From Falsirhodobacter deserti (GTDB lineage Bacteria; Pseudomonadota; Alphaproteobacteria; Rhodobacterales; Rhodobacteraceae): a stretch of 64,000 nucleotides of DNA. Shown here in pieces: positions 1-64,000 of the stretch. Under the pieces are notes generated by a model. That model was given only the letters and a program-made list of their open reading frames with translations. It was not told the origin of the DNA and did not search any database. Every line of letters begins with the position of its first letter. Position 1 is the first letter of the stretch. Position numbers and translations under genes: made by a program. The DNA is taken from the NCBI RefSeq assembly GCF_004015795.1, contig NZ_ML137218.1, positions 1,649,811 through 1,713,810 on the forward strand, given 5' to 3'.

Positions 1-343
1 CCACTTCGCCCCGATGCTCGGCGATCATTCCGCGCAACGCGGTCAGCATGCGGGGCAGCGCGAACAAACGGCGCTTGGAGGCCATCACGGACAGGCTGTT
101 CACCGTCAGGTCCGACAGGTTCATGGCGCGCCCAACGGCCGCCATGCCTGCCTGCTGCTCTGCCCGGGTATAGACCGGCGAGGAGATCAGGTCGCGCAGA
201 TCCGCGCTGTCGGCCAAAGCGGCCTCCAGCGTGCCGAGATCGGCTTCAAGCGTCGGGATCGAGTTGGCGTCCTTCGCCAGTTCGAAGACTGCGGTCGCGT
301 AGCGTGTCGCGATACCAGTGGAAATCGAGGCCGGTTCAGACAC
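1..343 (-). CDS. atpH: ATP synthase F1 subunit delta, 3' part cut by window edge
   Basis: Delta subunit of the F1Fo ATP synthase, the stator link between F1 and the b subunits. About 114 codons are visible; the gene runs off the left edge. The start is GTG (codon 343-341), so an ATG-only search misses it. The protein opens MSEPASISTGIATRYATAVF and continues with a helical N-terminal domain (ELAKDANSIPTLEADLGTLE) typical of alphaproteobacterial AtpH. An AAAGGG ribosome site lies just upstream on the minus strand. The rest of an atp operon would be expected downstream of the gene, outside the window. The family assignment is firm from the N-terminal sequence. Confidence 0.88.
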   Translation of the reverse strand, partial: MSEPASISTGIATRYATAVFELAKDANSIPTLEADLGTLEAALADSADLRDLISSPVYTRAEQQAGMAAVGRAMNLSDLTVNSLSVMASKRRLFALPRMLTALRGMIAEHRGEV

Positions 344-503
344 TTCAACCCTTTCGATATTCTTTCCCGCAAGAGGCTGGCACCTTGCGAGGCGATGGCG
401 TGCGCGTTCAAACAACGCGTCACAGATCGAGGGTCCGAATAGCAGAGCGTTCCAGTTGCCGCAACTGTGAAGCCGCTGCCCGAGGACGGTTTTCCTTGTG
501 CTT

Positions 504-532
504 ACATAACATCATTGCAGAGTCAGGGGCAA
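504..532 (-). promoter_or_regulatory. Candidate sigma70-type promoter for atpH
   Basis: On the minus strand TTGCCC (527-532) and TTATGT (504-509) are separated by 17 nt, giving a long leader of about 155 nt before the GTG of atpH. The rest of the 344-542 gap shows no other clear feature. Motif match only. Confidence 0.35.
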
Positions 533-542
533 TATGTCGCAG

Positions 543-1337
543 CTATGACAACCCACCAGCGCCCGAAGGTGCCTTGACACTGTTGAAGCGCGGGGCCGGA
601 AGCGGCGCAGGTGCCGTCACCCCTTCCAGCGCCTTCAATGGCCGAGTCACGGCCGCCGTCAGCCCCGGCTTGCGTGGCGCGTAAACCTGCTTGGACACCT
701 CGACCATCACGCCGCCGCCGGCGAACCACGGGGCAAGCCTGCGCCCTGCCCGTTCCCACATCCCGGCCGTCCGCAGCCAGAAGCGCCGGTGCGAGGGGGG
801 TGCGAACAGCGCATGATAGGCGCGCTCGGGCACGAAGGAATGCCGGCGCAGCTGCGCTTCCAGCTGGTTGGTGGAATAAGGGCGGCCAAAGCCGAACGGC
901 GTGCGTTCGGTGCGCGCCCAAAGACCGGACCGGTTCGGCACGATGAAGATCGCGCGCGCCCCCGGCCCCATCACGCGCCAGCATTCTTCCAGCAGGTCGG
1001 GCTGATCGTCCGAAGGTTCCAGCCCGTGCAGAAGGACCAGCTTGTCCACCATCCCCGTTTCCAGTGGCCAGGCCGCCTCTTCGCTGAGAACCGAGACATT
1101 CTCCATACCGGCAGGCCACGGCATCACCCCCTGCGGGGCGGGCATGATGGCCGCCACCCGGCGGGCTTCTTCAAGATACGGGCGCAAAAGGGGCGCGGCA
1201 AACCCGTAGCCGACCACCGTCTGGCCCTTCGCCTCGGGCCACATTCCGACAAGCCGGTCGCGGATCGCACGCTGCGCCACCCGGCCAAGCTGGGTGCGAT
1301 AGTAGAAATTTCGCAAGTCGAGAACGTCGAGATACAT
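543..1337 (-). CDS. Class I SAM-dependent methyltransferase-like protein
   Basis: 264-residue cytosolic protein with a degenerate Rossmann methyltransferase fold. The glycine-rich SAM loop is weak (VVGYGFAAP near residue 45). The later segments are clearer: an acidic strand ending in LLHGLEP near residue 105, then a helix and the strand IFIVPN. Substrate is unknown. Start chosen at ATG 1337 ([16 protein letters not shown]). A GTG four codons upstream (1349) is also in frame, and the ribosome site AACGGG sits between 7 and 12 nt away depending on choice. It is divergent from gloB, whose start lies about 60 nt away, so the two may share a control region. Confidence 0.75.
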
Positions 1338-1397
1338 TGCGCAGTGCACCCGTTGCGGGAATGCTCATGACATTAGGCGCGGATGGAAGGAAATGCC

Positions 1398-2165
1398 ATG
1401 CCCATCGAATTGCTGACGATCCCCTGCCTCAAGGACAATTACGCCTTCCTTCTGCACGATACCGACAGATGCGAGGCGATCTGCATCGACGTGCCCGAAG
1501 CAGGCCCGATCATGGCCGTGCTTTCCGCGCGCGAATGGCCGCTGACGCATATTCTGCTGACACACCACCATGACGACCACATCGCGGGCGTGGCCAAGCT
1601 TCAGGCCTATTCCGGCGCGAAGGTGGTCGGGGCCGCCGCCGATGCCGCGCGGCTGCCGCCGCTTGATCTGCAGGTGGCCGATGGCGATACGTTCGAAGCG
1701 ATCGGCACATCCATCCGCGTGCTGGAGGTTCCGGGCCATACGGTCGGGCATATCGCGTTCCACATGCCTGAAACCGGTCATGCCTTCACCGGCGACAGCC
1801 TGATGGCGGGCGGATGCGGGCGCCTGTTCGAGGGCACGCCCGAGCAGATGTGGCACAGCCTGAACCGCCTGTCGGCCCTGCCCGCCGAAACGCTGATCTG
1901 TTCTGGCCACGAATACACGCAGTCGAACCTGCGCTTCGCCCATGCTCTTGAACCGGAAAACGCAGCCCTTATCTCTCGTATCGACGCCGTGGACGAGGCG
2001 CGGGCAGACGGAAAGCCCTCGGTTCCCTCGGTCCTGGCGGATGAACTGGCCACAAACCCCTTCCTTCGGGCGCATCTTCCGGCGCTGAAAGCTGCCATCG
2101 GCATGCCGCAAGCCAGCGATGCCGAGGCTTTTGCCGAAATCCGGTCAAGGAAGGACAATTTCTAG
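1398..2165 (+). CDS. gloB: Hydroxyacylglutathione hydrolase (glyoxalase II)
   Basis: Metallo-beta-lactamase-fold enzyme that hydrolyses S-D-lactoylglutathione to D-lactate and glutathione, the second step of methylglyoxal detoxification. 255 residues, normal family length. The dinuclear metal motif THHHDDH lies at residues 55-61, followed by the histidine in GHTVGH, the aspartate in FTGDSLMAGGCGR and GHEYTQSN. The C-terminal HAGH domain contains RAHLPAL. Start is ATG 1398 because GGAAGG lies 7 nt upstream. An ATG at 1383 is in frame but lacks a ribosome site. Divergent from the methyltransferase gene. Confidence 0.93.
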   Translation: MPIELLTIPCLKDNYAFLLHDTDRCEAICIDVPEAGPIMAVLSAREWPLTHILLTHHHDDHIAGVAKLQAYSGAKVVGAAADAARLPPLDLQVADGDTFEAIGTSIRVLEVPGHTVGHIAFHMPETGHAFTGDSLMAGGCGRLFEGTPEQMWHSLNRLSALPAETLICSGHEYTQSNLRFAHALEPENAALISRIDAVDEARADGKPSVPSVLADELATNPFLRAHLPALKAAIGMPQASDAEAFAEIRSRKDNF

Positions 2166-2277
2166 GCTGACGCGGAACGGCCCCTTCACATTTTGCTGCG
2201 AACGGGCGCAGTTTCGGATTCCCACTTGAAGCGCGGGCCAAAGACCCGATCTTTAGGTTACGAGGCAATGGTCGCGA

Positions 2278-2291
2278 GGGCCGCAAGGCCC
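2278..2291 (+). other. GCAA-tetraloop hairpin in clpA leader
   Basis: GGGCC-GCAA-GGCCC forms a perfect 5-bp stem capped by a GNRA tetraloop, about 30 nt before the GTG of clpA and just before its ribosome site. The 2166-2321 gap also holds CTTGAA near 2224, which could be part of a heat-shock type -35, but no convincing -10 was found. Confidence 0.4.
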
Positions 2292-2321
2292 CGCCGACCC
2301 GCAAGACAGGAGCACCATATC

Positions 2322-4640
2322 GTGCCATCGTTTTCGAACACTCTTGAACAAGCCATCCACGGCGCCCTGGCGCTTGCGAATGCCCGTCGCCACGAACTTG
2401 CCACACTTGAACACCTTCTGCTGTCGCTGCTGGACGAACCCGACGCTTCACGCGTCATGAAGGCCTGCGCCGTCGATCTGGACGAGCTTCGCAAGACGCT
2501 GGTCGAGTTTATCGACGATGACCTTTCCACCCTCGTGACCACCGTCGAAGGGTCGGAAGCCGTGCCGACGGCCGCGTTCCAGCGCGTGATCCAGCGCGCG
2601 GCGATCCATGTGCAATCTTCGGGCCGGACGGAAGTGACGGGCGCGAACGTGCTGGTCGCCATCTTCGCCGAGCGGGAAAGCAACGCCGCCTATTTCCTGC
2701 AGGAACAGGACATGACCCGGTATGACGCGGTGAACTTCATCGCGCATGGCGTGGCGAAGGATCCGGCATTCGGGGAACCGCGCAACATCTCCGGCGCGGA
2801 AGAACATCACCACGAAACGCCCAAGGGCGAGGCTGGAGAGGCCAAGGAATCCGCGCTGTCGAAATACTGTGTGGATCTGAACGTGAAGGCCCGCAAGGGC
2901 GATGTGGATCCGCTTATCGGCCGGGAGGCCGAGGTGGAGCGCTGCATTCAGGTTCTGTGCCGCCGCCGCAAGAACAATCCCCTTCTGGTGGGCGATCCCG
3001 GCGTGGGCAAGACCGCCATTGCAGAAGGGCTCGCCTGGAAGATCATCAACGGTCAGGTGCCGGACATCCTGGCCCGCGCCACGATCTACAGCCTGGACAT
3101 GGGCGCACTTCTGGCCGGCACCCGGTATCGCGGTGACTTCGAGGAGCGTTTGAAAGCCGTCGTCAAGGAGATGGAGGACCACCCCAACGCGGTTCTGTTC
3201 ATCGACGAGATCCACACGGTGATCGGTGCCGGCGCCACCTCGGGCGGGGCGATGGATGCGTCCAACCTGCTGAAGCCCGCGCTGGCGGGCGGAAAGCTGC
3301 GGACCATGGGGTCGACCACCTACAAGGAATTCCGCCAGCACTTCGAAAAGGACCGTGCCCTGTCGCGGCGCTTCCAGAAGATCGACGTGAACGAACCGTC
3401 GCTGCCCGATGCGATCAAGATCCTGATGGGTCTGAAGCCGCATTTCGAGGATCACCACGACATCCGTTACACCAACGATGCGATCAAGACGGCAGTGGAA
3501 CTTGCCTCGCGCTATATCAATGATCGCAAGCTGCCCGACAGCGCGATCGATGTGATCGACGAGGCCGGTGCCGCGCAGCATCTGGTTGCGGAATCCAAGC
3601 GCCGGAAAACCATCGGCGTGAAAGAGATCGAGTCCGTGGTGGCCAAGATTGCCCGGATCCCGCCGAAGAACGTGTCCAAGGACGATGCCGAAGTGCTGCG
3701 CGATCTGGAACCGACGCTGAAGCGGGTGGTGTTCGGGCAGGATGCGGCCATCACCGCGCTTTCCTCGGCCATCAAGCTGGCGCGGGCAGGCCTGCGCGAG
3801 CCGGAAAAGCCCATCGGCAACTACCTGTTCGCCGGCCCCACCGGTGTCGGAAAGACGGAGGTGGCAAAGCAACTGGCTTCGACGCTAGGGGTGGAACTGC
3901 TGCGTTTCGACATGTCGGAATACATGGAGAAGCACGCTGTTTCGCGCCTGATCGGTGCACCTCCCGGTTATGTGGGCTTTGATCAGGGCGGCATGCTGAC
4001 GGATGGCGTGGACCAGCATCCCCATTGCGTGCTGCTGCTGGACGAGATCGAGAAAGCGCATCCGGATGTTTACAACATCCTGCTGCAGGTGATGGATCAC
4101 GGGAAGCTGACGGATCACAACGGCCGTCAGGTGGATTTCCGCAACGTGATCCTGATCATGACCTCGAACGCGGGGGCGGCGGACATGCAGAAAGCTGCAA
4201 TCGGCTTCGGCCGCGACCGGCGCGAGGGCGAGGACACCGCCGCGATCGAGCGGACCTTCACGCCCGAATTCCGCAACCGTCTGGACGCCGTCATCTCGTT
4301 CGCGCCGCTGCCCAAATCAGTGATCCTGCAGGTTGTCGAAAAGTTCGTGCTTCAGCTGGAAGCGCAGCTGATGGATCGCAACGTCCATATCGAACTGACG
4401 CCGGAGGCCGCGCAATGGCTGGGTGACAAGGGCTATGACGATCGGATGGGGGCGCGCCCGCTGGGCCGCGTGATCCAGGAAAGCATCAAGAAGCCGCTGG
4501 CCGAGGAGCTTCTGTTCGGCCGCCTGACCAAGGGCGGGATCGTGAAGGTCGTCGTGAAGGACGACAAGATCGAGCTGGAGATCGACCAGCAGAAGGGGCG
4601 GCTTACGAACCAGCGCCCGCCCCTGCTGACCGCCGAATAA
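2322..4640 (+). CDS. clpA: ATP-dependent Clp protease ATP-binding subunit ClpA
   Basis: Hexameric AAA+ unfoldase that feeds substrates to ClpP and works with ClpS in the N-end rule. 772 residues, the usual ClpA size. Order: Clp N-terminal repeats (1-150), an acidic/His linker, D1 with Walker A GDPGVGKT (about 224) and Walker [11 protein letters not shown]2 with Walker [10 protein letters not shown] (about 505) and [10 protein letters not shown], then a C-terminal D2-small domain. There is no ClpB middle coiled coil. Start is GTG 2322 behind ACAGGAG. The reading frame stays open 43 codons upstream, but that stretch is not ClpA-like. clpS is not adjacent. Confidence 0.95.
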
Positions 4641-4644
4641 GAAA

Positions 4645-4668
4645 AGGCCCCCGAACGGGGGCCTCTTT
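4645..4668. terminator. Bidirectional terminator between clpA and the DoxX gene
   Basis: AGGCCCCC (4645-4652), loop GAAC, GGGGGCCT (4657-4664), a perfect 8-bp stem. On the plus strand it is followed by CTTT. On the minus strand it is followed by TTTTCTTATT, so it can end both convergent genes. Confidence 0.85.
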
Positions 4669-4672
4669 ACAT

Positions 4673-5071
4673 TCAGGCAACTGCAACACGACCGCGGCCC
4701 AGTTTCGCATCGACCGAGATCGGGCCCGCGCCCGCCACGGCAAGATACAGGAACACGAAGCTGAGGATCATGGCCAGGCTGCCGCTGTTCAGCGCCGGGA
4801 AGAACCCGTTGCCGGCATGGGCATAGAAATAAGCAACCGCCATCACGCCCGAAAGCAGGAACGCGGCGGGACGCGTGAACAGGCCGATCACCAGCAGCGC
4901 GCCGCAGATCAGCTCGAAGCAGCCAGCGAACCAAGGCAGCGAACCGGCCGGCGGCTGCATGCCGACGGGGAAGTGCAGGATCTTCATCGTGCCATAGCTC
5001 AGGATCAAAAGGCCTGCGGCGATGCGCAGGATCGAAAGCATGGCGGGCTGGAAGCGCGAAAGGTTGTCCAT
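4673..5071 (-). CDS. DoxX family inner-membrane protein
   Basis: 132-residue four-helix membrane protein of the DoxX/SURF4-like family. Segments visible: SILRIAAGLLILSYGTMKI, FAGCFELICGALLVIGLF, AAFLLSGVMAVAYFYAHA and SLAMILSFVFLYLAVAGAG. The conserved YG..K in helix 1 and the GLFTRPAA turn after helix 2 fit the family. Some DoxX proteins take part in quinone or redox stress functions; no specific role can be assigned here. Start at ATG 5071 with GAGG 6 nt upstream. An ATG two codons earlier has no room for the ribosome site. Convergent with clpA. Confidence 0.82.
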   Translation of the reverse strand: MDNLSRFQPAMLSILRIAAGLLILSYGTMKILHFPVGMQPPAGSLPWFAGCFELICGALLVIGLFTRPAAFLLSGVMAVAYFYAHAGNGFFPALNSGSLAMILSFVFLYLAVAGAGPISVDAKLGRGRVAVA

Positions 5072-5161
5072 GGTCATCCTCGATGAGCTTAAATCGTTGG
5101 CCAGTTCCTTACCATGCCTCTTCTTCACGACATATAGGTGCCAAAGCACAGAACCTGTGCG

Positions 5162-6103
5162 TCACCGGAACCTTGGGGCCGTTGCGACGGGAAGCGGGCC
5201 GAAGCGCACCATCCCACCTTCGACCGTCAGCGGGAATTCCAGCACCTCGTCATTCCCGCCCATCATGCGCAGTCCATTTTCAAGCATGTCCAGTCGGTTC
5301 GCCGGGATCAGGCCTGCATCCACGGCGGGTTGCAGGATGGCGGGCCAGTTTTCCACGTGCAGTTTCAGATCCCCCGCCGCAAAGCCGCGCCCGTCGGCCA
5401 CCAGATCGCCCGTGATGGACAGAACGGCGCGGTCAAAGCGTAACTCGGCGCGGTGAAGCACGATGCGGTCGATCGGAACAGCCACGCCATCGGCCAGATC
5501 GTCCACCACCTCGGCCAGCGTCACATCGGCCACGGCATCGAAAGCGCCCTCCTGCAGGCGGATGTCGTTCGCCTTCAGCTCAAGCCCGTCTGCCTTAATC
5601 GTCAGGTGGTGAAGTGTCCCATCCTCCCGATCCGAGCGGAGGGCGATGCTGTTGCCCGTCAGCCGCCCTTCCGCCATCGATGCCGCGAAGGGGCCCGCCT
5701 TCACCTGCCCGGCAACCGGCGCAAGGGACGTGGAAAGCTGGAACGTGCCCCCCGCCCCATCCAGCCGCAGGTCGACCTGCCCCGTCGGCGTTTCAAGAAC
5801 CTGCTGCGGCGGCAACGCGAAGTCCACGCGCAGCGGCCACCATGCCGGCATCGTCACCTCGGCCGAGGGGGCCTGCCAGCCCCAGCCACTTTCGGGATCC
5901 ATCACCGTCACGGGGCCGGATGCGATGCGGAAACGTGCGGGAAAGCCCGTCACCTCCAGGTCCTGAACCTCGGCCATGCGGCCGGCTTCGGTTTGTGCGG
6001 CAAACCAGTCCTCCACCCCGCTGCGGAACAGGTGGGCCCCCACGAACCACCATGCACAAAAGGCGATCGCCGCCGCCAGAAAGATCCCGAACACCGTCCG
6101 CAT
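5162..6103 (-). CDS. DUF2125 domain protein, membrane anchored
   Basis: 313 residues. One N-terminal hydrophobic segment (FGIFLAAAIAFCAWWFVGA) acts as signal anchor, and the remainder is a beta-rich periplasmic domain rich in VDLRLDG/DLKLHVENW-type strands, matching DUF2125 of alphaproteobacteria. Function of the family is not known; the architecture resembles AsmA/lipid-transfer style envelope proteins, which is only a comparison. Divergent from the ChaC-like gene with a 63-nt gap that carries a GC dyad. Confidence 0.78.
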   Translation of the reverse strand: MRTVFGIFLAAAIAFCAWWFVGAHLFRSGVEDWFAAQTEAGRMAEVQDLEVTGFPARFRIASGPVTVMDPESGWGWQAPSAEVTMPAWWPLRVDFALPPQQVLETPTGQVDLRLDGAGGTFQLSTSLAPVAGQVKAGPFAASMAEGRLTGNSIALRSDREDGTLHHLTIKADGLELKANDIRLQEGAFDAVADVTLAEVVDDLADGVAVPIDRIVLHRAELRFDRAVLSITGDLVADGRGFAAGDLKLHVENWPAILQPAVDAGLIPANRLDMLENGLRMMGGNDEVLEFPLTVEGGMVRFGPLPVATAPRFR

Positions 6104-6110
6104 TGCACTT

Positions 6111-6147
6111 GCCCCCGCCGAAGTTTAGCCAAAGCCTTAACGGGGGC
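6111..6147. other. GC dyad in divergent DUF2125/ChaC intergenic region
   Basis: GCCCCCG (6111-6117) and CGGGGGC (6141-6147) form a perfect 7-bp inverted repeat with a 23-nt spacer in the only non-coding space between two divergent genes. It could be an operator or leader hairpin. Confidence 0.25.
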
Positions 6148-6166
6148 GGCATGAAAGGACCAGCGC

Positions 6167-6691
6167 ATGAAGGATCGGCTTTGGGTTTTCGGCTATGGCT
6201 CGCTGATCTGGGATCCCTGCTTCGAGGTGGAGCGGCAGGTGCTGGCCCGGCTGGATGGCTGGCGGCGCAGCTTCTGCATGACCTCAATGCGCTATCGCGG
6301 CACGCCCGAGGCGCCCGGCCTTGTGCTTGCGCTGGACCGCGCCGAAGGTGCCGCCTGTCACGGCGTTGCGTTTCTGGTGCGCGAAGGAACCGAAGATGCC
6401 GCCCTTGCCGCCCTGCGCGAGAGGGAGCTTTTCTCGAATGCCTATCACGAGGTGCGGCTGCCGCTGGCCCAGCCGCAGGTGACGGCCCTGACCTATGTGA
6501 TCGACCCTGATCACATGCAATACTGCCTGCATGATCCCGAAACGCAGGCACGGATGATCGCGGGTGCGGCAGGCGTGCGGGGGCCGAACCGCGATTACCT
6601 GATGAACACCGTCCAACATCTGGACACGCTGGGCATTCCTGATGCCGATTTGCACGATCTTGCCATGCGGGTGCGCGAATTGCTGCCTTGA
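6167..6691 (+). CDS. Gamma-glutamylcyclotransferase, ChaC-like
   Basis: 174-residue cytosolic enzyme of the ChaC/GGCT fold. The nucleotide-sized binding signature VFGYGSLIW (7-15) and the following W/F-rich strand are typical; the ChaC branch acts on glutathione, giving 5-oxoproline and Cys-Gly. RYRGTPEAPGLVLALD and GVAFLV are the other conserved strands. The catalytic glutamate is expected in the REGTEDAALAALRERE region. ATG 6167 has GGACCAGC upstream. Stop TGA overlaps no real start downstream; the next gene begins 41 nt later. Confidence 0.85.
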   Translation: MKDRLWVFGYGSLIWDPCFEVERQVLARLDGWRRSFCMTSMRYRGTPEAPGLVLALDRAEGAACHGVAFLVREGTEDAALAALRERELFSNAYHEVRLPLAQPQVTALTYVIDPDHMQYCLHDPETQARMIAGAAGVRGPNRDYLMNTVQHLDTLGIPDADLHDLAMRVRELLP

Positions 6692-6732
6692 CGGTTGGCA
6701 CGGGCAGTGCGGCACCGTATCGTGACGCGGAA

Positions 6733-7956
6733 ATGACCGACAGCAGGCGCTCCGTGGATAAACCCCTCACTGCCCTCCGACCCGGCCCCATCGCCCGGCC
6801 AGAGAACGTTTTTACACAGCCATTGCGGCAGCTTCTGGTGATGACGCTGATCGTTGCGCTTGTGCTGGTGGGGGTGGTGCTGACATGGCCGCACCTGTCG
6901 CCGCTGTTTCTGGCGAAGAAGTGGCTGAACGGGTTTATCGCCCTTGCCTTCGTGATCGGCATCGCCACCTGCTTTGCCAGCGTGATCCGCCTGATGCAGT
7001 CCGTCACGTGGATCGAGGCGTTCGTGCAGCGCAAGGGCGTGCAATCGGAACCACCCGCGATGCTGCTGCCGCTGGCCACGCTGCTGCGCACTCGCTCGGC
7101 GCATTCGCGCATCTCGGCAACCTCGGCCCGGTCGATCCTTGAATCGGTGGGCGCGCGCCTTGATGAATCGCGCGAGGTCAGCAACTACCTTGGCAGCCTG
7201 CTGATCTTCCTTGGCCTTCTTGGCACCTTTTACGGCCTTGCCACCACCGTGCCCGCCCTTGTGGAAACGATCCGGACGCTGGCCCCGCAAGACGGGGTGG
7301 CCACATCCGGAAGCGAGGTTCTGGGGGCACTGATGACGGGCCTGCAGAACCAGCTTGGCGGAATGGGCACGGCCTTTTCCTCCTCGCTTCTGGGGCTTGC
7401 AGGATCGCTGGTCGTGGGGCTGCTGGCGCTGTTCGCCTCCCATTCCCAAACGCGCTTCCACCAGGAGCTGGAGGAATGGCTGTCCTCCATCACCCGCCTT
7501 GGCTTTGCCGATGGCGAGGATGCAAGCATCGCCGGCGTGCTGGACATGATGGGCCAGCAGATGGACGAGCTGCGCGACCTGTTCGCCCAGTCCGAAGCCG
7601 CGCGGCAGGCAAGCGACGATCGCGCTGGCCAACTGGCCGATGCCATCACCGCCCTTCTTGCGCGCGGCGAGGAACAGGATACCGCCCATGCCCGGATGGC
7701 CGATGCGCAAACCGCCGCACTGAGCCGGATTGCCGATGGTCAGGCACGGATGGCCGACGCGATGGAAGTGTCGGCCGCCAAGGACGCCCCCCATGCCGAC
7801 GCGGAATACCGCGCGCGCCTGCGTTCCATCGACACGCAGCTTCTGCGGCTGCTGGAAGAAATCGCCGTGGGCCGCCAGGAATCCGTGGCCGAATTGCGGG
7901 CCGATCTGGCGCAACTGACCAACACGCTGCGCCTTGCCGCCAAGGGTGAAATCTGA
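6733..7956 (+). CDS. MotA/TolQ/ExbB-like proton channel protein with cytoplasmic helical tail
   Basis: 407 residues. Four hydrophobic segments at about 33-55, 64-88, 150-172 (SNYLGSLLIFLGLLGTFYGL) and 213-236 (TAFSSSLLGLAGSLVVGLLA); the last two carry the ExbB/TolQ/MotA-type GLLGTFYGL and GMGTAFSSSLLG motifs. Residues 240-407 form a long, charged, alanine-rich helical tail with a near-repeat (MADAQ...ARMADAM). Start is ATG 6733; a TTG at 6688 extends the frame into the upstream stop and is unlikely. Its stop overlaps the ATG of the next gene by 1 nt, and that gene encodes the matching MotB/OmpA-type partner. No TonB, TolR or flagellar gene is near. Function unknown; a force-generating stator-like complex is an inference. 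Confidence 0.8.
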   Translation: MTDSRRSVDKPLTALRPGPIARPENVFTQPLRQLLVMTLIVALVLVGVVLTWPHLSPLFLAKKWLNGFIALAFVIGIATCFASVIRLMQSVTWIEAFVQRKGVQSEPPAMLLPLATLLRTRSAHSRISATSARSILESVGARLDESREVSNYLGSLLIFLGLLGTFYGLATTVPALVETIRTLAPQDGVATSGSEVLGALMTGLQNQLGGMGTAFSSSLLGLAGSLVVGLLALFASHSQTRFHQELEEWLSSITRLGFADGEDASIAGVLDMMGQQMDELRDLFAQSEAARQASDDRAGQLADAITALLARGEEQDTAHARMADAQTAALSRIADGQARMADAMEVSAAKDAPHADAEYRARLRSIDTQLLRLLEEIAVGRQESVAELRADLAQLTNTLRLAAKGEI

Positions 7957-9506
7957 TGGCCCTTTCCCGCCGGGGCGGCCGCGCACGCGAATCGCAGATC
8001 TGGCCGGGCTTCGTCGATGCGATGACAGCCCTGCTGCTGGTGCTGATGTTCGTGCTGACGATCTTCCTTGTCGTGCAATCGGTGCTGCGGGACACCATCA
8101 CCTCCCAAGGAACGGAGCTTGACCGGCTGAGCGACGAGATGGCTGTCCTTTCCGACAGGCTGGGGCTGGAGCAGCGCCGCAATGACGAACTGAACGGGCA
8201 GCTTGCCGCCTCGCAGGACGAGGTTGCGCGGCAGGCACAGCTTGCCGCCACGCTGACGGCGCGACTGGATGACGCCTCGAACCGCATCGCCAGCTTTGAA
8301 GATCAGGTCGCCTCCCTCATCGCGTCGCGCAACGATCTTCAGGCCCAGAACGCCGATCTGGCGCAGGCACGCGATCAGGCCCTGTCCCAGCAGGAACAAC
8401 TGAACCTTGCCCTTGCCTCGGCGCGCGAGGAGATCGACGCGCAGGCCGAAGCCGCGCGTCTTGCCGCCGCACGCCGCGAAGCGATCGAGGCGATGGTTGC
8501 CGATCTGCAAAGCCGCGCCGAAGAGGGCGAGGCCGCCGCAGCCGAAGCGCAGGCAGCCCTATCGGAGGTAGAGCAGCAGCGCCTTGTAGATGCCGCCGCA
8601 GCAGAGGCGCTGCGCGAACGCCTGCGCGACAGCGACGCAGAGCTGACCGCCCTGAGCCTGAACCTTGAAGAGGCCCGCAGGGAAGCCGAGGAAACGCTGA
8701 CCCTTTTGGCCGGTGCACAGACCGAAGCCGCGCAAACGGCGGACGGACAGCCCAGCCTGCTGGACACCGCAAGGGCGGCCCTTGCCGCCGAGCGGGAGAA
8801 GGCCACCGATGCCGAAAAACAATCGGCCGCGCTGAACGCGCAGGTTGCCGAACTGCGCGCGCAACTGGCGGTGCTGCAACAAACGCTGAATGTTCAGGAT
8901 GCCACCGGCGATGTCCAACAGCAGCAGATCGAAGATCTGGGAGAGCGGCTGAACGTCGCGCTTGCCCGCGCGGCCGAAGAACAGCGCCGCCGGGCCGATC
9001 TGGAAGAAGCGGAACGTATCCGCCTTGCTTCCGAGGCAGAGCAGCTTGCCCGCTACCGTTCGGAATTCTTCGGCAAGCTGAGCCAGATCCTGGAAGGCCG
9101 CGAAGGCGTGCGCGTGGTGGGCGATCGCTTCGTCTTTTCCTCAGAGGTGCTGTTCAGCGTGGGGGCGGCTGATCTTTCCGCTGAAGGGCGTGCACAGATC
9201 GCCGATGTGGCCACCACCCTGCGCGAGGTTTCGGACCAGATTCCGGAAGATCTGGACTGGATCCTGCGCGTTGACGGATTCACCGACGACCAGCCGCTTT
9301 CGGGCAGCGGAGAATTCCGCGACAACTGGGAGTTGAGCCAGGCCCGCGCCCTGTCGGTCGTGCGCTTCCTGCAGGACGATCTGGGCTTCCCGCCCCACCG
9401 GATGGCCGCCACCGGCTTCGGGCAATACCAGCCCGTAACCGATGGCACGACCCCGCAGGAACGCGCACAGAACCGCCGGATCGAATTGAAACTGACGGAG
9501 CGTTAA
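7956..9506 (+). CDS. MotB-like OmpA-domain protein with long coiled coil
   Basis: 516 residues. A short cytoplasmic start, then one membrane segment (about 22-44) preceded by WPGFVDAMTALL: Asp21 sits where MotB has its proton-binding aspartate. Residues 45-360 are an almost uninterrupted Ala/Glu/Gln/Arg-rich coiled coil. Residues about 365-516 are an OmpA/MotB peptidoglycan-binding domain with DGFTDDQP, NWELSQARALSVVRFL and RRIELKL. The coiled coil is much longer than the plug/linker of flagellar MotB. Start ATG 7956 overlaps the upstream stop, so the two genes are translationally coupled. It is convergent with tyrA; the stops share TTAA. Confidence 0.82.
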   Translation: MALSRRGGRARESQIWPGFVDAMTALLLVLMFVLTIFLVVQSVLRDTITSQGTELDRLSDEMAVLSDRLGLEQRRNDELNGQLAASQDEVARQAQLAATLTARLDDASNRIASFEDQVASLIASRNDLQAQNADLAQARDQALSQQEQLNLALASAREEIDAQAEAARLAAARREAIEAMVADLQSRAEEGEAAAAEAQAALSEVEQQRLVDAAAAEALRERLRDSDAELTALSLNLEEARREAEETLTLLAGAQTEAAQTADGQPSLLDTARAALAAEREKATDAEKQSAALNAQVAELRAQLAVLQQTLNVQDATGDVQQQQIEDLGERLNVALARAAEEQRRRADLEEAERIRLASEAEQLARYRSEFFGKLSQILEGREGVRVVGDRFVFSSEVLFSVGAADLSAEGRAQIADVATTLREVSDQIPEDLDWILRVDGFTDDQPLSGSGEFRDNWELSQARALSVVRFLQDDLGFPPHRMAATGFGQYQPVTDGTTPQERAQNRRIELKLTER

Positions 9507-10420
9507 GCTTCGTCCCGGCCGCCCCTGCCGAAGTTGGGGGCGGCTGTGTCCTGCCCTGCCTCCACGATCGAACGACGGATCGCGCGGGTGCGGGTGAAGT
9601 AATCGTGCAGATGCTGGCCGTCGCCGGTGCGAATCGCGCGCTGCAGCACGAAAAGTTCCTCCGAGAAACGACCGAGAATATCCAGCACCGCGTCCTTGTT
9701 CGTCAGGAACACATCGCGCCACATGGTCGGATCGCTGGCCGCGATGCGCGTGAAATCACGAAATCCCGAGGCGGAATACTTGATGATCTCGCTGTCGGAA
9801 ACGCGGCGTACATGTTCGGCCACGCCCACCATGGTATAGGCGATCAGGTGCGGCGTGTGCGAAACCACCGCCAGCACCACGTCATGATGCGCGGCATCCA
9901 TCACATCCACATTCGCGCCCATCCCTTCCCAAAGCGCGCGAAGGCGGGCCATGGCTTCGGGATCGGTACCCTCGGCGTCGATAAGCAGGCACCAGCGGTT
10001 GCGGAACAGGGTGGCAAAGCCGGAACGGGGGCCGGACTCCTCGGTCCCGGCAAGTGGGTGGCCGGGGATGAAGTGAACGCCATCGGGCAGGTGCGGCGAA
10101 ACAGCCTCCACCACCGCCTGCTTGACCGAGCCGACATCCGTCACCGTTGCACCGGGTTTCAGATAGGGCGCCATGGCGGCGGCCACATCGCCCATCGCCC
10201 CTACGGGAACGGCCAGCACGACAAGATCGGCATCGGCCACCGCATCGGCGATGCGGTCGCAAACACGGTCGCAGAACCCAACCTCGCGCGCGATATCGCG
10301 GGTTTCGGCGCTGCGGGCATAGCCGGTGATCTCACCCGCCAGCCCCGCCGCCTTCATCGCGTGCCCCATGGAGGAGGCGATCAGCCCCAGCCCCAGCAGC
10401 GCCACACGGTCGTAGATCAT
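9503..10420 (-). CDS. tyrA: Prephenate/arogenate dehydrogenase
   Basis: NAD(P)-dependent dehydrogenase of tyrosine synthesis, 305 residues. The Rossmann motif GLGLIASSMG lies near residue 9, followed by the prephenate dehydrogenase signatures VTDVGSVKQ, FIPGHPLAGTEESG and SHTPHLIAY (catalytic His in the last). Whether it prefers prephenate or arogenate cannot be read from the sequence. Start ATG 10420 shares its A with the TGA stop of hisC, so the pair is a coupled operon; the in-frame extension upstream lies inside hisC. Confidence 0.92.
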   Translation of the reverse strand: MIYDRVALLGLGLIASSMGHAMKAAGLAGEITGYARSAETRDIAREVGFCDRVCDRIADAVADADLVVLAVPVGAMGDVAAAMAPYLKPGATVTDVGSVKQAVVEAVSPHLPDGVHFIPGHPLAGTEESGPRSGFATLFRNRWCLLIDAEGTDPEAMARLRALWEGMGANVDVMDAAHHDVVLAVVSHTPHLIAYTMVGVAEHVRRVSDSEIIKYSASGFRDFTRIAASDPTMWRDVFLTNKDAVLDILGRFSEELFVLQRAIRTGDGQHLHDYFTRTRAIRRSIVEAGQDTAAPNFGRGGRDEA

Positions 10421-11505
10421 CAGCGAAGGCCCTTGAACTGCGCGATGGCATGGGCAACGCGGCGGCAAGACGCTTCATCGCCGATGGTGATGCGCAGGCA
10501 ATGCGGCAGCTTGTATCCGGCCACGCGACGCACGATCAGCCCCTGGCTTTGCAGGAACTGGTCGCAAGCCTCTGCCTCATCGGCATCGCCAAGGCGGGCC
10601 AGCACGAAGTTGGCCATGGATGTATCGGTCGGCACCCCGATTTCGGCCAGCGCCTCGGCCAGCCAGACACGCCAGCGGGCATTTTCGGTCCGGCAGCGGG
10701 ACACCCATTCCTGATCGCGGACGGCGGCCTCGGCAACCTCCAGCTGGGTGGAGGACAGGTTGAACGGACCACGGATACGGTTCAGCACGTCGATCACGTG
10801 CTGCGGGCCATAGCCCCAGCCGATCCGCAAGCCGCCCAGGCCATAGATCTTGGAAAAGGTGCGCGTCATCACGACGTTTTCGCGCGCCTCTATCAGGTTG
10901 GCACCGGCGTCATAGCCCTGAACGTATTCGGCATAAGCGCCATCGATCACCAGCAGCGCCTGCGGCGGCAAGTTTCCGGCCAGACGCGCCATTTCCGCGG
11001 CAGAGATCATCGTGCCCGTGGGGTTGTTCGGGTTGGCGACGAAAACCAGCTTCGTGCGTTCGGTGCAGGCCGCCAGCAGCGCATCCACATCCGTGGTCCG
11101 CTCCCTCTCTGCCACCTCGACCGGCGTCGCGCCCGCCGCGAGGGCCGAGATGCGATACATCAGGAAACCATGTTCGGTGAACAGAACCTCGTCGCCCGGG
11201 CCGGCATAAGCTTGGCACAGGAAGGTGATCACCTCGTCCGAGCCGGCGCCGCAGATGATGCGGCCCGCATCCAGCCCGTGCACCTCGGCGATGGCCTGCC
11301 GAAGGGATCCGTGATCGGTGTTGGGATAACGGTGCAGCGTGTGCACAGTGCGAAGGAACGCTTCCTTCGCCTTTTCGGACGGGCCGGCCGGGTTTTCGTT
11401 GGACGAAAGCTTCAGCGCATTTGCCACGCCAGCCACATGGCTTTTCCCGCCCTCATAAAGTGCGATGTCGAGAATTCCGGATTGCGGCTTGATTGCGTCG
11501 TGCAT
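10420..11505 (-). CDS. hisC: Histidinol-phosphate aminotransferase
   Basis: 361-residue PLP enzyme, fold type I, converting imidazole-acetol phosphate to histidinol phosphate; in this group it commonly also acts on aromatic keto acids. Seen: [11 protein letters not shown] near the N terminus, [16 protein letters not shown], the DGAYAEY aspartate and [18 protein letters not shown] with the PLP lysine. The coupling to tyrA supports a role in Tyr/Phe as well as His synthesis. The 240-nt gap upstream holds the rpsD terminator and no other gene. Confidence 0.92.
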
Positions 11506-11690
11506 TGTCTCGTCCCTCTGGCACTCGGTTTCTAGCGGTGCCCTGTCTTGCTTGCCAGCATAAACATCTCATCGCGGTGCGGATCGGGCGGAAAGCACGA
11601 CCTGTGCAGCAATGAAGACATCACGGCCCGTATCTTCAACACGGCAATTGAAAAGCGGGACCTTTATGCAACGCATCCGTGCATGCTTGA

Positions 11691-11726
11691 AAAGAAAAAG
11701 CCGCCGCGGTTGCCCGCAGCGGCTTT
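11691..11726 (-). terminator. Rho-independent terminator of rpsD
   Basis: A 13-bp stem with one mismatch: AAAGCCGCCGCGG (11697-11709) and CCGCAGCGGCTTT (11714-11726). On the minus strand the stem is followed by TTTTCTTTTC. It lies 21 nt after the rpsD stop. Confidence 0.85.
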
Positions 11727-11746
11727 CCATGCAGATCCGATGAAGA

Positions 11747-12367
11747 TCAGTTCTGCGCGTAGAATTCGACAACCAGGTTCGGTTCCATCACCACGGCGTA
11801 GGGGATGTCCGACAGGCCCGGCGTGCGCGTGAACGTCGCCGTCAGCTTGGAGTTGTCGACTTCGATGTAGTCGGGAACGTCACGCTCGGCCAGTGCCACG
11901 GCTTCCAGCACGATCGCCAGTTGCTTGGAGGATTGCTTGACCTCGACCACGTCACCTTCGCGAACGCGGTAGGAAGCGATGTTGACGCGCTTGCCGTTAA
12001 CGGTCACGTGGCCGTGGTTCACGAACTGGCGGGCGGCCCAGATGGTCGGGACGAACTTCGCACGGTAAACAACGGCGTCCAGGCGGCGCTCCAGCAGGCC
12101 GACCAGCATCTCGCCGGTGTCGCCTTTCAGACGCTCGGCTTCGGCATAGATGCGACGGAACTGCTTTTCCGTCAGATCGCCGTAGTAGCCTTTCAGCTTC
12201 TGCTTGGCGCGCAGCTGCGTACCGAAGTCCGACAGCTTGTTCTTGCGGCGCTGACCGTGCTGGCCGGGGCCGTATTCACGCTTGTTCACCGGGGACTTCG
12301 GACGGCCCCAGATGTTTTCGCCCATGCGACGGTCGAGTTTGTACTTGGCAGAGGTGCGTTTGGTCAC
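11747..12367 (-). CDS. rpsD: 30S ribosomal protein S4
   Basis: Primary 16S rRNA-binding protein of the small subunit, 206 residues as usual in alphaproteobacteria. The S4 N-terminal domain ([20 protein letters not shown]) is followed by the S4 RNA-binding fold with [18 protein letters not shown]. Start is GTG 12367 with AAGGAG 9 nt upstream; upstream in-frame ATGs fall in the leader. It is a single-gene unit with its own promoter and terminator. In many bacteria S4 represses its own operon through the mRNA leader; here the leader carries two identical hairpins. Confidence 0.96.
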
Positions 12368-12407
12368 CGCTGATCTCCTTCGATATGTGTGAAGGGCGTT
12401 GTCCTTT

Positions 12408-12442
12408 CCCCTTGCGGGGCGACAGGTCATCCCCTTGCGGGG
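12408..12442 (-). other. Twin GCAA-tetraloop hairpins in rpsD mRNA leader
   Basis: In the mRNA sense, CCCC-GCAA-GGGG occurs twice (genomic 12431-12442 and 12408-12419) with an 11-nt spacer. Each is a 4-bp stem closed by a GNRA loop. Upstream in the same leader is a GTTGGTGTTGGTGG repeat, and the tail reads GGAAAGGACAACGCCC before the ribosome site. Candidate S4 autoregulatory element. Confidence 0.55.
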
Positions 12443-12485
12443 GCCACCAACACCAACTTGAAACCGCCCATGGACGGATCGCGCG

Positions 12486-12513
12486 CTTATACAGGTGCGG
12501 CGCCCGGTGTCAA
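12486..12513 (-). promoter_or_regulatory. Strong sigma70-type promoter for rpsD
   Basis: Minus strand TTGACA (12508-12513) and TATAAG (12486-12491) with a 16-nt spacer. The -35 overlaps the last codons of the MFS gene. Predicted leader length is about 110 nt. Confidence 0.7.
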
Positions 12514-13682
12514 CACCGCTGCGAACAAGCCCCGCGCAACCCCATGATCGATGCCATCAGGCCTCCCATCACCACCAGCCCGTAAACCACCGCCACCTGC
12601 AGCAGCCCCAGATACTGCACGGCCACCCCTGCCAGAACCGCCGGAAGCGCAAAGGCGCAATAGCTGACGGCAAAGAAGACCGACAGCATCCCTGCCCGTT
12701 CGTGCACGGCGGCCAACGGCAGCAGAAGCCGCAGGATGGACGAAAAGATCAGCCCCTGCCCCGCCCCCGAGATGATGGTGCCGAAGAACAGCGGTGCGGC
12801 CAGCCCAAGTTCCATCCCCACCAGCGTAACGGGGATCCCGATCAACTGGAGGATGGCGCCGATCATCATCATGCGCAATGCGGGGCGTTGGCGCCCCACA
12901 TACACCGCGACGGCAGCGCTGCCCATCAGCACGCATACGATGATGCCCGTCACCATCTGCGAATCGGTGTCCAGCACCTCGCGCAGAACGCCCGGCATCA
13001 GCGACATGTAAAGCCCGCCAAGCGCCCAGCCGGCCATGACCGGCGGCATCAGCCGCACGAAGGCCGCCCGAGCCTGCGGCGGAACGCCCAGATCCGGCAC
13101 CAGCGAGCGCCAGGCTCCGGGCCGCCTTCCATGCGTTTCCGGCATGAATGCCAAGACAACCAGCGCCAGCGCTGTCAGCACCCCGATCAGAAGATAGGGA
13201 AGCAGCATCGGCATCGGGGCCCAGCTTACCAGCATCCCGGTGCAAAGGGCGCCCAGCGACATGCCGATGAACGGAACATAGGAGTTGAGGACGGGCCCCT
13301 TGTCATTGTCTGCATCCACGATCGCCGCCCCGCAGGTCGGAACGGCGATGCCCATGGCCAGCCCTTGAATGCTGCGGGCCAGAAGCAGCCCGCCATAGCT
13401 GTCGGCATGCAGGAAGCAGGCAACAGCCAGCAGGTTCAGCACCAGCGCACCCGCGATGACCGGCTTGCGCCCCAGATGACTGGACAGCCGCCCGACCACC
13501 AGCAACGACCCGAGCAGGAAGGCGACATAGACCGCGAAGATCAGCGTCACGTCCATCGGAGCGAGCGCATATGCCTGCTGATAAAGCGGATAAAGCGGTG
13601 TGGGAACGGACGCGCCGGCAGCAAACAGCATCGCCAGCAGCGTTCCGAACACCAGCATCGCACGCAGGCTGGCGTGTTGCAT
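12510..13682 (-). CDS. Major facilitator superfamily transporter
   Basis: 390-residue inner-membrane transporter with 12 predicted helices. N-terminal half: [12 protein letters not shown] loop, then the MFS motif A variant [13 protein letters not shown] between helices 2 and 3. C-terminal half starts near residue 205 after a basic loop. Resembles drug-efflux or sugar-type MFS proteins; the substrate cannot be inferred. Start taken at ATG 13682 with GGGGT 7 nt upstream; an ATG 14 codons earlier (13724) is in frame. No regulator is adjacent. Its 3' end overlaps the rpsD promoter. Confidence 0.82.
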
Positions 13683-13745
13683 GGAATACCCCGAATGAAG
13701 ATGTATCCTTCCGAGGTATCCCATACGCCAGCCCGCGGCAAGGCG

Positions 13746-13889
13746 TCAGGCGGCGCTGCCGATGCCGGCCGCCTTGCGCCGCGCCACGCGGGCGCGGATC
13801 GCCTCGATATCCGTCACCGGCGTCGCGGCGAACAGCTTGCGGGTATAGCCATGGCTGGGCGCGCCGAACACGGCATCGCGGCTGCCCTA
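13746..13889 (-). pseudogene. Disconnected C-terminal tail of dppF behind an amber codon
   Basis: After the TAG at 13889-13887 the same frame continues for 46 sense codons to TGA at 13748-13746. It reads as a normal DppF/OppF C-terminal region (DAVFGAPSHGYTRKLFAATP). CAG (Gln) to TAG is a one-base change that would restore the family consensus VVEQG. No alternative start is obvious, so this segment is probably untranslated unless the codon is suppressed or the base is a sequencing error. Confidence 0.75.
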
Positions 13890-14585
13890 TTCGACAACCT
13901 CGCCCTTGAACATCACCATCACCTCGTCGGCGATATATCGCACGACGGAAAGGTCGTGGCTGATGAACACATAGGTCAGGTTGAATTCATCCTGCAGATC
14001 GGCCAGCAGGTTCAGCACCTGCGCCTGAACCGAAAGGTCCAGCGCCGAAACCGGTTCGTCCAGCACCAGAAGCCGCGGGTTCACCATCAGCGCCCGCGCG
14101 ATTGCCAGACGCTGCCGCTGCCCGCCCGAGAACATGTGCGGATAGCGCCCGAAATGTTCGGGCAGCAGGCCCACGCGCGTCAGCATCGCCATCGCCTTTT
14201 CGCGGCGGGTGGCGGCGTTGTCGTCGGTGTTCAGGACCAGCGGCTCCATCAGCATGTCGCCGACCTTCTGGCGCGGGTTCAGGCTGCCATAGGGGTTCTG
14301 GAACACGATCTGCACCTGGCGGCGCAGCTCCGGCGTCAGGCCGGATACGTTCACCGCCTGCCCGTCGATCAGCAGCTCCCCTTCCGTGGCCGGGTCGATC
14401 AGCGTCAGGATGCGGGCCAGCGTGGACTTGCCGCATCCGGATTCGCCCACGATAGCCAGCGTCTTGCCCTGTTCGACGCTGAAGGTGATGCCTTTCAGCG
14501 CCCGCACCGGCTGCGCCTTGCGGAACATGCCCCCGGCACCGGGATAATCGCGGATGATGTTCTTGGCTTGCAGAACTGCGGTCAT
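13887..14585 (-). CDS. dppF: Dipeptide ABC transporter ATPase DppF, truncated by in-frame TAG
   Basis: Second ATPase of the dipeptide importer. 232 residues instead of 278 because of an amber codon after GEVVE. The nucleotide-binding core is complete: Walker A GESGCGKST (47-55), Q-loop VFQNPYGSLNP, signature FSGGQRQR, Walker B LLVLDEPVSALD and H-loop FISHD. What is lost is the C-terminal helical extension that includes the GAPSHGYTR segment seen intact in DppD. ATGA overlap couples it to dppD. The core may still hydrolyse ATP; loss of function is an inference. Confidence 0.85.
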   Translation of the reverse strand: MTAVLQAKNIIRDYPGAGGMFRKAQPVRALKGITFSVEQGKTLAIVGESGCGKSTLARILTLIDPATEGELLIDGQAVNVSGLTPELRRQVQIVFQNPYGSLNPRQKVGDMLMEPLVLNTDDNAATRREKAMAMLTRVGLLPEHFGRYPHMFSGGQRQRLAIARALMVNPRLLVLDEPVSALDLSVQAQVLNLLADLQDEFNLTYVFISHDLSVVRYIADEVMVMFKGEVVE

Positions 14586-15430
14586 CGTGCGGCCTCCAGC
14601 GTGGCAGGGTCGATGAAGTCGGAAACGGTTGCCAGGCGGTCGCCCGTCGCATGTTCCGGCAGGGCCGACAGCAGCGCCTTGGTATAGGGATGCGAGGGGG
14701 CCTCGAACAGGGTCAGCACGTCGGCCTCCTCCATCTTGCGACCCTTGTATTTCACGATCACGCGGTCGGCGGTTTCAGCCACCACGCCCATGTCGTGGGT
14801 GATCATGATCATGCCCATGCCGGTATCTTCCTGAAGCTTCATCAGCAGGTCGAGGATCTGCTTCTGGATCGTCACGTCCAGCGCCGTCGTCGGTTCGTCC
14901 GCGATCAGTAGCTTCGGCTGGCAGGCGATGGCGATGGCGATCATCACGCGCTGGCACTGCCCGCCCGACATCTGGTGCGGATAGGAGCCAAGGCGCTTTT
15001 CCGGATCAGGAATGCCGACGGCGGCAAAAAGCTCGATCGCGCGCTTGCGGCGGTCGGCGCGGCCAAGACCCAAATGGGCGCGCAGCACCTCCTCGATCTG
15101 GTAGCCGACCGTGAAGCAGGGGTTCAGCGAGGCAATGGGCTCCTGGAAGATCATCGAGATCTCCCGCCCGATGATGGCGCGCCGGTCCTTGTCGGACATG
15201 GTCAGCAGGTCACGGCCATCGAAGGTCATGACATCGGCCGTGACGGTGGCGGTTTTCGGCAAAAGCCCCATCGCCGCCAGCATCGACACCGATTTGCCCG
15301 ACCCGGATTCGCCCACGATGGCCAGCACCTCGCGCTGGGCCACCGTCAGGTCCAGCCCCTTGACGGCATGGAAGGTCCCCGTCGCCGTGGCGAAGTGGAC
15401 GTTGAGGTTGCGGATCTCCAGAAGTGCCAT
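14582..15430 (-). CDS. dppD: Dipeptide ABC transporter ATPase DppD
   Basis: 282-residue cytoplasmic ATPase pairing with DppF on the DppBC permease. Walker A GESGSGKS near residue 40, Q-loop [11 protein letters not shown], signature MSGGQCQR (Cys where Gln is common after GGQ), Walker [14 protein letters not shown] and H-loop ITHDMG. The C terminus keeps [12 protein letters not shown], the conserved oligopeptide-transporter tail missing from DppF. ATG 15430 follows the dppC stop by 1 nt; it overlaps dppF by 4 nt. Confidence 0.92.
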
Positions 15431-15431
15431 G

Positions 15432-16325
15432 TCAGCTCCGCTTCAGTTTCGGGTCAAGCGCATCGCGCAGGCCGTCACCCACAAGGTTGATGGCCAGAAC
15501 CGTGATCAGGATCGCAAGGCCGGGGAAGGTCACGACCCACCAGGCGCTGAGGATGAATTCGCGGGCCTCGGCCAGCATGGTGCCCCATTCGGGCAGCGGC
15601 GGCTGCGCGCCCATGCCAAGAAAGCCAAGCGCTGCCGCATCCAGAACCGCGTTCGAAAATGACAGCGTGCCCTGGACGATCAGCGGCGCCATGCAGTTCG
15701 GCAGGATCGTGCGGACCATCAGGCGGAAGTGCCCTGCCCCCGCCACACGCGCGGCCATGACATATTCACGGTTCTTTTCCGCCATCACGGCGGCGCGGGT
15801 CAGGCGCGCGAAGTGCGGCTGCAGCACGATCGCGATGGCAATCATCGCGTTCATCAGGCCCGGGCCAAGAATGGCCACCATCACCAGCGCCAGCAGCAGC
15901 GACGGGAAGGCAAGGATCACGTCCATCACGCGCATGATGACAGTATCGACCCAGCCGCCGAAGAAGCCGGCAAGAAGGCCCAGAACGATGCCGCCGATCA
16001 GCGCGATGGTCACCACCACGCAGCCGATGATCAGCGACTGTCGCGCGCCGAAGATCAGGCGCGACAGCACGTCTCGGCCCACGGCATCGGTGCCCAGCAG
16101 GAACTGGCCGGTGCCCCCTTCCTGCCACGCAGGCGGGGTCAGCAGGAAATCGCGATATTGCTGGATGGGATTATGGGGGGCCAGCAGCGGCGCGAAGATC
16201 GCGATGGCGATCAGCAGGACGAAAACGGCCAGACCGATCACGGCCCCGCGGTTTTCGGAGAAATAGAACCAGAACTCGCGCAGTGCACGGCCCCGTTCGG
16301 ACTTGATTTTGGGTGTCGCGGTCAT
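15432..16325 (-). CDS. dppC: Dipeptide ABC transporter permease DppC
   Basis: 297-residue inner-membrane permease with an N-terminal cytoplasmic stretch, a first helix ([20 protein letters not shown]), a periplasmic loop containing [15 protein letters not shown] typical of DppC/OppC, and five further helices. The EAA-type loop that docks the ATPase is near [20 protein letters not shown]. Seven nt separate it from dppB and 1 nt from dppD, consistent with one mRNA. Confidence 0.93.
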
Positions 16326-16332
16326 GCTGCCC

Positions 16333-17340
16333 TCACGAATGCCGGATGCGCGGATTGATGATGCCGTAAAGCAGATCGACGATCAGGTTCACGATCATCA
16401 CGACGCCTGCAATCAGCAGCAGCCCGCCCTGCACCGACGGATAATCACGCCGCGAAATGGAATCGATCATCCACTTGCCCACACCGGGCCACGAAAAGAT
16501 CGTCTCGGTCAGGATGGCGCCCGCCATCATCACGCCGATCTGCAGGCCGATGGTGGTGATCACGGGGATCATCGCGTTGCGCAGCGCATGAACGCCCACC
16601 ACCCGCCAGGCCGACATGCCCTTGGCGCGGGCGGTGCGGACGTAATCCTCCGACAGCACTTCAAGCATGGCCGAACGCGACTGGCGCGCGATCACGGCCA
16701 TGGGGATGGTTGCCAGCACGATGGCCGGCAGGATCAGGTGGCTGAGCGCCGACCGGAACGCCCCGCTTTGCCCCGACATCAGCGAATCGATCAGCATGAA
16801 GCCGGTGCCGTTGGGGAAGAAATACAGAAGGTCGATCCGCCCCGAAACCGGTGTCCACCCCAGAATGCCCGAGAACAGGATGATCAGCAGCAGGCCCCAC
16901 CAGAAGATCGGCATCGAATATCCGACCAGTGCCGTCCCCATGGAGATCTGGTCGAAGGCGCTGCCGCGCTTGATGGCGGCAAATACGCCCAGCGGAATGC
17001 CGATAAGGGTGGCAAGGATGATGGCGCAGACCGCCAGTTCCACCGTTGCGGGAAACAGGGTCAGGAATTCGCCCAGCACCGGACGGCGCGTGGCAAGCGA
17101 CGTGCCGAAATCACCCTGGAACAGCCCCGTGACAAAGTCCCAGTACTGCACCACGATGGGCCGGTCGAACCCCAGTTGCGCCGAAAGCTGCGCGTGCCGT
17201 TCAGGGCTGATGCCCCGCTCGCCCGCCATGAGAAGAACGGGATCGCCCGGCAGAAGCCGGACAAACCCGAAGGCGACGACCGTGATCCCGATAAAGGTCG
17301 GGATCAGATAGGCCAGCTTGCCAACAAGAAATCTGATCAT
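16333..17340 (-). CDS. dppB: Dipeptide ABC transporter permease DppB
   Basis: 335-residue permease, close to enterobacterial DppB in length and sequence (IPTFIGITVVAFGFVRLLPG, AGERGISPERHAQL, GYSMPIFWWGLLLI, AILTETIFSWPGVG). Six helices; EAA loop in RTARAKGMSAWRVVGVHALR. Start set at ATG 17340 to match this N terminus. The frame is open for 20 more codons to an ATG at 17400, but that stretch is the dppA-dppB hairpin region. The similarity to the dipeptide rather than general oligopeptide branch supports the dpp naming of the whole operon. Confidence 0.92.
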   Translation of the reverse strand: MIRFLVGKLAYLIPTFIGITVVAFGFVRLLPGDPVLLMAGERGISPERHAQLSAQLGFDRPIVVQYWDFVTGLFQGDFGTSLATRRPVLGEFLTLFPATVELAVCAIILATLIGIPLGVFAAIKRGSAFDQISMGTALVGYSMPIFWWGLLLIILFSGILGWTPVSGRIDLLYFFPNGTGFMLIDSLMSGQSGAFRSALSHLILPAIVLATIPMAVIARQSRSAMLEVLSEDYVRTARAKGMSAWRVVGVHALRNAMIPVITTIGLQIGVMMAGAILTETIFSWPGVGKWMIDSISRRDYPSVQGGLLLIAGVVMIVNLIVDLLYGIINPRIRHS

Positions 17341-17360
17341 CGGTGTCTCGAAAAGTTGGA

Positions 17361-17393
17361 GGCGCGCCGAAGGGAAAATCCCCTCGACGCGCC
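17361..17393 (-). other. Intercistronic stem-loop between dppA and dppB
   Basis: GGCGCGCCGAAGGG (17361-17374), loop of 5 nt, CCCCTCGACGCGCC (17380-17393): 14 paired positions with two mismatches, filling the gap between the dppA stop and the dppB start. Such hairpins often protect the upstream binding-protein mRNA and lower permease expression. Confidence 0.65.
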
Positions 17394-17412
17394 GGGTCAT
17401 GCTTTGGGCCGA

Positions 17413-19011
17413 TCACTCGGCGATGTCGACGCCTTCAAAGCTGTGGCGGCCCAGCGGGTTCATGACATATCCCGTCACCTTGGACGACATCGGCATGAAA
17501 ACGGTCGAGTGACCGAGCGTGGCCCACGGGTTCTGATCCTTGAAGATCACCTGTGCTTCTTCGTAAAGGCGCGTACGTTCGGCCTGATCGGTCGAAACCT
17601 TGGCCTGCTGGATCAGCGCCTCGAACTCATCGTTGCACCACTGGGCGCGGTTGGCCCCGCCTTCGCCCGTGGCGGCGCAGCCCAGCAGCGTGGCAAGGAA
17701 GTTGTCCGGATCGCCGTTGTCACCGGTCCAGCCCATGATGACGGCACCTTCGCGGCCAAGCTCGGTCGAACGCTTCAGGTATTCGCCCCATTCATAGGAC
17801 ACAATGGACACGTCCACGCCAACCTCGGCGAAGTCGGACTGGATCAGTTCGGCCACGCGGCGGGCGTTGGGCATGTAGGGACGCTGCACCGGCATCGCCC
17901 AGACTTCCATCGAAAGGTCTTCCACCCCAGCCTCTTGCAGAAGCTGGCGCGCGGCTTCGGGGTCATAGGGGTTGTCCTCGACCTCGTCGTTATAGGACCA
18001 CATGGTCGGCGGGATCGGGTTCTTGGCAACAACGCCCGTGCCCTGGAACACCGCATCCACGATGGCCTGCTTGTTCATGGCCATGTTCAGCGCGCGGCGC
18101 ACGTCGGGATTGTCGAAGGGCGCGACCGTGGTGTTATAGGCCAGATACGCGACGTTCAGGCCCGGCTGTTCCATCACCTGCAGGTTCGGGTTGGACTTCA
18201 GCGCCTCGATATCGGCCGGGGCGGGATAGGGCATGATATGGCATTCGCCCGCTTCAAGACGCTGGCGGCGCACTGCCGGATCGGGTGTGATCGCGAAGAT
18301 CAGGTTGTCGATCGCCTGCTTGCCCTTGTAATAATCGGGGTTCGCCTGATAGCGGATCACGGCATCGGGCTGATAGGCGACGAGCTGGAACGGGCCGGTA
18401 CCGACAGGCTGGCTGTTCAGCGCGGCCATGTTGCCATCTGCTTCCAGCTTGTCGGCATATTCCTTGGAATAGATCGAGGCGAACGGCATCGCCAGGTTGG
18501 CCAGGAACGGCGCTTCGGGGCGGTTCAGAACGAAGGTCACCGTCAGATCATCATCCTTGCGGATTTCCTTGATCAGCGTCGGCATCTCCATCGCGTCATA
18601 ATATTCATAGGTGGTGCCGGGAATGTAATCGGCCCACGGGCTTTCGGGATCGCCCTGACGCAGGAACGAGAAGATGACGTCATCGGCGTTCATCTCGCGC
18701 GTGGGGGTGAAATAATCGGTGGTATGAAACTTGATGCCCGGACGCAGGTGGAACGTGTATTCCAGGCCATCCTCGGACACGTCCCAGCTTTCGGCAAGGC
18801 CGGGCACGGTGTTGGTGGTCCCCGGCTCGAACTCCACCAGACGGTTGAAGACGGCGTCGCTGCTGGCATCCATCGTGGTGCCCGAGGTCGTGGACGCGGC
18901 ATCGAACCCTTCGGGCGATCCTTCCGAACAGTAAACCAGCGTCTTGGCGTGAACGCCGGAGGCGGCCGTCAGGGCAAGCGCAGAGGCTGCCAAAAGATGG
19001 GCAAGTTTCAT
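17413..19011 (-). CDS. dppA: Dipeptide-binding periplasmic protein DppA
   Basis: 532-residue solute-binding protein, family 5. Signal peptide MKLAHLLAASALALTAASGV ending near HA, with mature start KTLVYCSEGSPEGF as in DppA. Family signatures: GLAESWDVSEDGLEYTFHLR, NADDVIFSF, QPVGTGPFQLVAY and WTGDNGDPDNFLATLLGC (the last typical of DppA and heme/dipeptide binding proteins). GGGAG precedes ATG. First gene of dppABCDF; the gap upstream (19012-19220) has a possible -10 TAAAAT at 19069-19074 on the minus strand but no good -35. Confidence 0.93.
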   Translation of the reverse strand: MKLAHLLAASALALTAASGVHAKTLVYCSEGSPEGFDAASTTSGTTMDASSDAVFNRLVEFEPGTTNTVPGLAESWDVSEDGLEYTFHLRPGIKFHTTDYFTPTREMNADDVIFSFLRQGDPESPWADYIPGTTYEYYDAMEMPTLIKEIRKDDDLTVTFVLNRPEAPFLANLAMPFASIYSKEYADKLEADGNMAALNSQPVGTGPFQLVAYQPDAVIRYQANPDYYKGKQAIDNLIFAITPDPAVRRQRLEAGECHIMPYPAPADIEALKSNPNLQVMEQPGLNVAYLAYNTTVAPFDNPDVRRALNMAMNKQAIVDAVFQGTGVVAKNPIPPTMWSYNDEVEDNPYDPEAARQLLQEAGVEDLSMEVWAMPVQRPYMPNARRVAELIQSDFAEVGVDVSIVSYEWGEYLKRSTELGREGAVIMGWTGDNGDPDNFLATLLGCAATGEGGANRAQWCNDEFEALIQQAKVSTDQAERTRLYEEAQVIFKDQNPWATLGHSTVFMPMSSKVTGYVMNPLGRHSFEGVDIAE

Positions 19012-19220
19012 ATGTGGCTCCCGTTACAAGCGGCGGTTGGTCCCGTCGCCATTCTCCATCCCTGCACGATTTTACCAAAATCCGCGCAACGCAAGAGCGA
19101 TTATCTTTTCGGGACGCCTCCCGCAACCTTTCGGCAGAATAAACCATTCTTTTGGCCGCCAGAACGTTGCGTCGCAGCCAAAGGATGGACGAGCGGGCGC
19201 CGGAACCATATTTATGTCCG

Positions 19221-19634
19221 ATGACCCTGCATCTTCTGAAACTTTGCGTCGGCGCAAATGGCGTCGAGGACCTGGCCCATCATCAGGCGACCCGCTGGCA
19301 GGGCCGCCCGCGGCACATAACCCGCATGTGGCCCAAGCGTGAGGACGAGCTGCTGAAGGGCGGCTCCATCTTCTGGATATTCAAGGGGCTGGTGCTGGCG
19401 CGCCAGCGCATCACGGCGCTGGAAGCCGTGCGCGGCGATGACGGGGTGGACCGTTGCGCGCTGATCCTTGATCCGGCCCTTGTGCGGACCGAGGCGCAGC
19501 CGCGCCGCGCCTTTCAGGGCTGGCGCTATCTTGATCCCAAGGATGCCCCCGCCGACCTGCCCGAAGGGCGCGGCCACGAGGACCCCCTGCCCCCCGCGCT
19601 TGCCCGCGCCCTGGCGGAAATGGGCCTGCGTTAA
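19221..19634 (+). CDS. DUF1489 family protein
   Basis: 137-residue cytosolic protein of the alphaproteobacterial DUF1489 family: MTLHLLKLCVGANGVEDL at the start, then TRMWPKREDELLKGGSIFWI and VLARQRI. The family has no assigned function. Start at ATG 19221 matches the conserved N terminus; an upstream frame extension is not family-like and no ribosome site is visible, so translation may be weak or leaderless. Divergent from dppA, convergent with hisG; the two stops share TTAA. Confidence 0.8.
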   Translation: MTLHLLKLCVGANGVEDLAHHQATRWQGRPRHITRMWPKREDELLKGGSIFWIFKGLVLARQRITALEAVRGDDGVDRCALILDPALVRTEAQPRRAFQGWRYLDPKDAPADLPEGRGHEDPLPPALARALAEMGLR

Positions 19635-20344
19635 ACGGGGCGGAACACGTCCGGCAGGGACAGGCCAAGCTGCGCCACCAACTGCTTCATCACGGGCGCG
19701 GCATCGCCCCAATCGGCATGGCGCGCCGCAAACAGCGTTGCCTGCGATTTGTGGATCACCGCATCTTCCAGCACCTTAAGGTGATTGGCCCGCAGGGTTT
19801 CCCCGGTGGAGGTGATGTCGGCGATCGCCTCGGCCGTCAGGTTGCGGATGGTGCCTTCCGTCGCGCCCTGGCTGTCCACCAGCTGGTAATCGGCCACGCC
19901 GTTGGCTGTCAGGAAATCGCGCACCAGACGGTGATACTTCGTTGCGATCCGCAGGCGGAAGCCATGCGTGCGCCGGAAGGCGGAGGCTGCGGCGTCCAGA
20001 TCCTCCAGCGTGTCCACATCCACCCAGCAGGCAGGCACGGCGATGATCAGGTCGGCATGCCCGAAGCCAAGCTGCGCCACCTCGGCCACCTGCGCGGACC
20101 AGTCGGCCAGCTTGTCGCGCACAAGATCAGAACCCGTGACGCCCAGATGGATACGGCCAGCCGAAAGCTCCCTCGGGATTTCACCGGCGGAAAGAAGGAC
20201 AAGCTGCACGCCCTCCACCCCGTCCACCGCGCCGGAATACTCCCGCTCGTTCCCCGTGCGGCGCATGGTGACGCCGCGGCTTCCGAACCAGTCGAAGGTC
20301 TTGTCCATCAGCCGCCCCTTGGACGGCACACCGATTTTCAGCAT
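19631..20344 (-). CDS. hisG: ATP phosphoribosyltransferase, short form
   Basis: Catalyses the first step of histidine synthesis, joining ATP and PRPP. 237 residues, the short HisG type that lacks the C-terminal regulatory domain and needs HisZ. Seen: IGVPSKGRLMD at the N terminus, GVTGSDLVRDK and the PRPP loop region LVDSQGATEGTIRNL. It follows hisZ by 4 nt in the hisS-hisZ-hisG operon, which matches the need for equimolar subunits. Feedback by histidine would act through HisZ. Confidence 0.94.
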   Translation of the reverse strand: MLKIGVPSKGRLMDKTFDWFGSRGVTMRRTGNEREYSGAVDGVEGVQLVLLSAGEIPRELSAGRIHLGVTGSDLVRDKLADWSAQVAEVAQLGFGHADLIIAVPACWVDVDTLEDLDAAASAFRRTHGFRLRIATKYHRLVRDFLTANGVADYQLVDSQGATEGTIRNLTAEAIADITSTGETLRANHLKVLEDAVIHKSQATLFAARHADWGDAAPVMKQLVAQLGLSLPDVFRPV

Positions 20345-20348
20345 GATC

Positions 20349-21425
20349 TTACGCCTTCAACGGCGCCACCAGATGCGGGCGGATGATCCCGCCCACAGCC
20401 GGAATCGACCGTCCCTGCCCCAGCACCTTGGTCAGCGCGTCATAACGCCCGCCCGAGGAAACCACCGGCACCGACGGATCGGCTGCGTGGAAGCTGAAGA
20501 CGAACCCGTCGTAATATTCCATCGAGGACCGGCCATGCCCCGTTTCGAACGGAAGCGCACCCACGTCGATCCCGCGCGCCTTCATCGCCCTCAGGCGTGC
20601 CGCAAAACGTTCCACCGCGACCGAGATGTGGGGCATGTCCACCGCCAGATCGCGCAGCCGTTCCAGCGCCTGCGGGGCGGGCGCGGCAAGGGCCATCAGA
20701 TCTTCCAGCAGTTCGGCCTGCTTGGCGGGGATGGGCGGCGTGTCGGCATCCTCGGCCAGCGAATGGATGCGGGCCGCGATTTCCTGCGACGACCGAAGCC
20801 CGATATGCGCGCCCGTTTTGGGCAGCTTGCCCGCCTCCAGCGCCTTCAACAGGCGTGTACGGGCCGGATGGGGCCGCGTGCGGCCGGCATACCGGTCCAG
20901 CAGGCGGCGGAAGCTTTTGGGCCGCCAGATATGGCGCAAAAGGGCCGCGCGGCGCGTTTCTGTGGTTTCCAGCCCGCGCACGGCAGCCATCAGGATCCCG
21001 ATATCGCCCGTCTGCGGCGAAAGGTTCAGCGGCGCCAGAAGATCGGCGAACAGGGCGAACACCTCGGCATCCGCCTCCTCGGGGGCGGAGCGGTCGAACA
21101 CCTCGAACCCCACCTGAAGGTATTCACTGGCGCGGGGCATCAGCGTGTCCTGCTTGCGGAACACCTCGCCCATATAGGTATAGCGGGCGGGATCGGCCCC
21201 GTGCGCCATGTGGGCCTGCACCACGGGCACCGTGAAATCGGGCCGAAGCACCATCTCGCCGCGCAGCGGGTCCTGGGTGATATAGGCGCGGGCGCGGATA
21301 TCCTCGCCGTAAAGATCCAGCAGCGCATCTGCCGGAAGCAGGATGTCCGCCTCTACCGGCTGGGCACCGGCGGCGCGGAAGGCGGCGCAAAGCCGCTCCG
21401 CCTCGGCACGGATCGCGGCCTTCAT
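20349..21425 (-). CDS. hisZ: ATP phosphoribosyltransferase regulatory subunit
   Basis: 358-residue HisRS paralogue without aminoacylation activity. Class II synthetase core is recognisable: motif 2-like [15 protein letters not shown] and MGEVFRKQD, and motif 3-like [14 protein letters not shown]. The anticodon-binding domain of HisRS is absent, which separates it from the neighbouring hisS. It binds short HisG and confers activity and histidine inhibition. ATG 21425 overlaps the hisS stop by 4 nt. Confidence 0.93.
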
Positions 21426-22906
21426 GCCAGGATCTTCCGGACTTCGGCCACCAGATCGCCGCGTGCGATCTCCACCTGCGCCGGGCGGGCCTTCCATTCT
21501 TCAAGGCTGGCCTCTTCGGCGACCTTCGCCCCAAGGATCAGGTCCTTGAGGATGACAGTGCCCTTGCCAGCCTCGTCCCCGCCCTGGATGACGGCGATGG
21601 GCGACTGGCGCTTGTCGGCATATTTGAGCTGGTTGCCGAAGTTCTTGGGGTTGCCCAGATACACCTCGGCGCGGATGCCGGCATTGCGCAGATCGGTCGC
21701 CATCTGCATGTAATCGGCCATCCGGTCGCGATCCATCACGGTCACGATCACCGGCCCGGGCGCCTGCGCGCCCATGCGGCCCTTGGCCCGCAAGGCGGCC
21801 AGCAGCCGGTCAACACCGATGGACACGCCCGTGGCCGGCACCGCCTGCCCCGTGAACCGCTTGACCAGATCGTCATAGCGCCCGCCCCCGGAAACAGAGC
21901 CGAACTGGCGCTTGTTGCCCTTTTCGTCAAAAATCTCGAATGTCAGCTCCGCCTCGAACACGGGCCCGGTGTAATAGCCAAGGCCGCGCACGACCGACGG
22001 GTCCACCTCGATCCGGTCGGAGGCATAGCCCTGACGGTCCAGCATCTCGGCGATCGTTTCAAGCTCCTGCACGCCCTCAAGGCCGATGGCGGAACCGCCG
22101 ACCAGTTCGCGCAGCCGTGCGGCGGTTTCACCGCCCGTTGCCCGTTTGGCGGCCATGAAGCCCATCACGACCTCGGCCTGCTCGTCACTGAGGCCGGCGC
22201 CATTGGTGAAGTCGCCTGATTCATCCTTGCGGCCCGCGCCCAGAAGCGCGCGCACGCCCGCATCGCCCAGCCGGTCCAGCTTGTCGATGGCCCGCAGAAC
22301 GATGCCACGTTCATTTTCGAACCGCGAAAGGTCCGAGGGATCAAGAACGCCGGCCACTTCCATCACGCCGTTCAGAACCTTGCGGTTGTTCACCCGCACC
22401 AGATAATCGCCGCGCGGAATGCCGACTGTTTCCAGCGCGTCCGAAAGCATGGCGCAGATCTCGGCATCCGCCGCGACGGAGGGCGCACCCACGGTATCGG
22501 CATCGCACTGATAGAACTGGCGGAAGCGCCCCGGCCCCGGCTTTTCATTGCGCCAGACGGGGCCCATCGCATAGCGGCGATAAGGGCTGGGAAGATCGTT
22601 GCGGAATTGCGCCGCCACGCGCGCCAGGGGGGCGGTCAGATCGTAGCGCAGGGCCAGCCACTGTTCATCCTCGTCCTGCCAGCCGAACACGCCCTCGTTC
22701 GGGCGGTCCACGTCGGGCAGGAACTTGCCCAGCGCCTCGACCGTCTCCACCGCGCTGGTTTCCAGCGGATCGAAGCCGTAGCGATGGTAAACCTCGGTGA
22801 TGCCGTCAAGCATCGCCTTGCGCTCGGTGACATCCGCGCCGAAATAGTCGCGGAAGCCCTTGGGCGTTTCCGCACGCGGGCGGCGGGGGGACTTGTCCTT
22901 GGCCAT
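21422..22906 (-). CDS. hisS: Histidyl-tRNA synthetase
   Basis: 494-residue class II aminoacyl-tRNA synthetase. Motif 1 region [10 protein letters not shown], motif 2 [19 protein letters not shown], HisA-type [11 protein letters not shown] and motif 3 [10 protein letters not shown] with [14 protein letters not shown]; a C-terminal anticodon domain follows ([12 protein letters not shown]). Start at ATG 22906, preceded by AAGGG; the longer upstream frame lies antisense to slyX. First gene of hisS-hisZ-hisG. Confidence 0.94.
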
Positions 22907-22982
22907 GGTCGGACCCTTCGCTATGCTGTCGGGGCAAGGCATTATCGGAAGGGGCGGCGGGCGACAAGCCGCCGAAGGAAAC

Positions 22983-23183
22983 ATGGACCGGATCAACCGC
23001 GCAGAAGAACAGATCGCCCACCTGACCCGGATGGTGGAGGACCTTTCGGAAGTCGTCGTTTCCCAGACACGAGAGATCGAGCGCCTTTCGCGCCGCGTCG
23101 GCCTGCTGATGGAGCGGGAGGCCGAACGGCAACTGGATGACGGCACCATTCCGCTGGCCGACCAGCGCCCGCCGCACTGGTAA
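22983..23183 (+). CDS. slyX: SlyX family small coiled-coil protein
   Basis: 66 residues, almost all one amphipathic helix ([20 protein letters not shown]) followed by the SlyX end motif DQRPPHW. The role of SlyX is not established. GAAGGAAAC gives a good ribosome site 5 nt before ATG 22983. Divergent from hisS with 76 nt between starts. Confidence 0.85.
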
Positions 23184-23194
23184 GGGCACCCTCG

Positions 23195-23211
23195 GGGGGC
23201 ATCGAGCCCCC
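23195..23211 (+). terminator. Hairpin after slyX
   Basis: GGGGGC (23195-23200), loop ATCGA, GCCCCC (23206-23211), followed by TCTT. Perfect 6-bp GC stem with only a weak T tract; likely ends slyX and may also serve dnaE from the other side. Confidence 0.45.
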
Positions 23212-23264
23212 TCTTGGGCGCGGCCGCAGTGGCGGCTTCAGCGCCCTTGGGCGGGATGCCGTGC

Positions 23265-26200
23265 TTAAAGATCCTCGATCATCACGACGCCCTGCATCGC
23301 CTTGATCGCGCCCTTCACCTGCGGCGTCACGGGATACCGGTCGGGCAGCGCCAGATCGATCTCGCGTCCTTCGCCGTCCGTCACGCAGAACCGGATCTCT
23401 CCGCGCCCCCGCGCCCCGCCCGACAGGCGCGAGAACAGCGCCGCGACCGAGGCCGCCGCCTCTGCCTGTTCCAGATGGATGCGCATACCGCCGCCCGCCG
23501 CATCCGCAGCCACGCTGTCGATGGGCTGGGCCGCGCGCGCCAGAAGCTTCAGCGTTTCGCCTTCCAGCTGCGCCTCGACCGTCAGGACCACGTTCTTGCC
23601 CGGTTCCAGCAGGTCGCGCGCCTGATCCAGCGTGTCGGAAAACACCGTCACCTCGTAAAGGCCCGTCGGATCGGAAAGCTGCACGAAGGCGAAACGGTTG
23701 CCGCGCGCCGACTTGCGTTCCTGCTTGGAACTGACCGATCCGGCCAGCTTGGCCACCTTCGGCCCGCCTTGGGCGGCCTCCGTCAACTCGGTCAGGGTCA
23801 TGACGTTCTTGCGGCGAAGGGGTGCCATGTAATCGTCAAGCGGGTGGCCGGAAAGGTAGAAGCCAATGGCCTTCATCTCCTCCGCCAGACGTTCGACCGG
23901 CAGCCAATCGTCGCGGCTTCCCATGCGCGGTTCCGGCAGGTCGTCCCCCGCCTCTCCGAACAGTGACACCTGCGCCGAGGCCCGCGCTTCGTGCACCGCC
24001 GCCGAATAGGCGACCAGCCCGTCCAGCCCCTCGAACACGCGGGCGCGGTTGCGGTCCAGCATGTCGAAGGCGCCGGCACGGGCCAGCATCTCCATCGGGC
24101 GTTTGCCTACGCGCTTCAGGTCCACCCGCCGCGCCATGTCGAACAGGCTGGCGAAGGGCCGGTCCCCCCGTCCATCCACGATCAGCCGCATCGCATCGAC
24201 GCCGACGTTCTTCAGCGCGCCGAGACCATAGACAAGCTTGCCATCCCTTACGCTGAAGGTGGCGAGGCTGCGGTTCACGCAAGGCGGCACCGTTTCGATC
24301 CCCAGCTTGTCCACCTCGCGCTTGTAGATGGCCAGCTTGTCGGTCAGGTCGATATCGCAGTTCATGACGCCGGCCATGAATTCCACGGGGTGGTTCGCCT
24401 TCAGCCAGCCGGTCTGATAGCTGACGACGGCATAGGCGGCGGCGTGCGACTTGTTGAAGCCGTAATTCGCGAACTTCTCCAGCAGGTCGAAAACCTCGCC
24501 CGCCTTCTTTTCGTCGATGTTGTGGGTTTCCTTGGCGCCCTTGATGAACTTCGGACGCTCCTTGGCCATTTCCTCGGCGATCTTCTTGCCCATCGCGCGG
24601 CGCAGAAGGTCGGCGCCGCCAAGGCTGTATCCCGCCATGACCTGCGCGATCTGCATCACCTGTTCCTGATAAACGATGATGCCCTGCGTTTCCTTCAGGA
24701 TGAAGTCGATGGTGGGGTGGATCGACTCGATCTCGCGCAGGCCGTTCTTCACCTCGCAGTAAACCGGGATGTTTTCCATCGGGCCGGGGCGATACAGGGC
24801 CACAAGCGCGACGATATCTTCGATGCAGGTCGGTTTCATGCGCCGCAGCGCGTCCATCATGCCCGAACTTTCGACCTGGAACACCGCAACCGTCCTGGCG
24901 GCGGAATAAAGATCATAGGTCGCCTTGTCGTCCAGCGGGATATGGCCGATGTCGTTTTCGGTTCCCGGTTCGGGTGCGTAAAGCTGGCGGCCGTCCGCCG
25001 CTTCGTGCAACTGCCGCCCGCCGGTGCGGATCAGGTCGATGGCGTTCTGGATCACCGTCAGCGTCTTCAGGCCAAGGAAGTCGAACTTCACAAGGCCCGC
25101 AGCCTCCACCCATTTCATGTTGAACTGGGTTGCGGGCATGTCCGACCGCGGATCCTGATACAGCGGAACCAGCTCGTCCAGCGGCCGGTCCCCGATCACC
25201 ACGCCGGCAGCGTGGGTGGAGGCGTTGCGCAGCAACCCTTCCACCTGCTGGCCATATTCCAGAAGGCGGCCCACGACCTCTTCCTTCGCGGCCTCGCGCA
25301 GGCGGGGCTCGTCCGCCAGCGCCTTGGCGATGGAAACGGGCTTCACCCCTTCCACGGGGATCATCTTGGACAGGCGGTCCACCTGCATGAAGGACATCTG
25401 CAGCACGCGGCCCACATCACGCACGGCCGCCTTGGACAGAAGTGCGCCGAAGGTGATGATCTGCCCCACCTTGTCGCGGCCATACTTGCCCTGGACATAG
25501 CGGATCACCTCCTCCCGCCGGTCCATGCAGAAGTCGATGTCGAAGTCTGGCATCGAAACCCGTTCGGGGTTCAGGAAGCGCTCAAACAGCAGGGCATAGC
25601 GCAGGGGATCAAGATCGGTGATCGTCAGCGCATAGGCCACAAGCGAACCCGCGCCCGAACCCCGTCCCGGCCCCACCGGGATTTCGCGGTTCTTTGCCCA
25701 CTTGATAAAGTCGGCAACGATCAGGAAGTAACCGGGAAAGCCCATCTTCTCGATGATGCCCAGTTCGAAATCCAGCCGCTTGTGATATTCCTCCACGCTG
25801 ACGGCATGGGGAATGACGGCCAAACGCCGCTCCAGCCCCTCGCGGGCTTGGCGGCGCAGTTCCTCCACCTCGTCCTCGGCAAAGCGCGGCAGGATGGGCG
25901 CGCGCTTGGAGGCCTTGAAGGCGCAGCGGCGGGCAATCTCCACCGTGTTTTCCAGCGCCTCGGGCAGGTCGGCGAACAGGGCGCACATTTCGGCTTCGGA
26001 CTTGAAATAGTGCTGGGGCGTCAGCCGGCGGCGCGGCTGGCTTTGATCCACATAGGCGCCCTCGGAAATACAGATCAGCGCATCATGCGCCTCGTACATC
26101 TCGGCCTTTGGGAAATAAACGTCGTTGGTGGCCACAAGCGGCAGGTTCTGGGCATAGGCCATCTCCACATGGCCGCGCTCGGACAGGGCCTCGGCCTCGG

Positions 26201-26756
26201 GCAGATGACCGCCTTCGCCGGGATGGCGCTGCAGTTCCACATACAGACGGTCGGGATAGATGGCCGAAAGCCGGCGCAGCAGCGCATCCGCCTTTGCCCG
26301 CTGCCCCGTGCGCAAAAGCCGCCCCACCGGCCCGTCCGGCCCGCCCGACAGGCAGATGAGGCCGTCCGAATGCGCCGCAAGTTCTTCCAGCGTCACCTGC
26401 GGAAGCTGGCCGCCCTTGTCCACGTACAGGCACGAGGACAGCTTCATCAGGTTCATGTAGCCGGCTTCGTTCTGCGCCAGCAGCACGACCGGCGCGGCGG
26501 GGCGCGGCTTTTCCCCCGGCTGGGCGGGATCGTAATCCACCGCCACCTGGCAACCGATGAGCGGCTGCACCCCCGCCCCCGACGCCAGCACCGAAAATTC
26601 CAGTGCGGTGAACATGTTGTTCGTATCCGTCACGGCGACGGCGGGCATCCCCGCAGCCTCGCACAGCTTGACAAGCTTCTTTACGGGAACAGCCCCCTCC
26701 AGAAGCGAGTATTCCGTATGGACGCGAAGATGGATGAAGCGGACAGGATTCGACAT
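23265..26756 (-). CDS. dnaE: DNA polymerase III subunit alpha
   Basis: Replicative polymerase catalytic subunit, 1163 residues, DnaE1 type. N-terminal PHP domain ([19 protein letters not shown]), then the polymerase palm with the acidic motif [14 protein letters not shown] near residue 400, fingers with [15 protein letters not shown] and [10 protein letters not shown], a helix-hairpin-helix region ([20 protein letters not shown]), and an OB domain near 1010-1090 ([20 protein letters not shown]). No frameshift. Ribosome site is weak. Divergent from the nucleoside importer operon, 176 nt apart. Confidence 0.96.
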
Positions 26757-26874
26757 GCATCCAGTCTATCGTGGCGCCACCGCCTGCGAAAGCGCCTGCA
26801 CCGCACGGCATGCGGGCAAAGCGAACACAGATGTGGCATCGGGCCACACTGCGCGCCTTCCCGCGCCGAGATCA

Positions 26875-26904
26875 TTGCGGTATGAGGCCGCTTCCGCCTA
26901 TTGA
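26875..26904 (+). promoter_or_regulatory. Candidate promoter of first nucleoside importer operon
   Basis: TTGCGG (26875-26880) and TATTGA (26899-26904) with an 18-nt spacer, 28 nt before the ATPase ATG. Motif match only. Confidence 0.35.
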
Positions 26905-26932
26905 GGCAACAGGATGCGAGACGGAGATCGCC

Positions 26933-28462
26933 ATGACGGGTGCACGGGCGCTGCTGCAACTGGAAGGGCTGACAAAAGCCTATCCGGGCGTGGTGGCCAA
27001 TAGCGGGATCGGCTTTACGATCCGCGCGGGCGAAGTGCACGCGCTTCTGGGTGAAAACGGCGCGGGCAAATCCACGCTTGTGAAGATGATCTATGGCCTT
27101 GTGCGGCCGGATGCGGGGCGGATGCTGCTGAACGGCGCCGATTACGCCCCCGACCGGCCGGCCACCGCGCGCAAGGCCGGCGTGGGGATGGTCTTCCAGC
27201 ATTTCAGCCTGTTCGACGCCATGACCGTGGCCGAAAACGTCGCGCTGGGCATGGAGCTTCCGCCCCCCATGCGCGAACTTGCGGCGCAGATCCGCGCCAC
27301 CTCCATCAATTACGGGCTGCCGCTGGACCCTGATCGTATCGTGGGGGATCTGAGCGCGGGCGAAAGGCAGCGGGTGGAAATCGTGCGCTGCCTGCTGCAG
27401 GACCCGCGCCTGCTGATCATGGATGAGCCCACCAGCGTGCTGACCCCGCAAGAGGTGGACATACTGTTCCGCACCCTGCGCAAGCTTGCCGCCGAAGGCA
27501 CCGCGATCCTGTATATCAGCCACAAGCTGGAAGAAATCCGGACGATCTGCGATCACGCCACCATCCTGCGCCGCGGCAAGGTTGTCGCCACCTGCACGCC
27601 TGCCGAACGCACCGCGCGCGAACTGGCCGAGATGATGGTCGGCACCGTCCTGACGCCGCCCGCCAGGCCCGCAGCCCCCAAGGGCGACATCGCGCTTGAG
27701 GTGAACGGCCTTTCCGCCCCCTCCCCCATCCCGTTCGGCACGGCCCTGAAGAACATCCGCCTTTCCGTCCGCGCGGGCGAGGTTCTGGGCATCGCGGGCG
27801 TGGCCGGAAACGGGCAGGACGAATTGCTGCTGGCGCTGAACGGCGAACTTCGCTGCGCCTCCGACATCGTGCGCATCAACGGCAAGTCCATCGGCCATCG
27901 CGGCCCGCGCGGGCGGCGCCATGCCGGTCTTGTGGCCGCCCCCGAGGAACGGCTGGGCCATGCCGCCGCCCCCGACATGACGCTGACCGAGAATGCCGTT
28001 CTTTCCGGTGCCCAGCGGCGCAAGCTGGTTCGGCGCGGTTTCATCGACTGGCGCCGCGCCCGCACCTTTGCCGAGGAAATCATCCGCGAATTCGATGTGC
28101 GCACCCCCGGAACGGAAGTCGCCGCGCGGGCGCTGTCGGGCGGCAACCTGCAGAAATTCGTGGTGGGCCGTGAATTGTCGCAGGATCCGGCGGTGATCGT
28201 GATCAACCAGCCCACATGGGGCGTCGATGCGGCGGCGGCGGCTTCGATCCGGCAGGCGATCCTTGACCGGGCGGCCGCTGGCGCGGCCATCATCGTCATC
28301 AGCCAGGATCTGGACGAGTTGCTGGAGATTGCCGACAGCTTCGCTGCCCTGAATGAAGGCCACCTGACCGAGCCGCGCCCCGTCGCAGGCCTGACGGTGG
28401 AACAGATCGGCCTGATGATGGGCGGCGTGCATGGAATGGAGGCGGCAAATGGTCCGGCTTGA
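26933..28462 (+). CDS. BMP-type nucleoside ABC transporter, fused double ATPase (copy 1)
   Basis: 509 residues with two tandem ABC domains. Domain 1: Walker A GENGAGKST (40-48), Q-loop VFQHFSLFD, signature LSAGERQR, Walker B LLIMDEPTSVLTP. Domain 2: degenerate Walker A GVAGNGQDEL, signature LSGGNLQKF, Walker B-like VIVINQPTWGVD. This is the pattern of ATPases working with BMP/PnrA binding proteins in purine nucleoside import. Start ATG 26933 with GGAGATC upstream. Reading overlaps the next permease by 14 nt. A second set is at 52627-57165. Confidence 0.88.
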   Translation: MTGARALLQLEGLTKAYPGVVANSGIGFTIRAGEVHALLGENGAGKSTLVKMIYGLVRPDAGRMLLNGADYAPDRPATARKAGVGMVFQHFSLFDAMTVAENVALGMELPPPMRELAAQIRATSINYGLPLDPDRIVGDLSAGERQRVEIVRCLLQDPRLLIMDEPTSVLTPQEVDILFRTLRKLAAEGTAILYISHKLEEIRTICDHATILRRGKVVATCTPAERTARELAEMMVGTVLTPPARPAAPKGDIALEVNGLSAPSPIPFGTALKNIRLSVRAGEVLGIAGVAGNGQDELLLALNGELRCASDIVRINGKSIGHRGPRGRRHAGLVAAPEERLGHAAAPDMTLTENAVLSGAQRRKLVRRGFIDWRRARTFAEEIIREFDVRTPGTEVAARALSGGNLQKFVVGRELSQDPAVIVINQPTWGVDAAAAASIRQAILDRAAAGAAIIVISQDLDELLEIADSFAALNEGHLTEPRPVAGLTVEQIGLMMGGVHGMEAANGPA

Positions 28463-29534
28463 AAAACGGGCAAACCCCTCGCGCCTTTGGTCCGTGGCCA
28501 CGCCGGTTCTGGCGGTTGTGCTGACGATGATCGCGGGCGGCATCCTGTTCGCGATGCTGGGCAAGGATCCGGTGGCGGCGATCCGCACCATCTTCTGGGA
28601 CCCGCTGTTCAACCCGCAATTCGCTGCCTATTCCCGCCCGCAGCTTCTGGTGAAGGCCGGGCCGCTGATCTTGATCGCGATCGGCCTGGCGCTGGGTTTC
28701 CGCGCCGGCGTGTGGAACATCGGCGCGGAAGGGCAATATGTCGTCGGCGCGCTGGTGGGTGCGGCAACGGGCCTTGCGCTTTACCCGATGGACAGCCGGC
28801 TGATCTTTCCGCTGATGGTGGTTGCAGGTGGTCTTGGCGGCCTTCTTTGGGCCATGATTCCCGCCTTGCTGCGCACGATGTTCCGCACGAACGAGATCCT
28901 CGTGTCGCTGTTGCTGGTTTACGTGGCGCAATCGCTGCTGGCCTCGATGGCGCTGGGGGCGCTGCGCAACCCGCAGGGCGGAGGGTTTCCCGGATCGCGC
29001 AACCTGTCGCAATGGGCATCCTCGGCCAATCCCGAACTTGTTGCGGGAACAGGGATGCACTGGGGCGTGGTGGCTGCCTTCATCTCGGTGATCGGGGCAT
29101 ATGTGCTGCTGCAACGCCACATGCTGGGCTTTTCGATCCGACTGGCAGGGCAAGCCCCGCGCGCGGCCCGCTTCGCCGGCGTATCGCCCACGCGGCTGGT
29201 GATCGTGTGCTTCGGCATCTCGGGGGCGCTGGCCGGTCTGGCCGGCCTGTTCGAAGTGACGGGGCCCGCGGGCCAGATCAGCCTTGATTTCGCCCAAGGC
29301 TATGGCTTCACCGCAATCATCGTCGCGTTCCTTGGCCGCCTGAACCCTGTGGGCATCCTGCTGGCCGGCCTGCTGATGGCCCTCACCTATATCGGGGGGG
29401 AGCTTGCACAGTTCATGCTGGGCCTGCCCGCCGCCGCCATCCAGGCCTTCCAGGGGATGCTTCTGTTCTTCCTTCTGGCGGTGGACATCCTGACCAACTA
29501 CCGCATCCGCTGGACCAAACGGGAGGCTGCGTGA
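28449..29534 (+). CDS. BMP-type nucleoside ABC transporter permease (copy 1, first)
   Basis: 361 residues of the branched-chain/nucleoside permease family. Around 8-10 helices, with conserved ALGFRAGVWNIGAEGQYVVG near residue 80 and AARFAGVSPTRLV, the cytoplasmic loop contacting the ATPase. GGAGG lies 6 nt before ATG 28449, which falls inside the end of the ATPase gene. Stop overlaps the next ATG by 1 nt. Confidence 0.88.
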   Translation: MVRLEKRANPSRLWSVATPVLAVVLTMIAGGILFAMLGKDPVAAIRTIFWDPLFNPQFAAYSRPQLLVKAGPLILIAIGLALGFRAGVWNIGAEGQYVVGALVGAATGLALYPMDSRLIFPLMVVAGGLGGLLWAMIPALLRTMFRTNEILVSLLLVYVAQSLLASMALGALRNPQGGGFPGSRNLSQWASSANPELVAGTGMHWGVVAAFISVIGAYVLLQRHMLGFSIRLAGQAPRAARFAGVSPTRLVIVCFGISGALAGLAGLFEVTGPAGQISLDFAQGYGFTAIIVAFLGRLNPVGILLAGLLMALTYIGGELAQFMLGLPAAAIQAFQGMLLFFLLAVDILTNYRIRWTKREAA

Positions 29535-30463
29535 TGGATATCGGCGGCATCAACATCATCACGCTGCTGGCCACGCTGATCGTTGCCTCCGTCCCAATCC
29601 TGATGGCGGCACTGGGGGAGCTTGTGGTCGAGAAGTCGGGCGTCCTGAACCTCGGGGTCGAGGGGATGATGATCATCGGCGCGGTGATCGGCTTCGTGGT
29701 GGCGGTGCAGACGGGCAACCCGGTGATCGGGTTTCTTGGCGGCGCGGTCGCGGGTGCGGCGCTGGCGGCGGTGTTCGCGCTGCTTACGCAGGTGCTTCTG
29801 GCCAACCAGGTGGCATCGGGCCTTGCACTGACGCTGTTCGGGCTGGGCCTGTCCAGCCTGATCGGTCAGGGATGGAACGGCATCCGCCCGCCCCTGACGC
29901 GGGATGTGCCGCTTGGGCCGCTTTCGGACATTCCGGTGCTGGGGCCGGTCCTGTTTTCGCATGACTGGATGGTCTATGCCTCGTTCGCGCTTGTGGTGGC
30001 GGTCTGGTGGGTGCTGCGCCGCACCCGCGCCGGGCTGATCCTGCGGGCGGTGGGTGAAAGCCACGATGCGGCCCATGCCCTTGGCTACAAGGTGCGCCGC
30101 ATCCGGATGGCCGCGATCCTGTTCGGCGGTGCGATGGCGGGCATGGGCGGCGCCTATATCAGCCTGATCCGCGTGCCGCAGTGGACGGACGGCATCACGT
30201 CGGGTGCCGGTTGGATCGCGCTGGCCATTGTCGTTTTCGCAAGCTGGAAGCCGTGGCGCGTGCTGCTGGGCGCGTGGCTGTTCGGCGGCATCAGCGTCCT
30301 GCAGTTGAGCCTTCAGGCCGCCGGTTCGCGCATTCCGGTCGAGTATCTGTCGATGTCACCCTATGTCATCACGATCCTCGTGCTTGTGTTCATCTCGTCG
30401 GGACGGGGGCGTGCGATGGGCGCGCCTGCGGATCTGGGCAAGACCTTCCACGCATCAAGATAA
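29534..30463 (+). CDS. BMP-type nucleoside ABC transporter permease (copy 1, second)
   Basis: 309 residues, shorter partner permease: LGELVVEKSGVLNLGVEGMM near residue 28 and AAHALGYKVRRIRMAAILFG as the ATPase-facing loop. ATG 29534 shares its first base with the upstream stop; a GTG one codon earlier is possible. The binding protein follows after 14 nt. Confidence 0.88.
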   Translation: MDIGGINIITLLATLIVASVPILMAALGELVVEKSGVLNLGVEGMMIIGAVIGFVVAVQTGNPVIGFLGGAVAGAALAAVFALLTQVLLANQVASGLALTLFGLGLSSLIGQGWNGIRPPLTRDVPLGPLSDIPVLGPVLFSHDWMVYASFALVVAVWWVLRRTRAGLILRAVGESHDAAHALGYKVRRIRMAAILFGGAMAGMGGAYISLIRVPQWTDGITSGAGWIALAIVVFASWKPWRVLLGAWLFGGISVLQLSLQAAGSRIPVEYLSMSPYVITILVLVFISSGRGRAMGAPADLGKTFHASR

Positions 30464-30477
30464 ACAGGGAGAACTTC

Positions 30478-31563
30478 ATGAAACGCAGAGTGCTTCTGGC
30501 CACGGCCGCCGCGCTGATGGCATTGCCCGCAGCCTCGTTCGCGCAAGGCATGGACAAGGTGAAGGCATGCTTCATCTATGTCGGCCCCGTGGGCGATGGC
30601 GGCTGGACCTATCAGCACGATCAGGGACGTCAGGCGCTGGCCGCCGAATTCGGCGACCGTGTCGATGCGACCACCTACCAGGAATCGGTGCCCGAAGGTG
30701 CGGACTCCGAACGCGTGCTGACGCAGATGGCGCTTTCGGGCTGCAACATCGTGTTCGCCACCTCGTTCGGATATATGGACGCAGTGAACAACGTGGCCGC
30801 GAAGTTCCCGAACGTGAAGTTCGAACATGCCACCGGCTATCGCCGCGACAGCGCCAACGTGTCCACCTATGACGCACGCTTTTACGAAGGCCGCGCGGTG
30901 ACGGGCACGATCGCCGGCATGATGACGCAGTCGGACAAGATCGGCTACATCGGCTCGTTCCCGATCCCGGAAAACATCCAGGGCATCAACGCGGCGTATC
31001 TGGCGGCGAAGAAGGTGAACCCCGACGTGACCATGTCGATCGTCTGGGCCTATAGCTGGTTTGACCCCGCGAAAGAGGCCGACGCCGCCCGTGCGTTGAT
31101 CGAACAGGGCGTGGACGTGGTGCTTCAGCATACCGATTCGACCGCCCCGCTGGCCGAGGCAGCAAAGACCGAAGGCGTGATCGGCTTCGGTCAGGCGTCC
31201 GACATGGCAGAATTCAAGCCTTCGCCGCGCGTCGCCTCCATCATCGACAACTGGGCGCCTTATTACATTGAGCGTGTGGGCGCGCTGCTGGATGGCACCT
31301 ATGAACAGAAGGCCACCTGGGCCGGCATCGCCGGCGGCGAGGTCGAGATCGGCGAAATCACGGATGTCGTTCCGGCCGATGTGAAGGCGAAGGCCGAGGA
31401 AGTGCGCGACGCCATCGCCGCGGGCGAACTTCACCCCTTTACCGGCCCGCTGAACAAGCAGGACGGGACCGAATGGCTGGCCGAAGGGGAAACCCCCGAC
31501 GATGCGGATCTTGCCGGCATGAACTTCTATGTCGAAGGGATCACGGGCCAGATCCCGCAATAA
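30478..31563 (+). CDS. BMP family nucleoside-binding periplasmic protein (copy 1)
   Basis: 361 residues. Signal peptide MKRRVLLATAAALMALPAAS ending at FA, no lipobox. The mature part has CFIYVGPVGDGGWTYQHDQG, the BMP/PnrA N-terminal strand, and IVFATSFGYMDAVNNVA. Predicted ligand is a purine nucleoside or a related base; the neighbour genes do not narrow it. GGGAG precedes ATG 30478. Last gene of the operon, followed by a terminator. Confidence 0.87.
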   Translation: MKRRVLLATAAALMALPAASFAQGMDKVKACFIYVGPVGDGGWTYQHDQGRQALAAEFGDRVDATTYQESVPEGADSERVLTQMALSGCNIVFATSFGYMDAVNNVAAKFPNVKFEHATGYRRDSANVSTYDARFYEGRAVTGTIAGMMTQSDKIGYIGSFPIPENIQGINAAYLAAKKVNPDVTMSIVWAYSWFDPAKEADAARALIEQGVDVVLQHTDSTAPLAEAAKTEGVIGFGQASDMAEFKPSPRVASIIDNWAPYYIERVGALLDGTYEQKATWAGIAGGEVEIGEITDVVPADVKAKAEEVRDAIAAGELHPFTGPLNKQDGTEWLAEGETPDDADLAGMNFYVEGITGQIPQ

Positions 31564-31571
31564 CCGCCGGC

Positions 31572-31600
31572 GGGCGCGGTGTTCCGCCGCGCCCCCTTTT
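31572..31600 (+). terminator. Terminator of first nucleoside importer operon
   Basis: GGGCGCGG (31572-31579), 7-nt loop, CCGCGCCC (31587-31594), then CCTTTT. Perfect 8-bp stem, 9 nt after the stop. Confidence 0.75.
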
Positions 31601-31662
31601 CCCCCGCGTGACGCGCGCCACGATCCGGTGCACAAGGATATGCGATTCTGCCCGGAGTTCCG

Positions 31663-32442
31663 ATGCGCCCTGTCCGTTTGCTTGCCCTTGTATTCCTCGT
31701 CGTTCTTGCCGCCTGCGGATCACGCGGGCCCGATCATGTTTCCGGCTTCCCGCCGCAGTTCGGCGATGCCGTTCCGCATGACTGGCGTGGGCGCAACGTG
31801 CCTGCCGCCTATCAGGTGCACGGGATCGACGTCGCCCGTTATCAGGATCACATCGACTGGCACACGGCCCGTGCCAGCGGGGTCCGTTTCGCCTTCATCA
31901 AGGCGACCGAGGGCGGCGATTACGTCGATCCGCTGCTGGCCCATCACCGCGCGGGCGCGCGGGCGGCAGGCATTCCGTCCAGCGCCTATCACTACTACTA
32001 TTTCTGCCGCACCCCGCAGGAACAGGCGGCATGGTTCATCGCCAACGTGCCGCGCCGCGCGGGCGATCTTCCCCCCGTTCTGGACATGGAATGGACGCCC
32101 ACCTCGCGCACCTGCACCCGCCGCCCCCCCGCAGCCGAGGTTCGGCAGGATGCAGCGATCTTCCTGTCGATCCTGACAAGCTATTACGGGCAGCGGCCCA
32201 TCATCTATTCCACCGTGGACTTTTTCCGCGAGAACGAGATGTGGCGCGTGCAGGGGGCGGAGTTCTGGCTGCGTTCGGTCGCGGGGCATCCATCCGAGGT
32301 GCATCCCGGCCATGACTGGACCTTCTGGCAATATACCGGCACCGGCCTGATCCCCGGCATCCGGGGCCGCGTGGACATCAACGCCTTCCGCGGCAACGAA
32401 CAAGCCTGGGCCAGATGGCTTGCCAACCGCCAGCAACGCTAG
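31663..32442 (+). CDS. GH25 muramidase-like lipoprotein
   Basis: 259 residues. Lipoprotein signal with lipobox LAAC (Cys about 19). The rest is a glycoside hydrolase family 25 barrel: HGIDVARYQDHIDW, FAFIKATEGGDYVDP, PPVLDMEW (acidic catalytic pair) and FWQYTGTG. Predicted N-acetylmuramidase acting on peptidoglycan in the periplasm. Phage endolysins share the fold, but the lipobox and the core-gene surroundings argue for a cell-wall housekeeping enzyme. Convergent with znuB; stops share CTAG. Confidence 0.87.
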   Translation: MRPVRLLALVFLVVLAACGSRGPDHVSGFPPQFGDAVPHDWRGRNVPAAYQVHGIDVARYQDHIDWHTARASGVRFAFIKATEGGDYVDPLLAHHRAGARAAGIPSSAYHYYYFCRTPQEQAAWFIANVPRRAGDLPPVLDMEWTPTSRTCTRRPPAAEVRQDAAIFLSILTSYYGQRPIIYSTVDFFRENEMWRVQGAEFWLRSVAGHPSEVHPGHDWTFWQYTGTGLIPGIRGRVDINAFRGNEQAWARWLANRQQR

Positions 32443-33230
32443 GTCCGCCGCAACCGGCCTGCCACCGCGGCGATGATGAAGATGCCCGCCGCCGCCGTCA
32501 CGATGGACGGGCCGGCGGGGGTATCGAAGTGGTAGGACGCCCAAAGCCCCGCCAGTGCCGAAACCGCGCCGATCAGCGTCGCCCCCACGGCCATTGCCTC
32601 GGGCCCGCGTGACAAGGCACGGGCAGCGGCGGCGGGGATGATCAGCAGGGCCGAGATCAGCAGAGCCCCCACGATCTTCAGCGACAGCGCAACCACCAGC
32701 GCCAGCGCCAGCGTCAGTGCCAGCCTTTCCCGCAACGGAGAGATGCCGCTGGCATAGGCCAGATCCTCATTTACCGTGCTGAGCAGCAGGCGGTTCCAAC
32801 GCCAGACGACCGCCGCCAGCACCACGACCGCCCCGCCCCAGATCATCGCAAGGTCCGTGCGGGAAACGGCAAGGATATCGCCGAACAGGAAGCTTTCAAG
32901 GCTGATGCGGACGGTGCCGACAAAGCTGATCCCGACAAGCCCAAGGGCCAGCGCCGAATGCGCCAGCACCCCCAGAACCGTGTCGGCCGCCCAGCCGCGG
33001 CCGGTCAGCGTCGCCACTGTCAGCCCCATCGCGGCGGCCACCACCGCCGCGCCCAGCGCAATCGGCAGATCCGTCGCCAGTGCCATTGCCACGCCAAGAA
33101 TGGCGGCATGGGCAGTCGCATCGCCGAAATAGGCCATGCGCCGCCACACCACGAACACCCCCAGCGGCCCCGTCGCCAGCGAAACGCCGACACCAGCAAT
33201 GGCCGCGCGGGTCAGAAAATCGTCAAGCAT
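32439..33230 (-). CDS. znuB: Zinc ABC transporter permease
   Basis: 263-residue ABC-3 family permease with about eight helices. GPLGVFVVWRRMAYFGDATAHAA near residue 25 and the later loop SPLRERLAL are typical of ZnuB. Start ATG 33230 lies inside the end of znuC (8-nt overlap), so the genes are coupled. Third gene of zur-znuC-znuB. Confidence 0.92.
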   Translation of the reverse strand: MLDDFLTRAAIAGVGVSLATGPLGVFVVWRRMAYFGDATAHAAILGVAMALATDLPIALGAAVVAAAMGLTVATLTGRGWAADTVLGVLAHSALALGLVGISFVGTVRISLESFLFGDILAVSRTDLAMIWGGAVVVLAAVVWRWNRLLLSTVNEDLAYASGISPLRERLALTLALALVVALSLKIVGALLISALLIIPAAAARALSRGPEAMAVGATLIGAVSALAGLWASYHFDTPAGPSIVTAAAGIFIIAAVAGRLRRT

Positions 33231-33948
33231 GATCCGGCTCCGCGCAGTGATGGTCATGGTGGTGGCGATAAAGCGCCAGCGCGCCGCGCGTCCCTTCGCC
33301 GAACAGGGCGCGATATTCCGGCGCGTTCGACACCACGTGGGGCGAGCCTTCACAGCACACATGTCCGTTCAGGCAGACCACCCGGTCCGATGCTGCCATG
33401 ACCACGTGCAGATCGTGGCTGACCATCAGCACGGCGGCGCCGGTATCGCTCCGCACCTCCTCCAGCAGGCGATAGAAGGCGGCCTCTCCCGGCTGGTCGA
33501 GGCCCTGGGTCGGTTCATCCATCAGGATCGCCTGCGGGGCGGCCAGCAAGGCCCGCGCCAGAAGCACCCGCTGCATCTGCCCGCCTGAAAGGCCGGCCAG
33601 CGGGCGCGTCTCCACCCCCTCCAGCCCCACGCGGGCAAGGGTGGCGGCAATGTCCGCGCGCGAATGGCGCACAGGCAAGGACAGGAACCGAGCCACGTTC
33701 ATCGGCAGCGTCGGGTCCAGCGCCAGCTTCTGGGGAACATAGCCAACGCGAAGCCCCGCCGCCCGCGTCACGCGCCCGCCCTGAAGCGGCACGATCCCCA
33801 GCAGCGCGCGTAGCAGCGTAGATTTTCCCGACCCGTTCGGGCCGACGATGGTCACGATCTCTCCGCCGGCAAGATGCAGGTTCACATCATGCAGCACCGG
33901 CTGCGCGCCAAGGGTCACGTTCAATCCTTCAGCGGCGATCAGGGTCAT
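33223..33948 (-). CDS. znuC: Zinc ABC transporter ATPase
   Basis: 241 residues. Walker A GPNGSGKST near 36-44, Q-loop YVPQKL, signature LSGGQMQR, Walker B AILMDEPTQGLD and H-loop VSHDLH. The C terminus is histidine-rich (LYRHHHDHHC), as in many ZnuC proteins, and could sense or buffer zinc. ATG 33948 overlaps the zur stop by 4 nt. Confidence 0.93.
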   Translation of the reverse strand: MTLIAAEGLNVTLGAQPVLHDVNLHLAGGEIVTIVGPNGSGKSTLLRALLGIVPLQGGRVTRAAGLRVGYVPQKLALDPTLPMNVARFLSLPVRHSRADIAATLARVGLEGVETRPLAGLSGGQMQRVLLARALLAAPQAILMDEPTQGLDQPGEAAFYRLLEEVRSDTGAAVLMVSHDLHVVMAASDRVVCLNGHVCCEGSPHVVSNAPEYRALFGEGTRGALALYRHHHDHHCAEPDHA

Positions 33949-34424
33949 GCTTCGTCACGGCACAAGGGGCACAGGCCGACCGCCTCGACGTTGGACCGTT
34001 CGATGGCAAAGCCAAGATCATCCGCCGCCAGATCCAGCGCGGCGCGCACAGGGGCGGCAGGCGCCTCGGCCACGGTGTTGCAGGACCGGCAGATCAGGAA
34101 GGCGGGGGCGTGAACCTCTCCGGGATGCATGCAGGCGGTAAAGGCGTTCAGGCGGCGGATGCGGTGGGCCAGCCCCTGTTCCACCAGAAATTCCAGCGCG
34201 CGATATGCGACGGGGGGCTGGTTGCCGAAGCCTTCGGCCGCAAGCCGCTGCAGCACGTCATAGGCGCCAAGGGCGCGATGTTCCTCCAGCAGGATTTCCA
34301 GCGCCCTGCGGCGAACGGGCGTCAGGCGAAGACGCTTTTCGGCCACGATCGCCTCGGCCCGGGCCAGCATGTCGCCGGCGCAATGGGCATGATCATGACG
34401 GGCAAAGGCGACAGGGTCGGCCAT
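33945..34424 (-). CDS. zur: Zinc uptake regulator, Fur family
   Basis: 159-residue repressor. Winged-helix part with LTPVRRRALEILLEEHRALG and AYRALEFLVEQGLAHRI; the metal sites include HAP and the two CxxC pairs CRSC and CPLC that hold structural zinc. Zur with zinc represses zinc-uptake genes. Start ATG 34424; a longer frame to 34487 would run over the putative operator. First gene of zur-znuC-znuB, divergent from znuA by 66 nt. Confidence 0.9.
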   Translation of the reverse strand: MADPVAFARHDHAHCAGDMLARAEAIVAEKRLRLTPVRRRALEILLEEHRALGAYDVLQRLAAEGFGNQPPVAYRALEFLVEQGLAHRIRRLNAFTACMHPGEVHAPAFLICRSCNTVAEAPAAPVRAALDLAADDLGFAIERSNVEAVGLCPLCRDEA

Positions 34425-34439
34425 AGGCACCTCTTGACG

Positions 34440-34454
34440 TGTTACATTATTACA
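34440..34454. promoter_or_regulatory. Candidate Zur operator between zur and znuA
   Basis: TGTTACATTATTACA, an imperfect palindrome (5 of 7 base pairs), in the only AT-rich stretch between the divergent zur and znuA genes, directly next to a TTGACG (34434-34439) that could be the znuA -35. Confidence 0.5.
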
Positions 34455-34490
34455 TTTAGTGCATCTCAACAGCACATGAAAGGGCACAAG

Positions 34491-35423
34491 ATGCGTTATT
34501 CCATATCGCTGCTTATGGCGAGCCTTGCCACCCCCGCCATCGCGGATGTGACTGTTGTCACCGATATCGCCCCCGTCCAGTCACTTGTGGCCCAGGTGAT
34601 GGGCGAAACACCCGAGGTGATCCTGCCGCCGGGCAGCGATCCGCACCGCTTCCAGCTTCGCCCCAGCCAGGCGCGGGCGGTGCAGAACGCCGATCTTGCC
34701 ATCTGGCTTGGTCCCGAAATGACGCCTTGGCTGGAAACGACGATGGAGGGCCGCAGCGGCGAGGCGCTGGAGCTGCTTCATGTGGATGGCCTTCACGCGC
34801 GCGAATACGGTGACGATCACGCCGAACATGCCCACGGCCACGATGAGCATGAGCATGAGCATGAGCATGAGCATGATGACCATGGCCATGACGGACACCA
34901 CCATCATGATGGCCTTGATCCGCATGCATGGCTTGATCCGGCGAACGCGATGCTGTGGCTGGATGTCATCGCGACGCGCCTGTCCGAGGTTGATCCCGCC
35001 AACGCGGAAACCTATGCCGCCAACGCTGCCGCCGCGAAACAGGATATCGACGCCCTTGATGGCGCCATCGCGCAGCAGCTTGCGCCCGTTGCGGACAAAC
35101 CTTTCGTCGTGTTCCACGACGCTTATGGCTATTTCACCGATCATTACGGGCTGACGCTGGCAGGCTCCATCTCGGCCGGTGACGCGTCCTCGCCGTCGGC
35201 GGCACGGCTGGCGGGCATCCGGCAGGATGCGGGCCCCGCCACCTGCGTCTTTCCCGAAGAACAGCACGATCCCAAGCTGGCCGAACAGATGGCAAGCGAT
35301 GCGGGCGTGCGTCTGGGTGGCGCGCTGGCCCCCGAAGGCGCAGGGCTGGAAGCAGGCCCGCAGCTTTATGCCCAGCTGATGCAGGGGCTTGCCGACACCC
35401 TGACAGAGTGTCTGGACCGCTGA
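34491..35423 (+). CDS. znuA: Zinc-binding periplasmic protein
   Basis: 310-residue family 9 solute-binding protein. Signal peptide about 1-22 (MRYSISLLMASLATPAIAD). Metal ligands expected at the histidine in GSDPHRF, in LDPHAWLDP and in FHDAYGYF. Between the first two is a His/Asp/Glu-rich loop (about residues 105-145) with an EH run, a known ZnuA feature that captures zinc. AAAGGG sits 7 nt before ATG 34491; the much longer open frame upstream is antisense to zur. Own terminator downstream. Confidence 0.93.
   Translation: MRYSISLLMASLATPAIADVTVVTDIAPVQSLVAQVMGETPEVILPPGSDPHRFQLRPSQARAVQNADLAIWLGPEMTPWLETTMEGRSGEALELLHVDGLHAREYGDDHAEHAHGHDEHEHEHEHEHDDHGHDGHHHHDGLDPHAWLDPANAMLWLDVIATRLSEVDPANAETYAANAAAAKQDIDALDGAIAQQLAPVADKPFVVFHDAYGYFTDHYGLTLAGSISAGDASSPSAARLAGIRQDAGPATCVFPEEQHDPKLAEQMASDAGVRLGGALAPEGAGLEAGPQLYAQLMQGLADTLTECLDR
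34845..34874 (+). repeat. (GAGCAT)5 hexanucleotide tandem repeat in znuA
   Basis: Five exact GAGCAT units encode five Glu-His pairs in the zinc-capture loop. In-frame hexamer slippage would lengthen or shorten the loop by two residues per unit. Confidence 0.9.
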
Positions 35424-35432
35424 AGCTTCAGG

Positions 35433-35459
35433 GGCCGGCAGCAATGCCGGCCTTTTCTT
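35433..35459 (+). terminator. Rho-independent terminator of znuA
   Basis: GGCCGGCA (35433-35440), loop GCAA, TGCCGGCC (35445-35452), then TTTTCTT. Perfect 8-bp stem with a GNRA loop and T tract. Confidence 0.9.
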
Positions 35460-35528
35460 GTTCCATCGCAGGCATTTGTGAAACCCGATGCCGCGTTGCC
35501 GCGTTTCCGGCGGGTACAGGAGAAGCAC

Positions 35529-36446
35529 ATGCCGATCGACCCCGCCTCCATCTGCGTGATCGCGAACCCGAAATCGGGCCGCAACAGCCATGATGCACAA
35601 GCCATCGACGCCGCCATGGCGGTGTTCGAAGGTGCCACTCTGCGCCACTGGCAGCTTGGCCAGGACCTGAAGGTCGCGGTCCGTCAGGCTGTCGATGATG
35701 GGTTCACCACCATCGTGGCCGCGGGCGGTGACGGCACCGTGATGGGCGTGGCCAACACGCTGGTGCATGGCGAGGCCAATCTTGGCGTTCTGCCGCTTGG
35801 CACCTTCAACTATTTCGCACGCGGGCTGCAACTGCCGCAGGAACCGGCCGATGCGGCCCGTGCCATCCTGAACGGCACGCCGCACCGCATTTCCGTGGGG
35901 GCGGTGAACGGCACGGTGTTCCTGAACAATGCCAGCCTTGGCATTTATCCGGCCATCCTCAAGCAGCGCGAATCCGTTTACGAACGCTTTGGCCGGCGCA
36001 GGATCGCCGCGCACTGGTCGGTGCTGAAAACCTTCATGCGCTATCGTCGGCCCTGGCGCGTAACCCTGTCGATGGAGGGGCGGGAGCAGGAGATTGCGAC
36101 CCCGCTGATCTTCGTCGCGCGGTCTGCCTATCAGCTGGAACGCTTCGGCCTTCCCGGCGCCGAGGAGATCAGCCACGACGATCTGGTGCTGTTCATCGCG
36201 CAGGCCGAGGGGCGGATGTCGCTGCTGAAAACCACGTGGCGGCTTTGCACGCGCAAGGTGAAACAGCACCGCGACATCGCCCTGCTGCGTGCCGACAGCT
36301 TCACCATCGACACGAAAAAGCCCAGCCTTCTGGTTGCCTATGACGGAGAAAAGTCCCGCATGGACACACCGATCCGGTTCGAGATCCTGCACGACGCGCT
36401 GTCCATCATCATTCCGCATGCGGAGGATCGGGTGGACACGCCATGA
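35529..36446 (+). CDS. Diacylglycerol kinase catalytic-domain protein
   Basis: 305 residues of the DAGK/YegS lipid kinase family. NPKSGRN near residue 12 and the nucleotide motif AAGGDGTVMGVAN near 58-70 are the signatures, followed by GVLPLGTFNYFARGL. Probably phosphorylates a lipid such as diacylglycerol or phosphatidylglycerol; the substrate is not determined by sequence. AGGAG precedes ATG 35529. Overlaps the phosphoesterase gene by 4 nt, so both are likely co-expressed. Confidence 0.85.
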   Translation: MPIDPASICVIANPKSGRNSHDAQAIDAAMAVFEGATLRHWQLGQDLKVAVRQAVDDGFTTIVAAGGDGTVMGVANTLVHGEANLGVLPLGTFNYFARGLQLPQEPADAARAILNGTPHRISVGAVNGTVFLNNASLGIYPAILKQRESVYERFGRRRIAAHWSVLKTFMRYRRPWRVTLSMEGREQEIATPLIFVARSAYQLERFGLPGAEEISHDDLVLFIAQAEGRMSLLKTTWRLCTRKVKQHRDIALLRADSFTIDTKKPSLLVAYDGEKSRMDTPIRFEILHDALSIIIPHAEDRVDTP

Positions 36447-37228
36447 CGCGGATCGTCCACCTTTCCGACCTGCATTTCGGCCGCACCTCCCCCGCCCTGC
36501 TGGAACCGCTTCTGGAACAGACGAACATGGCGGCGCCCGATCTTTGTGTCATCTCGGGCGATTTCACCCAGCGGGCACGCAATTGGCAATTCGCCGAAGC
36601 CCGTGCCTTCATCGACAGGATCAAGGCGCCGGTGCTGGCCGTTCCGGGCAACCACGACACGCCGCTGGACAACCTTTGGGTGCGCTTCCTGCGCCCGTGG
36701 AGCCGGTATCGCCGCCACATCGCCGCCGATCTTGAACCGATGTTCGAAAACGACCGCATGAAGGTGGTCGGGGTGAACACCGTGAATCGCTGGGCGCACC
36801 AGTCGGGGCGCATGTCATCCCACACCATCAACCGCGTGTGCGAGGCGTTCAGGGATGCAGGCGACCGCGCCCGCGTCGTGGTGCTTCACCATCCGCTGGA
36901 ACATCTGGAGGGAACGGACAAGCGCCTGATGCGCGGCGCCGCAAAGGCGTTGAAGAAACTGGCCGGATGCGGCGCGGATGTGGTGCTGTGCGGGCACATC
37001 CACACGACCCATGTCGGCCCCTTCACCACCGCCCCGGGCCTTTTGTTCGTGCAGGCAGGAACGGGCCTGTCCAACCGCCTTCGCAACCAGGAAAACAGCT
37101 TCAACGTGCTGGACATCGCACGCCACGAAATCATGGTCCGCGCCATCTCTGCCGGGGATGATGCGCGCTTCCGCGAAACGGCATCGGCAAGGTTCCACCG
37201 GCAGGATCACGGTTGGTCGCAAGGTTAA
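36443..37228 (+). CDS. Calcineurin-like metallophosphoesterase
   Basis: 261 residues with the five metal-binding motifs in order: LSDLHFG (7-13), SGDFTQ, VPGNHD, VLHHPL and CGHIHTTH. Closest in pattern to CpdA-type phosphodiesterases (class III cAMP phosphodiesterase), but the substrate cannot be told. Coupled by ATGA overlap to the lipid kinase gene, which suggests a lipid phosphate or signalling role. Convergent with the GAPDH-family gene; stops share TTAA. Confidence 0.85.
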   Translation: MTRIVHLSDLHFGRTSPALLEPLLEQTNMAAPDLCVISGDFTQRARNWQFAEARAFIDRIKAPVLAVPGNHDTPLDNLWVRFLRPWSRYRRHIAADLEPMFENDRMKVVGVNTVNRWAHQSGRMSSHTINRVCEAFRDAGDRARVVVLHHPLEHLEGTDKRLMRGAAKALKKLAGCGADVVLCGHIHTTHVGPFTTAPGLLFVQAGTGLSNRLRNQENSFNVLDIARHEIMVRAISAGDDARFRETASARFHRQDHGWSQG

Positions 37229-38193
37229 AGCAGGCGGGCGACGTCCAGCATCCGGTTCGAAAAGCCCCACTCGTTGTCATACCAGCCGAACACGCGCAGC
37301 ATTCCCTGCGGGGTGATCCGCGTTTCGGGGCAGGCCATGACGATGCTTTCCGGCCTTGCCCGCAGATCGGTGCTGACCAGCGGTCCGTCCACCGCACCCA
37401 CGACGCCGCCGGCCTTGCGGAATGTCGCATTCACGGCCTCAACCGTTGCGGGTCGCTGCGTCATCACCGCCAGATCCACCGCGGAAACCGATGCGACCGG
37501 CACCCGCACGGCCGATCCCTGCACCCGCCCCGCTAGATCGGGCAGCACCTGATCCAGCAGCCGCTGGGCCGAGGTGGTGGTCGGCACCATCGATAGCGCC
37601 GCCGCACGGCTGCGGGCAAAATCGGCGGCGGGGGCGTCCACCGTGGGCTGGCTGCCGGTATAGCAATGGATCGTGGTCATCGTGCCCGTCACCACGCCCC
37701 AATCCGCATCCAGCAACCGGACAAGCGGCGCCAGCGCGTTCGTCGTGCAGCTTGCGTTGGATATGATGCGGTGGTCATCCCGCAGCACGCCTTCATTCGC
37801 ACCCAGAACCAGCGTGACATCCGCCGCCTTCGACGGCCCGGAAACCAGAACCCGCGCCGCCCCTGCCCGGAGCCCCCGCTCTGCCATCTCTCGTGTATCG
37901 GAACGGCCGGTGCATTCCATCACCACGTCCACATCCGCCAGATCCAGCCGCGACAGGTCCGCCTCGCGGTACAGCGGGATCGCTGTGCCGTTCACCACCA
38001 GCGCCCCGTCCTGCAGCGCGACCGTGCCGGCAAAGGGGCCGAAGACGCTGTCATACTGGAAAAGATAGGCACACATGTCCGGTGCGGCGATGTCGTTGAT
38101 GCCCACGATCTGCAGGTCCGGCCAGCCTCCGGCAGCCCATGCCCGCAGAACCGATCGCCCGATCCGTCCGAAACCGTTGAGGAATATCCGCAT
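37225..38193 (-). CDS. Glyceraldehyde-3-phosphate dehydrogenase family protein, divergent
   Basis: 322 residues with all GAPDH-type landmarks: NGFGRIGRS at the N terminus, NAD-selective Asp in VGINDIA, catalytic Cys149 in ISNASCTTN and His176 in TTIHCYTG, and WYDNEWGFSNRM at the end. Several family positions differ (SGPSK, YTGSQPTVDAPA). The shape of the last 130 residues also fits erythrose-4-phosphate dehydrogenase, so either glycolytic/gluconeogenic GAPDH or the pyridoxal-pathway enzyme is possible. Start at ATG 38193; the upstream extension is not family-like. Confidence 0.8.
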   Translation of the reverse strand: MRIFLNGFGRIGRSVLRAWAAGGWPDLQIVGINDIAAPDMCAYLFQYDSVFGPFAGTVALQDGALVVNGTAIPLYREADLSRLDLADVDVVMECTGRSDTREMAERGLRAGAARVLVSGPSKAADVTLVLGANEGVLRDDHRIISNASCTTNALAPLVRLLDADWGVVTGTMTTIHCYTGSQPTVDAPAADFARSRAAALSMVPTTTSAQRLLDQVLPDLAGRVQGSAVRVPVASVSAVDLAVMTQRPATVEAVNATFRKAGGVVGAVDGPLVSTDLRARPESIVMACPETRITPQGMLRVFGWYDNEWGFSNRMLDVARLL

Positions 38194-38263
38194 CGCCCGT
38201 CTCCGTCTTTGAACCCGAAAAAGCATGCCCGCCCGCCGCGTGCAATCTTCACCCGGCAGAAAA

Positions 38264-38292
38264 ATGACCAACTAAAATAATCAGTATTTACA
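38264..38292 (+). promoter_or_regulatory. AT-rich promoter/operator region of the hemP unit
   Basis: A short AT-rich island in GC-rich DNA holding AAATA-N5-TATTT (38275-38289). TATTTA (38285-38290) may be the -10. HemP genes are commonly iron-regulated, so an Irr, Fur or IscR-type site is expected here; the exact box is not identified. Confidence 0.35.
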
Positions 38293-38347
38293 GACCGGCG
38301 GTTTTCGCGCAGTTTCATGACATCAGCCACGTATGCGCAGGTGCGCC

Positions 38348-38464
38348 ATGACCGATTCCCAAGCCGGGTCCGAGTTTTCCGAAATCCTGCGGCAGGTTCT
38401 GGCCGGCCTCCTTCCGGCCTGCGACTTTTCTGCCTTCATCGACCGACTGGAGCGCCAATCATGA
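38348..38464 (+). CDS. Small 38-residue ORF translationally coupled to hemP
   Basis: ATG 38348 to TGA 38464, 38 residues, preceded by GCAGGTG. The product starts MTDSQAGSEFSEILRQV and looks like one amphipathic helix with a single Cys. The TGA overlaps the ATG of hemP as ATGA. It resembles no family I recognise; it may be a small partner protein or a regulatory leader ORF. Confidence 0.5.
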   Translation: MTDSQAGSEFSEILRQVLAGLLPACDFSAFIDRLERQS

Positions 38465-38622
38465 ACGCGATGACCGACCTTTCGAACCTGATCGACACCA
38501 CCATGCCGGTGCACGACGCCACCCGCCTGACCGATGGCGGCAATCAGGCGCGGATCGTGCTGAACGGCCAGATCTACAGCCTGCGCATCACCCGGGCGGG
38601 CAAACTGATCCTGACGAAATGA
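38461..38622 (+). CDS. hemP: Hemin uptake protein HemP
   Basis: 53 residues. The C-terminal half has the HemP/HmuP signature: ARIVLNGQIYSLRITRAGKL ending LTK. These small proteins accompany heme uptake and in some species act as positive regulators of heme receptor genes. No heme ABC transporter is in the window. Start is ATG 38461 (MNAM); the ORF upstream overlaps it by 4 nt. Stop TGA lies inside the terminator stem. Confidence 0.85.
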   Translation: MNAMTDLSNLIDTTMPVHDATRLTDGGNQARIVLNGQIYSLRITRAGKLILTK

Positions 38623-38655
38623 AGAAAAGCCCGCCGATCTGGCGGGCTTTTCTTC
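38621..38655. terminator. Bidirectional terminator shared by hemP and gshB
   Basis: Perfect 15-bp inverted repeat, GAAGAAAAGCCCGCC (38621-38635) and GGCGGGCTTTTCTTC (38641-38655), loop GATCT. A-tract and T-tract flank both sides, so it works in either direction. It overlaps the stop codons of both convergent genes. Confidence 0.92.
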
Positions 38656-39586
38656 AGGCCTTGGCTTCGATCGCGTCCCAGATCAGGGCCGCACCGTTCG
38701 TGCCATCGAACCGTTCCAGTTCCTGCAGGCCGGTAGGCGAGGTCACGTTGATCTCGGTCAGCCAGTCGCCGATCACGTCGATGCCGACGAAGATCTGGCC
38801 CTTTTCCTTCAGGACGGGGCCGATGATGCGGCAGATTTCGCGGTCGCGCTCGGTCAGTTCGACCTTTTCGGCGCGACCGCCCACATGCATGTTCGAACGC
38901 GTTTCGCCTTCCTGCGGAACGCGGTTGATCGCGCCGATGAGTTCGCCATCCACCAGGATCACCCGCTTGTCGCCCTTGGAGACGGCAGGCAGGAATTTCT
39001 GCACGATCAGTGGTTCGCGGCGCATCGACACGAATAGTTCGTGAAGCGAGGCGAGGTTACGGTCGTTCGGGTCCAGCCGGAACACGCCGGCCCCGCCATT
39101 GCCGTAAAGCGGTTTCAGGATCACGTCGCCATGGCGCTGCTTGAATTCACGGATGGTCGGCAGGTCATAGGCGATCATAGTCGGCGGCGTCAGTTCGGGG
39201 AACTGCAGCACCAGCAGCTTTTCGGGCGAATTCCGCACCCAGAACGGATCGTTCACCACCTGCACGCTGTCTGGCAGCATCTCCAGCAGGTGCGTCGTGG
39301 TGATATACCCCATGTCGAAGGGCGGATCCTGACGCAGCCACACCACGTCGAAATCGCCCAGATCCACCACCTGCGTTTCGCTGAAGGTGACGTGATTGCC
39401 CTTTTCGCGGCGCAGCGTCATGAACTGGCCCCGCGCCGTGATCCGCCCTTCGTCATAGGCCAGATGATCGGGGTGATAATGGAACAGCTCGTGCCCCCGC
39501 TCCTGCGCCTCAAGCGCGATGCGGAAGGTGCTGTCACCGTCAATGTTCACGGCCCCGATCGGGTCCATCTGGAAGGCGACCTTCAT
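38654..39586 (-). CDS. gshB: Glutathione synthetase
   Basis: 310-residue ATP-grasp ligase joining gamma-glutamylcysteine and glycine. N terminus [20 protein letters not shown] is the family start; [19 protein letters not shown] and the ATP-grasp region [16 protein letters not shown], then [28 protein letters not shown] lies before ATG 39586. Downstream the gene ends inside the shared terminator. Supports an active glutathione pool, together with gloB and the ChaC-like gene. Confidence 0.95.
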
Positions 39587-39640
39587 GCGTCTCTCCTTGT
39601 CTTTGCGCCCATCTGTGGCGCAGATGGGGGGCGGTTGCAA

Positions 39641-39961
39641 TCAGACGTTGGCGATGACCTCCACCCGCCCCTGCACCACAAGGGCCACGTCAAAGCGGCA
39701 GTCGGTGCGCTGCCCCATCGGTTCATCCCCCAGCCATGCCGCGGCCGAGGCGCGGATGCGGGCGATCTGGCGCGCGCCCAGCGCATGGGCGGCGCCCCGC
39801 CCGGCCTTCACCTCCACGAACACCACCGTGCCGCCGTCGCGCAGGATCAGGTCGATCTCTCCGCCCGGGCCACGCCAGCGGCGCGCCGCCACGGGCAGTC
39901 CGTAATGACGGATCACGCTGTCTTCGGCCGCCAGACCGGCATGGTGGTTCGTGGCACTCAT
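39641..39961 (-). CDS. YraN/UPF0102 family protein
   Basis: 106 residues with a restriction-endonuclease-like core: GLAAEDSVIRHYGLPVAARR, GGEIDLIL and VVFVEVKAG supply the acidic and Lys residues of a PD-(D/E)xK fold. The cellular role is not known. ATGA overlap with rsmI matches its usual rsmI-yraN pairing in many bacteria. Confidence 0.87.
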   Translation of the reverse strand: MSATNHHAGLAAEDSVIRHYGLPVAARRWRGPGGEIDLILRDGGTVVFVEVKAGRGAAHALGARQIARIRASAAAWLGDEPMGQRTDCRFDVALVVQGRVEVIANV

Positions 39962-40794
39962 TCCGAAAGGCGCAGGGCCATCTGGTACACCTCACGCTTG
40001 GGCAGGTTCAGGCGGGCGGCAACCTCTGCCGCGGCATCCTTCACGGATGCGGTGGCAAGGGCGCTGCGCAGCGCCGCCTCCACATCGGCTTCGGTCGCCT
40101 GGCGGGGGGCCGCGCGATCGATCAGGACCACGATCTCCCCCTTCACCGTCTGGCCGTCATAGGCTTCGGCCAGCGCGGGCAGCGTGTCGCGCACCGTTTC
40201 CTCGAACCGCTTGGTCAGCTCGCGGCAGATAACGGCAGCACGCTCGCCCAGCACCTCGGCCATGTCGCGCAACGAGGCGGCCAGCCGCTTGGGCGATTCA
40301 TAGAAGATCAGCGTGGCCTGAACGTCCGCAACCTCGCGCAGGGCCTTCTGCCGCGCGCTGGTGGTGCTGGGCAGAAACCCCGCGAACAGGAACCGGTCCG
40401 AAGGCAGGCCCGACACAGTCAGCGCTGCCAGCACGGCCGAAGGCCCCGGCGCCGTCAGCACCGGCAGGTTGGCGGCAATGGCGGCCCGCCCCAGTTCGAA
40501 CCCTGGATCGGAAACAAGCGGCGTTCCGGCTTCGGAGGCATAGGCGACGGTCTTGCCCTCCTCCATCGCGCGGATCAGGCGCGGCCCGGCCTGATCACCA
40601 TTGTGATCGTGATAGGCGACCATGGGGCGCCCGTTCAGCGGGATGCCGTGAATTTCCATCAGGTGCCGCAAGGTGCGCGTATCCTCGGCGGCAAGAATAT
40701 CGGCGTCACGCAGGATATCCAGCGCCCGCAGGGTGATGTCCCGCGCAGCGCCGATGGGCGTGGCCACGAAATGAAGGCCGGGGGCCAGCGCCAT
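39958..40794 (-). CDS. rsmI: 16S rRNA (cytidine-2'-O)-methyltransferase
   Basis: 278-residue SAM enzyme of the tetrapyrrole-methylase fold that modifies C1402 of 16S rRNA. FVATPIGAARDITLRALDIL at the N terminus, AEDTRTLRHLMEIHGI, YASEAGTPLVSDPG and GPSAVLAALTVSGLPSDRF are the family marks. Start ATG 40794 with GGAAGG 7 nt upstream; the TTG-initiated extension is not needed. Divergent from the LpoA-like gene. Confidence 0.93.
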   Translation of the reverse strand: MALAPGLHFVATPIGAARDITLRALDILRDADILAAEDTRTLRHLMEIHGIPLNGRPMVAYHDHNGDQAGPRLIRAMEEGKTVAYASEAGTPLVSDPGFELGRAAIAANLPVLTAPGPSAVLAALTVSGLPSDRFLFAGFLPSTTSARQKALREVADVQATLIFYESPKRLAASLRDMAEVLGERAAVICRELTKRFEETVRDTLPALAEAYDGQTVKGEIVVLIDRAAPRQATEADVEAALRSALATASVKDAAAEVAARLNLPKREVYQMALRLSE

Positions 40795-40878
40795 GATGTT
40801 TCCTTCCAAAGTTGCCAATCCCCGCCCGTCGCCCTAGGCTCTCACGCAGAGTTGCGCCATGGGATGAGGAATACGCGA

Positions 40879-42051
40879 ATGTTGTCCGTTTTCAGCCGCG
40901 CCCGCAAGTCGGTGGGTCGCGCAGTTGTCGCCCTGTCCGCACTGGCGGTCGCTGCATGTGAGCCTGTCGGCATGACCGGCACGTCGCCCGCCGTGTCGCG
41001 GGGGGAACCTGTGCAGGTTGCACTTCTGGTGCCTGCCGGCTCTGGCAAGGCCAGCGACGAAAATCTGGCCCGGTCGCTGGAAAATGCCGCGCGCCTTGCG
41101 ATGCGCGATCTTGGCACCAGCCAGATCCAGCTTCAGGTGTATCAAACCGCGGGCCAGCCGTCTGTCGCCGCCAGCCGGGCGCAGCAGGCGGTGGCCGAAG
41201 GCGCCGACATCATCCTTGGCCCGCTTTATGCCGCCGAGGCGAATGCCGTGGGCCATGCCGTGGCCCCGCAGAACATCAACGTGCTCGCATTTTCCAACAA
41301 CACCTCGGTTGCAGGCGGCAATGTCTTTGTGCTGGGGCAAACCTTCCAGAACACCGCGCGCCGCCTTGCCAGCTATGCCCAAAGCCAGGGCGCGGGCCGC
41401 ATGATGATCGTGTATGACCGCAACGCCGCGGGTGAAGCGGGCCGCACCGCCATCGCGGCCGGTGCGCAACAGGCAGGCGCAACGGTCGTGGGGCAGGAAG
41501 GCTATGACTTCTCGCAGAACGGGATCCGTCAGGCCGCACCGGCGATTGCGGAGCGCACGCGCAATGCGCAGGCAAGCTCTGTCTTCCTGACGGCCGATAC
41601 CGCGGGCGCCCTGCCCGCCATCACCGGGGCGCTGCGCAGCAACGGCCTGACGCCGGACATGGTGCAGTTCATCGGCCTGACCCGTTGGGACATCCCGTCG
41701 CAAACGCTGGGCCTGCCCAGCGTGCAGGGCGGCTGGTTCGCGCAGCCCGACCCCGCACTTTGGGGCGGCTATGCCCAGCGGTATTCGCAAGCCTACGGTG
41801 CCGCACCCCATCCCATCTCGGGGCTGGCCTATGACGGGATCGCGGCCATCGGTGCCCTTGTGAAATCAGGACGCCCGCTGGATCGCGGCGCCCTGACACA
41901 GAAACAGGGCTTTGCCGGAACCGGCGGCACCTTCCGCCTTCTGAACGATGGAACCAACGAACGCGCGCTTGCCGTCTCGCAGATCAACAACAACCAGGTA
42001 AGCGTGATTGACCCCGCACCCCGCAACTTCCGCAGCGGATTCGGCTTCTAA
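40879..42051 (+). CDS. Penicillin-binding protein activator, LpoA-like lipoprotein
   Basis: 390 residues. Lipoprotein signal with lipobox-like AVAAC at Cys27. The rest is a type-1 periplasmic-binding-protein fold (VQVALLVPAGSG, AVAEGADIILGPLYAAEANA) without the amino-acid-binding residues of transport proteins, as in the LpoA/DUF-type family that stimulates PBP1a in enterobacteria. Start ATG 40879 has GAGG 9 nt upstream; an ATG at 40864 is a second choice. Ends 44 nt inside glnD if the latter starts at 42008. Confidence 0.8.
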   Translation: MLSVFSRARKSVGRAVVALSALAVAACEPVGMTGTSPAVSRGEPVQVALLVPAGSGKASDENLARSLENAARLAMRDLGTSQIQLQVYQTAGQPSVAASRAQQAVAEGADIILGPLYAAEANAVGHAVAPQNINVLAFSNNTSVAGGNVFVLGQTFQNTARRLASYAQSQGAGRMMIVYDRNAAGEAGRTAIAAGAQQAGATVVGQEGYDFSQNGIRQAAPAIAERTRNAQASSVFLTADTAGALPAITGALRSNGLTPDMVQFIGLTRWDIPSQTLGLPSVQGGWFAQPDPALWGGYAQRYSQAYGAAPHPISGLAYDGIAAIGALVKSGRPLDRGALTQKQGFAGTGGTFRLLNDGTNERALAVSQINNNQVSVIDPAPRNFRSGFGF

Positions 42052-44785
42052 GCTGATCCCGCAGCACGCCCTGACATTGCCGGGCGACCTTCCCGGCGCG
42101 GATGATCTTCTGAAGGCCATCCGCGCCGACCTTCCGGCAGACCCCGATCCCCGAGAGGCGCGCGAGATTGCCGTGCGCCATCTTTCCGCTGCGCGCATGG
42201 CGGCCAGTGCCCGGCTGAAGGCGGCGTTCGCAGAACAACCCAGCGCCGCCCGGGCCCTGATCCGCGATCAGGCGCAGCTGACCGATGCACTGGTGGTTGC
42301 CGCCTTCCGCCTTGCCTGCCAGCTTCATCCCGAAGGCACCGCCTCCATCGCGCTGGTGGCAGTGGGCGGCTATGGCCGGGCCGAGATGGCGCCGTTTTCG
42401 GATGTGGATCTTCTGTTTCTGACTCCGCCCCGCAGCAGCCCCGCGATCGGGGCGGCGGTGGAGGCCACGCTGTACATCCTGTGGGACCTGAAGCTGAAGG
42501 TGGGCCATTCCACCCGCTCGCTGCGCGACTGTCTGCACATGGCGCGCGAAGACATCACCATCCGCACTGCCCTTCTGGAACAACGCTTCCTTGCGGGCAA
42601 TGCGGAACTGGCCGCCGACCTGCCCGAACGTCTGTGGACCGAGCTGTTCCGAAAGTCCGGCCCCGAATTCGTGGAAGCGAAGCTGGCCGAGCGGGCGGAA
42701 CGCCACCGCCGCCAGGGCGGCCAGCGATACGTGCTGGAACCCAACGTCAAAGAAGGGAAAGGCGGGCTGCGCGATCTTCAGACACTGTACTGGATCGGCA
42801 AGTACCTGCACCGGGTTCCGCGCGCCGAAGGGCTCGTCGCGGCCGACCTGTTCACCCGCGACGAATACGAGAATTTTCGCGCGGCCGAAGATTTCCTTTG
42901 GGCCGTGCGCTGCCACCTGCACTATGCCGCGAACCGGCCCGTCGATCAGCTGACCTTCGACATGCAGGTGGAGGTGGCCGCCCGCATGAAATACGAGGAT
43001 CGCCCCGGCCGGCGCGGCGTGGAACGGTTCATGCAGGATTACTTCCTGCAAGCCACCCGCGTGGGAGAGCTTACGTCCATCTTCCTGGCAGAGCTGGAAG
43101 CGCGGCACGCCAAGGGCGAACCGGCGCTTCTGGGCCTTATCCGGCGCCGCCGCACGCTGAAGCCGGAATACCGCCTGCATCACGGCCGGATCGAGATTCG
43201 CGATCCGCAGGCCTTCCTGTCCGACAAGCTGAACCTGCTTCGCATATTCGAGGAAACGCTGCGAACCGGCTACATGATGCATCCCGACACGATGCGGCTG
43301 GTCGCGGCCAACCTGCACCTGATCGATGACGGGATGATCCATGACCGGGAAGCCAACCAGATCTTCCTTGATCTGCTGCTGAAACATGGCAACCCGGAAC
43401 GCGCCCTGCGCCGCATGAACGAGCTGCGCGTTCTGGGCACGTTCGTTCCCGAATTCGGGCGTATCGTGGCGATGATGCAGTTCAACGTCTATCACCACTA
43501 CACGGTGGACGAACACACCATCCAGTGCATCTCCACCCTCGCCCGGATCGAACGCGGGGAACTGGCCGATGAACTTCCGATGAAGCCGGAAGTGCTTCAG
43601 GGGGCCAACCGGCGCATCATGTATGTGGCGCTGCTGATGCACGATATCGGCAAGGGCCGCCCCGAGGAACATTCGATCCTTGGCGCGCAGATCGCCCGCC
43701 GCGTCGCCCCGCGCCTTGGCCTGACGGCCGAGGAATCGGAAACCGTGGAATGGCTGGTGCGCCATCACCTTCTCATGTCGGACGTGGCGCAGAAGCGCGA
43801 CATCTCGGACCCGCGGACGGTGCGGGATTTTGCCAAGGCGGTGAAGTCGCGCAGGCGGCTGGATCTTCTGACGATCCTGACCGTCTGCGACATCATCGGT
43901 GTCGGCCCCGGCACGTGGAACAACTGGAAGGCGCAGCTTCTGCGCCAGTTGCATCGCGACACCGAAACGGCCCTTGCCGGCGGGATCGAGACGCTGAATC
44001 GCGAAACCCGCGAGGGCGAGGCCCGCCGCGCCCTGCGCGAGGCGCTTGCGGGGTGGGATCCGCGCGATCTGCGGGCCGAGATGAACCGCCACTATTCGCC
44101 CTATTGGCAGGGGCTGCCCCATTCGGCGCATGTGGTGCTGGCGGGTCTTCTGCGCGACCTTGGCGATGACGAGATCCGGATCGGCCTTGATGCCGAACCC
44201 GACCGCGCCGCCACCCGCGCCTGTTTCGCGCTGGCCGACCATCCGGGCATCTTCTCGCGGCTGTCGGGGGCGCTGGCGCTGGCGGGGGCGAACGTGGTCG
44301 ATGCGCGGACCTATACCACCAAGGACGGTTACGTGACGGCGGTGTTCTGGGTGCAGGATGCCGATGGCGCCCCCTATGAAGTGGCGCGCCTGCCCCGCCT
44401 GCGCCAGTTGATCGACCGTATCCTGAAGGGAGAGGTCGTGACACGCGAGGCGCTGGCCGATCGCGACAAGGTGAAAAAGCGCGACAGCGCCTTCCGCTTT
44501 CCCACCCATATCGTTTTCGACAATGACGGATCCGAGATCTACACCATCATCGAGGTGGACACCCGCGACCGCCCCGGCCTGCTTTATGACCTGACCCGCA
44601 CCCTTGCGGCCGACAACATCTATATTGCGTCGGCCCAGATCGCGACCTATGGGGCGCAGGTTGTCGATACCTTCTATGTGAAAGACATGTTCGGGCTGAA
44701 ACTGCATAACAAGTCCCGCCGCGAAAGCCTTGAAGGCAAGTTGCGCCGCGCCGTTTCCGAAGGTGCGGCGAGGGCGGGCCGTTGA
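42008..44785 (+). CDS. glnD: [Protein-PII] uridylyltransferase/uridylyl-removing enzyme
   Basis: Nitrogen sensor that uridylylates PII proteins when glutamine is low and removes UMP when it is high. 925 residues as written. Nucleotidyltransferase motif GGYGRAEMAPFSDVDLLFL near residue 120, HD domain HDIGKGRPEEHS near 540, and two C-terminal ACT domains (about 735 and 845, the latter with VDTRDRPGLLYDLT). No ATG lies near the N terminus; TTG 42008 with AGGTAAG upstream is the best candidate, making a 44-nt overlap. Start is uncertain by up to about 30 codons. Confidence 0.9.
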   Translation: MTPHPATSAADSASKLIPQHALTLPGDLPGADDLLKAIRADLPADPDPREAREIAVRHLSAARMAASARLKAAFAEQPSAARALIRDQAQLTDALVVAAFRLACQLHPEGTASIALVAVGGYGRAEMAPFSDVDLLFLTPPRSSPAIGAAVEATLYILWDLKLKVGHSTRSLRDCLHMAREDITIRTALLEQRFLAGNAELAADLPERLWTELFRKSGPEFVEAKLAERAERHRRQGGQRYVLEPNVKEGKGGLRDLQTLYWIGKYLHRVPRAEGLVAADLFTRDEYENFRAAEDFLWAVRCHLHYAANRPVDQLTFDMQVEVAARMKYEDRPGRRGVERFMQDYFLQATRVGELTSIFLAELEARHAKGEPALLGLIRRRRTLKPEYRLHHGRIEIRDPQAFLSDKLNLLRIFEETLRTGYMMHPDTMRLVAANLHLIDDGMIHDREANQIFLDLLLKHGNPERALRRMNELRVLGTFVPEFGRIVAMMQFNVYHHYTVDEHTIQCISTLARIERGELADELPMKPEVLQGANRRIMYVALLMHDIGKGRPEEHSILGAQIARRVAPRLGLTAEESETVEWLVRHHLLMSDVAQKRDISDPRTVRDFAKAVKSRRRLDLLTILTVCDIIGVGPGTWNNWKAQLLRQLHRDTETALAGGIETLNRETREGEARRALREALAGWDPRDLRAEMNRHYSPYWQGLPHSAHVVLAGLLRDLGDDEIRIGLDAEPDRAATRACFALADHPGIFSRLSGALALAGANVVDARTYTTKDGYVTAVFWVQDADGAPYEVARLPRLRQLIDRILKGEVVTREALADRDKVKKRDSAFRFPTHIVFDNDGSEIYTIIEVDTRDRPGLLYDLTRTLAADNIYIASAQIATYGAQVVDTFYVKDMFGLKLHNKSRRESLEGKLRRAVSEGAARAGR

Positions 44786-46323
44786 GCCGCAACCTCGTTC
44801 GCGGCTTCCTGACCGTCGGCGGCTGGACCTTCGGATCGCGGCTGGCCGGCTTCGTGCGCGACATCATGATGGCCGCCTATCTGGGCGCGGGGCCTGCCGC
44901 AGAGGCATTCCTTGTGGCCTTTTCCCTGCCCAACATGTTCCGCCGCTTCTTTGCCGAAGGCGCGTTCAACATGGCCTTCGTGCCGATGTTTGCGAAAAAG
45001 GTCGAAGGCGGGGAAGATCCGAAGGGGTTCGCCCGCGATGCGTTCAACGGGCTGGGATCCGTTCTGATCCTTGTGGCGCTGATCGGCACGCTGGCCATGC
45101 CCGCGCTGGTCTGGCTGATGGCCTCGGGGTTCGTGGGCGACGAACGCTTCGATCTGGCGGTGCAATACGGGCGGATCGGGTTCGTTTATATCCTGTTCAT
45201 CTCGCTTGTGGCGCTGATGTCGGGGGTGCTGAACACCCATGGCCGCTTCACCGAGGCAACGCTGGTGCCCGTGATGATGAACATCGTCTTCATCGTGTCG
45301 ATGCTGCTGGCCGACCGGATGGGCTGGGACATGGGCCTGACGCTGGCATGGACGGTGCCGGTCACCGGCGTGGCGCAGTTCGCCTTCACATGGTGGGTGG
45401 CACGGCGGGCGGGATACACGTTCCTGCCCGGTCGCCCCCGCCTGACGCCCGAGCTTAAACGCCTTCTGGTCATTGCGGGCCCCGCCGTGCTGGCTGGCGG
45501 CGTGGTGCAGATCAACCTTCTGGTGGGCCGGCAGGTTGCCAGCCATACCGAGGGGGCCGTGGGCTGGCTGTCCTATGCCGACCGCCTGTACCAGCTTCCG
45601 CTGGGCGTTGTCGGCATTGCGATCGGCACTGTCCTGCTGCCCGAACTGTCGCGCCGCCTGCGTGCGGGCGATGCCGAGGGGGGGCGCGCCAGTTTCAACC
45701 GGGGCATGGAATTTGCGGCGCTGCTGACGCTTCCTGCCGCCGTTGCGCTGGTGGTGATCGCACTGCCGCTGACCAGCGTTCTTTATCAGCGCGGCGCCTT
45801 CAGCGCCACCGATGCGCAGAACACCGCGCTGGTGCTGGCCGCCTATGGCCTCGGGCTGCCCGCCTTCGTTCTGCACAAGCTGTTCCAGCCGCTGTATTAC
45901 GCGCGCGAAGATACGCGCAGCCCCTTCCGCTTTGCCATCTGGTCGATGGTGGTGAACGTCGTTTTTGCCGTGGCGATGATGCCGGTGATCGGGTTTCTGG
46001 CGGCGGCGCTGGCTACGACGGTTTCCGGATGGGTGATGTTCGCACAGCTTTGGTGGGGTGCGCGGCACATGGGCGAAGCGGTGCGGATCGACGCGCGCCT
46101 GCGCCACCGGCTGCCGCGCATCATCCTGTCGGCGGCAATCATGGGGGCGGTGCTTTATGTGGCATCAGTGGCCTTGGCGGGGCCGCTGGCCAGCGCGGGC
46201 CTGCGCTATGCCGCGCTGGCGGCGCTGGTGGCGATCGGCATCGTCAGCTATTTCGGGGCGGCCTTCGTGCTGGGCGCGTTCCGCCCTGCCGACATGAAGG
46301 CCGCGATGCGCCGTCAGCGCTGA
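44782..46323 (+). CDS. murJ: Lipid II flippase MurJ
   Basis: 513-residue MOP-family flippase with about 14 helices. GWTFGSRLAGFVRDIMMAAY near the N terminus, then LPNMFRRFFAEGAFNMAFVP, the classic MurJ/MviN signature, and a conserved loop SYADRLYQLPLGVVGIAIG. Moves lipid-linked peptidoglycan precursor across the inner membrane. Start is TTG 44782 inside the glnD stop (coupled). The end overlaps the convergent rhomboid gene by 10 nt. Confidence 0.93.
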   Translation: MSRNLVRGFLTVGGWTFGSRLAGFVRDIMMAAYLGAGPAAEAFLVAFSLPNMFRRFFAEGAFNMAFVPMFAKKVEGGEDPKGFARDAFNGLGSVLILVALIGTLAMPALVWLMASGFVGDERFDLAVQYGRIGFVYILFISLVALMSGVLNTHGRFTEATLVPVMMNIVFIVSMLLADRMGWDMGLTLAWTVPVTGVAQFAFTWWVARRAGYTFLPGRPRLTPELKRLLVIAGPAVLAGGVVQINLLVGRQVASHTEGAVGWLSYADRLYQLPLGVVGIAIGTVLLPELSRRLRAGDAEGGRASFNRGMEFAALLTLPAAVALVVIALPLTSVLYQRGAFSATDAQNTALVLAAYGLGLPAFVLHKLFQPLYYAREDTRSPFRFAIWSMVVNVVFAVAMMPVIGFLAAALATTVSGWVMFAQLWWGARHMGEAVRIDARLRHRLPRIILSAAIMGAVLYVASVALAGPLASAGLRYAALAALVAIGIVSYFGAAFVLGAFRPADMKAAMRRQR

Positions 46324-46991
46324 CGCAGGCGGGCGATCACGCGCCCCCACCCGCCGGGGCTGACGATGAAGGACAGCAGGAACCCGGCAACGAAGCCGGC
46401 AAGATCGGCGATCCACTGCAGCCCGCCACCAAACAGGGCCGCGAAAAGCAGCTGCACGCCCATCAGCAGCCCGATCAGGGTGAAGGCGCGATATTGTGCG
46501 CCCGTTCCCGTCAGCCGCACCCAAAGCAGGAATGTGAAGCCGCCGATCAACCCGTAAACGGGCGGGAACGCGCCCACCAGCGGCACCCCGCTTCCGGCCA
46601 CCAGCGTGAAGGCCAGCGCGCCCGCGATGGCTGCACCGAAGAACACGACCAGCACCGCCCACGGGCGGAACGCCTCGGCCACCAGCTTGCCCAGCGCAAG
46701 CAGGATCACCACCGCGAAGATGGCCTGCGTGACCGATGCCTGCACGAAAGGATAGGTTACGATCCGCATCACATGCACCAGCGGCCAGTCGCCCGCAGCC
46801 CACATTGCCCGAAGCACCTGCGGAAAGACGGCAAACCGCTCCAGCGCCTCAAGCCGCCAGCCGATCGCGCCGGGATTGGAGGTCAGGCCCGACTGGCCCA
46901 GCGCGAAAACCAGCTCCATCGCGATCATCGGCAGCGCCAGCAGCCAGACGACCCAGGGCAACGGATTGATCGGGCTGTTATGCTGCTGCAT
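46314..46991 (-). CDS. Rhomboid-family membrane protein lacking catalytic residues
   Basis: 225 residues, about six helices in rhomboid order. The usual GxSG in the active-site helix reads GAFP (140-143, then VYGLIGGF), and the histidine of the partner helix is Asp196 (WIADLAGF). The His and Asn residues usual in the second helix are replaced too ([15 protein letters not shown]). So this is probably an inactive rhomboid-like protein that binds membrane partners. Start ATG 46991 chosen to begin [16 protein letters not shown]. Convergent with murJ by 10 nt. Confidence 0.8.
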
Positions 46992-47064
46992 TGCTTTTCC
47001 TTGCCTTGTCTTGCCCCACAGCGTTAAGCCGAAACCTCGATACATTCCAGACGGAGTTCACATC

Positions 47065-48108
47065 ATGGCCGAGCCGGTCCAAACGCCTCAGGCTTTCCCC
47101 ACGCGCATCTTCTCGGGCATCCAACCCTCGGGAAGCCTAACGTTGGGCAATTACCTTGGCGCACTGAAACGTTTCGCGCAAAAGCAGGACGAAGGGATCG
47201 AAACGCTGTATTGCGTCGTGGACCTGCATGCGATCACCGTCTGGCAGGATCCCGAAAAGCTGCGCCAGCAAACGCGCGAGGTTGCCGCCGCCTATATCGC
47301 CTCGGGGATCGATCCGAAGCGGTCGATCCTTTACAACCAAAGCCAGGTGCGCGCCCACACCGAACTGGCATGGATCTTCAACTGCGTGGCCCGCATCGGC
47401 TGGATGTACCGGATGACGCAGTTCAAGGACAAGGCGGGCGCAAACTCGGAAAACTCGTCGCTGGGGCTTCTGGCCTATCCCTCGCTGATGGCGGCCGACA
47501 TTCTTGCCTTCAAGGCCACGCATGTGCCGGTGGGCGAAGATCAGAAGCAGCATATCGAGCTGACGCGCGACATCGCGGCGAAGTTCAACCACGACTACAA
47601 GGTGAACTTCTTCCCGATCACGGAGCCGCTGATCGAAGGCCCCGCCACCAAGGTCATGAGCCTGCGCGATGGCACGAAGAAGATGTCGAAGTCCGACCCC
47701 TCGGATCAAAGCCGGATCAACCTGACCGATGATGCCGACACCATCGCCAAGAAGATCCGCAAGGCCAAGACTGACCCCGAGCCCCTGCCCGAAACGGTGG
47801 ACGGGCTGGAAGGACGCGCCGATGCCAAAAGCCTTGTGAACATCTATGCCGCCCTGTCGGACAAGACGGCAGCGCAAGTGCTGGAGGAGTTTGGAGGCGC
47901 CCAGTTCGGCACCTTCAAACCGGCGCTGGCCGATCTGGCGGTGGCCAAGCTGGGCCCCATCACCGCCGAGATGAACCGCCTGATGGCCGAGCCGGACGAG
48001 ATCGACGCCATCCTTGGCCGCGGCGCCGAACGGGCAGAGGCGATCTCCACCCCGATCCTGAACGATGTTTATGACATCGTCGGCATGATCCGGTCGCGTC
48101 AGGTCTGA
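47065..48108 (+). CDS. trpS: Tryptophanyl-tRNA synthetase
   Basis: 347-residue class I synthetase. [14 protein letters not shown] carries the HIGH-equivalent (near 21-34) and KKMSKSDPS the KMSKS loop (near 209). [15 protein letters not shown] and the [11 protein letters not shown] segment are family conserved. Start ATG 47065 with ACGGAG upstream. Its TGA overlaps the ATG of the next gene. Confidence 0.95.
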
Positions 48109-49154
48109 TGCTGCGGGTGGCTGCGCGGGCGGGGCTGACGGCACTGCTGGCGCTGTCGCTTGTCTTCACGCTCTGGTCGGGGATCCGCATCGCGCGGGAC
48201 CCCGACCTTCGCCCCCTGACCGATCGCGCGGGGGCGGAAATCGTCGCCGCCACGGACCGTGCCATGGCGCGGGAAGCGACGGCCGAACGTATCGCCGCGC
48301 GCCTGGCGGCCCTGCTGGCAGAAGATCCCCGCAACTGGATCGCTATCGATGCCGTGGTGGATGTGGCCCGCGAACGGAGCCTGCCCTTCGACGAAGCTGC
48401 CGTGCAAGCCGCCCGCGCGGCCGACAGCGGCATCTGGTCCGGCATGCTGGACTGCGCCGCCTGCGCCTATGATCCCGCGCAATGCCAGCTTTCCGCCGTC
48501 CTGATCTGCCAGGTGCCGGTGGCGCTGACCTCGCTGGGGGATATCGCGGGGCTGACGCGCGGGGGCATCGCCTATGTGGCGGGGGAGGCGGTGGATACGC
48601 TGGAGGTGGCGCTTTCCGCCGTCGGGCTGGGGGCAACGGTGCTGATCCTTGCCTCGGGCGGCACGACGCTGGGGGTGAAGGCCGGCGCGGGCTTGGTCAA
48701 GACGGCGCACCGGATGCGCCTTCTGTCGCCGCGCCTGACCGCCACGCTGAACCGCGCCGCAACCCGCGGCCTTGACTGGCCGGCACTGGCGGCGGGCGAT
48801 CTGCGCCGTGCCCTGCGCCCCGATGTGCTTGCCCCCGTGACCAGCGTCGCCCGCAACGTGAACCGGATGGAGAACGTGCTGCCCACGGCGCAAACGCTGC
48901 ACCTTCTGCGCTATGTCGATGACGGGGCGGATGCCCGGCGTATCGCCAACGGGGCCGAGGCGCTTGGCCCCCGCACCGTCGGCCGGATGGAGGTTCTGGG
49001 CAAGGCGCGGTTCCTGCGGGCAACGGTGCGCGTTTCGAACGTGGCGCTTGGGCTGGCGGCGGGGATCATCGGGCTGATGCTGTCGCTGGCGGGCATGATG
49101 GCGCATCTGGGGCAAAGCCTTGCGCTGCGGGGGCTTCGGCGGCTGGCGCGGTGA
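48108..49154 (+). CDS. Unknown membrane-anchored protein with CxxC cluster
   Basis: 348 residues, not recognised. N-terminal helix (about 8-25), a periplasmic stretch with four cysteines at 116, 119, 126 and 134 (DCAACAY...QCQLSAVLICQ), a glycine/alanine-rich hydrophobic region near 150-205, and a C-terminal helix near 320-340. Translation is coupled to trpS by a 1-nt stop/start overlap. The four Cys could form disulfides or bind metal; no known family motif is seen. Confidence 0.6.
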   Translation: MLRVAARAGLTALLALSLVFTLWSGIRIARDPDLRPLTDRAGAEIVAATDRAMAREATAERIAARLAALLAEDPRNWIAIDAVVDVARERSLPFDEAAVQAARAADSGIWSGMLDCAACAYDPAQCQLSAVLICQVPVALTSLGDIAGLTRGGIAYVAGEAVDTLEVALSAVGLGATVLILASGGTTLGVKAGAGLVKTAHRMRLLSPRLTATLNRAATRGLDWPALAAGDLRRALRPDVLAPVTSVARNVNRMENVLPTAQTLHLLRYVDDGADARRIANGAEALGPRTVGRMEVLGKARFLRATVRVSNVALGLAAGIIGLMLSLAGMMAHLGQSLALRGLRRLAR

Positions 49155-49224
49155 CTGTCACGAAACGGTCTCGGAATCGCGCTATGGTTGTATCTGGCTG
49201 CGTTCTGTTTCCTCAAGACAGCCT

Positions 49225-49267
49225 GCGCCTCCGGTCCCCATGTCCCCCAGACCCCAACCGGAGGCGC
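49225..49267 (+). other. C-rich stem-loop leader before the aminotransferase gene
   Basis: GCGCCTCCGGT (49225-49235) and ACCGGAGGCGC (49257-49267) form a perfect 11-bp stem with a 21-nt loop of mainly C. The sequence from 49236 to 49300 contains 34 C and 13 G in 65 nt by hand count, the composition of a Rho-loading (rut) site. It lies 67 nt before the aminotransferase ATG, in a 179-nt gap. Could be a riboregulator or an intercistronic Rho terminator. Confidence 0.5.
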
Positions 49268-49333
49268 CCCCTTCCCGCCCCTTGTTTCCCCCGGGTCATG
49301 GTGATCTAACCCAGCCCAAAGAAGGAGACGATC

Positions 49334-50191
49334 ATGGCGTTCGGCACGCATATCCGCACATGGTTCGACGGGGCATGGCATGACGGCGACATCCCCGTGA
49401 TGAAAGCCGCAGATCACGGGCTTTGGCAGGGATCGAACGTGTTTGACGGCGCGCGGCTGTTCGACGGGGTGACGCCGGATCTGGATCTGCATTGCGCCCG
49501 CCTGAATCGGTCGGCCGAGGCGCTGATGATCACGCCCACCGTGGACGCCGCCGAAATGGTGGAAATCGTGCGCGAAGGGCTGAAGGGCTATGGCGATCAG
49601 GCGGTCTATATCCGCCCGATGTACTGGGCCGTGGACGGGTCCGAACTGGGTGTCGCGCCTGCCGAAAACTCCACCGCGTTCGCCATCAGCCTTGAAGCAG
49701 TGCCGCTTCCGCCCGCCGAAAGCACCACCACGCTGACGCGCACCCGATTCCGCCGCCCGGTGCTGGAAGATGCCGTCTGCAACGCAAAGGCCGGCGCGCT
49801 TTACCCCAACAACGCCCGGATGCTGGTGGAGGCGAAGCGCAAGGGCTTCGGCAATGCACTGGTGGGCGATGCGATGGGCAATGTTGCCGAAACCGCAACG
49901 GCCAACGTGTTCATGGTCAGGGACGGCGTCGTCTTCACGCCGATCGCCAACGGCACGTTCCTGTCGGGCATCACCCGCGCCGGCCACATCGCCAACCTTC
50001 GTGCCGACGGGGTGGAGGTGCGCGAAACCGTGCTGACGTTCGAGGACTTCCACGCCGCTGACGAGGTGTTCCTGTCGGGCAACTTTTCAAAGGTGCAGGC
50101 GGTGACGCGGTTCGACGAAACCGAATTTGCCCACGGGCCCGTCACGAAACGGGTGCGGCAGCTTTACATGGATTTCGCCCATTCGTGCTGA
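49334..50191 (+). CDS. ilvE: Branched-chain amino-acid aminotransferase
   Basis: 285-residue fold type IV PLP enzyme interconverting Val/Ile/Leu with their keto acids. GLWQGSNVFDGAR near residue 30, the PLP lysine in VCNAKAGALYPNN (near 150), VAETATANVFMVRDG and the loop TRAGHIANLR. It could also be a D-amino-acid or 4-amino-4-deoxychorismate type relative, but the length and motifs favour BCAT. AAGGAG lies 9 nt before ATG 49334. Confidence 0.85.
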   Translation: MAFGTHIRTWFDGAWHDGDIPVMKAADHGLWQGSNVFDGARLFDGVTPDLDLHCARLNRSAEALMITPTVDAAEMVEIVREGLKGYGDQAVYIRPMYWAVDGSELGVAPAENSTAFAISLEAVPLPPAESTTTLTRTRFRRPVLEDAVCNAKAGALYPNNARMLVEAKRKGFGNALVGDAMGNVAETATANVFMVRDGVVFTPIANGTFLSGITRAGHIANLRADGVEVRETVLTFEDFHAADEVFLSGNFSKVQAVTRFDETEFAHGPVTKRVRQLYMDFAHSC

Positions 50192-50243
50192 TGCGCTTGC
50201 AAACAGTCCGCCTGCATCCAACATGCAGCAAGGGGGAGATCTG

Positions 50244-50699
50244 ATGCGGAAATTTCTTGTCGTTCTGGATGACACCCGGGAATGCCTGAACGCAATGCGC
50301 TATGCGGCGTTCCGCGCGGCGCATACCGGCGGGGGCGTCGTGATACTTGCGGTGATCGACCGCGAGGATATGCAGCATTTCATGGGCGTGGCCGAGGTGA
50401 TGCGGGCCGAGGCGCGCGAGCGGATCGAGGCCCATTACGAGGTGTTCGCCAAGTGGATGCGCGACCGCCAGGGGGTTCACCCCCAGCTGGTGCTGCGTGA
50501 AGGCGACACCTGTCAGGCAATCCTGAACCTGGTGGAGGAGGATCCCGAGATCGGTATCCTCGTGCTTGGGGCGGGCGGGGAAAAGGGTGGCCCGGGGCCG
50601 CTTGTCACGCAAATGAGCCGGAATGCCGGCACCCTGCCCATCCCCGTGACCATCGTGCCCGGCGATCTGACAAAGGAGCGGCTGGAGGCGATCACCTGA
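50244..50699 (+). CDS. Universal stress protein UspA family
   Basis: 151 residues, UspA/HUP fold. KFLVVLDDTRECLNAMRYAA at the N terminus, VVILAVIDRE strand, and the C-terminal ILVLGAGGEKGGPGPLVTQM. The usual ATP-binding G-2x-G-9x-GS motif is only partly present, so ATP binding is uncertain. AGGGGGAG precedes ATG 50244. Short gap after the aminotransferase gene. Confidence 0.82.
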   Translation: MRKFLVVLDDTRECLNAMRYAAFRAAHTGGGVVILAVIDREDMQHFMGVAEVMRAEARERIEAHYEVFAKWMRDRQGVHPQLVLREGDTCQAILNLVEEDPEIGILVLGAGGEKGGPGPLVTQMSRNAGTLPIPVTIVPGDLTKERLEAIT

Positions 50700-50748
50700 C
50701 GGGAACCTCTGCCCGCGCGGCGGGTTGGCCCCGAAACGGAGGTGACCC

Positions 50749-51009
50749 ATGTCCGAAGCGAAAAAGACCCAAGACCACGACACGATCCGCAAGTGGGCCG
50801 AAGCCCGCGACGGCCACCCTGCCAAGGTCGAGACCAAGGGCAAGGGTGGCATCCTGCGGATCGATTTCGGAGAGCCGGAAGACAACCTCACCCCGATCGA
50901 GTGGGAGGAGTTCTTCCAGATCTTCGACGACAACAACCTGACCTTCCTTTATCAGGAAGAAGTGGAAGATGGCGGCACCAGCCGCTTCAACAAGTTCGTG
51001 TCGTCCTAG
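50749..51009 (+). CDS. Small acidic conserved protein
   Basis: 86 residues, acidic and aromatic. KTQDHDTIRKWAEARDG, GGILRIDFGEP, WEEFFQIFDDNNLTFLYQEE. No catalytic motif. Homologues are often mislabelled as a glucan-branching enzyme fragment, for which I see no support; it is simply an unknown short protein. AGGTGACCC precedes the ATG. Not recognised functionally. Confidence 0.78.
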   Translation: MSEAKKTQDHDTIRKWAEARDGHPAKVETKGKGGILRIDFGEPEDNLTPIEWEEFFQIFDDNNLTFLYQEEVEDGGTSRFNKFVSS

Positions 51010-51023
51010 AACGGTTCCAAAAC

Positions 51024-51052
51024 TTGACAGTCGCGGGATCGGGGCGCATATC
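51024..51052 (+). promoter_or_regulatory. Candidate promoter of nfuA
   Basis: TTGACA (51024-51029), 17-nt spacer, CATATC (51047-51052). Perfect -35 but weak -10, 25 nt before the nfuA ATG. Confidence 0.4.
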
Positions 51053-51076
51053 GGCACCAACCTTTGGAGGCTGCCC

Positions 51077-51634
51077 ATGTTCATCCAGACAGAATCTACC
51101 CCGAACCCCGCGACGCTGAAATTCCTTCCGGGCCAGCAGGTGCTGGATCTTGGAACGGCGGATTTCCCGTCCGAAGATGCGGCGGCGTCCTCCCCCCTTG
51201 CGCGGCGCGTCTTTGCCGTGGGCGGCGTTGCCGGCGTGTTCCTTGGCAATGATTTCATCACCGTTACCAAGACCGAGGGGCGCGAGTGGGACCATGTGAA
51301 GCCCGCAGTTCTTGGCGCCATCATGGAGCATTACCAGTCCCGTGAGCCCGTGATCGAGGGCGAGCGTGCTTCGGCCCATGCCGAACATACCGGCGAGGAT
51401 GGCGACATTGTCGAACAGATCAAGGAACTGCTGGATACGCGCGTGCGTCCGGCCGTTGCGCAGGATGGCGGCGACATCACCTTCCACGGCTTCGATCGCG
51501 GCATCGTTTATCTGCACATGCAGGGCGCCTGCGCCGGCTGCCCGTCCTCGACCCTGACGCTGAAGATGGGGATCGAGAACCTGCTGCGACATTACATCCC
51601 CGAGGTTCTGGAGGTTCGCCCGGTTGCGGCCTGA
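51077..51634 (+). CDS. nfuA: NfuA-type Fe-S carrier protein
   Basis: 185 residues. N-terminal NFU domain (MFIQTESTPNPATLKFLPG) and a C-terminal NifU-like domain with the Fe-S ligands Cys152 and Cys155 (GACAGCPSSTLTLK). Delivers [4Fe-4S] clusters to client enzymes. GGAGG lies before ATG 51077. Overlaps tsaB by 11 nt. A possible iron-stress link to the AT-rich promoter motif is only conjecture. Confidence 0.92.
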   Translation: MFIQTESTPNPATLKFLPGQQVLDLGTADFPSEDAAASSPLARRVFAVGGVAGVFLGNDFITVTKTEGREWDHVKPAVLGAIMEHYQSREPVIEGERASAHAEHTGEDGDIVEQIKELLDTRVRPAVAQDGGDITFHGFDRGIVYLHMQGACAGCPSSTLTLKMGIENLLRHYIPEVLEVRPVAA

Positions 51635-52202
51635 CGCCCTGATCCTCGCGTTCGACACATCGGCCGCGCATTGCGCGGCCGCTTTGCTTTCGGGCGACAT
51701 CGTTCTGGCGCAGGCCGAAGAGGCCATGGCCAAGGGGCAGGCGGAACGGCTGCTGCCGCTGCTGGAAGACGTTCTGGCAGCAGGCGGCAAAACCTGGGGC
51801 GATCTTGATGCCCTGGCCGTCGGCACCGGCCCCGGCAACTTCACCGGCATCCGCATCGCCGTCGCGGCTGCGCGCGGGCTGGCGCTTGGCCTGAACATCC
51901 CCGCGATCGGCGTTTCCACGCTGGAGGCGCGGGCCCACGGCCTGCCCCGTCCGCTGGTGGTGGCCGAACCCGCCCCGCGCGGCATGTTCCATGTCCAGAC
52001 CTTCGGACCGGACAGCCCAGCCTGCCTGACGGACACGGTTCCCGAGGGCCCCCGCCCCGCCCCGCTTTACCCGCTGGCCGAAGCCATCGCGCGCGTGGCG
52101 CTGGCGCAGGGGCCGCAGGGCCGCCCTTCGCCCTTCTATCTGCGCGGCGCCGATGCCGCGCCCCCTTCCGACCCGCCGCCGGTGATCCTTGATGTGGAAT
52201 GA
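51624..52202 (+). CDS. tsaB: tRNA t6A modification protein TsaB
   Basis: 192-residue ASKHA-fold partner of TsaD in N6-threonylcarbamoyl adenosine synthesis. FDTSAAHCAAAL near the N terminus and VGTGPGNFTGIRIAVAAARG near residue 70 are the family marks. Start is TTG 51624, overlapping nfuA and with GGAGG 9 nt upstream; no ATG is near enough. It overlaps rimI by 11 nt. Confidence 0.88.
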   Translation: MRPDALILAFDTSAAHCAAALLSGDIVLAQAEEAMAKGQAERLLPLLEDVLAAGGKTWGDLDALAVGTGPGNFTGIRIAVAAARGLALGLNIPAIGVSTLEARAHGLPRPLVVAEPAPRGMFHVQTFGPDSPACLTDTVPEGPRPAPLYPLAEAIARVALAQGPQGRPSPFYLRGADAAPPSDPPPVILDVE

Positions 52203-52581
52203 TCTGGCCGCGGTTCACGCGGCTTCTTTCATCAACCCGCCCCCGTGGTCCGCGAAGGATCTGCAATCGGCAGCCGAGGGTGCGGGCAGTTTCCTGCTGC
52301 GGGACGGTGCAGGCTTCCTGATCGGCCGCGCCATCGCCGGCGAGGCGGAACTGCTGACGCTGGCCACGCATCCCGATGCCCGCCGGCAAGGGACCGGATC
52401 ACGTCTGGTTGCCGCGTTCTTGATCCGGGCCGCGCAGGATGCCGACATCGCCTTCCTTGAAGTGGCCGCGGACAACATGCCCGCGATCCGCCTTTATTCC
52501 ACCCACGGCTTCGCCCAGGTCGCCCGACGTCCGCGTTACTACGGCGCAACGGATGCCCTTGTGATGCGTTGCCCTCTCTAG
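52192..52581 (+). CDS. rimI: N-terminal acetyltransferase RimI-like
   Basis: 129-residue GNAT. The acetyl-CoA loop ATHPDARRQGTGSRLV (near 60) and VAADNMPAIRLYSTHGF (near 95) are clear. RimI in other bacteria acetylates ribosomal protein S18 and sits beside tsaB as here. Start ATG 52192; a TTG one codon earlier extends the frame trivially. Overlaps tsaB by 11 nt, giving a tsaB-rimI coupled pair. Confidence 0.85.
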   Translation: MWNDLAAVHAASFINPPPWSAKDLQSAAEGAGSFLLRDGAGFLIGRAIAGEAELLTLATHPDARRQGTGSRLVAAFLIRAAQDADIAFLEVAADNMPAIRLYSTHGFAQVARRPRYYGATDALVMRCPL

Positions 52582-52626
52582 TCAGTCGCTTATACTGGCG
52601 CAAACCACATGGAGGCTGCCCTCGTG

Positions 52627-53613
52627 ATGCTTAAGGCCCTTTTCGGCGCGACCGCGCTTGCCCTCACCGCCGGTTCCGCGCTGGCAGATCCTGCCCTGAT
52701 CTATGACATGGGGGGAAAGTTCGACAAGTCGTTCAACGAGGCGGCCTATATCGGCGCGTCCCGCTGGGTCGAGGAAACGGGCGGATCGTATCGCGAGATC
52801 GAGATGCAGTCCGAAGCGCAGCGCGAACAGGCCCTCCGCCGGCTGGCGCAATCGGGCTTTGATCCCATCGTGATGACCGGCTTTTCCTTTGCCGACGTGC
52901 TGCGGCAGGTGGCGCCGGAATATCCGGACACCAAGTTCGTGATCATTGACGATCAGGTGGATGCGCCGAATGTCCGCTCGCTCATCTTCTCGGAAGATGA
53001 AGGGTCGTATCTGGCCGGCATCATGGCGGCGATGGCCTCGGAAAGCGGCACCGTGGGCTTCATCGGCGGCATGGACATCCCGCTGATCCGCAAGTTTGGC
53101 TGCGGCTTTGCCCAAGGCGTCGTGGCCACCAACCCTGATGCCCGCGTTCTGGTCAGCTGGACCGGATCGACCCCCGCGGCATGGAACGATCCCGTGCGCG
53201 GAGGAGAACTGGCGCGCGCCCAGATCGGCCAAGGCGCCGACGTGATCTATCACGGTGCGGGCGGCACGGGCATCGGCATCCTGCAGGCCGCCGCGGATGA
53301 AGGCATCCTTGGCATCGGCGTGGACAGCAACCAGAATGCGCTGCATCCGGGGCAGATCCTGACCTCCATGGTCAAGCGCGTGGACAATGCCGTTTACGAC
53401 GCCTTCAGCCAGGGCGAGGGGCTGGAGCCGGGCACCTATGTGCTGGGTCTGGCCGAAGAGGGCGTTTCCGTTGCGATGGACGAACATAACCGCAGCCTTG
53501 TGACGCCGGAAATGGAAGCCGCCGTTGCCGACGCCACGCAGAAGATCATCGCGGGCGAAATCCAGGTTCATGACTACATGAGCGACGACACCTGCCCGGT
53601 TGCCGGCTTCTGA
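52627..53613 (+). CDS. BMP family nucleoside-binding periplasmic protein (copy 2)
   Basis: 328 residues. Signal peptide MLKALFGATALALTAGSALA, cleavage after ALA, no lipobox. LIYDMGGKFDKSFNEAAYIG at the mature start and FIGGMDIPLIRKFGCGFAQG, IYHGAGGTGIGILQAA are classical PnrA/BMP motifs. A GTG one codon earlier has the better ribosome-site spacing (GGAGG). First gene of a five-gene operon; its TGA overlaps the next ATG. Confidence 0.9.
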   Translation: MLKALFGATALALTAGSALADPALIYDMGGKFDKSFNEAAYIGASRWVEETGGSYREIEMQSEAQREQALRRLAQSGFDPIVMTGFSFADVLRQVAPEYPDTKFVIIDDQVDAPNVRSLIFSEDEGSYLAGIMAAMASESGTVGFIGGMDIPLIRKFGCGFAQGVVATNPDARVLVSWTGSTPAAWNDPVRGGELARAQIGQGADVIYHGAGGTGIGILQAAADEGILGIGVDSNQNALHPGQILTSMVKRVDNAVYDAFSQGEGLEPGTYVLGLAEEGVSVAMDEHNRSLVTPEMEAAVADATQKIIAGEIQVHDYMSDDTCPVAGF

Positions 53614-55136
53614 TGACCGGCGATACCGCGATCGAGCTTCGGGGCATCTCGAAGGCCTTCGGGTCCGTACAGGCGAACAAGGACATCCACATCCGCGTGG
53701 CCAAGGGCTCGATCCACGGCATCATCGGGGAAAACGGGGCCGGAAAGTCGACGTTGATGTCGATCCTTTACGGCTTTTACCGGGCGGATTCGGGCCAGAT
53801 TCTGGTAGACGGGCGGGAAACGCCCATCCCCGACAGCCAGGCCGCGATCCGCGCGGGCATCGGCATGGTGTTCCAGCATTTCAAGCTGGTGCAGAACTTC
53901 ACCGTGCTGGAAAACGTGATCCTTGGGGTGGAGGACGGCCGGCTTTTGCGCCCGTCCCTTGCCAAGGCCCGCAAGGAGCTTGCCCGCCTTTCAAAGGATT
54001 ACGGGCTTGAAGTGGACCCCGATGCCAAGATCGAGGATCTTTCGGTCGGGTATCAGCAGCGGGTGGAAATCCTGAAGGCGCTGTATCGGCAGGCCGACAT
54101 CCTGATCCTGGACGAACCGACGGGCGTGCTGACCCCGGCCGAGGCCGATCACCTGTTCCGCATCCTGCGCGGATTGCGCGAGCAGGGCAAGACCGTGATC
54201 CTGATCACGCACAAGCTGCGCGAGATCATGGACATCACCGACGAGGTTTCCGTGATGCGCCGCGGCGAGATGATCGCAAGCGTCGTCACGCGCGAAACCT
54301 CTCCGCCGCAGCTGGCAGAGCTGATGGTGGGCCGCAAGGTCCTGCTGCGCGTCGACAAGCAGCCCGCCCAGCTGGGCGAGGTGGTGCTGCAGGCCAACGA
54401 CCTGCGCGTCAGCCATGACGGGGTGGAGCGACTGAAGGGCGTCGACCTGACGATCCGGCGGGGAGAGATCCTTGGCATCGCCGGTGTTGCCGGCAATGGC
54501 CAGTCGGAGTTGATGGAGCTTCTGGCCGGCATCGTCGCCGGCACCGGCTCTGCGCGTCTTCTGGGGCGGGAGCTTGACCTTTCGGGCCATGAGGACGGGC
54601 GGGACCGCCGCCATGCCGGCATCGGGCACGTGCCCGAGGATCGCCAGCATCTTGGCGTCATCATGGATTTCGCCGCGTGGGAAAACGTTGCCTTCGGGTA
54701 TCACCGCGAAGACGCCTATCGCAGCGGCCCCTTCACCGACAATGCCGCCCTGAAGGCGGACACGGCAGCAAAAATGGAACGGTTCGATGTGCGCCCCCCG
54801 CTGCCGAACCTTGCGATCAAGCATTTCTCGGGAGGCAACCAGCAGAAGATCATCGTCGCCCGAGAGATCGAGCGGAACCCCGACCTTCTTCTGATCGGTC
54901 AGCCCACTCGCGGTGTCGATATCGGCGCGATCGAATTCATCCACAAGCAGATTGTCGCGCTGCGCGATCAGGGAAAGGCGATCCTTCTGGTCTCGGTCGA
55001 ACTGGACGAGGTGATGTCCCTTTCCGACCGCGTTGCCGTCATGTTCGACGGGCGCATCATGGGCGTGCGCGACGCCGCCACCACGAACGAACGAGAGCTT
55101 GGCCTGCTGATGGCCGGCGTGACGGAGACCGCCTGA
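53613..55136 (+). CDS. BMP-type nucleoside ABC transporter, fused double ATPase (copy 2)
   Basis: 507 residues. Domain 1: Walker A GENGAGKST (39-47), VFQHFKLV, signature LSVGYQQR, Walker B ILILDEPTGVLTP. Domain 2: GVAGNGQSEL, FSGGNQQKII, LLLIGQPTRGVD. The second domain again has a degenerate Walker A, as in copy 1. ATG 53613 shares its first base with the upstream stop, and the stop overlaps the next ATG. Confidence 0.9.
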   Translation: MTGDTAIELRGISKAFGSVQANKDIHIRVAKGSIHGIIGENGAGKSTLMSILYGFYRADSGQILVDGRETPIPDSQAAIRAGIGMVFQHFKLVQNFTVLENVILGVEDGRLLRPSLAKARKELARLSKDYGLEVDPDAKIEDLSVGYQQRVEILKALYRQADILILDEPTGVLTPAEADHLFRILRGLREQGKTVILITHKLREIMDITDEVSVMRRGEMIASVVTRETSPPQLAELMVGRKVLLRVDKQPAQLGEVVLQANDLRVSHDGVERLKGVDLTIRRGEILGIAGVAGNGQSELMELLAGIVAGTGSARLLGRELDLSGHEDGRDRRHAGIGHVPEDRQHLGVIMDFAAWENVAFGYHREDAYRSGPFTDNAALKADTAAKMERFDVRPPLPNLAIKHFSGGNQQKIIVAREIERNPDLLLIGQPTRGVDIGAIEFIHKQIVALRDQGKAILLVSVELDEVMSLSDRVAVMFDGRIMGVRDAATTNERELGLLMAGVTETA

Positions 55137-56215
55137 TGCGACAGATCCCCCGCTGGGCCGATGTGGTTCTGGTGCCGCTGATTTCCCTGCTGCTTGCCGC
55201 GATCTGCGCCACGCTTGTGATCCTTGCCATCGGGCAGGACCCAGTCGAGGCGCTGAACACGATGGTCACCGGCGCGCTCGGCTCGGCCTATGGCTGGGGC
55301 TATACGCTTTACTATACCACCAGCTTCATCTTCACCGGGCTGGCGGTGACGGTGGCCTTTCATGCCGGCCTGTTCAACATCGGCGGCGAAGGGCAGGCCC
55401 AGCTGGGCGGCCTTGGCGTCGCGCTGGCGCTGCTGTTTGTTCCATGGCCGCACTGGACGGTGGCGCTGCTGGGGGCGATCGTCGCCTCGGCGGCATTCGG
55501 GGCAGTTTGGGCGGCCATTCCGGGCTGGCTTCAGGCCAAGCGCGGCAGCCATATCGTCATCACGACGATCATGTTCAACTATATCGCCTATTCGCTGATC
55601 GTCTGGCTGCTGGTGGACGTGCTTCGCCCCCCGGGGCAGGCAGAGCCTGCGACAGCCCGCTTTGCCCACGGCATCCCTGCCCTGTCGGACATTCCGGGCC
55701 TGAACCTCGTGTTCACGCAGGGCATTCCGGCCAACATCTCGTTGTTTCTGGCGCTGCTTGCCTGCATTGGGGTCTGGGCGCTGTTGTGGCGCACCCCGCT
55801 GGGATATGAAATTCGCGCCTTCGGCAAATCCGAACCCGCCGCCCGTTACGCCGGCATCCGCCCCGTGCGCACCATCATGATCGCGATGGCGCTTTCGGGG
55901 GCGCTGGCCGGGATGATGTCGGTCAACAACGTCATGGGGGAAAGCGGCCGCCTGATGCAGAACGCATCGGAAGGCGCCGGCTTCATCGGCATCGCCGTGG
56001 CCCTGATGGGGCGCAACCACCCTTTCGGCGTGGTGCTTGCGGCACTGCTTTTCGGCTTCCTTTACCAGGGCGGGGCCGAGCTCGGCCTCTGGACCTCCAT
56101 CCCGATCGAGCTTCGGATCGTGATTCAGGGCCTTGTGATCCTGTTCACCGGCGCGCTGGACCATATGGTGCGGATGATGCTGTCCCTCGTCTTCAGCCGG
56201 CGAAAGGTGGCGTGA
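55136..56215 (+). CDS. BMP-type nucleoside ABC transporter permease (copy 2, first)
   Basis: 359 residues, larger permease of the pair. VAFHAGLFNIGGEGQAQLGG near residue 75 and AARYAGIRPVRTIMIAMALS as the ATPase-facing loop; eight to ten helices. Start/stop overlaps with both neighbours (1 nt each). Parallels 28449-29534 in the first operon but is only moderately similar by eye. Confidence 0.9.
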   Translation: MRQIPRWADVVLVPLISLLLAAICATLVILAIGQDPVEALNTMVTGALGSAYGWGYTLYYTTSFIFTGLAVTVAFHAGLFNIGGEGQAQLGGLGVALALLFVPWPHWTVALLGAIVASAAFGAVWAAIPGWLQAKRGSHIVITTIMFNYIAYSLIVWLLVDVLRPPGQAEPATARFAHGIPALSDIPGLNLVFTQGIPANISLFLALLACIGVWALLWRTPLGYEIRAFGKSEPAARYAGIRPVRTIMIAMALSGALAGMMSVNNVMGESGRLMQNASEGAGFIGIAVALMGRNHPFGVVLAALLFGFLYQGGAELGLWTSIPIELRIVIQGLVILFTGALDHMVRMMLSLVFSRRKVA

Positions 56216-57165
56216 TGGATTACGCGACGCTTCTGCAGATCCTCGATTCCACGTTGCGCCTGACGGTGCCGCTGCTGCTGGCCTGCCTTGCAGGGCTGTT
56301 TTCGGAACGGGCGGGGATTTTCGACATCGGGCTGGAAGGCAAGATGCTGGTCGCGGCGATGACATCGGGTTCGGTTGCATTCCTGACCGGGTCGGCCTGG
56401 ATCGGTCTGGCCGCCGGCATCGGCGCGTCGCTGCTTTGGGCACTGATGCACGGCATCGCCTCGATCACCTTCCGCGGCAACCAGCTGATTTCCGGCGTGG
56501 CACTGAACTTCCTCGCCTCGGGGATGACGATTTTGGTGGCGCAGGCAGCTTTCGGTCAGGGCGGGCGCACCCCGCCGCTTGCCGGTTCTGCCCGCTTCAA
56601 CGAGGTGGCGCTGCCGCTGGCCGACACGCTGCGCGGTGTTCCGGTGATCGGGCCGTTTTACGCCGACGTGATCTCGGGCCACTCGCTGCTGGTCTATATC
56701 GCGCTGCTTTGCGTGCCGCTGACATGGTGGGTGTTGTTCCGCACCCGCTTCGGGCTGCGCCTGCGGGCCGTGGGGGAAAACCCCGCCGCCGTGGATACCG
56801 CCGGGATATCGGTCTCGCGGATGCGCTTCACGGCGGTGTTGATCACCGGCGTTCTGTGCGGCATCGCAGGTGCCTATCTGGCCACCGCGCTGCAGGCAGG
56901 CTTCGGGCGCGAGATGACTGCTGGGCGCGGCTATATCGCGCTGGCGGCGCTGATATTTGCCAAGTGGCGCCCTTGGGGCGCGCTTTGGGCCACGCTGCTG
57001 TTCGGCTTCTTCCAGGCGCTGGCGCTGCGTCCCGATGTTGTTCCCATTCCGGTGGCCGCGCTGGAGGCGCTGCCCTATGTGCTTACGGTGCTGGTGCTTG
57101 CCGGTTTCGTGGGCAAGGCCATTCCGCCGCGCGCTGGCGGCGAACCCTATGTGAAGGAACGCTGA
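56215..57165 (+). CDS. BMP-type nucleoside ABC transporter permease (copy 2, second)
   Basis: 316 residues. CLAGLFSERAGIFDIGLEGK near residue 25 and AAVDTAGISVSRMRFTAVLI mark the family. ATG 56215 overlaps the upstream stop; a GTG one codon earlier is an alternative. Followed by 1 nt and the phosphorylase gene. Confidence 0.9.
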   Translation: MDYATLLQILDSTLRLTVPLLLACLAGLFSERAGIFDIGLEGKMLVAAMTSGSVAFLTGSAWIGLAAGIGASLLWALMHGIASITFRGNQLISGVALNFLASGMTILVAQAAFGQGGRTPPLAGSARFNEVALPLADTLRGVPVIGPFYADVISGHSLLVYIALLCVPLTWWVLFRTRFGLRLRAVGENPAAVDTAGISVSRMRFTAVLITGVLCGIAGAYLATALQAGFGREMTAGRGYIALAALIFAKWRPWGALWATLLFGFFQALALRPDVVPIPVAALEALPYVLTVLVLAGFVGKAIPPRAGGEPYVKER

Positions 57166-57166
57166 G

Positions 57167-57964
57167 ATGACTGCCGAGACGATCGCCGCCTATATCCGTG
57201 ACAAGGCGGGCCACGAGCCGGTGAAGATCGGCCTCGTTCTCGGTTCCGGCCTTGGCCATCTGGCCGAAGAGGTGGAGGGCGTTTCCATTCCTTACACCGA
57301 TCTTGGCGGTTTTCCCCATGCAGGCGTTTCCGGCCACAACCCCAAGCTGGTGATCGGCAATCTGGAAGGCGTGCGCGTTGCCGTTTTCGGGGGCCGGGCG
57401 CATTACTATGAAAAGGGTGATCCCGCCGCCATGCGCTGCCCGCTGGAGGTGTTGAAGGCCCTTGGCGCCGAACAGCTGATCCTGACCAATGCCGCAGGGT
57501 CGTTGCGCGCCGATATCCCCCCGGGCGATCTGATGCTGTTGTCGGATCATATTGCCTTCACCGGCCTGAATCCCCTGATCGGCGAAACCACGGATGCCCG
57601 CTTCGTTGCCATGGGTGATGCGCATGATGCAGACCTGCGGGCGCGCCTGAAGGCTGCGGCCGAAGCGGTGGGTGAACCCCTGGCCGAGGGTGTTTATGCG
57701 TGGTTCTCGGGCCCCAGTTTCGAAACACCGGCCGAGATCCGTGCAGCCAAGGTTCTGGGCGCGGATGCGGTGGGCATGTCCACCGTGCCGGAAATCATCC
57801 TGTCGCGGTTCCTTGGCCTGCGGGTTGCCGCGATCTCCACCATCACCAACATGGGCGCGGGCCTGTCGGACGAGGCGCTGAGCCACGAGCATACCAAGAT
57901 CATGGCGCCCCGGGGTGCGGCAAAGCTGGAACGCATCCTTCGGGAAATGCTGCGCAACCTTTGA
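57167..57964 (+). CDS. Purine-nucleoside phosphorylase
   Basis: 265 residues, trimeric PNP (family 2) type. GLVLGSGLGHLAEEV near residue 22, GGRAHYYE (85), TNAAGSL (near 105), AWFSGPSFETPAEIR (near 180) and GMSTVPE. Splits guanosine or inosine type nucleosides with phosphate. Its place at the end of the nucleoside importer operon, 1 nt after the permease, supports import and immediate phosphorolysis of purine nucleosides. Confidence 0.92.
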   Translation: MTAETIAAYIRDKAGHEPVKIGLVLGSGLGHLAEEVEGVSIPYTDLGGFPHAGVSGHNPKLVIGNLEGVRVAVFGGRAHYYEKGDPAAMRCPLEVLKALGAEQLILTNAAGSLRADIPPGDLMLLSDHIAFTGLNPLIGETTDARFVAMGDAHDADLRARLKAAAEAVGEPLAEGVYAWFSGPSFETPAEIRAAKVLGADAVGMSTVPEIILSRFLGLRVAAISTITNMGAGLSDEALSHEHTKIMAPRGAAKLERILREMLRNL

Positions 57965-58026
57965 TGAGAGTTGACTCCTCCGCCTGCTGAGCCAACACCC
58001 GAACCCGACACAACGCGGCGTCCCAT

Positions 58027-58947
58027 ATGCAGATCTACCTCCCCATTGCCGAGGTCTCGATCAACGCCTTCCTGCTTTTGGGACTGGGCGGCATCGTCGG
58101 GTTCATGTCGGGGATGTTCGGCGTGGGTGGGGGCTTTCTGATCACGCCGCTTTTGTTCTTTATCGGCATTCCGCCCGCCGTGGCCGTTGCGACGGGGGCC
58201 AACCAGGTTGTCGCATCCTCGGTTTCGGGGGTGCTGGCGCAGTGGAAGCGCAAGGCGGTCGATGTCCGGATGGGGCTCGTGATGCAGGCGGGCGGACTGG
58301 TCGGATCCGCCTTCGGCATCGCCGTCTTCGCGCGGCTTGCGGCGCTTGGGCAGGTCGATCTTTTCGTGCAGCTTTGCTATGTGCTGTTTCTGGGCGTGAT
58401 CGGCGCGCTGATGCTTCACGAAAGCGTCCGCTCCCTCCGCCGCGCGCGCAAGGCGACAACCCTTGTCCGCCGGACGCACAGCCACACATGGGTGCATCGC
58501 CTGCCCTTCAAGATGAAGTTCCGCGCCTCCGGCCTTTACATCTCGGTGCTGCCGCCGCTGGCCATCGGGGCTGGCGTCGGGTTTCTTTCGGCCATCATGG
58601 GCGTGGGCGGCGGCTTCATCATGGTGCCGGCAATGATCTATCTGCTGGGGATGCCGACGAAGGTGGTTGTCGGAACCTCTCTTTTCCAGATCATCCTTGT
58701 TTCGGCCTTCACGACGCTGATGCACGCGATCACCAGCGGCACCGTGGATATCATGCTGGCACTGCTGCTGATCATCGGCAGCGTGGTGGGCGCGCAGGTG
58801 GGCGCACGCGTCGGCGTGAAGTTGCAGGCCGAACAGCTGCGCATCCTGCTGGCACTGATGGTTCTGGCCGTCAGCCTGAAGGTCGGCGCCGATCTGGTCC
58901 TTCCGCCGGGCGAAACCTACTCCGTCACGCCGGAGGCCGTGCAATGA
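58027..58947 (+). CDS. TauE/SafE family permease
   Basis: 306-residue anion exporter-type permease with two homologous halves, each opening with a FGVGGGFLITP or MGVGGGFIMVPA motif. The basic central loop (about 120-160) is long. Family members export sulfite or sulfoacetate; the substrate here is unknown. Its stop overlaps the ATG of the TIGR02186 gene by 4 nt, a pairing typical of the family. Confidence 0.87.
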   Translation: MQIYLPIAEVSINAFLLLGLGGIVGFMSGMFGVGGGFLITPLLFFIGIPPAVAVATGANQVVASSVSGVLAQWKRKAVDVRMGLVMQAGGLVGSAFGIAVFARLAALGQVDLFVQLCYVLFLGVIGALMLHESVRSLRRARKATTLVRRTHSHTWVHRLPFKMKFRASGLYISVLPPLAIGAGVGFLSAIMGVGGGFIMVPAMIYLLGMPTKVVVGTSLFQIILVSAFTTLMHAITSGTVDIMLALLLIIGSVVGAQVGARVGVKLQAEQLRILLALMVLAVSLKVGADLVLPPGETYSVTPEAVQ

Positions 58948-59702
58948 TCCGCGCGCTTGCCTTCTGCCTGGCCTTTGCCCTGCCTGCCGCCGCGCAGGAA
59001 GAAAGCATCGTCGCGGGCCTGTCGCAAACCTCCATCTCCATCACCACGAACTATGTCGGGTCCGAGATTCTGGTGTTCGGTGCCGTGCGGCGCGAGGCGC
59101 CGGCCCCCGCAGGCCCGCCGCTGGACGTGATCGTAGTGGTCGAAGGGCCGCACACCCCCGTCGTGGTGCGGCGCAAGGAGCGCAACCTCGGGATATGGAT
59201 GAACGCCGAGGCCGAACGGATCGAAAGCGCGCCCAGCTTTTACGCCATCGCCACCACCGGCCCCCTGAACGAAGTGCTGAGCGAGGAAGACGACCTGCGC
59301 GAGCGGATCACCATCGGGCAGGCGATCAAGCTTGCCGATGATGACGATACCGCAGATTCGCAGCCATTCACCGACGCCCTGCTGCGCGTGCGGCAGGCGT
59401 CCGGCCGGTATCGCATCAACGAAAGCTCGGTCTGGCTGGACGAACAAACGCTGTTCCGCGCCGATGTCGCCCTGCCCTCGGACCTGATCGAGGGGCAATA
59501 CCGCGTCCGCATCTTCCTGACACGTGAAGGTCAGGTCATCGACGTGCTGGAACGGGATATCGGGGTGCGGAAGGCTGGGCTGGAACGTTTCCTTTACAGC
59601 CTGTCGCGCGAACAATCCTTGCTTTACGGGCTGCTGTCGCTGGCGCTGGCAGTTCTGGCGGGCTGGGGTGCCTCGGCCATCTTCCAGCGCCTGCGGCGCT
59701 AG
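58944..59702 (+). CDS. TIGR02186 family membrane protein
   Basis: 252 residues. Signal peptide (MIRALAFCLAFALPAAA), beta-rich periplasmic part (ISITTNYVGSEILVFGAVRR, HTPVVVRRKERNLGIWMN), and a C-terminal helix (LLYGLLSLALAVLAGWGAS). Predicted partner of the TauE/SafE permease by coupling (ATGA overlap) and by family context. Ends 1 nt before the trpA stop, convergent. Confidence 0.82.
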   Translation: MIRALAFCLAFALPAAAQEESIVAGLSQTSISITTNYVGSEILVFGAVRREAPAPAGPPLDVIVVVEGPHTPVVVRRKERNLGIWMNAEAERIESAPSFYAIATTGPLNEVLSEEDDLRERITIGQAIKLADDDDTADSQPFTDALLRVRQASGRYRINESSVWLDEQTLFRADVALPSDLIEGQYRVRIFLTREGQVIDVLERDIGVRKAGLERFLYSLSREQSLLYGLLSLALAVLAGWGASAIFQRLRR

Positions 59703-59703
59703 A

Positions 59704-60495
59704 TCAGGCGCGGTGCGCGCCGCCTGCCAGATCGGCAACGCGTGCCAGCACCTCGTCCACCGGGCGCCCCTCGCCCACCAGCTTCACGATGGCCGATCCC
59801 ACCACGCACCCATCCGCGATGGAGGCGATGCTTTCCGCAGCCTCGGCCGTGGTGATGCCGAAGCCCACGATCACCGGCAGATCGGTGGCGGCCTTGATGC
59901 GTGCAACCTCGGGCGCGACATCGGCGGCCTTGGGGGCAGCCGCCCCCGTGATCCCGTTGATCGAGACATAGTAAACAAAGCCCGACGTATTCTCCAGCAC
60001 ACGCGGCAGCCGCTTGCTGTCGGTCGTGGGGGTCGCAAGGCGGATGAAGTTCAGCCCTGCCGCCTGCGCGGGGATGCACAGCTCGTCATCCTCTTCTGGG
60101 GGAAGGTCCACCACGATCAGCCCGTCGATGCCGGCGGCCTTCGCTTCCGCCAGGAAACGATCGACACCGCGGGAATAGATCGGGTTGTAATAGCCCATCA
60201 GCACGATCGGCGTCGTGTCATCCTGTTCGCGGAAGCGGCGCGCCAGATCCAGCGTGCCGGTCAGCGTCTGCCCGCCTTCCAGCGCCCGCTGCCCCGCCAT
60301 CTGGATGGTGGAACCGTCGGCCATGGGATCGGTGAAGGGCATCCCCAGCTCGATCACGTCAACGCCTGCGGCGGGCATGCCGCGCATCACGGCCAGCGTC
60401 GTTTCCTGATCCGGATCGCCCGCCATCAGATAGGCGACGAAGGCCTTGCGGCCCTGATCCTTGAGGGCGGCGAACTTGGCATCGATCCGGGTCAT
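59704..60495 (-). CDS. trpA: Tryptophan synthase alpha subunit
   Basis: 263-residue TIM barrel that releases indole from indole-glycerol phosphate and passes it to TrpB. Catalytic Glu and Asp are in [16 protein letters not shown] (near 47-62). [23 protein letters not shown] and PVIVGFGI follow. Start ATG 60495 behind AGGAGAG. trpB is not adjacent. Divergent from ychF by 118 nt. Confidence 0.94.
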
Positions 60496-60613
60496 GGCAA
60501 TCTCTCCTGCTGTGCCTTTCTGGTAGGGAAAAGCGGGCGGCGGTGCAATGGGCGTGCTTGCACCCAAGGGCTTTGCGGCCTATCTGGGGCGGGTTGCAGC
60601 ACAGGGGATGATT

Positions 60614-61711
60614 ATGGGCTTTCGCATGGGTATCGTGGGCTTGCCGAATGTTGGCAAATCCACCCTCTTCAACGCGCTGACCCGCACGGCGGCGGCGCAG
60701 GCCGCGAACTTCCCCTTCTGCACGATCGAACCGAACGTGGGCGAAGTTGCGGTGCCGGATGCGCGGCTGAACAAGCTGGCGGAAATCGCAGGGTCCAAGC
60801 AGGTGATCCCGGCGCGGATGACCTTTGTGGATATCGCAGGCCTTGTGCGCGGGGCCTCCAAGGGTGAAGGCCTTGGCAACCAGTTCCTTGCCAACATCCG
60901 CGAATGCGATGCCATCGCCCATGTTCTGCGCTGCTTCGAGGATGGGGACATCACCCATGTCGAGGGCCGGATCGATCCTGTTGCCGATGCCGAAACGATC
61001 GAGACCGAGCTGATGCTCGCCGATATGGAATCGATCGAACGGCGCCTGGCGAACCTTGCCCGCAAGATGAAGGGCGGCGACAAGGAAGCTGCCGATCAGG
61101 ACCGCCTGCTGCGCCTGGCACAGGCCGCGCTGAACGACGGCAAGCCCGCCCGCATGATCGAGGTGGCCGAGGATGATGAAAAGCAGTGGCGCATGCTGCA
61201 ACTGCTGACGGCAAAGCCCGTGCTTTATGTCTGCAACGTCGAGGAATCGGCGGCGGCAGCAGGCAATTCGGAATCCGCCCGCGTGGCCGAGATGGCGGCG
61301 AAGCAGGGTGCGGGAACCGTCATCATCTCTGCCCGGATCGAGGAAGAGATCAGCCAGCTCGATGCCGAGGAAGCCGAGATGTTCCTTGGCGAGATGGGGC
61401 TGGAAGAGGCTGGCCTCGATCGTCTGATCCGGGCCGGCTATGAGCTTCTGGGCCTACAGACCTATTTCACCGTTGGCCCGAAAGAGGCCCGCGCCTGGAC
61501 GATCCACAAGGGCATGCTGGCCCCGCAAGCGGCTGGCGTGATCCATGGCGATTTCGAAAAGGGCTTCATCCGCGCCGAAACCGTCGCCTATGCAGATTAT
61601 GTGGCAGGCAATGGCGAAGCGGGCGCGAAAGAAGCGGGCAAGTTCCGCGTCGAAGGTAAGACCTATGAGGTGAAGGACGGCGACGTGCTCCACTTCCTGT
61701 TCAACGGCTGA
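60614..61711 (+). CDS. ychF: Ribosome-binding GTPase/ATPase YchF
   Basis: 365-residue Obg-related NTPase. G1 GLPNVGKST (8-16), switch region with [12 protein letters not shown]3 [18 protein letters not shown], and the C-terminal TGS domain ([13 protein letters not shown]). YchF prefers ATP in many species; the NKxE-type motif is modified to NVEE. Start ATG 60614 behind GGGG. Followed by a GC hairpin. Confidence 0.94.
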
Positions 61712-61721
61712 TCAAACGAAC

Positions 61722-61747
61722 GTGCCGGCCCCGCCCGGGGCTGGCAC
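61722..61747 (+). terminator. GC hairpin after ychF
   Basis: GTGCCGGCCCCG (61722-61733), loop CC, CGGGGCTGGCAC (61736-61747); 12 paired positions with one G-T pair. No T tract follows (TTGCG), so it may be a weak terminator. Confidence 0.45.
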
Positions 61748-61782
61748 TTGCGAATACCTTGTGGATACGGCAAGGACGAAGC

Positions 61783-62469
61783 ATGAACATCCATGCCTTC
61801 TCCCTTGCCTCCGTCCGGCTGCACGCGCTTGGCTCGGGCGCGCTTCATTGGCCGGATCGCGACCTTCTGGTTGTGTCGGACCTGCATCTTGGCAAGTCGG
61901 AACGGATGGCACGGCGCGGCGGCGCCCTTCTTCCCCCCTATGAAACCCGTGATACACTTGCCCGTCTGGAGGCGGATCTCCAGACCACCGGCGCTGCATC
62001 CGTCATCTGCCTTGGCGACAGCTTCGATGATGCCGACGCCGTACTGGAGGAGGCAGAACGCCTTTGGTTGACGCGCCTGATGGCAAACCGCGACTGGACG
62101 TGGGTCGCGGGCAACCATGATCCCACACCGATGGATCTCGGCGGGGCACATCTGGAAGACCTTGTCCTGCCCCCCCTTGCATTCCGCCATGTCGCGTCAG
62201 GCACAGGGAACGAGGTGTCAGGCCACTACCACCCCAAGGCGCGGCTGGCGGGCACGGCGCGGCCCTGTTTTCTGGTCGATGGCCGGCACATCATCATGCC
62301 CGCCTATGGCACCTATACCGGCGGGCTATGGTGCAGCGATCCGGCACTGACGGCGCTGATGGCCCCCGATGCCATCGCGATCCTTACCGGCGCCCGCCCG
62401 ATTGCGGTGCCGATGCGCCCATCCGCGGCAGCCGCGCGCGGCGATGGCCCTCCGCGGCGGAGGGCTTGA
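61783..62469 (+). CDS. pdeM: PdeM-type metallophosphoesterase
   Basis: 228 residues of the ligase-associated DNA-damage-response phosphoesterase family. VVSDLHLGKSERMARRGG (near 33), CLGDSFDD, VAGNHDPTP, SGHYHPKARL carry the metal ligands. In many bacteria it lies next to Lhr helicase, DNA ligase and exonuclease genes, but none is here. AAGGACG precedes ATG 61783. The end is proline/arginine-rich. Confidence 0.82.
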   Translation: MNIHAFSLASVRLHALGSGALHWPDRDLLVVSDLHLGKSERMARRGGALLPPYETRDTLARLEADLQTTGAASVICLGDSFDDADAVLEEAERLWLTRLMANRDWTWVAGNHDPTPMDLGGAHLEDLVLPPLAFRHVASGTGNEVSGHYHPKARLAGTARPCFLVDGRHIIMPAYGTYTGGLWCSDPALTALMAPDAIAILTGARPIAVPMRPSAAAARGDGPPRRRA

Positions 62470-62487
62470 GCCGGGCGCGAGCCTCCC

Positions 62488-63372
62488 TTACGGGGTCAGA
62501 CCTTCCGGTTCGGGCAGGCCATTTGCCCGGCAACATGCGGTAACTGTATTTGCCAGCAGGCAGGCGATGGTCATGGGGCCGACGCCGCCCGGCACGGGCG
62601 TGATCGCACCTGCAACCTGCGACGCGCTTGCAAAATCCACATCGCCCACAAGCCGCATCTTGCCGTCCCGCTCCACCCGGTTGATGCCGACATCGATCAC
62701 CGTCGCCCCCGGCTTGATCCAGTCGCCCGGCACCATTTCGGGCCGGCCAACGGCGGCAACAAGGATATCTGCGCCGCGGCAAACCTCGGCCAGATCCTTA
62801 GTGCGGCTGTGGGCGATGGTGACGGTGCAGCTGTCGCCCAGCAGCAGCTGCGCCATCGGCTTGCCCACGATGTTGGACCGGCCCAGAACCACCGCGTTCA
62901 GCCCCGAAAGGCTGCCATGGTGGGCGCGCAGCATCATCAGGCATCCCAGCGGCGTGCATGGCACCATCGCCTTTTGCCCCGTGCCCAGCAGGCCCACGTT
63001 CAGGATATGGAACCCGTCCACATCCTTGGCCGGGTCCAGCCGGTTGATCACCTTCGCCGCATCCATATGCGCCGGAAGCGGCAATTGCACCAAGATGCCG
63101 TGCACCGCAGGATCCGCGTTCAGCCGGTCGATCAGCGCCAGAAGTTCGGCCTCGGGGGTGCTCTCCGCAAGGCGATGCTCAAAGCTCTGCATCCCCACCT
63201 CGACCGTCATCTTGCCCTTGTTCGTGACATAAACATTGGAAGCGGGATCCTCGCCCACCAGCACAACTGCCAGACCCGGAACGATGCCCCGTTCCTTCAA
63301 AGCCGCAACATGCGCCCCAACCTGCCCGCGAACCTGCGCTGCAAATGCCTTGCCGTCGATGATCGTCGCCAT
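62488..63372 (-). CDS. folD: Methylenetetrahydrofolate dehydrogenase/cyclohydrolase
   Basis: 294-residue bifunctional enzyme of one-carbon metabolism. [16 protein letters not shown] carries the catalytic Lys, QLPLPAHMD and PKDVDGFH-like AKDVDGFH follow, the NADP fold has [17 protein letters not shown], and [12 protein letters not shown] ends the protein. Convergent with pdeM, 18 nt apart. Confidence 0.95.
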
Positions 63373-63396
63373 GCTATTCCCCTGCTTGCCGCCTTC

Positions 63397-63425
63397 TCTT
63401 AACCGCGCGTGGGGAAAGCGGTCAA
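63397..63425 (-). promoter_or_regulatory. Candidate promoter of folD
   Basis: Minus strand TTGACC (63420-63425), 17-nt spacer, TTAAGA (63397-63402), 25 nt before the folD ATG. Good -35, weak -10. Confidence 0.35.
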
Positions 63426-63456
63426 TCGTGTCGCAGCACCAGCCCGACCATGGGCA

Positions 63457-63489
63457 AGCAAAAGCCCCGAAACCATGGGGTTCGGGGCT
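63457..63489 (-). terminator. Rho-independent terminator of ftsH
   Basis: AGCCCCGAA (63463-63471), 9-nt loop, TTCGGGGCT (63481-63489), perfect 9-bp stem; on the minus strand it is followed by TTTGCTT. It starts 8 nt after the ftsH stop. Confidence 0.7.
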
Positions 63490-63497
63490 CTCGTCGT

Positions 63498-64000
63498 TTA
63501 TGCCGAAGGTTCGGGAACAGTTTCGCCGGGCGGTTTCGGCCGCGTCTTCGGGATGGACGCGATGGAACCGGTGCCGGACGAGGGGCGGTCGTCTTCGTCT
63601 TCCGCGTCGATCGGCTCCCCCGCCACGACCTTGCGGATCTGGTTGCCGGTCAGCGTTTCATATTCCAGCAGGCCCTTGGCCAGACGCTCGAACTGCTCCG
63701 ACTGCTCGATCAGGATGCGATAGGCGGTCTCGTAGCCTTCGTCGATCAGACGCTTCACCTCGGCCTCGATCCGTTGCTTGGTTTCGGCAGAAACCGAAAA
63801 GCCCGCCGTTTGCCCCTGATAGCCCTGATGCGCCTCGGCATAGTCGATATTGCCGACCGCGTCCGACATGCCCCAGCGCATCACCATGGCCCGCGCCAGC
63901 GCGCTTGCCTGCTGAATATCGCCAGCCGGGCCAGAGGAGACGCCCTCTTCCCCATACTTGATGATCTCGGCAGCCTTGCCCGCCATGGTCATGGCGATCT
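63498..64000 (-). CDS. ftsH: ATP-dependent zinc metalloprotease FtsH, 3' part
   Basis: C-terminal 167 residues of FtsH; the start and AAA domain lie beyond the right edge. Seen: [37 protein letters not shown], and [14 protein letters not shown], the protease-domain region just after the HEXXH zinc site, then an acidic, proline-rich tail. Membrane-bound quality-control protease. Not complete, so activity cannot be judged from the window. Confidence 0.93.

Follow-up and report, generated by a model that had tools for sequence, protein, structure and literature searches.

In-frame TAG codons in dppF and other conserved genes of the Falsirhodobacter deserti assembly: consensus errors or stop-codon readthrough

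In-frame stop codons in critical genes are the classic sign of stop-codon reassignment in bacteria; according to a 2021 study, every known bacterial change concerns UGA (reassigned to Trp or Gly), and some inferred stop-codon meanings are put down to pseudogenes (PMC8629427). UAG is known to be suppressed in another setting, recoded E. coli lacking RF1, where Gln and Tyr were reported as the previously known near-cognate insertions and Asp and Val were added to them (PMC6207430).

Here, we describe in-frame TAG codons in the genome assembly of Falsirhodobacter deserti (GCF_004015795.1, designated G000), one of them in dppF, which lies in the window (i.e., the whole stretch of DNA analysed) of 64,000 nt on contig NZ_ML137218.1. 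Set beside the reassigned bacteria of the 2021 study, this genome shares the in-frame stops in critical genes and differs in that the codon is UAG, the sites are few, the release factor is kept, and a dedicated tRNA was not found in the searches given below (PMC8629427). The TAGs stand at Tyr and Gln sites, at residues that are among those inserted in the RF1-less E. coli cells, whereas in F. deserti the RF1 gene is open and TAG ends many genes (PMC6207430). Consensus base errors in assemblies likewise scatter in-frame stops over genes that have to be functional, although almost all of the stops found here are of a single codon type and few indels were seen. Should the bases be wrong, at least six conserved genes are misstated in the record despite its excellent completeness figures, and its calls of young pseudogenes ought to be retracted; should they be right, a bacterium is living with UAG inside ileS and prfB, and the first steps of stop-codon reassignment become directly testable.

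The dppF frame and its orthologues

Read on the minus strand, window positions 14585-13746 hold 232 codons (13890..14585), a TAG at 13887-13889, 46 further open codons (13749..13886), and a terminal TGA at 13746-13748, just as an earlier note on this DNA had read the frame. The ABC ATPase domain is complete within the first 232 codons (Pfam ABC_tran, residues 30-179; 118.5 bits against a cut-off of 25), which confirms the note's placing of the ATPase core before the TAG. The frame adjoins, on the same strand, dppD (ATP-binding protein, 14582..15430), dppC and dppB (permeases, 15432..16325 and 16333..17400), and dppA (substrate-binding protein, 17413..19011), all recognized from open reading frames and profile matches and all open, so that the rest of the operon is intact, as had been claimed; the NCBIfam scores of these neighbours also fall below the equivalog cut-offs. 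Compared with described DppF proteins (NF043071, NF008453), the gene has the same domain, the same dppA-B-C-D-F order, and orthologues in six genus mates, but it differs in the in-frame TAG after 232 codons and in the scores of the resulting fragment, which lie under both curated cut-offs (365.5 bits against 408 for NF008453, the dipeptide ATP-binding subfamily, and 330.2 bits against 660 for NF043071). The frame being interrupted, its assignment as a putative DppF orthologue rests on sequence identities of 85-88% to the orthologues present in all six same-genus genomes (G001-G006). A match to oligo_HPY (PF08352) covers positions 1-34, with the TAG inside it, and reaches 24.5 bits, below the cut-off of 27.1. 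Elsewhere in the genome, at C2:90477-90581, a second oligo_HPY match has a TGA inside it.

All six same-genus orthologues are unbroken and continue past the site with a recognizably homologous tail of 45-47 residues (counting the residue at the TAG). The DppF-like character ascribed to the 46 downstream codons is thereby upheld, and the finding that would have spoken against an interruption, namely sister genomes all without these codons, was not made in the six same-genus species (species, not strains). Among 46 wider relatives, the tail measures 39-55 residues (the site included) in 43, 79 and 87 residues in two, and runs into a contig end in one. The C-terminal extension that the earlier note considered lost is therefore no long extension missing here in particular, the tail being short in most relatives. 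It might still be supposed that the TAG is the normal end of a shortened but working DppF, for which the complete ABC_tran domain upstream of the TAG speaks; however, all six orthologues of the genus, and all but one of the 46 wider relatives, run at least 39 residues from the site, the contig ending there in the exception, and no relative with the same short end was seen among the 46, which leaves this explanation very improbable.

The residue aligned with the TAG is Tyr in four of the same-genus orthologues, Phe in one, and His in one, and in the 46 wider relatives it is Tyr (20), Arg (11), His (6), Gln (4), Ser (2), Ala (2), or Lys (1). The proposed origin of the TAG from CAG consequently did not hold up: Gln is found in none of the six genus mates and in only four of the wider relatives. 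When this dppF was compared with each sister separately, tail and body had about the same share of replaced residues with G002, G004, and G006, and the tail exceeded the body some 2- to 2.5-fold with G003, G001, and G005; because the sisters were not set against each other, this comparison says nothing firm on decay. The gene is intact in close relatives (6/6 genus mates) and disabled here, as in a pseudogene, and the note's remark that the break, if real, is young stands as far as its recency is concerned.

In-frame stops in other genes of the genome

The window and 80 stretches of 20 kb, together 1.664 Mb (56% of the genome), were searched with a composition scan for stop codons that have coding-like sequence on both sides in frame; artificial TAGs placed at TAC codons of open reading frames in the first 864 kb were recovered in 113 of 150 cases. 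The scan returned 105 rows (TAG 22, TGA 58, TAA 25), most of which, judged by eye, mark the normal end of one gene ahead of the start of the next. Sorting by eye left 7 of the 22 TAG rows as interruptions, in dppF, prfB, ileS, gltB, truB, a histidine kinase gene, and a DUF3644 gene, and one TGA row, in serC. All eight interrupted genes are intact in at least one relative.

The prfB gene, the only RF2 gene of this genome, has its TAG at C1:615420 (L226:15420), at a site occupied by Phe in three sisters and Tyr in three. The TAG of ileS, the single close match to isoleucyl-tRNA synthetase in the genome, lies at C1:412432 (L224:12432), soon past the KMSKS motif, where all six sisters have Tyr; the truB site is likewise Tyr in six of six, and the gltB site is Tyr in five sisters and His in one. 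Solved IleRS and TruB sequences, where alignments were shown, also carry Tyr at the respective sites. The TGA of serC, at C1:2024888 (L340:4888), stands at a Trp site in all six sisters and in the one solved SerC whose alignment reaches it. Gln occupies the histidine kinase site in the two sisters with a close match and the DUF3644 site in the one sister with a close match. Taking the bases as they stand in the record, the TAG sites thus correspond to Tyr or Tyr/Phe/His at five of seven and to Gln at two of seven. For dppF, prfB, and gltB, Tyr as the former residue is what we infer, since sister G004 has Phe, Phe, and His, respectively, at these sites.

The DUF3644 gene (L217:13506, L290) has a copy of 94-95% identity in G004, on contig C6, and lacks a close match in the other five sisters, a distribution that suggests it may be mobile. 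Two further frames, L215:10161 (-) with a TGA and L205:16480-16696 (-) with a TAA, look like decayed accessory genes. Plasmid searches brought up only more distant relatives, which were left out of the comparisons.

A scan by homology, which takes no account of codon type, found three TAGs (dppF, prfB, truB) and one TGA judged spurious in the 167 kb of G000 that G004 proteins cover; over the last 20 stretches (34 kb covered) it found one TGA, also judged spurious. In the reverse direction, no interruption was seen over 165 kb of G004, and 37 kb of G003 gave only one TGA, again judged spurious, these spurious cases being antisense or chance frames. The composition scan of 400 kb of G004 yielded 28 rows, 3 of them TAG and all ordinary ends by eye, a control that is weak alone because just under two cases would be expected at the G000 rate.

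Isoleucyl-tRNA synthetase and RF2 are essential in bacteria, so that the TAGs in prfB and ileS must be either wrong or read through, and the dppF TAG is, like them, probably absent from the cell or translated. The earlier note had listed mutation, base-call error, and readthrough as possible causes; the list was the right one, although a nonsense mutation private to dppF is no longer the natural reading, given that at least four more conserved genes, including two essential ones, contain in-frame TAGs. Such a lone mutation, with the other TAGs as errors, would probably mean that the 232-residue product is unstable or poorly coupled and that dipeptide uptake via the operon is impaired. It would find room in a transporter gene that is probably dispensable, with related ATPases encoded at other places of the genome (47 scored matches to the query), and in an operon otherwise open and a dppF tail still open and recognizable. 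A private cause is nevertheless unneeded, because essential genes in this assembly show the same type of event at Tyr sites, and we consider a genuine young mutation of dppF alone quite unlikely.

tRNAs, release factors, and stop-codon usage

The search for a tRNA with a CUA anticodon that the earlier note had suggested was run and gave none: not among the 44 Rfam tRNA hits of the genome, typed by ARAGORN, not in the 1.664 Mb scanned whole with ARAGORN, not among the four matches to a whole-genome CUA-tRNA pattern, and not in the tRNA-Tyr searches, with the proviso that the Rfam search did not list the normal tRNA-Tyr, that the survey is less complete outside the 1.664 Mb, and that a strange or unassembled tRNA could escape. 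A pattern search located a tRNA-Tyr in each of the seven genomes; that of F. deserti is the only one in its genome, has the anticodon GTA, and is identical to those of G003 and G004. In the tRNA-Tyr of the genus (L177:1457-1540), the anticodon loop ends in C.

The RF1 gene prfA is open, and its predicted product scores 484 bits, above the cut-off of 423 (in the comparison with the sisters, one sister row, L199, in the wrong frame, was left out). Loss of RF1 was accordingly rejected as a cause of UAG reading, as was loss of PrmC or RF3, both of whose frames (named by eye) are open. Loss of queuosine through tgt was also rejected, tgt, the one queuosine gene considered, being open in 7 of 7 genomes. 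TAG serves as the end of 84 of 711 open reading frames in this genome (1.264 Mb, ~12%), compared with 31 of 287 in G004, 3 of 42 in G003, and 2 of 16 in G002; no depletion of TAG at gene ends was seen relative to G004.

Wrong bases or translated UAG

The likeliest explanation, to which we give an even chance, is that the dppF TAG is a wrong consensus base, one of a set of errors also present in prfB, ileS, gltB, and truB. We prefer it because the translation machinery, as far as it was seen, offers no account of how UAG would be read and because base errors in assemblies are far commoner than new decoding. The living strain would then carry sense codons at the TAG sites, and the errors would be mostly substitutions towards G or C, a miswritten G in a Tyr codon (C when seen on the opposite strand) giving TAG. 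The bias towards Tyr does not exclude errors, since a change to G at the third position makes TAG of Tyr codons and hardly any other stop. Uniform random substitutions, however, would rarely give five Tyr-to-TAG cases among six: in a random-substitution test picked after the pattern had been seen, the probability of at least 5/6 was 3e-5, 1e-5, and 2e-6 for transition weights of 1, 2, and 4, and over ten interruptions it was 1e-3, 4e-4, and 7e-5. Nor does the Trp-to-TGA change in serC fit errors biased towards G or C, and the assembly figures are good (7 contigs, 100% complete).

Alternatively, the TAGs may be real, with UAG read mainly as Tyr by the near-cognate tRNA-Tyr, which would mispair at the third codon position under weak competition from RF1, and with UGA read as Trp in serC; RF2 would then be made only as far as the UAG in prfB is read. 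Each of the six cases in conserved genes is compatible with a change at the third position (Tyr to TAG in five, Trp to TGA in one), which is why the original tRNA would be the near-cognate reader. The TAGs at Gln sites are confined to the dispensable-looking histidine kinase and DUF3644 genes, the essential prfB and ileS are among the interrupted genes, no Tyr-to-TAA case was seen in the 1.664-Mb scan, and changes found only in this genome show no general excess. Readthrough would, on the other side, lack a visible cause, RF1 being open, a CUA tRNA not having been found in the above searches, and tRNA-Tyr being the same as in two sisters; TAG still ends ~12% of the genes, and readthrough efficient enough for IleRS would lengthen the proteins that end there. 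Even among Tyr sites, moreover, TAG is uncommon (5 found, with 7,172 Tyr codons counted in long open reading frames of the sample), Tyr is found in six of six sisters only at ileS and truB, with a former Tyr presumed elsewhere, and the changes confined to this genome are denser near the stops. On balance, translation of real TAGs comes second and is less likely than not. The wider proposal built on it is more tentative still and rather unlikely: that in a free-living alphaproteobacterium whose RF1 gene is open, and for which these searches found no suppressor tRNA, in-frame UAG is decoded as Tyr, and UGA as Trp, well enough for such codons to stand in essential genes, including that of RF2, whose supply would be tied to RF1 strength, the organism thus being at an early, ambiguous stage of UAG reassignment.

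Base changes around the stops bear on the consensus-error explanation in both directions. Speaking for errors, amino-acid changes confined to this genome number 13 in 593 columns within 50 codons of the six stops and 19 in 1983 columns beyond, as against 33 near and 135 far for the six sisters pooled, and base changes confined to this genome are denser within 30 codons of the stops (odds ratio 2.0, p 0.008). Up to 100 bases from the stop, such changes are transversions to G or C in 4/4 cases at dppF and 3/3 at truB, and in 5/9 at ileS, 1/8 at prfB, 1/3 at gltB, and 0/2 at serC; within 30 codons, transversions to G or C make up 14 of 25 changes near the stops and 34 of 98 far from them, a weak difference (p 0.07). 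An error process biased towards G or C at the needed rate should raise singletons of this kind across the genome, and the absence of such a rise counts against it: across codon positions 1 and 2 of 41 genes, 99 of 319 singletons were transversions to G or C, a share of 0.31, compared with 0.31 in G002, 0.34 in G003, 0.41 in G004, and 0.40 in G006 (G001, with 0.27, and G005, with 0.22, had few singletons and were left out of the test). The resulting likelihood ratio of ~16 against G/C-biased errors at the needed rate is inflated by scatter between genomes. Genome-wide clustering of these transversions was not seen either (z 0.56).

Indel errors are the commoner kind in long-read consensus sequences, and their scarcity here, with one convincing frameshift, is a further point against consensus errors. 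The frameshift survey raised 8 flags in this genome and 1 and 1 in two controls; three of the eight were read, and the remaining five were dismissed from their coordinates and identity only. The convincing case, found in ~317 kb of matches (overlaps counted), concerns a comEC-like gene, named by eye. It lies in L277 near 6215 (-), close to the gene start and, by eye, in a run of G, and may be either a real slip or another consensus error.
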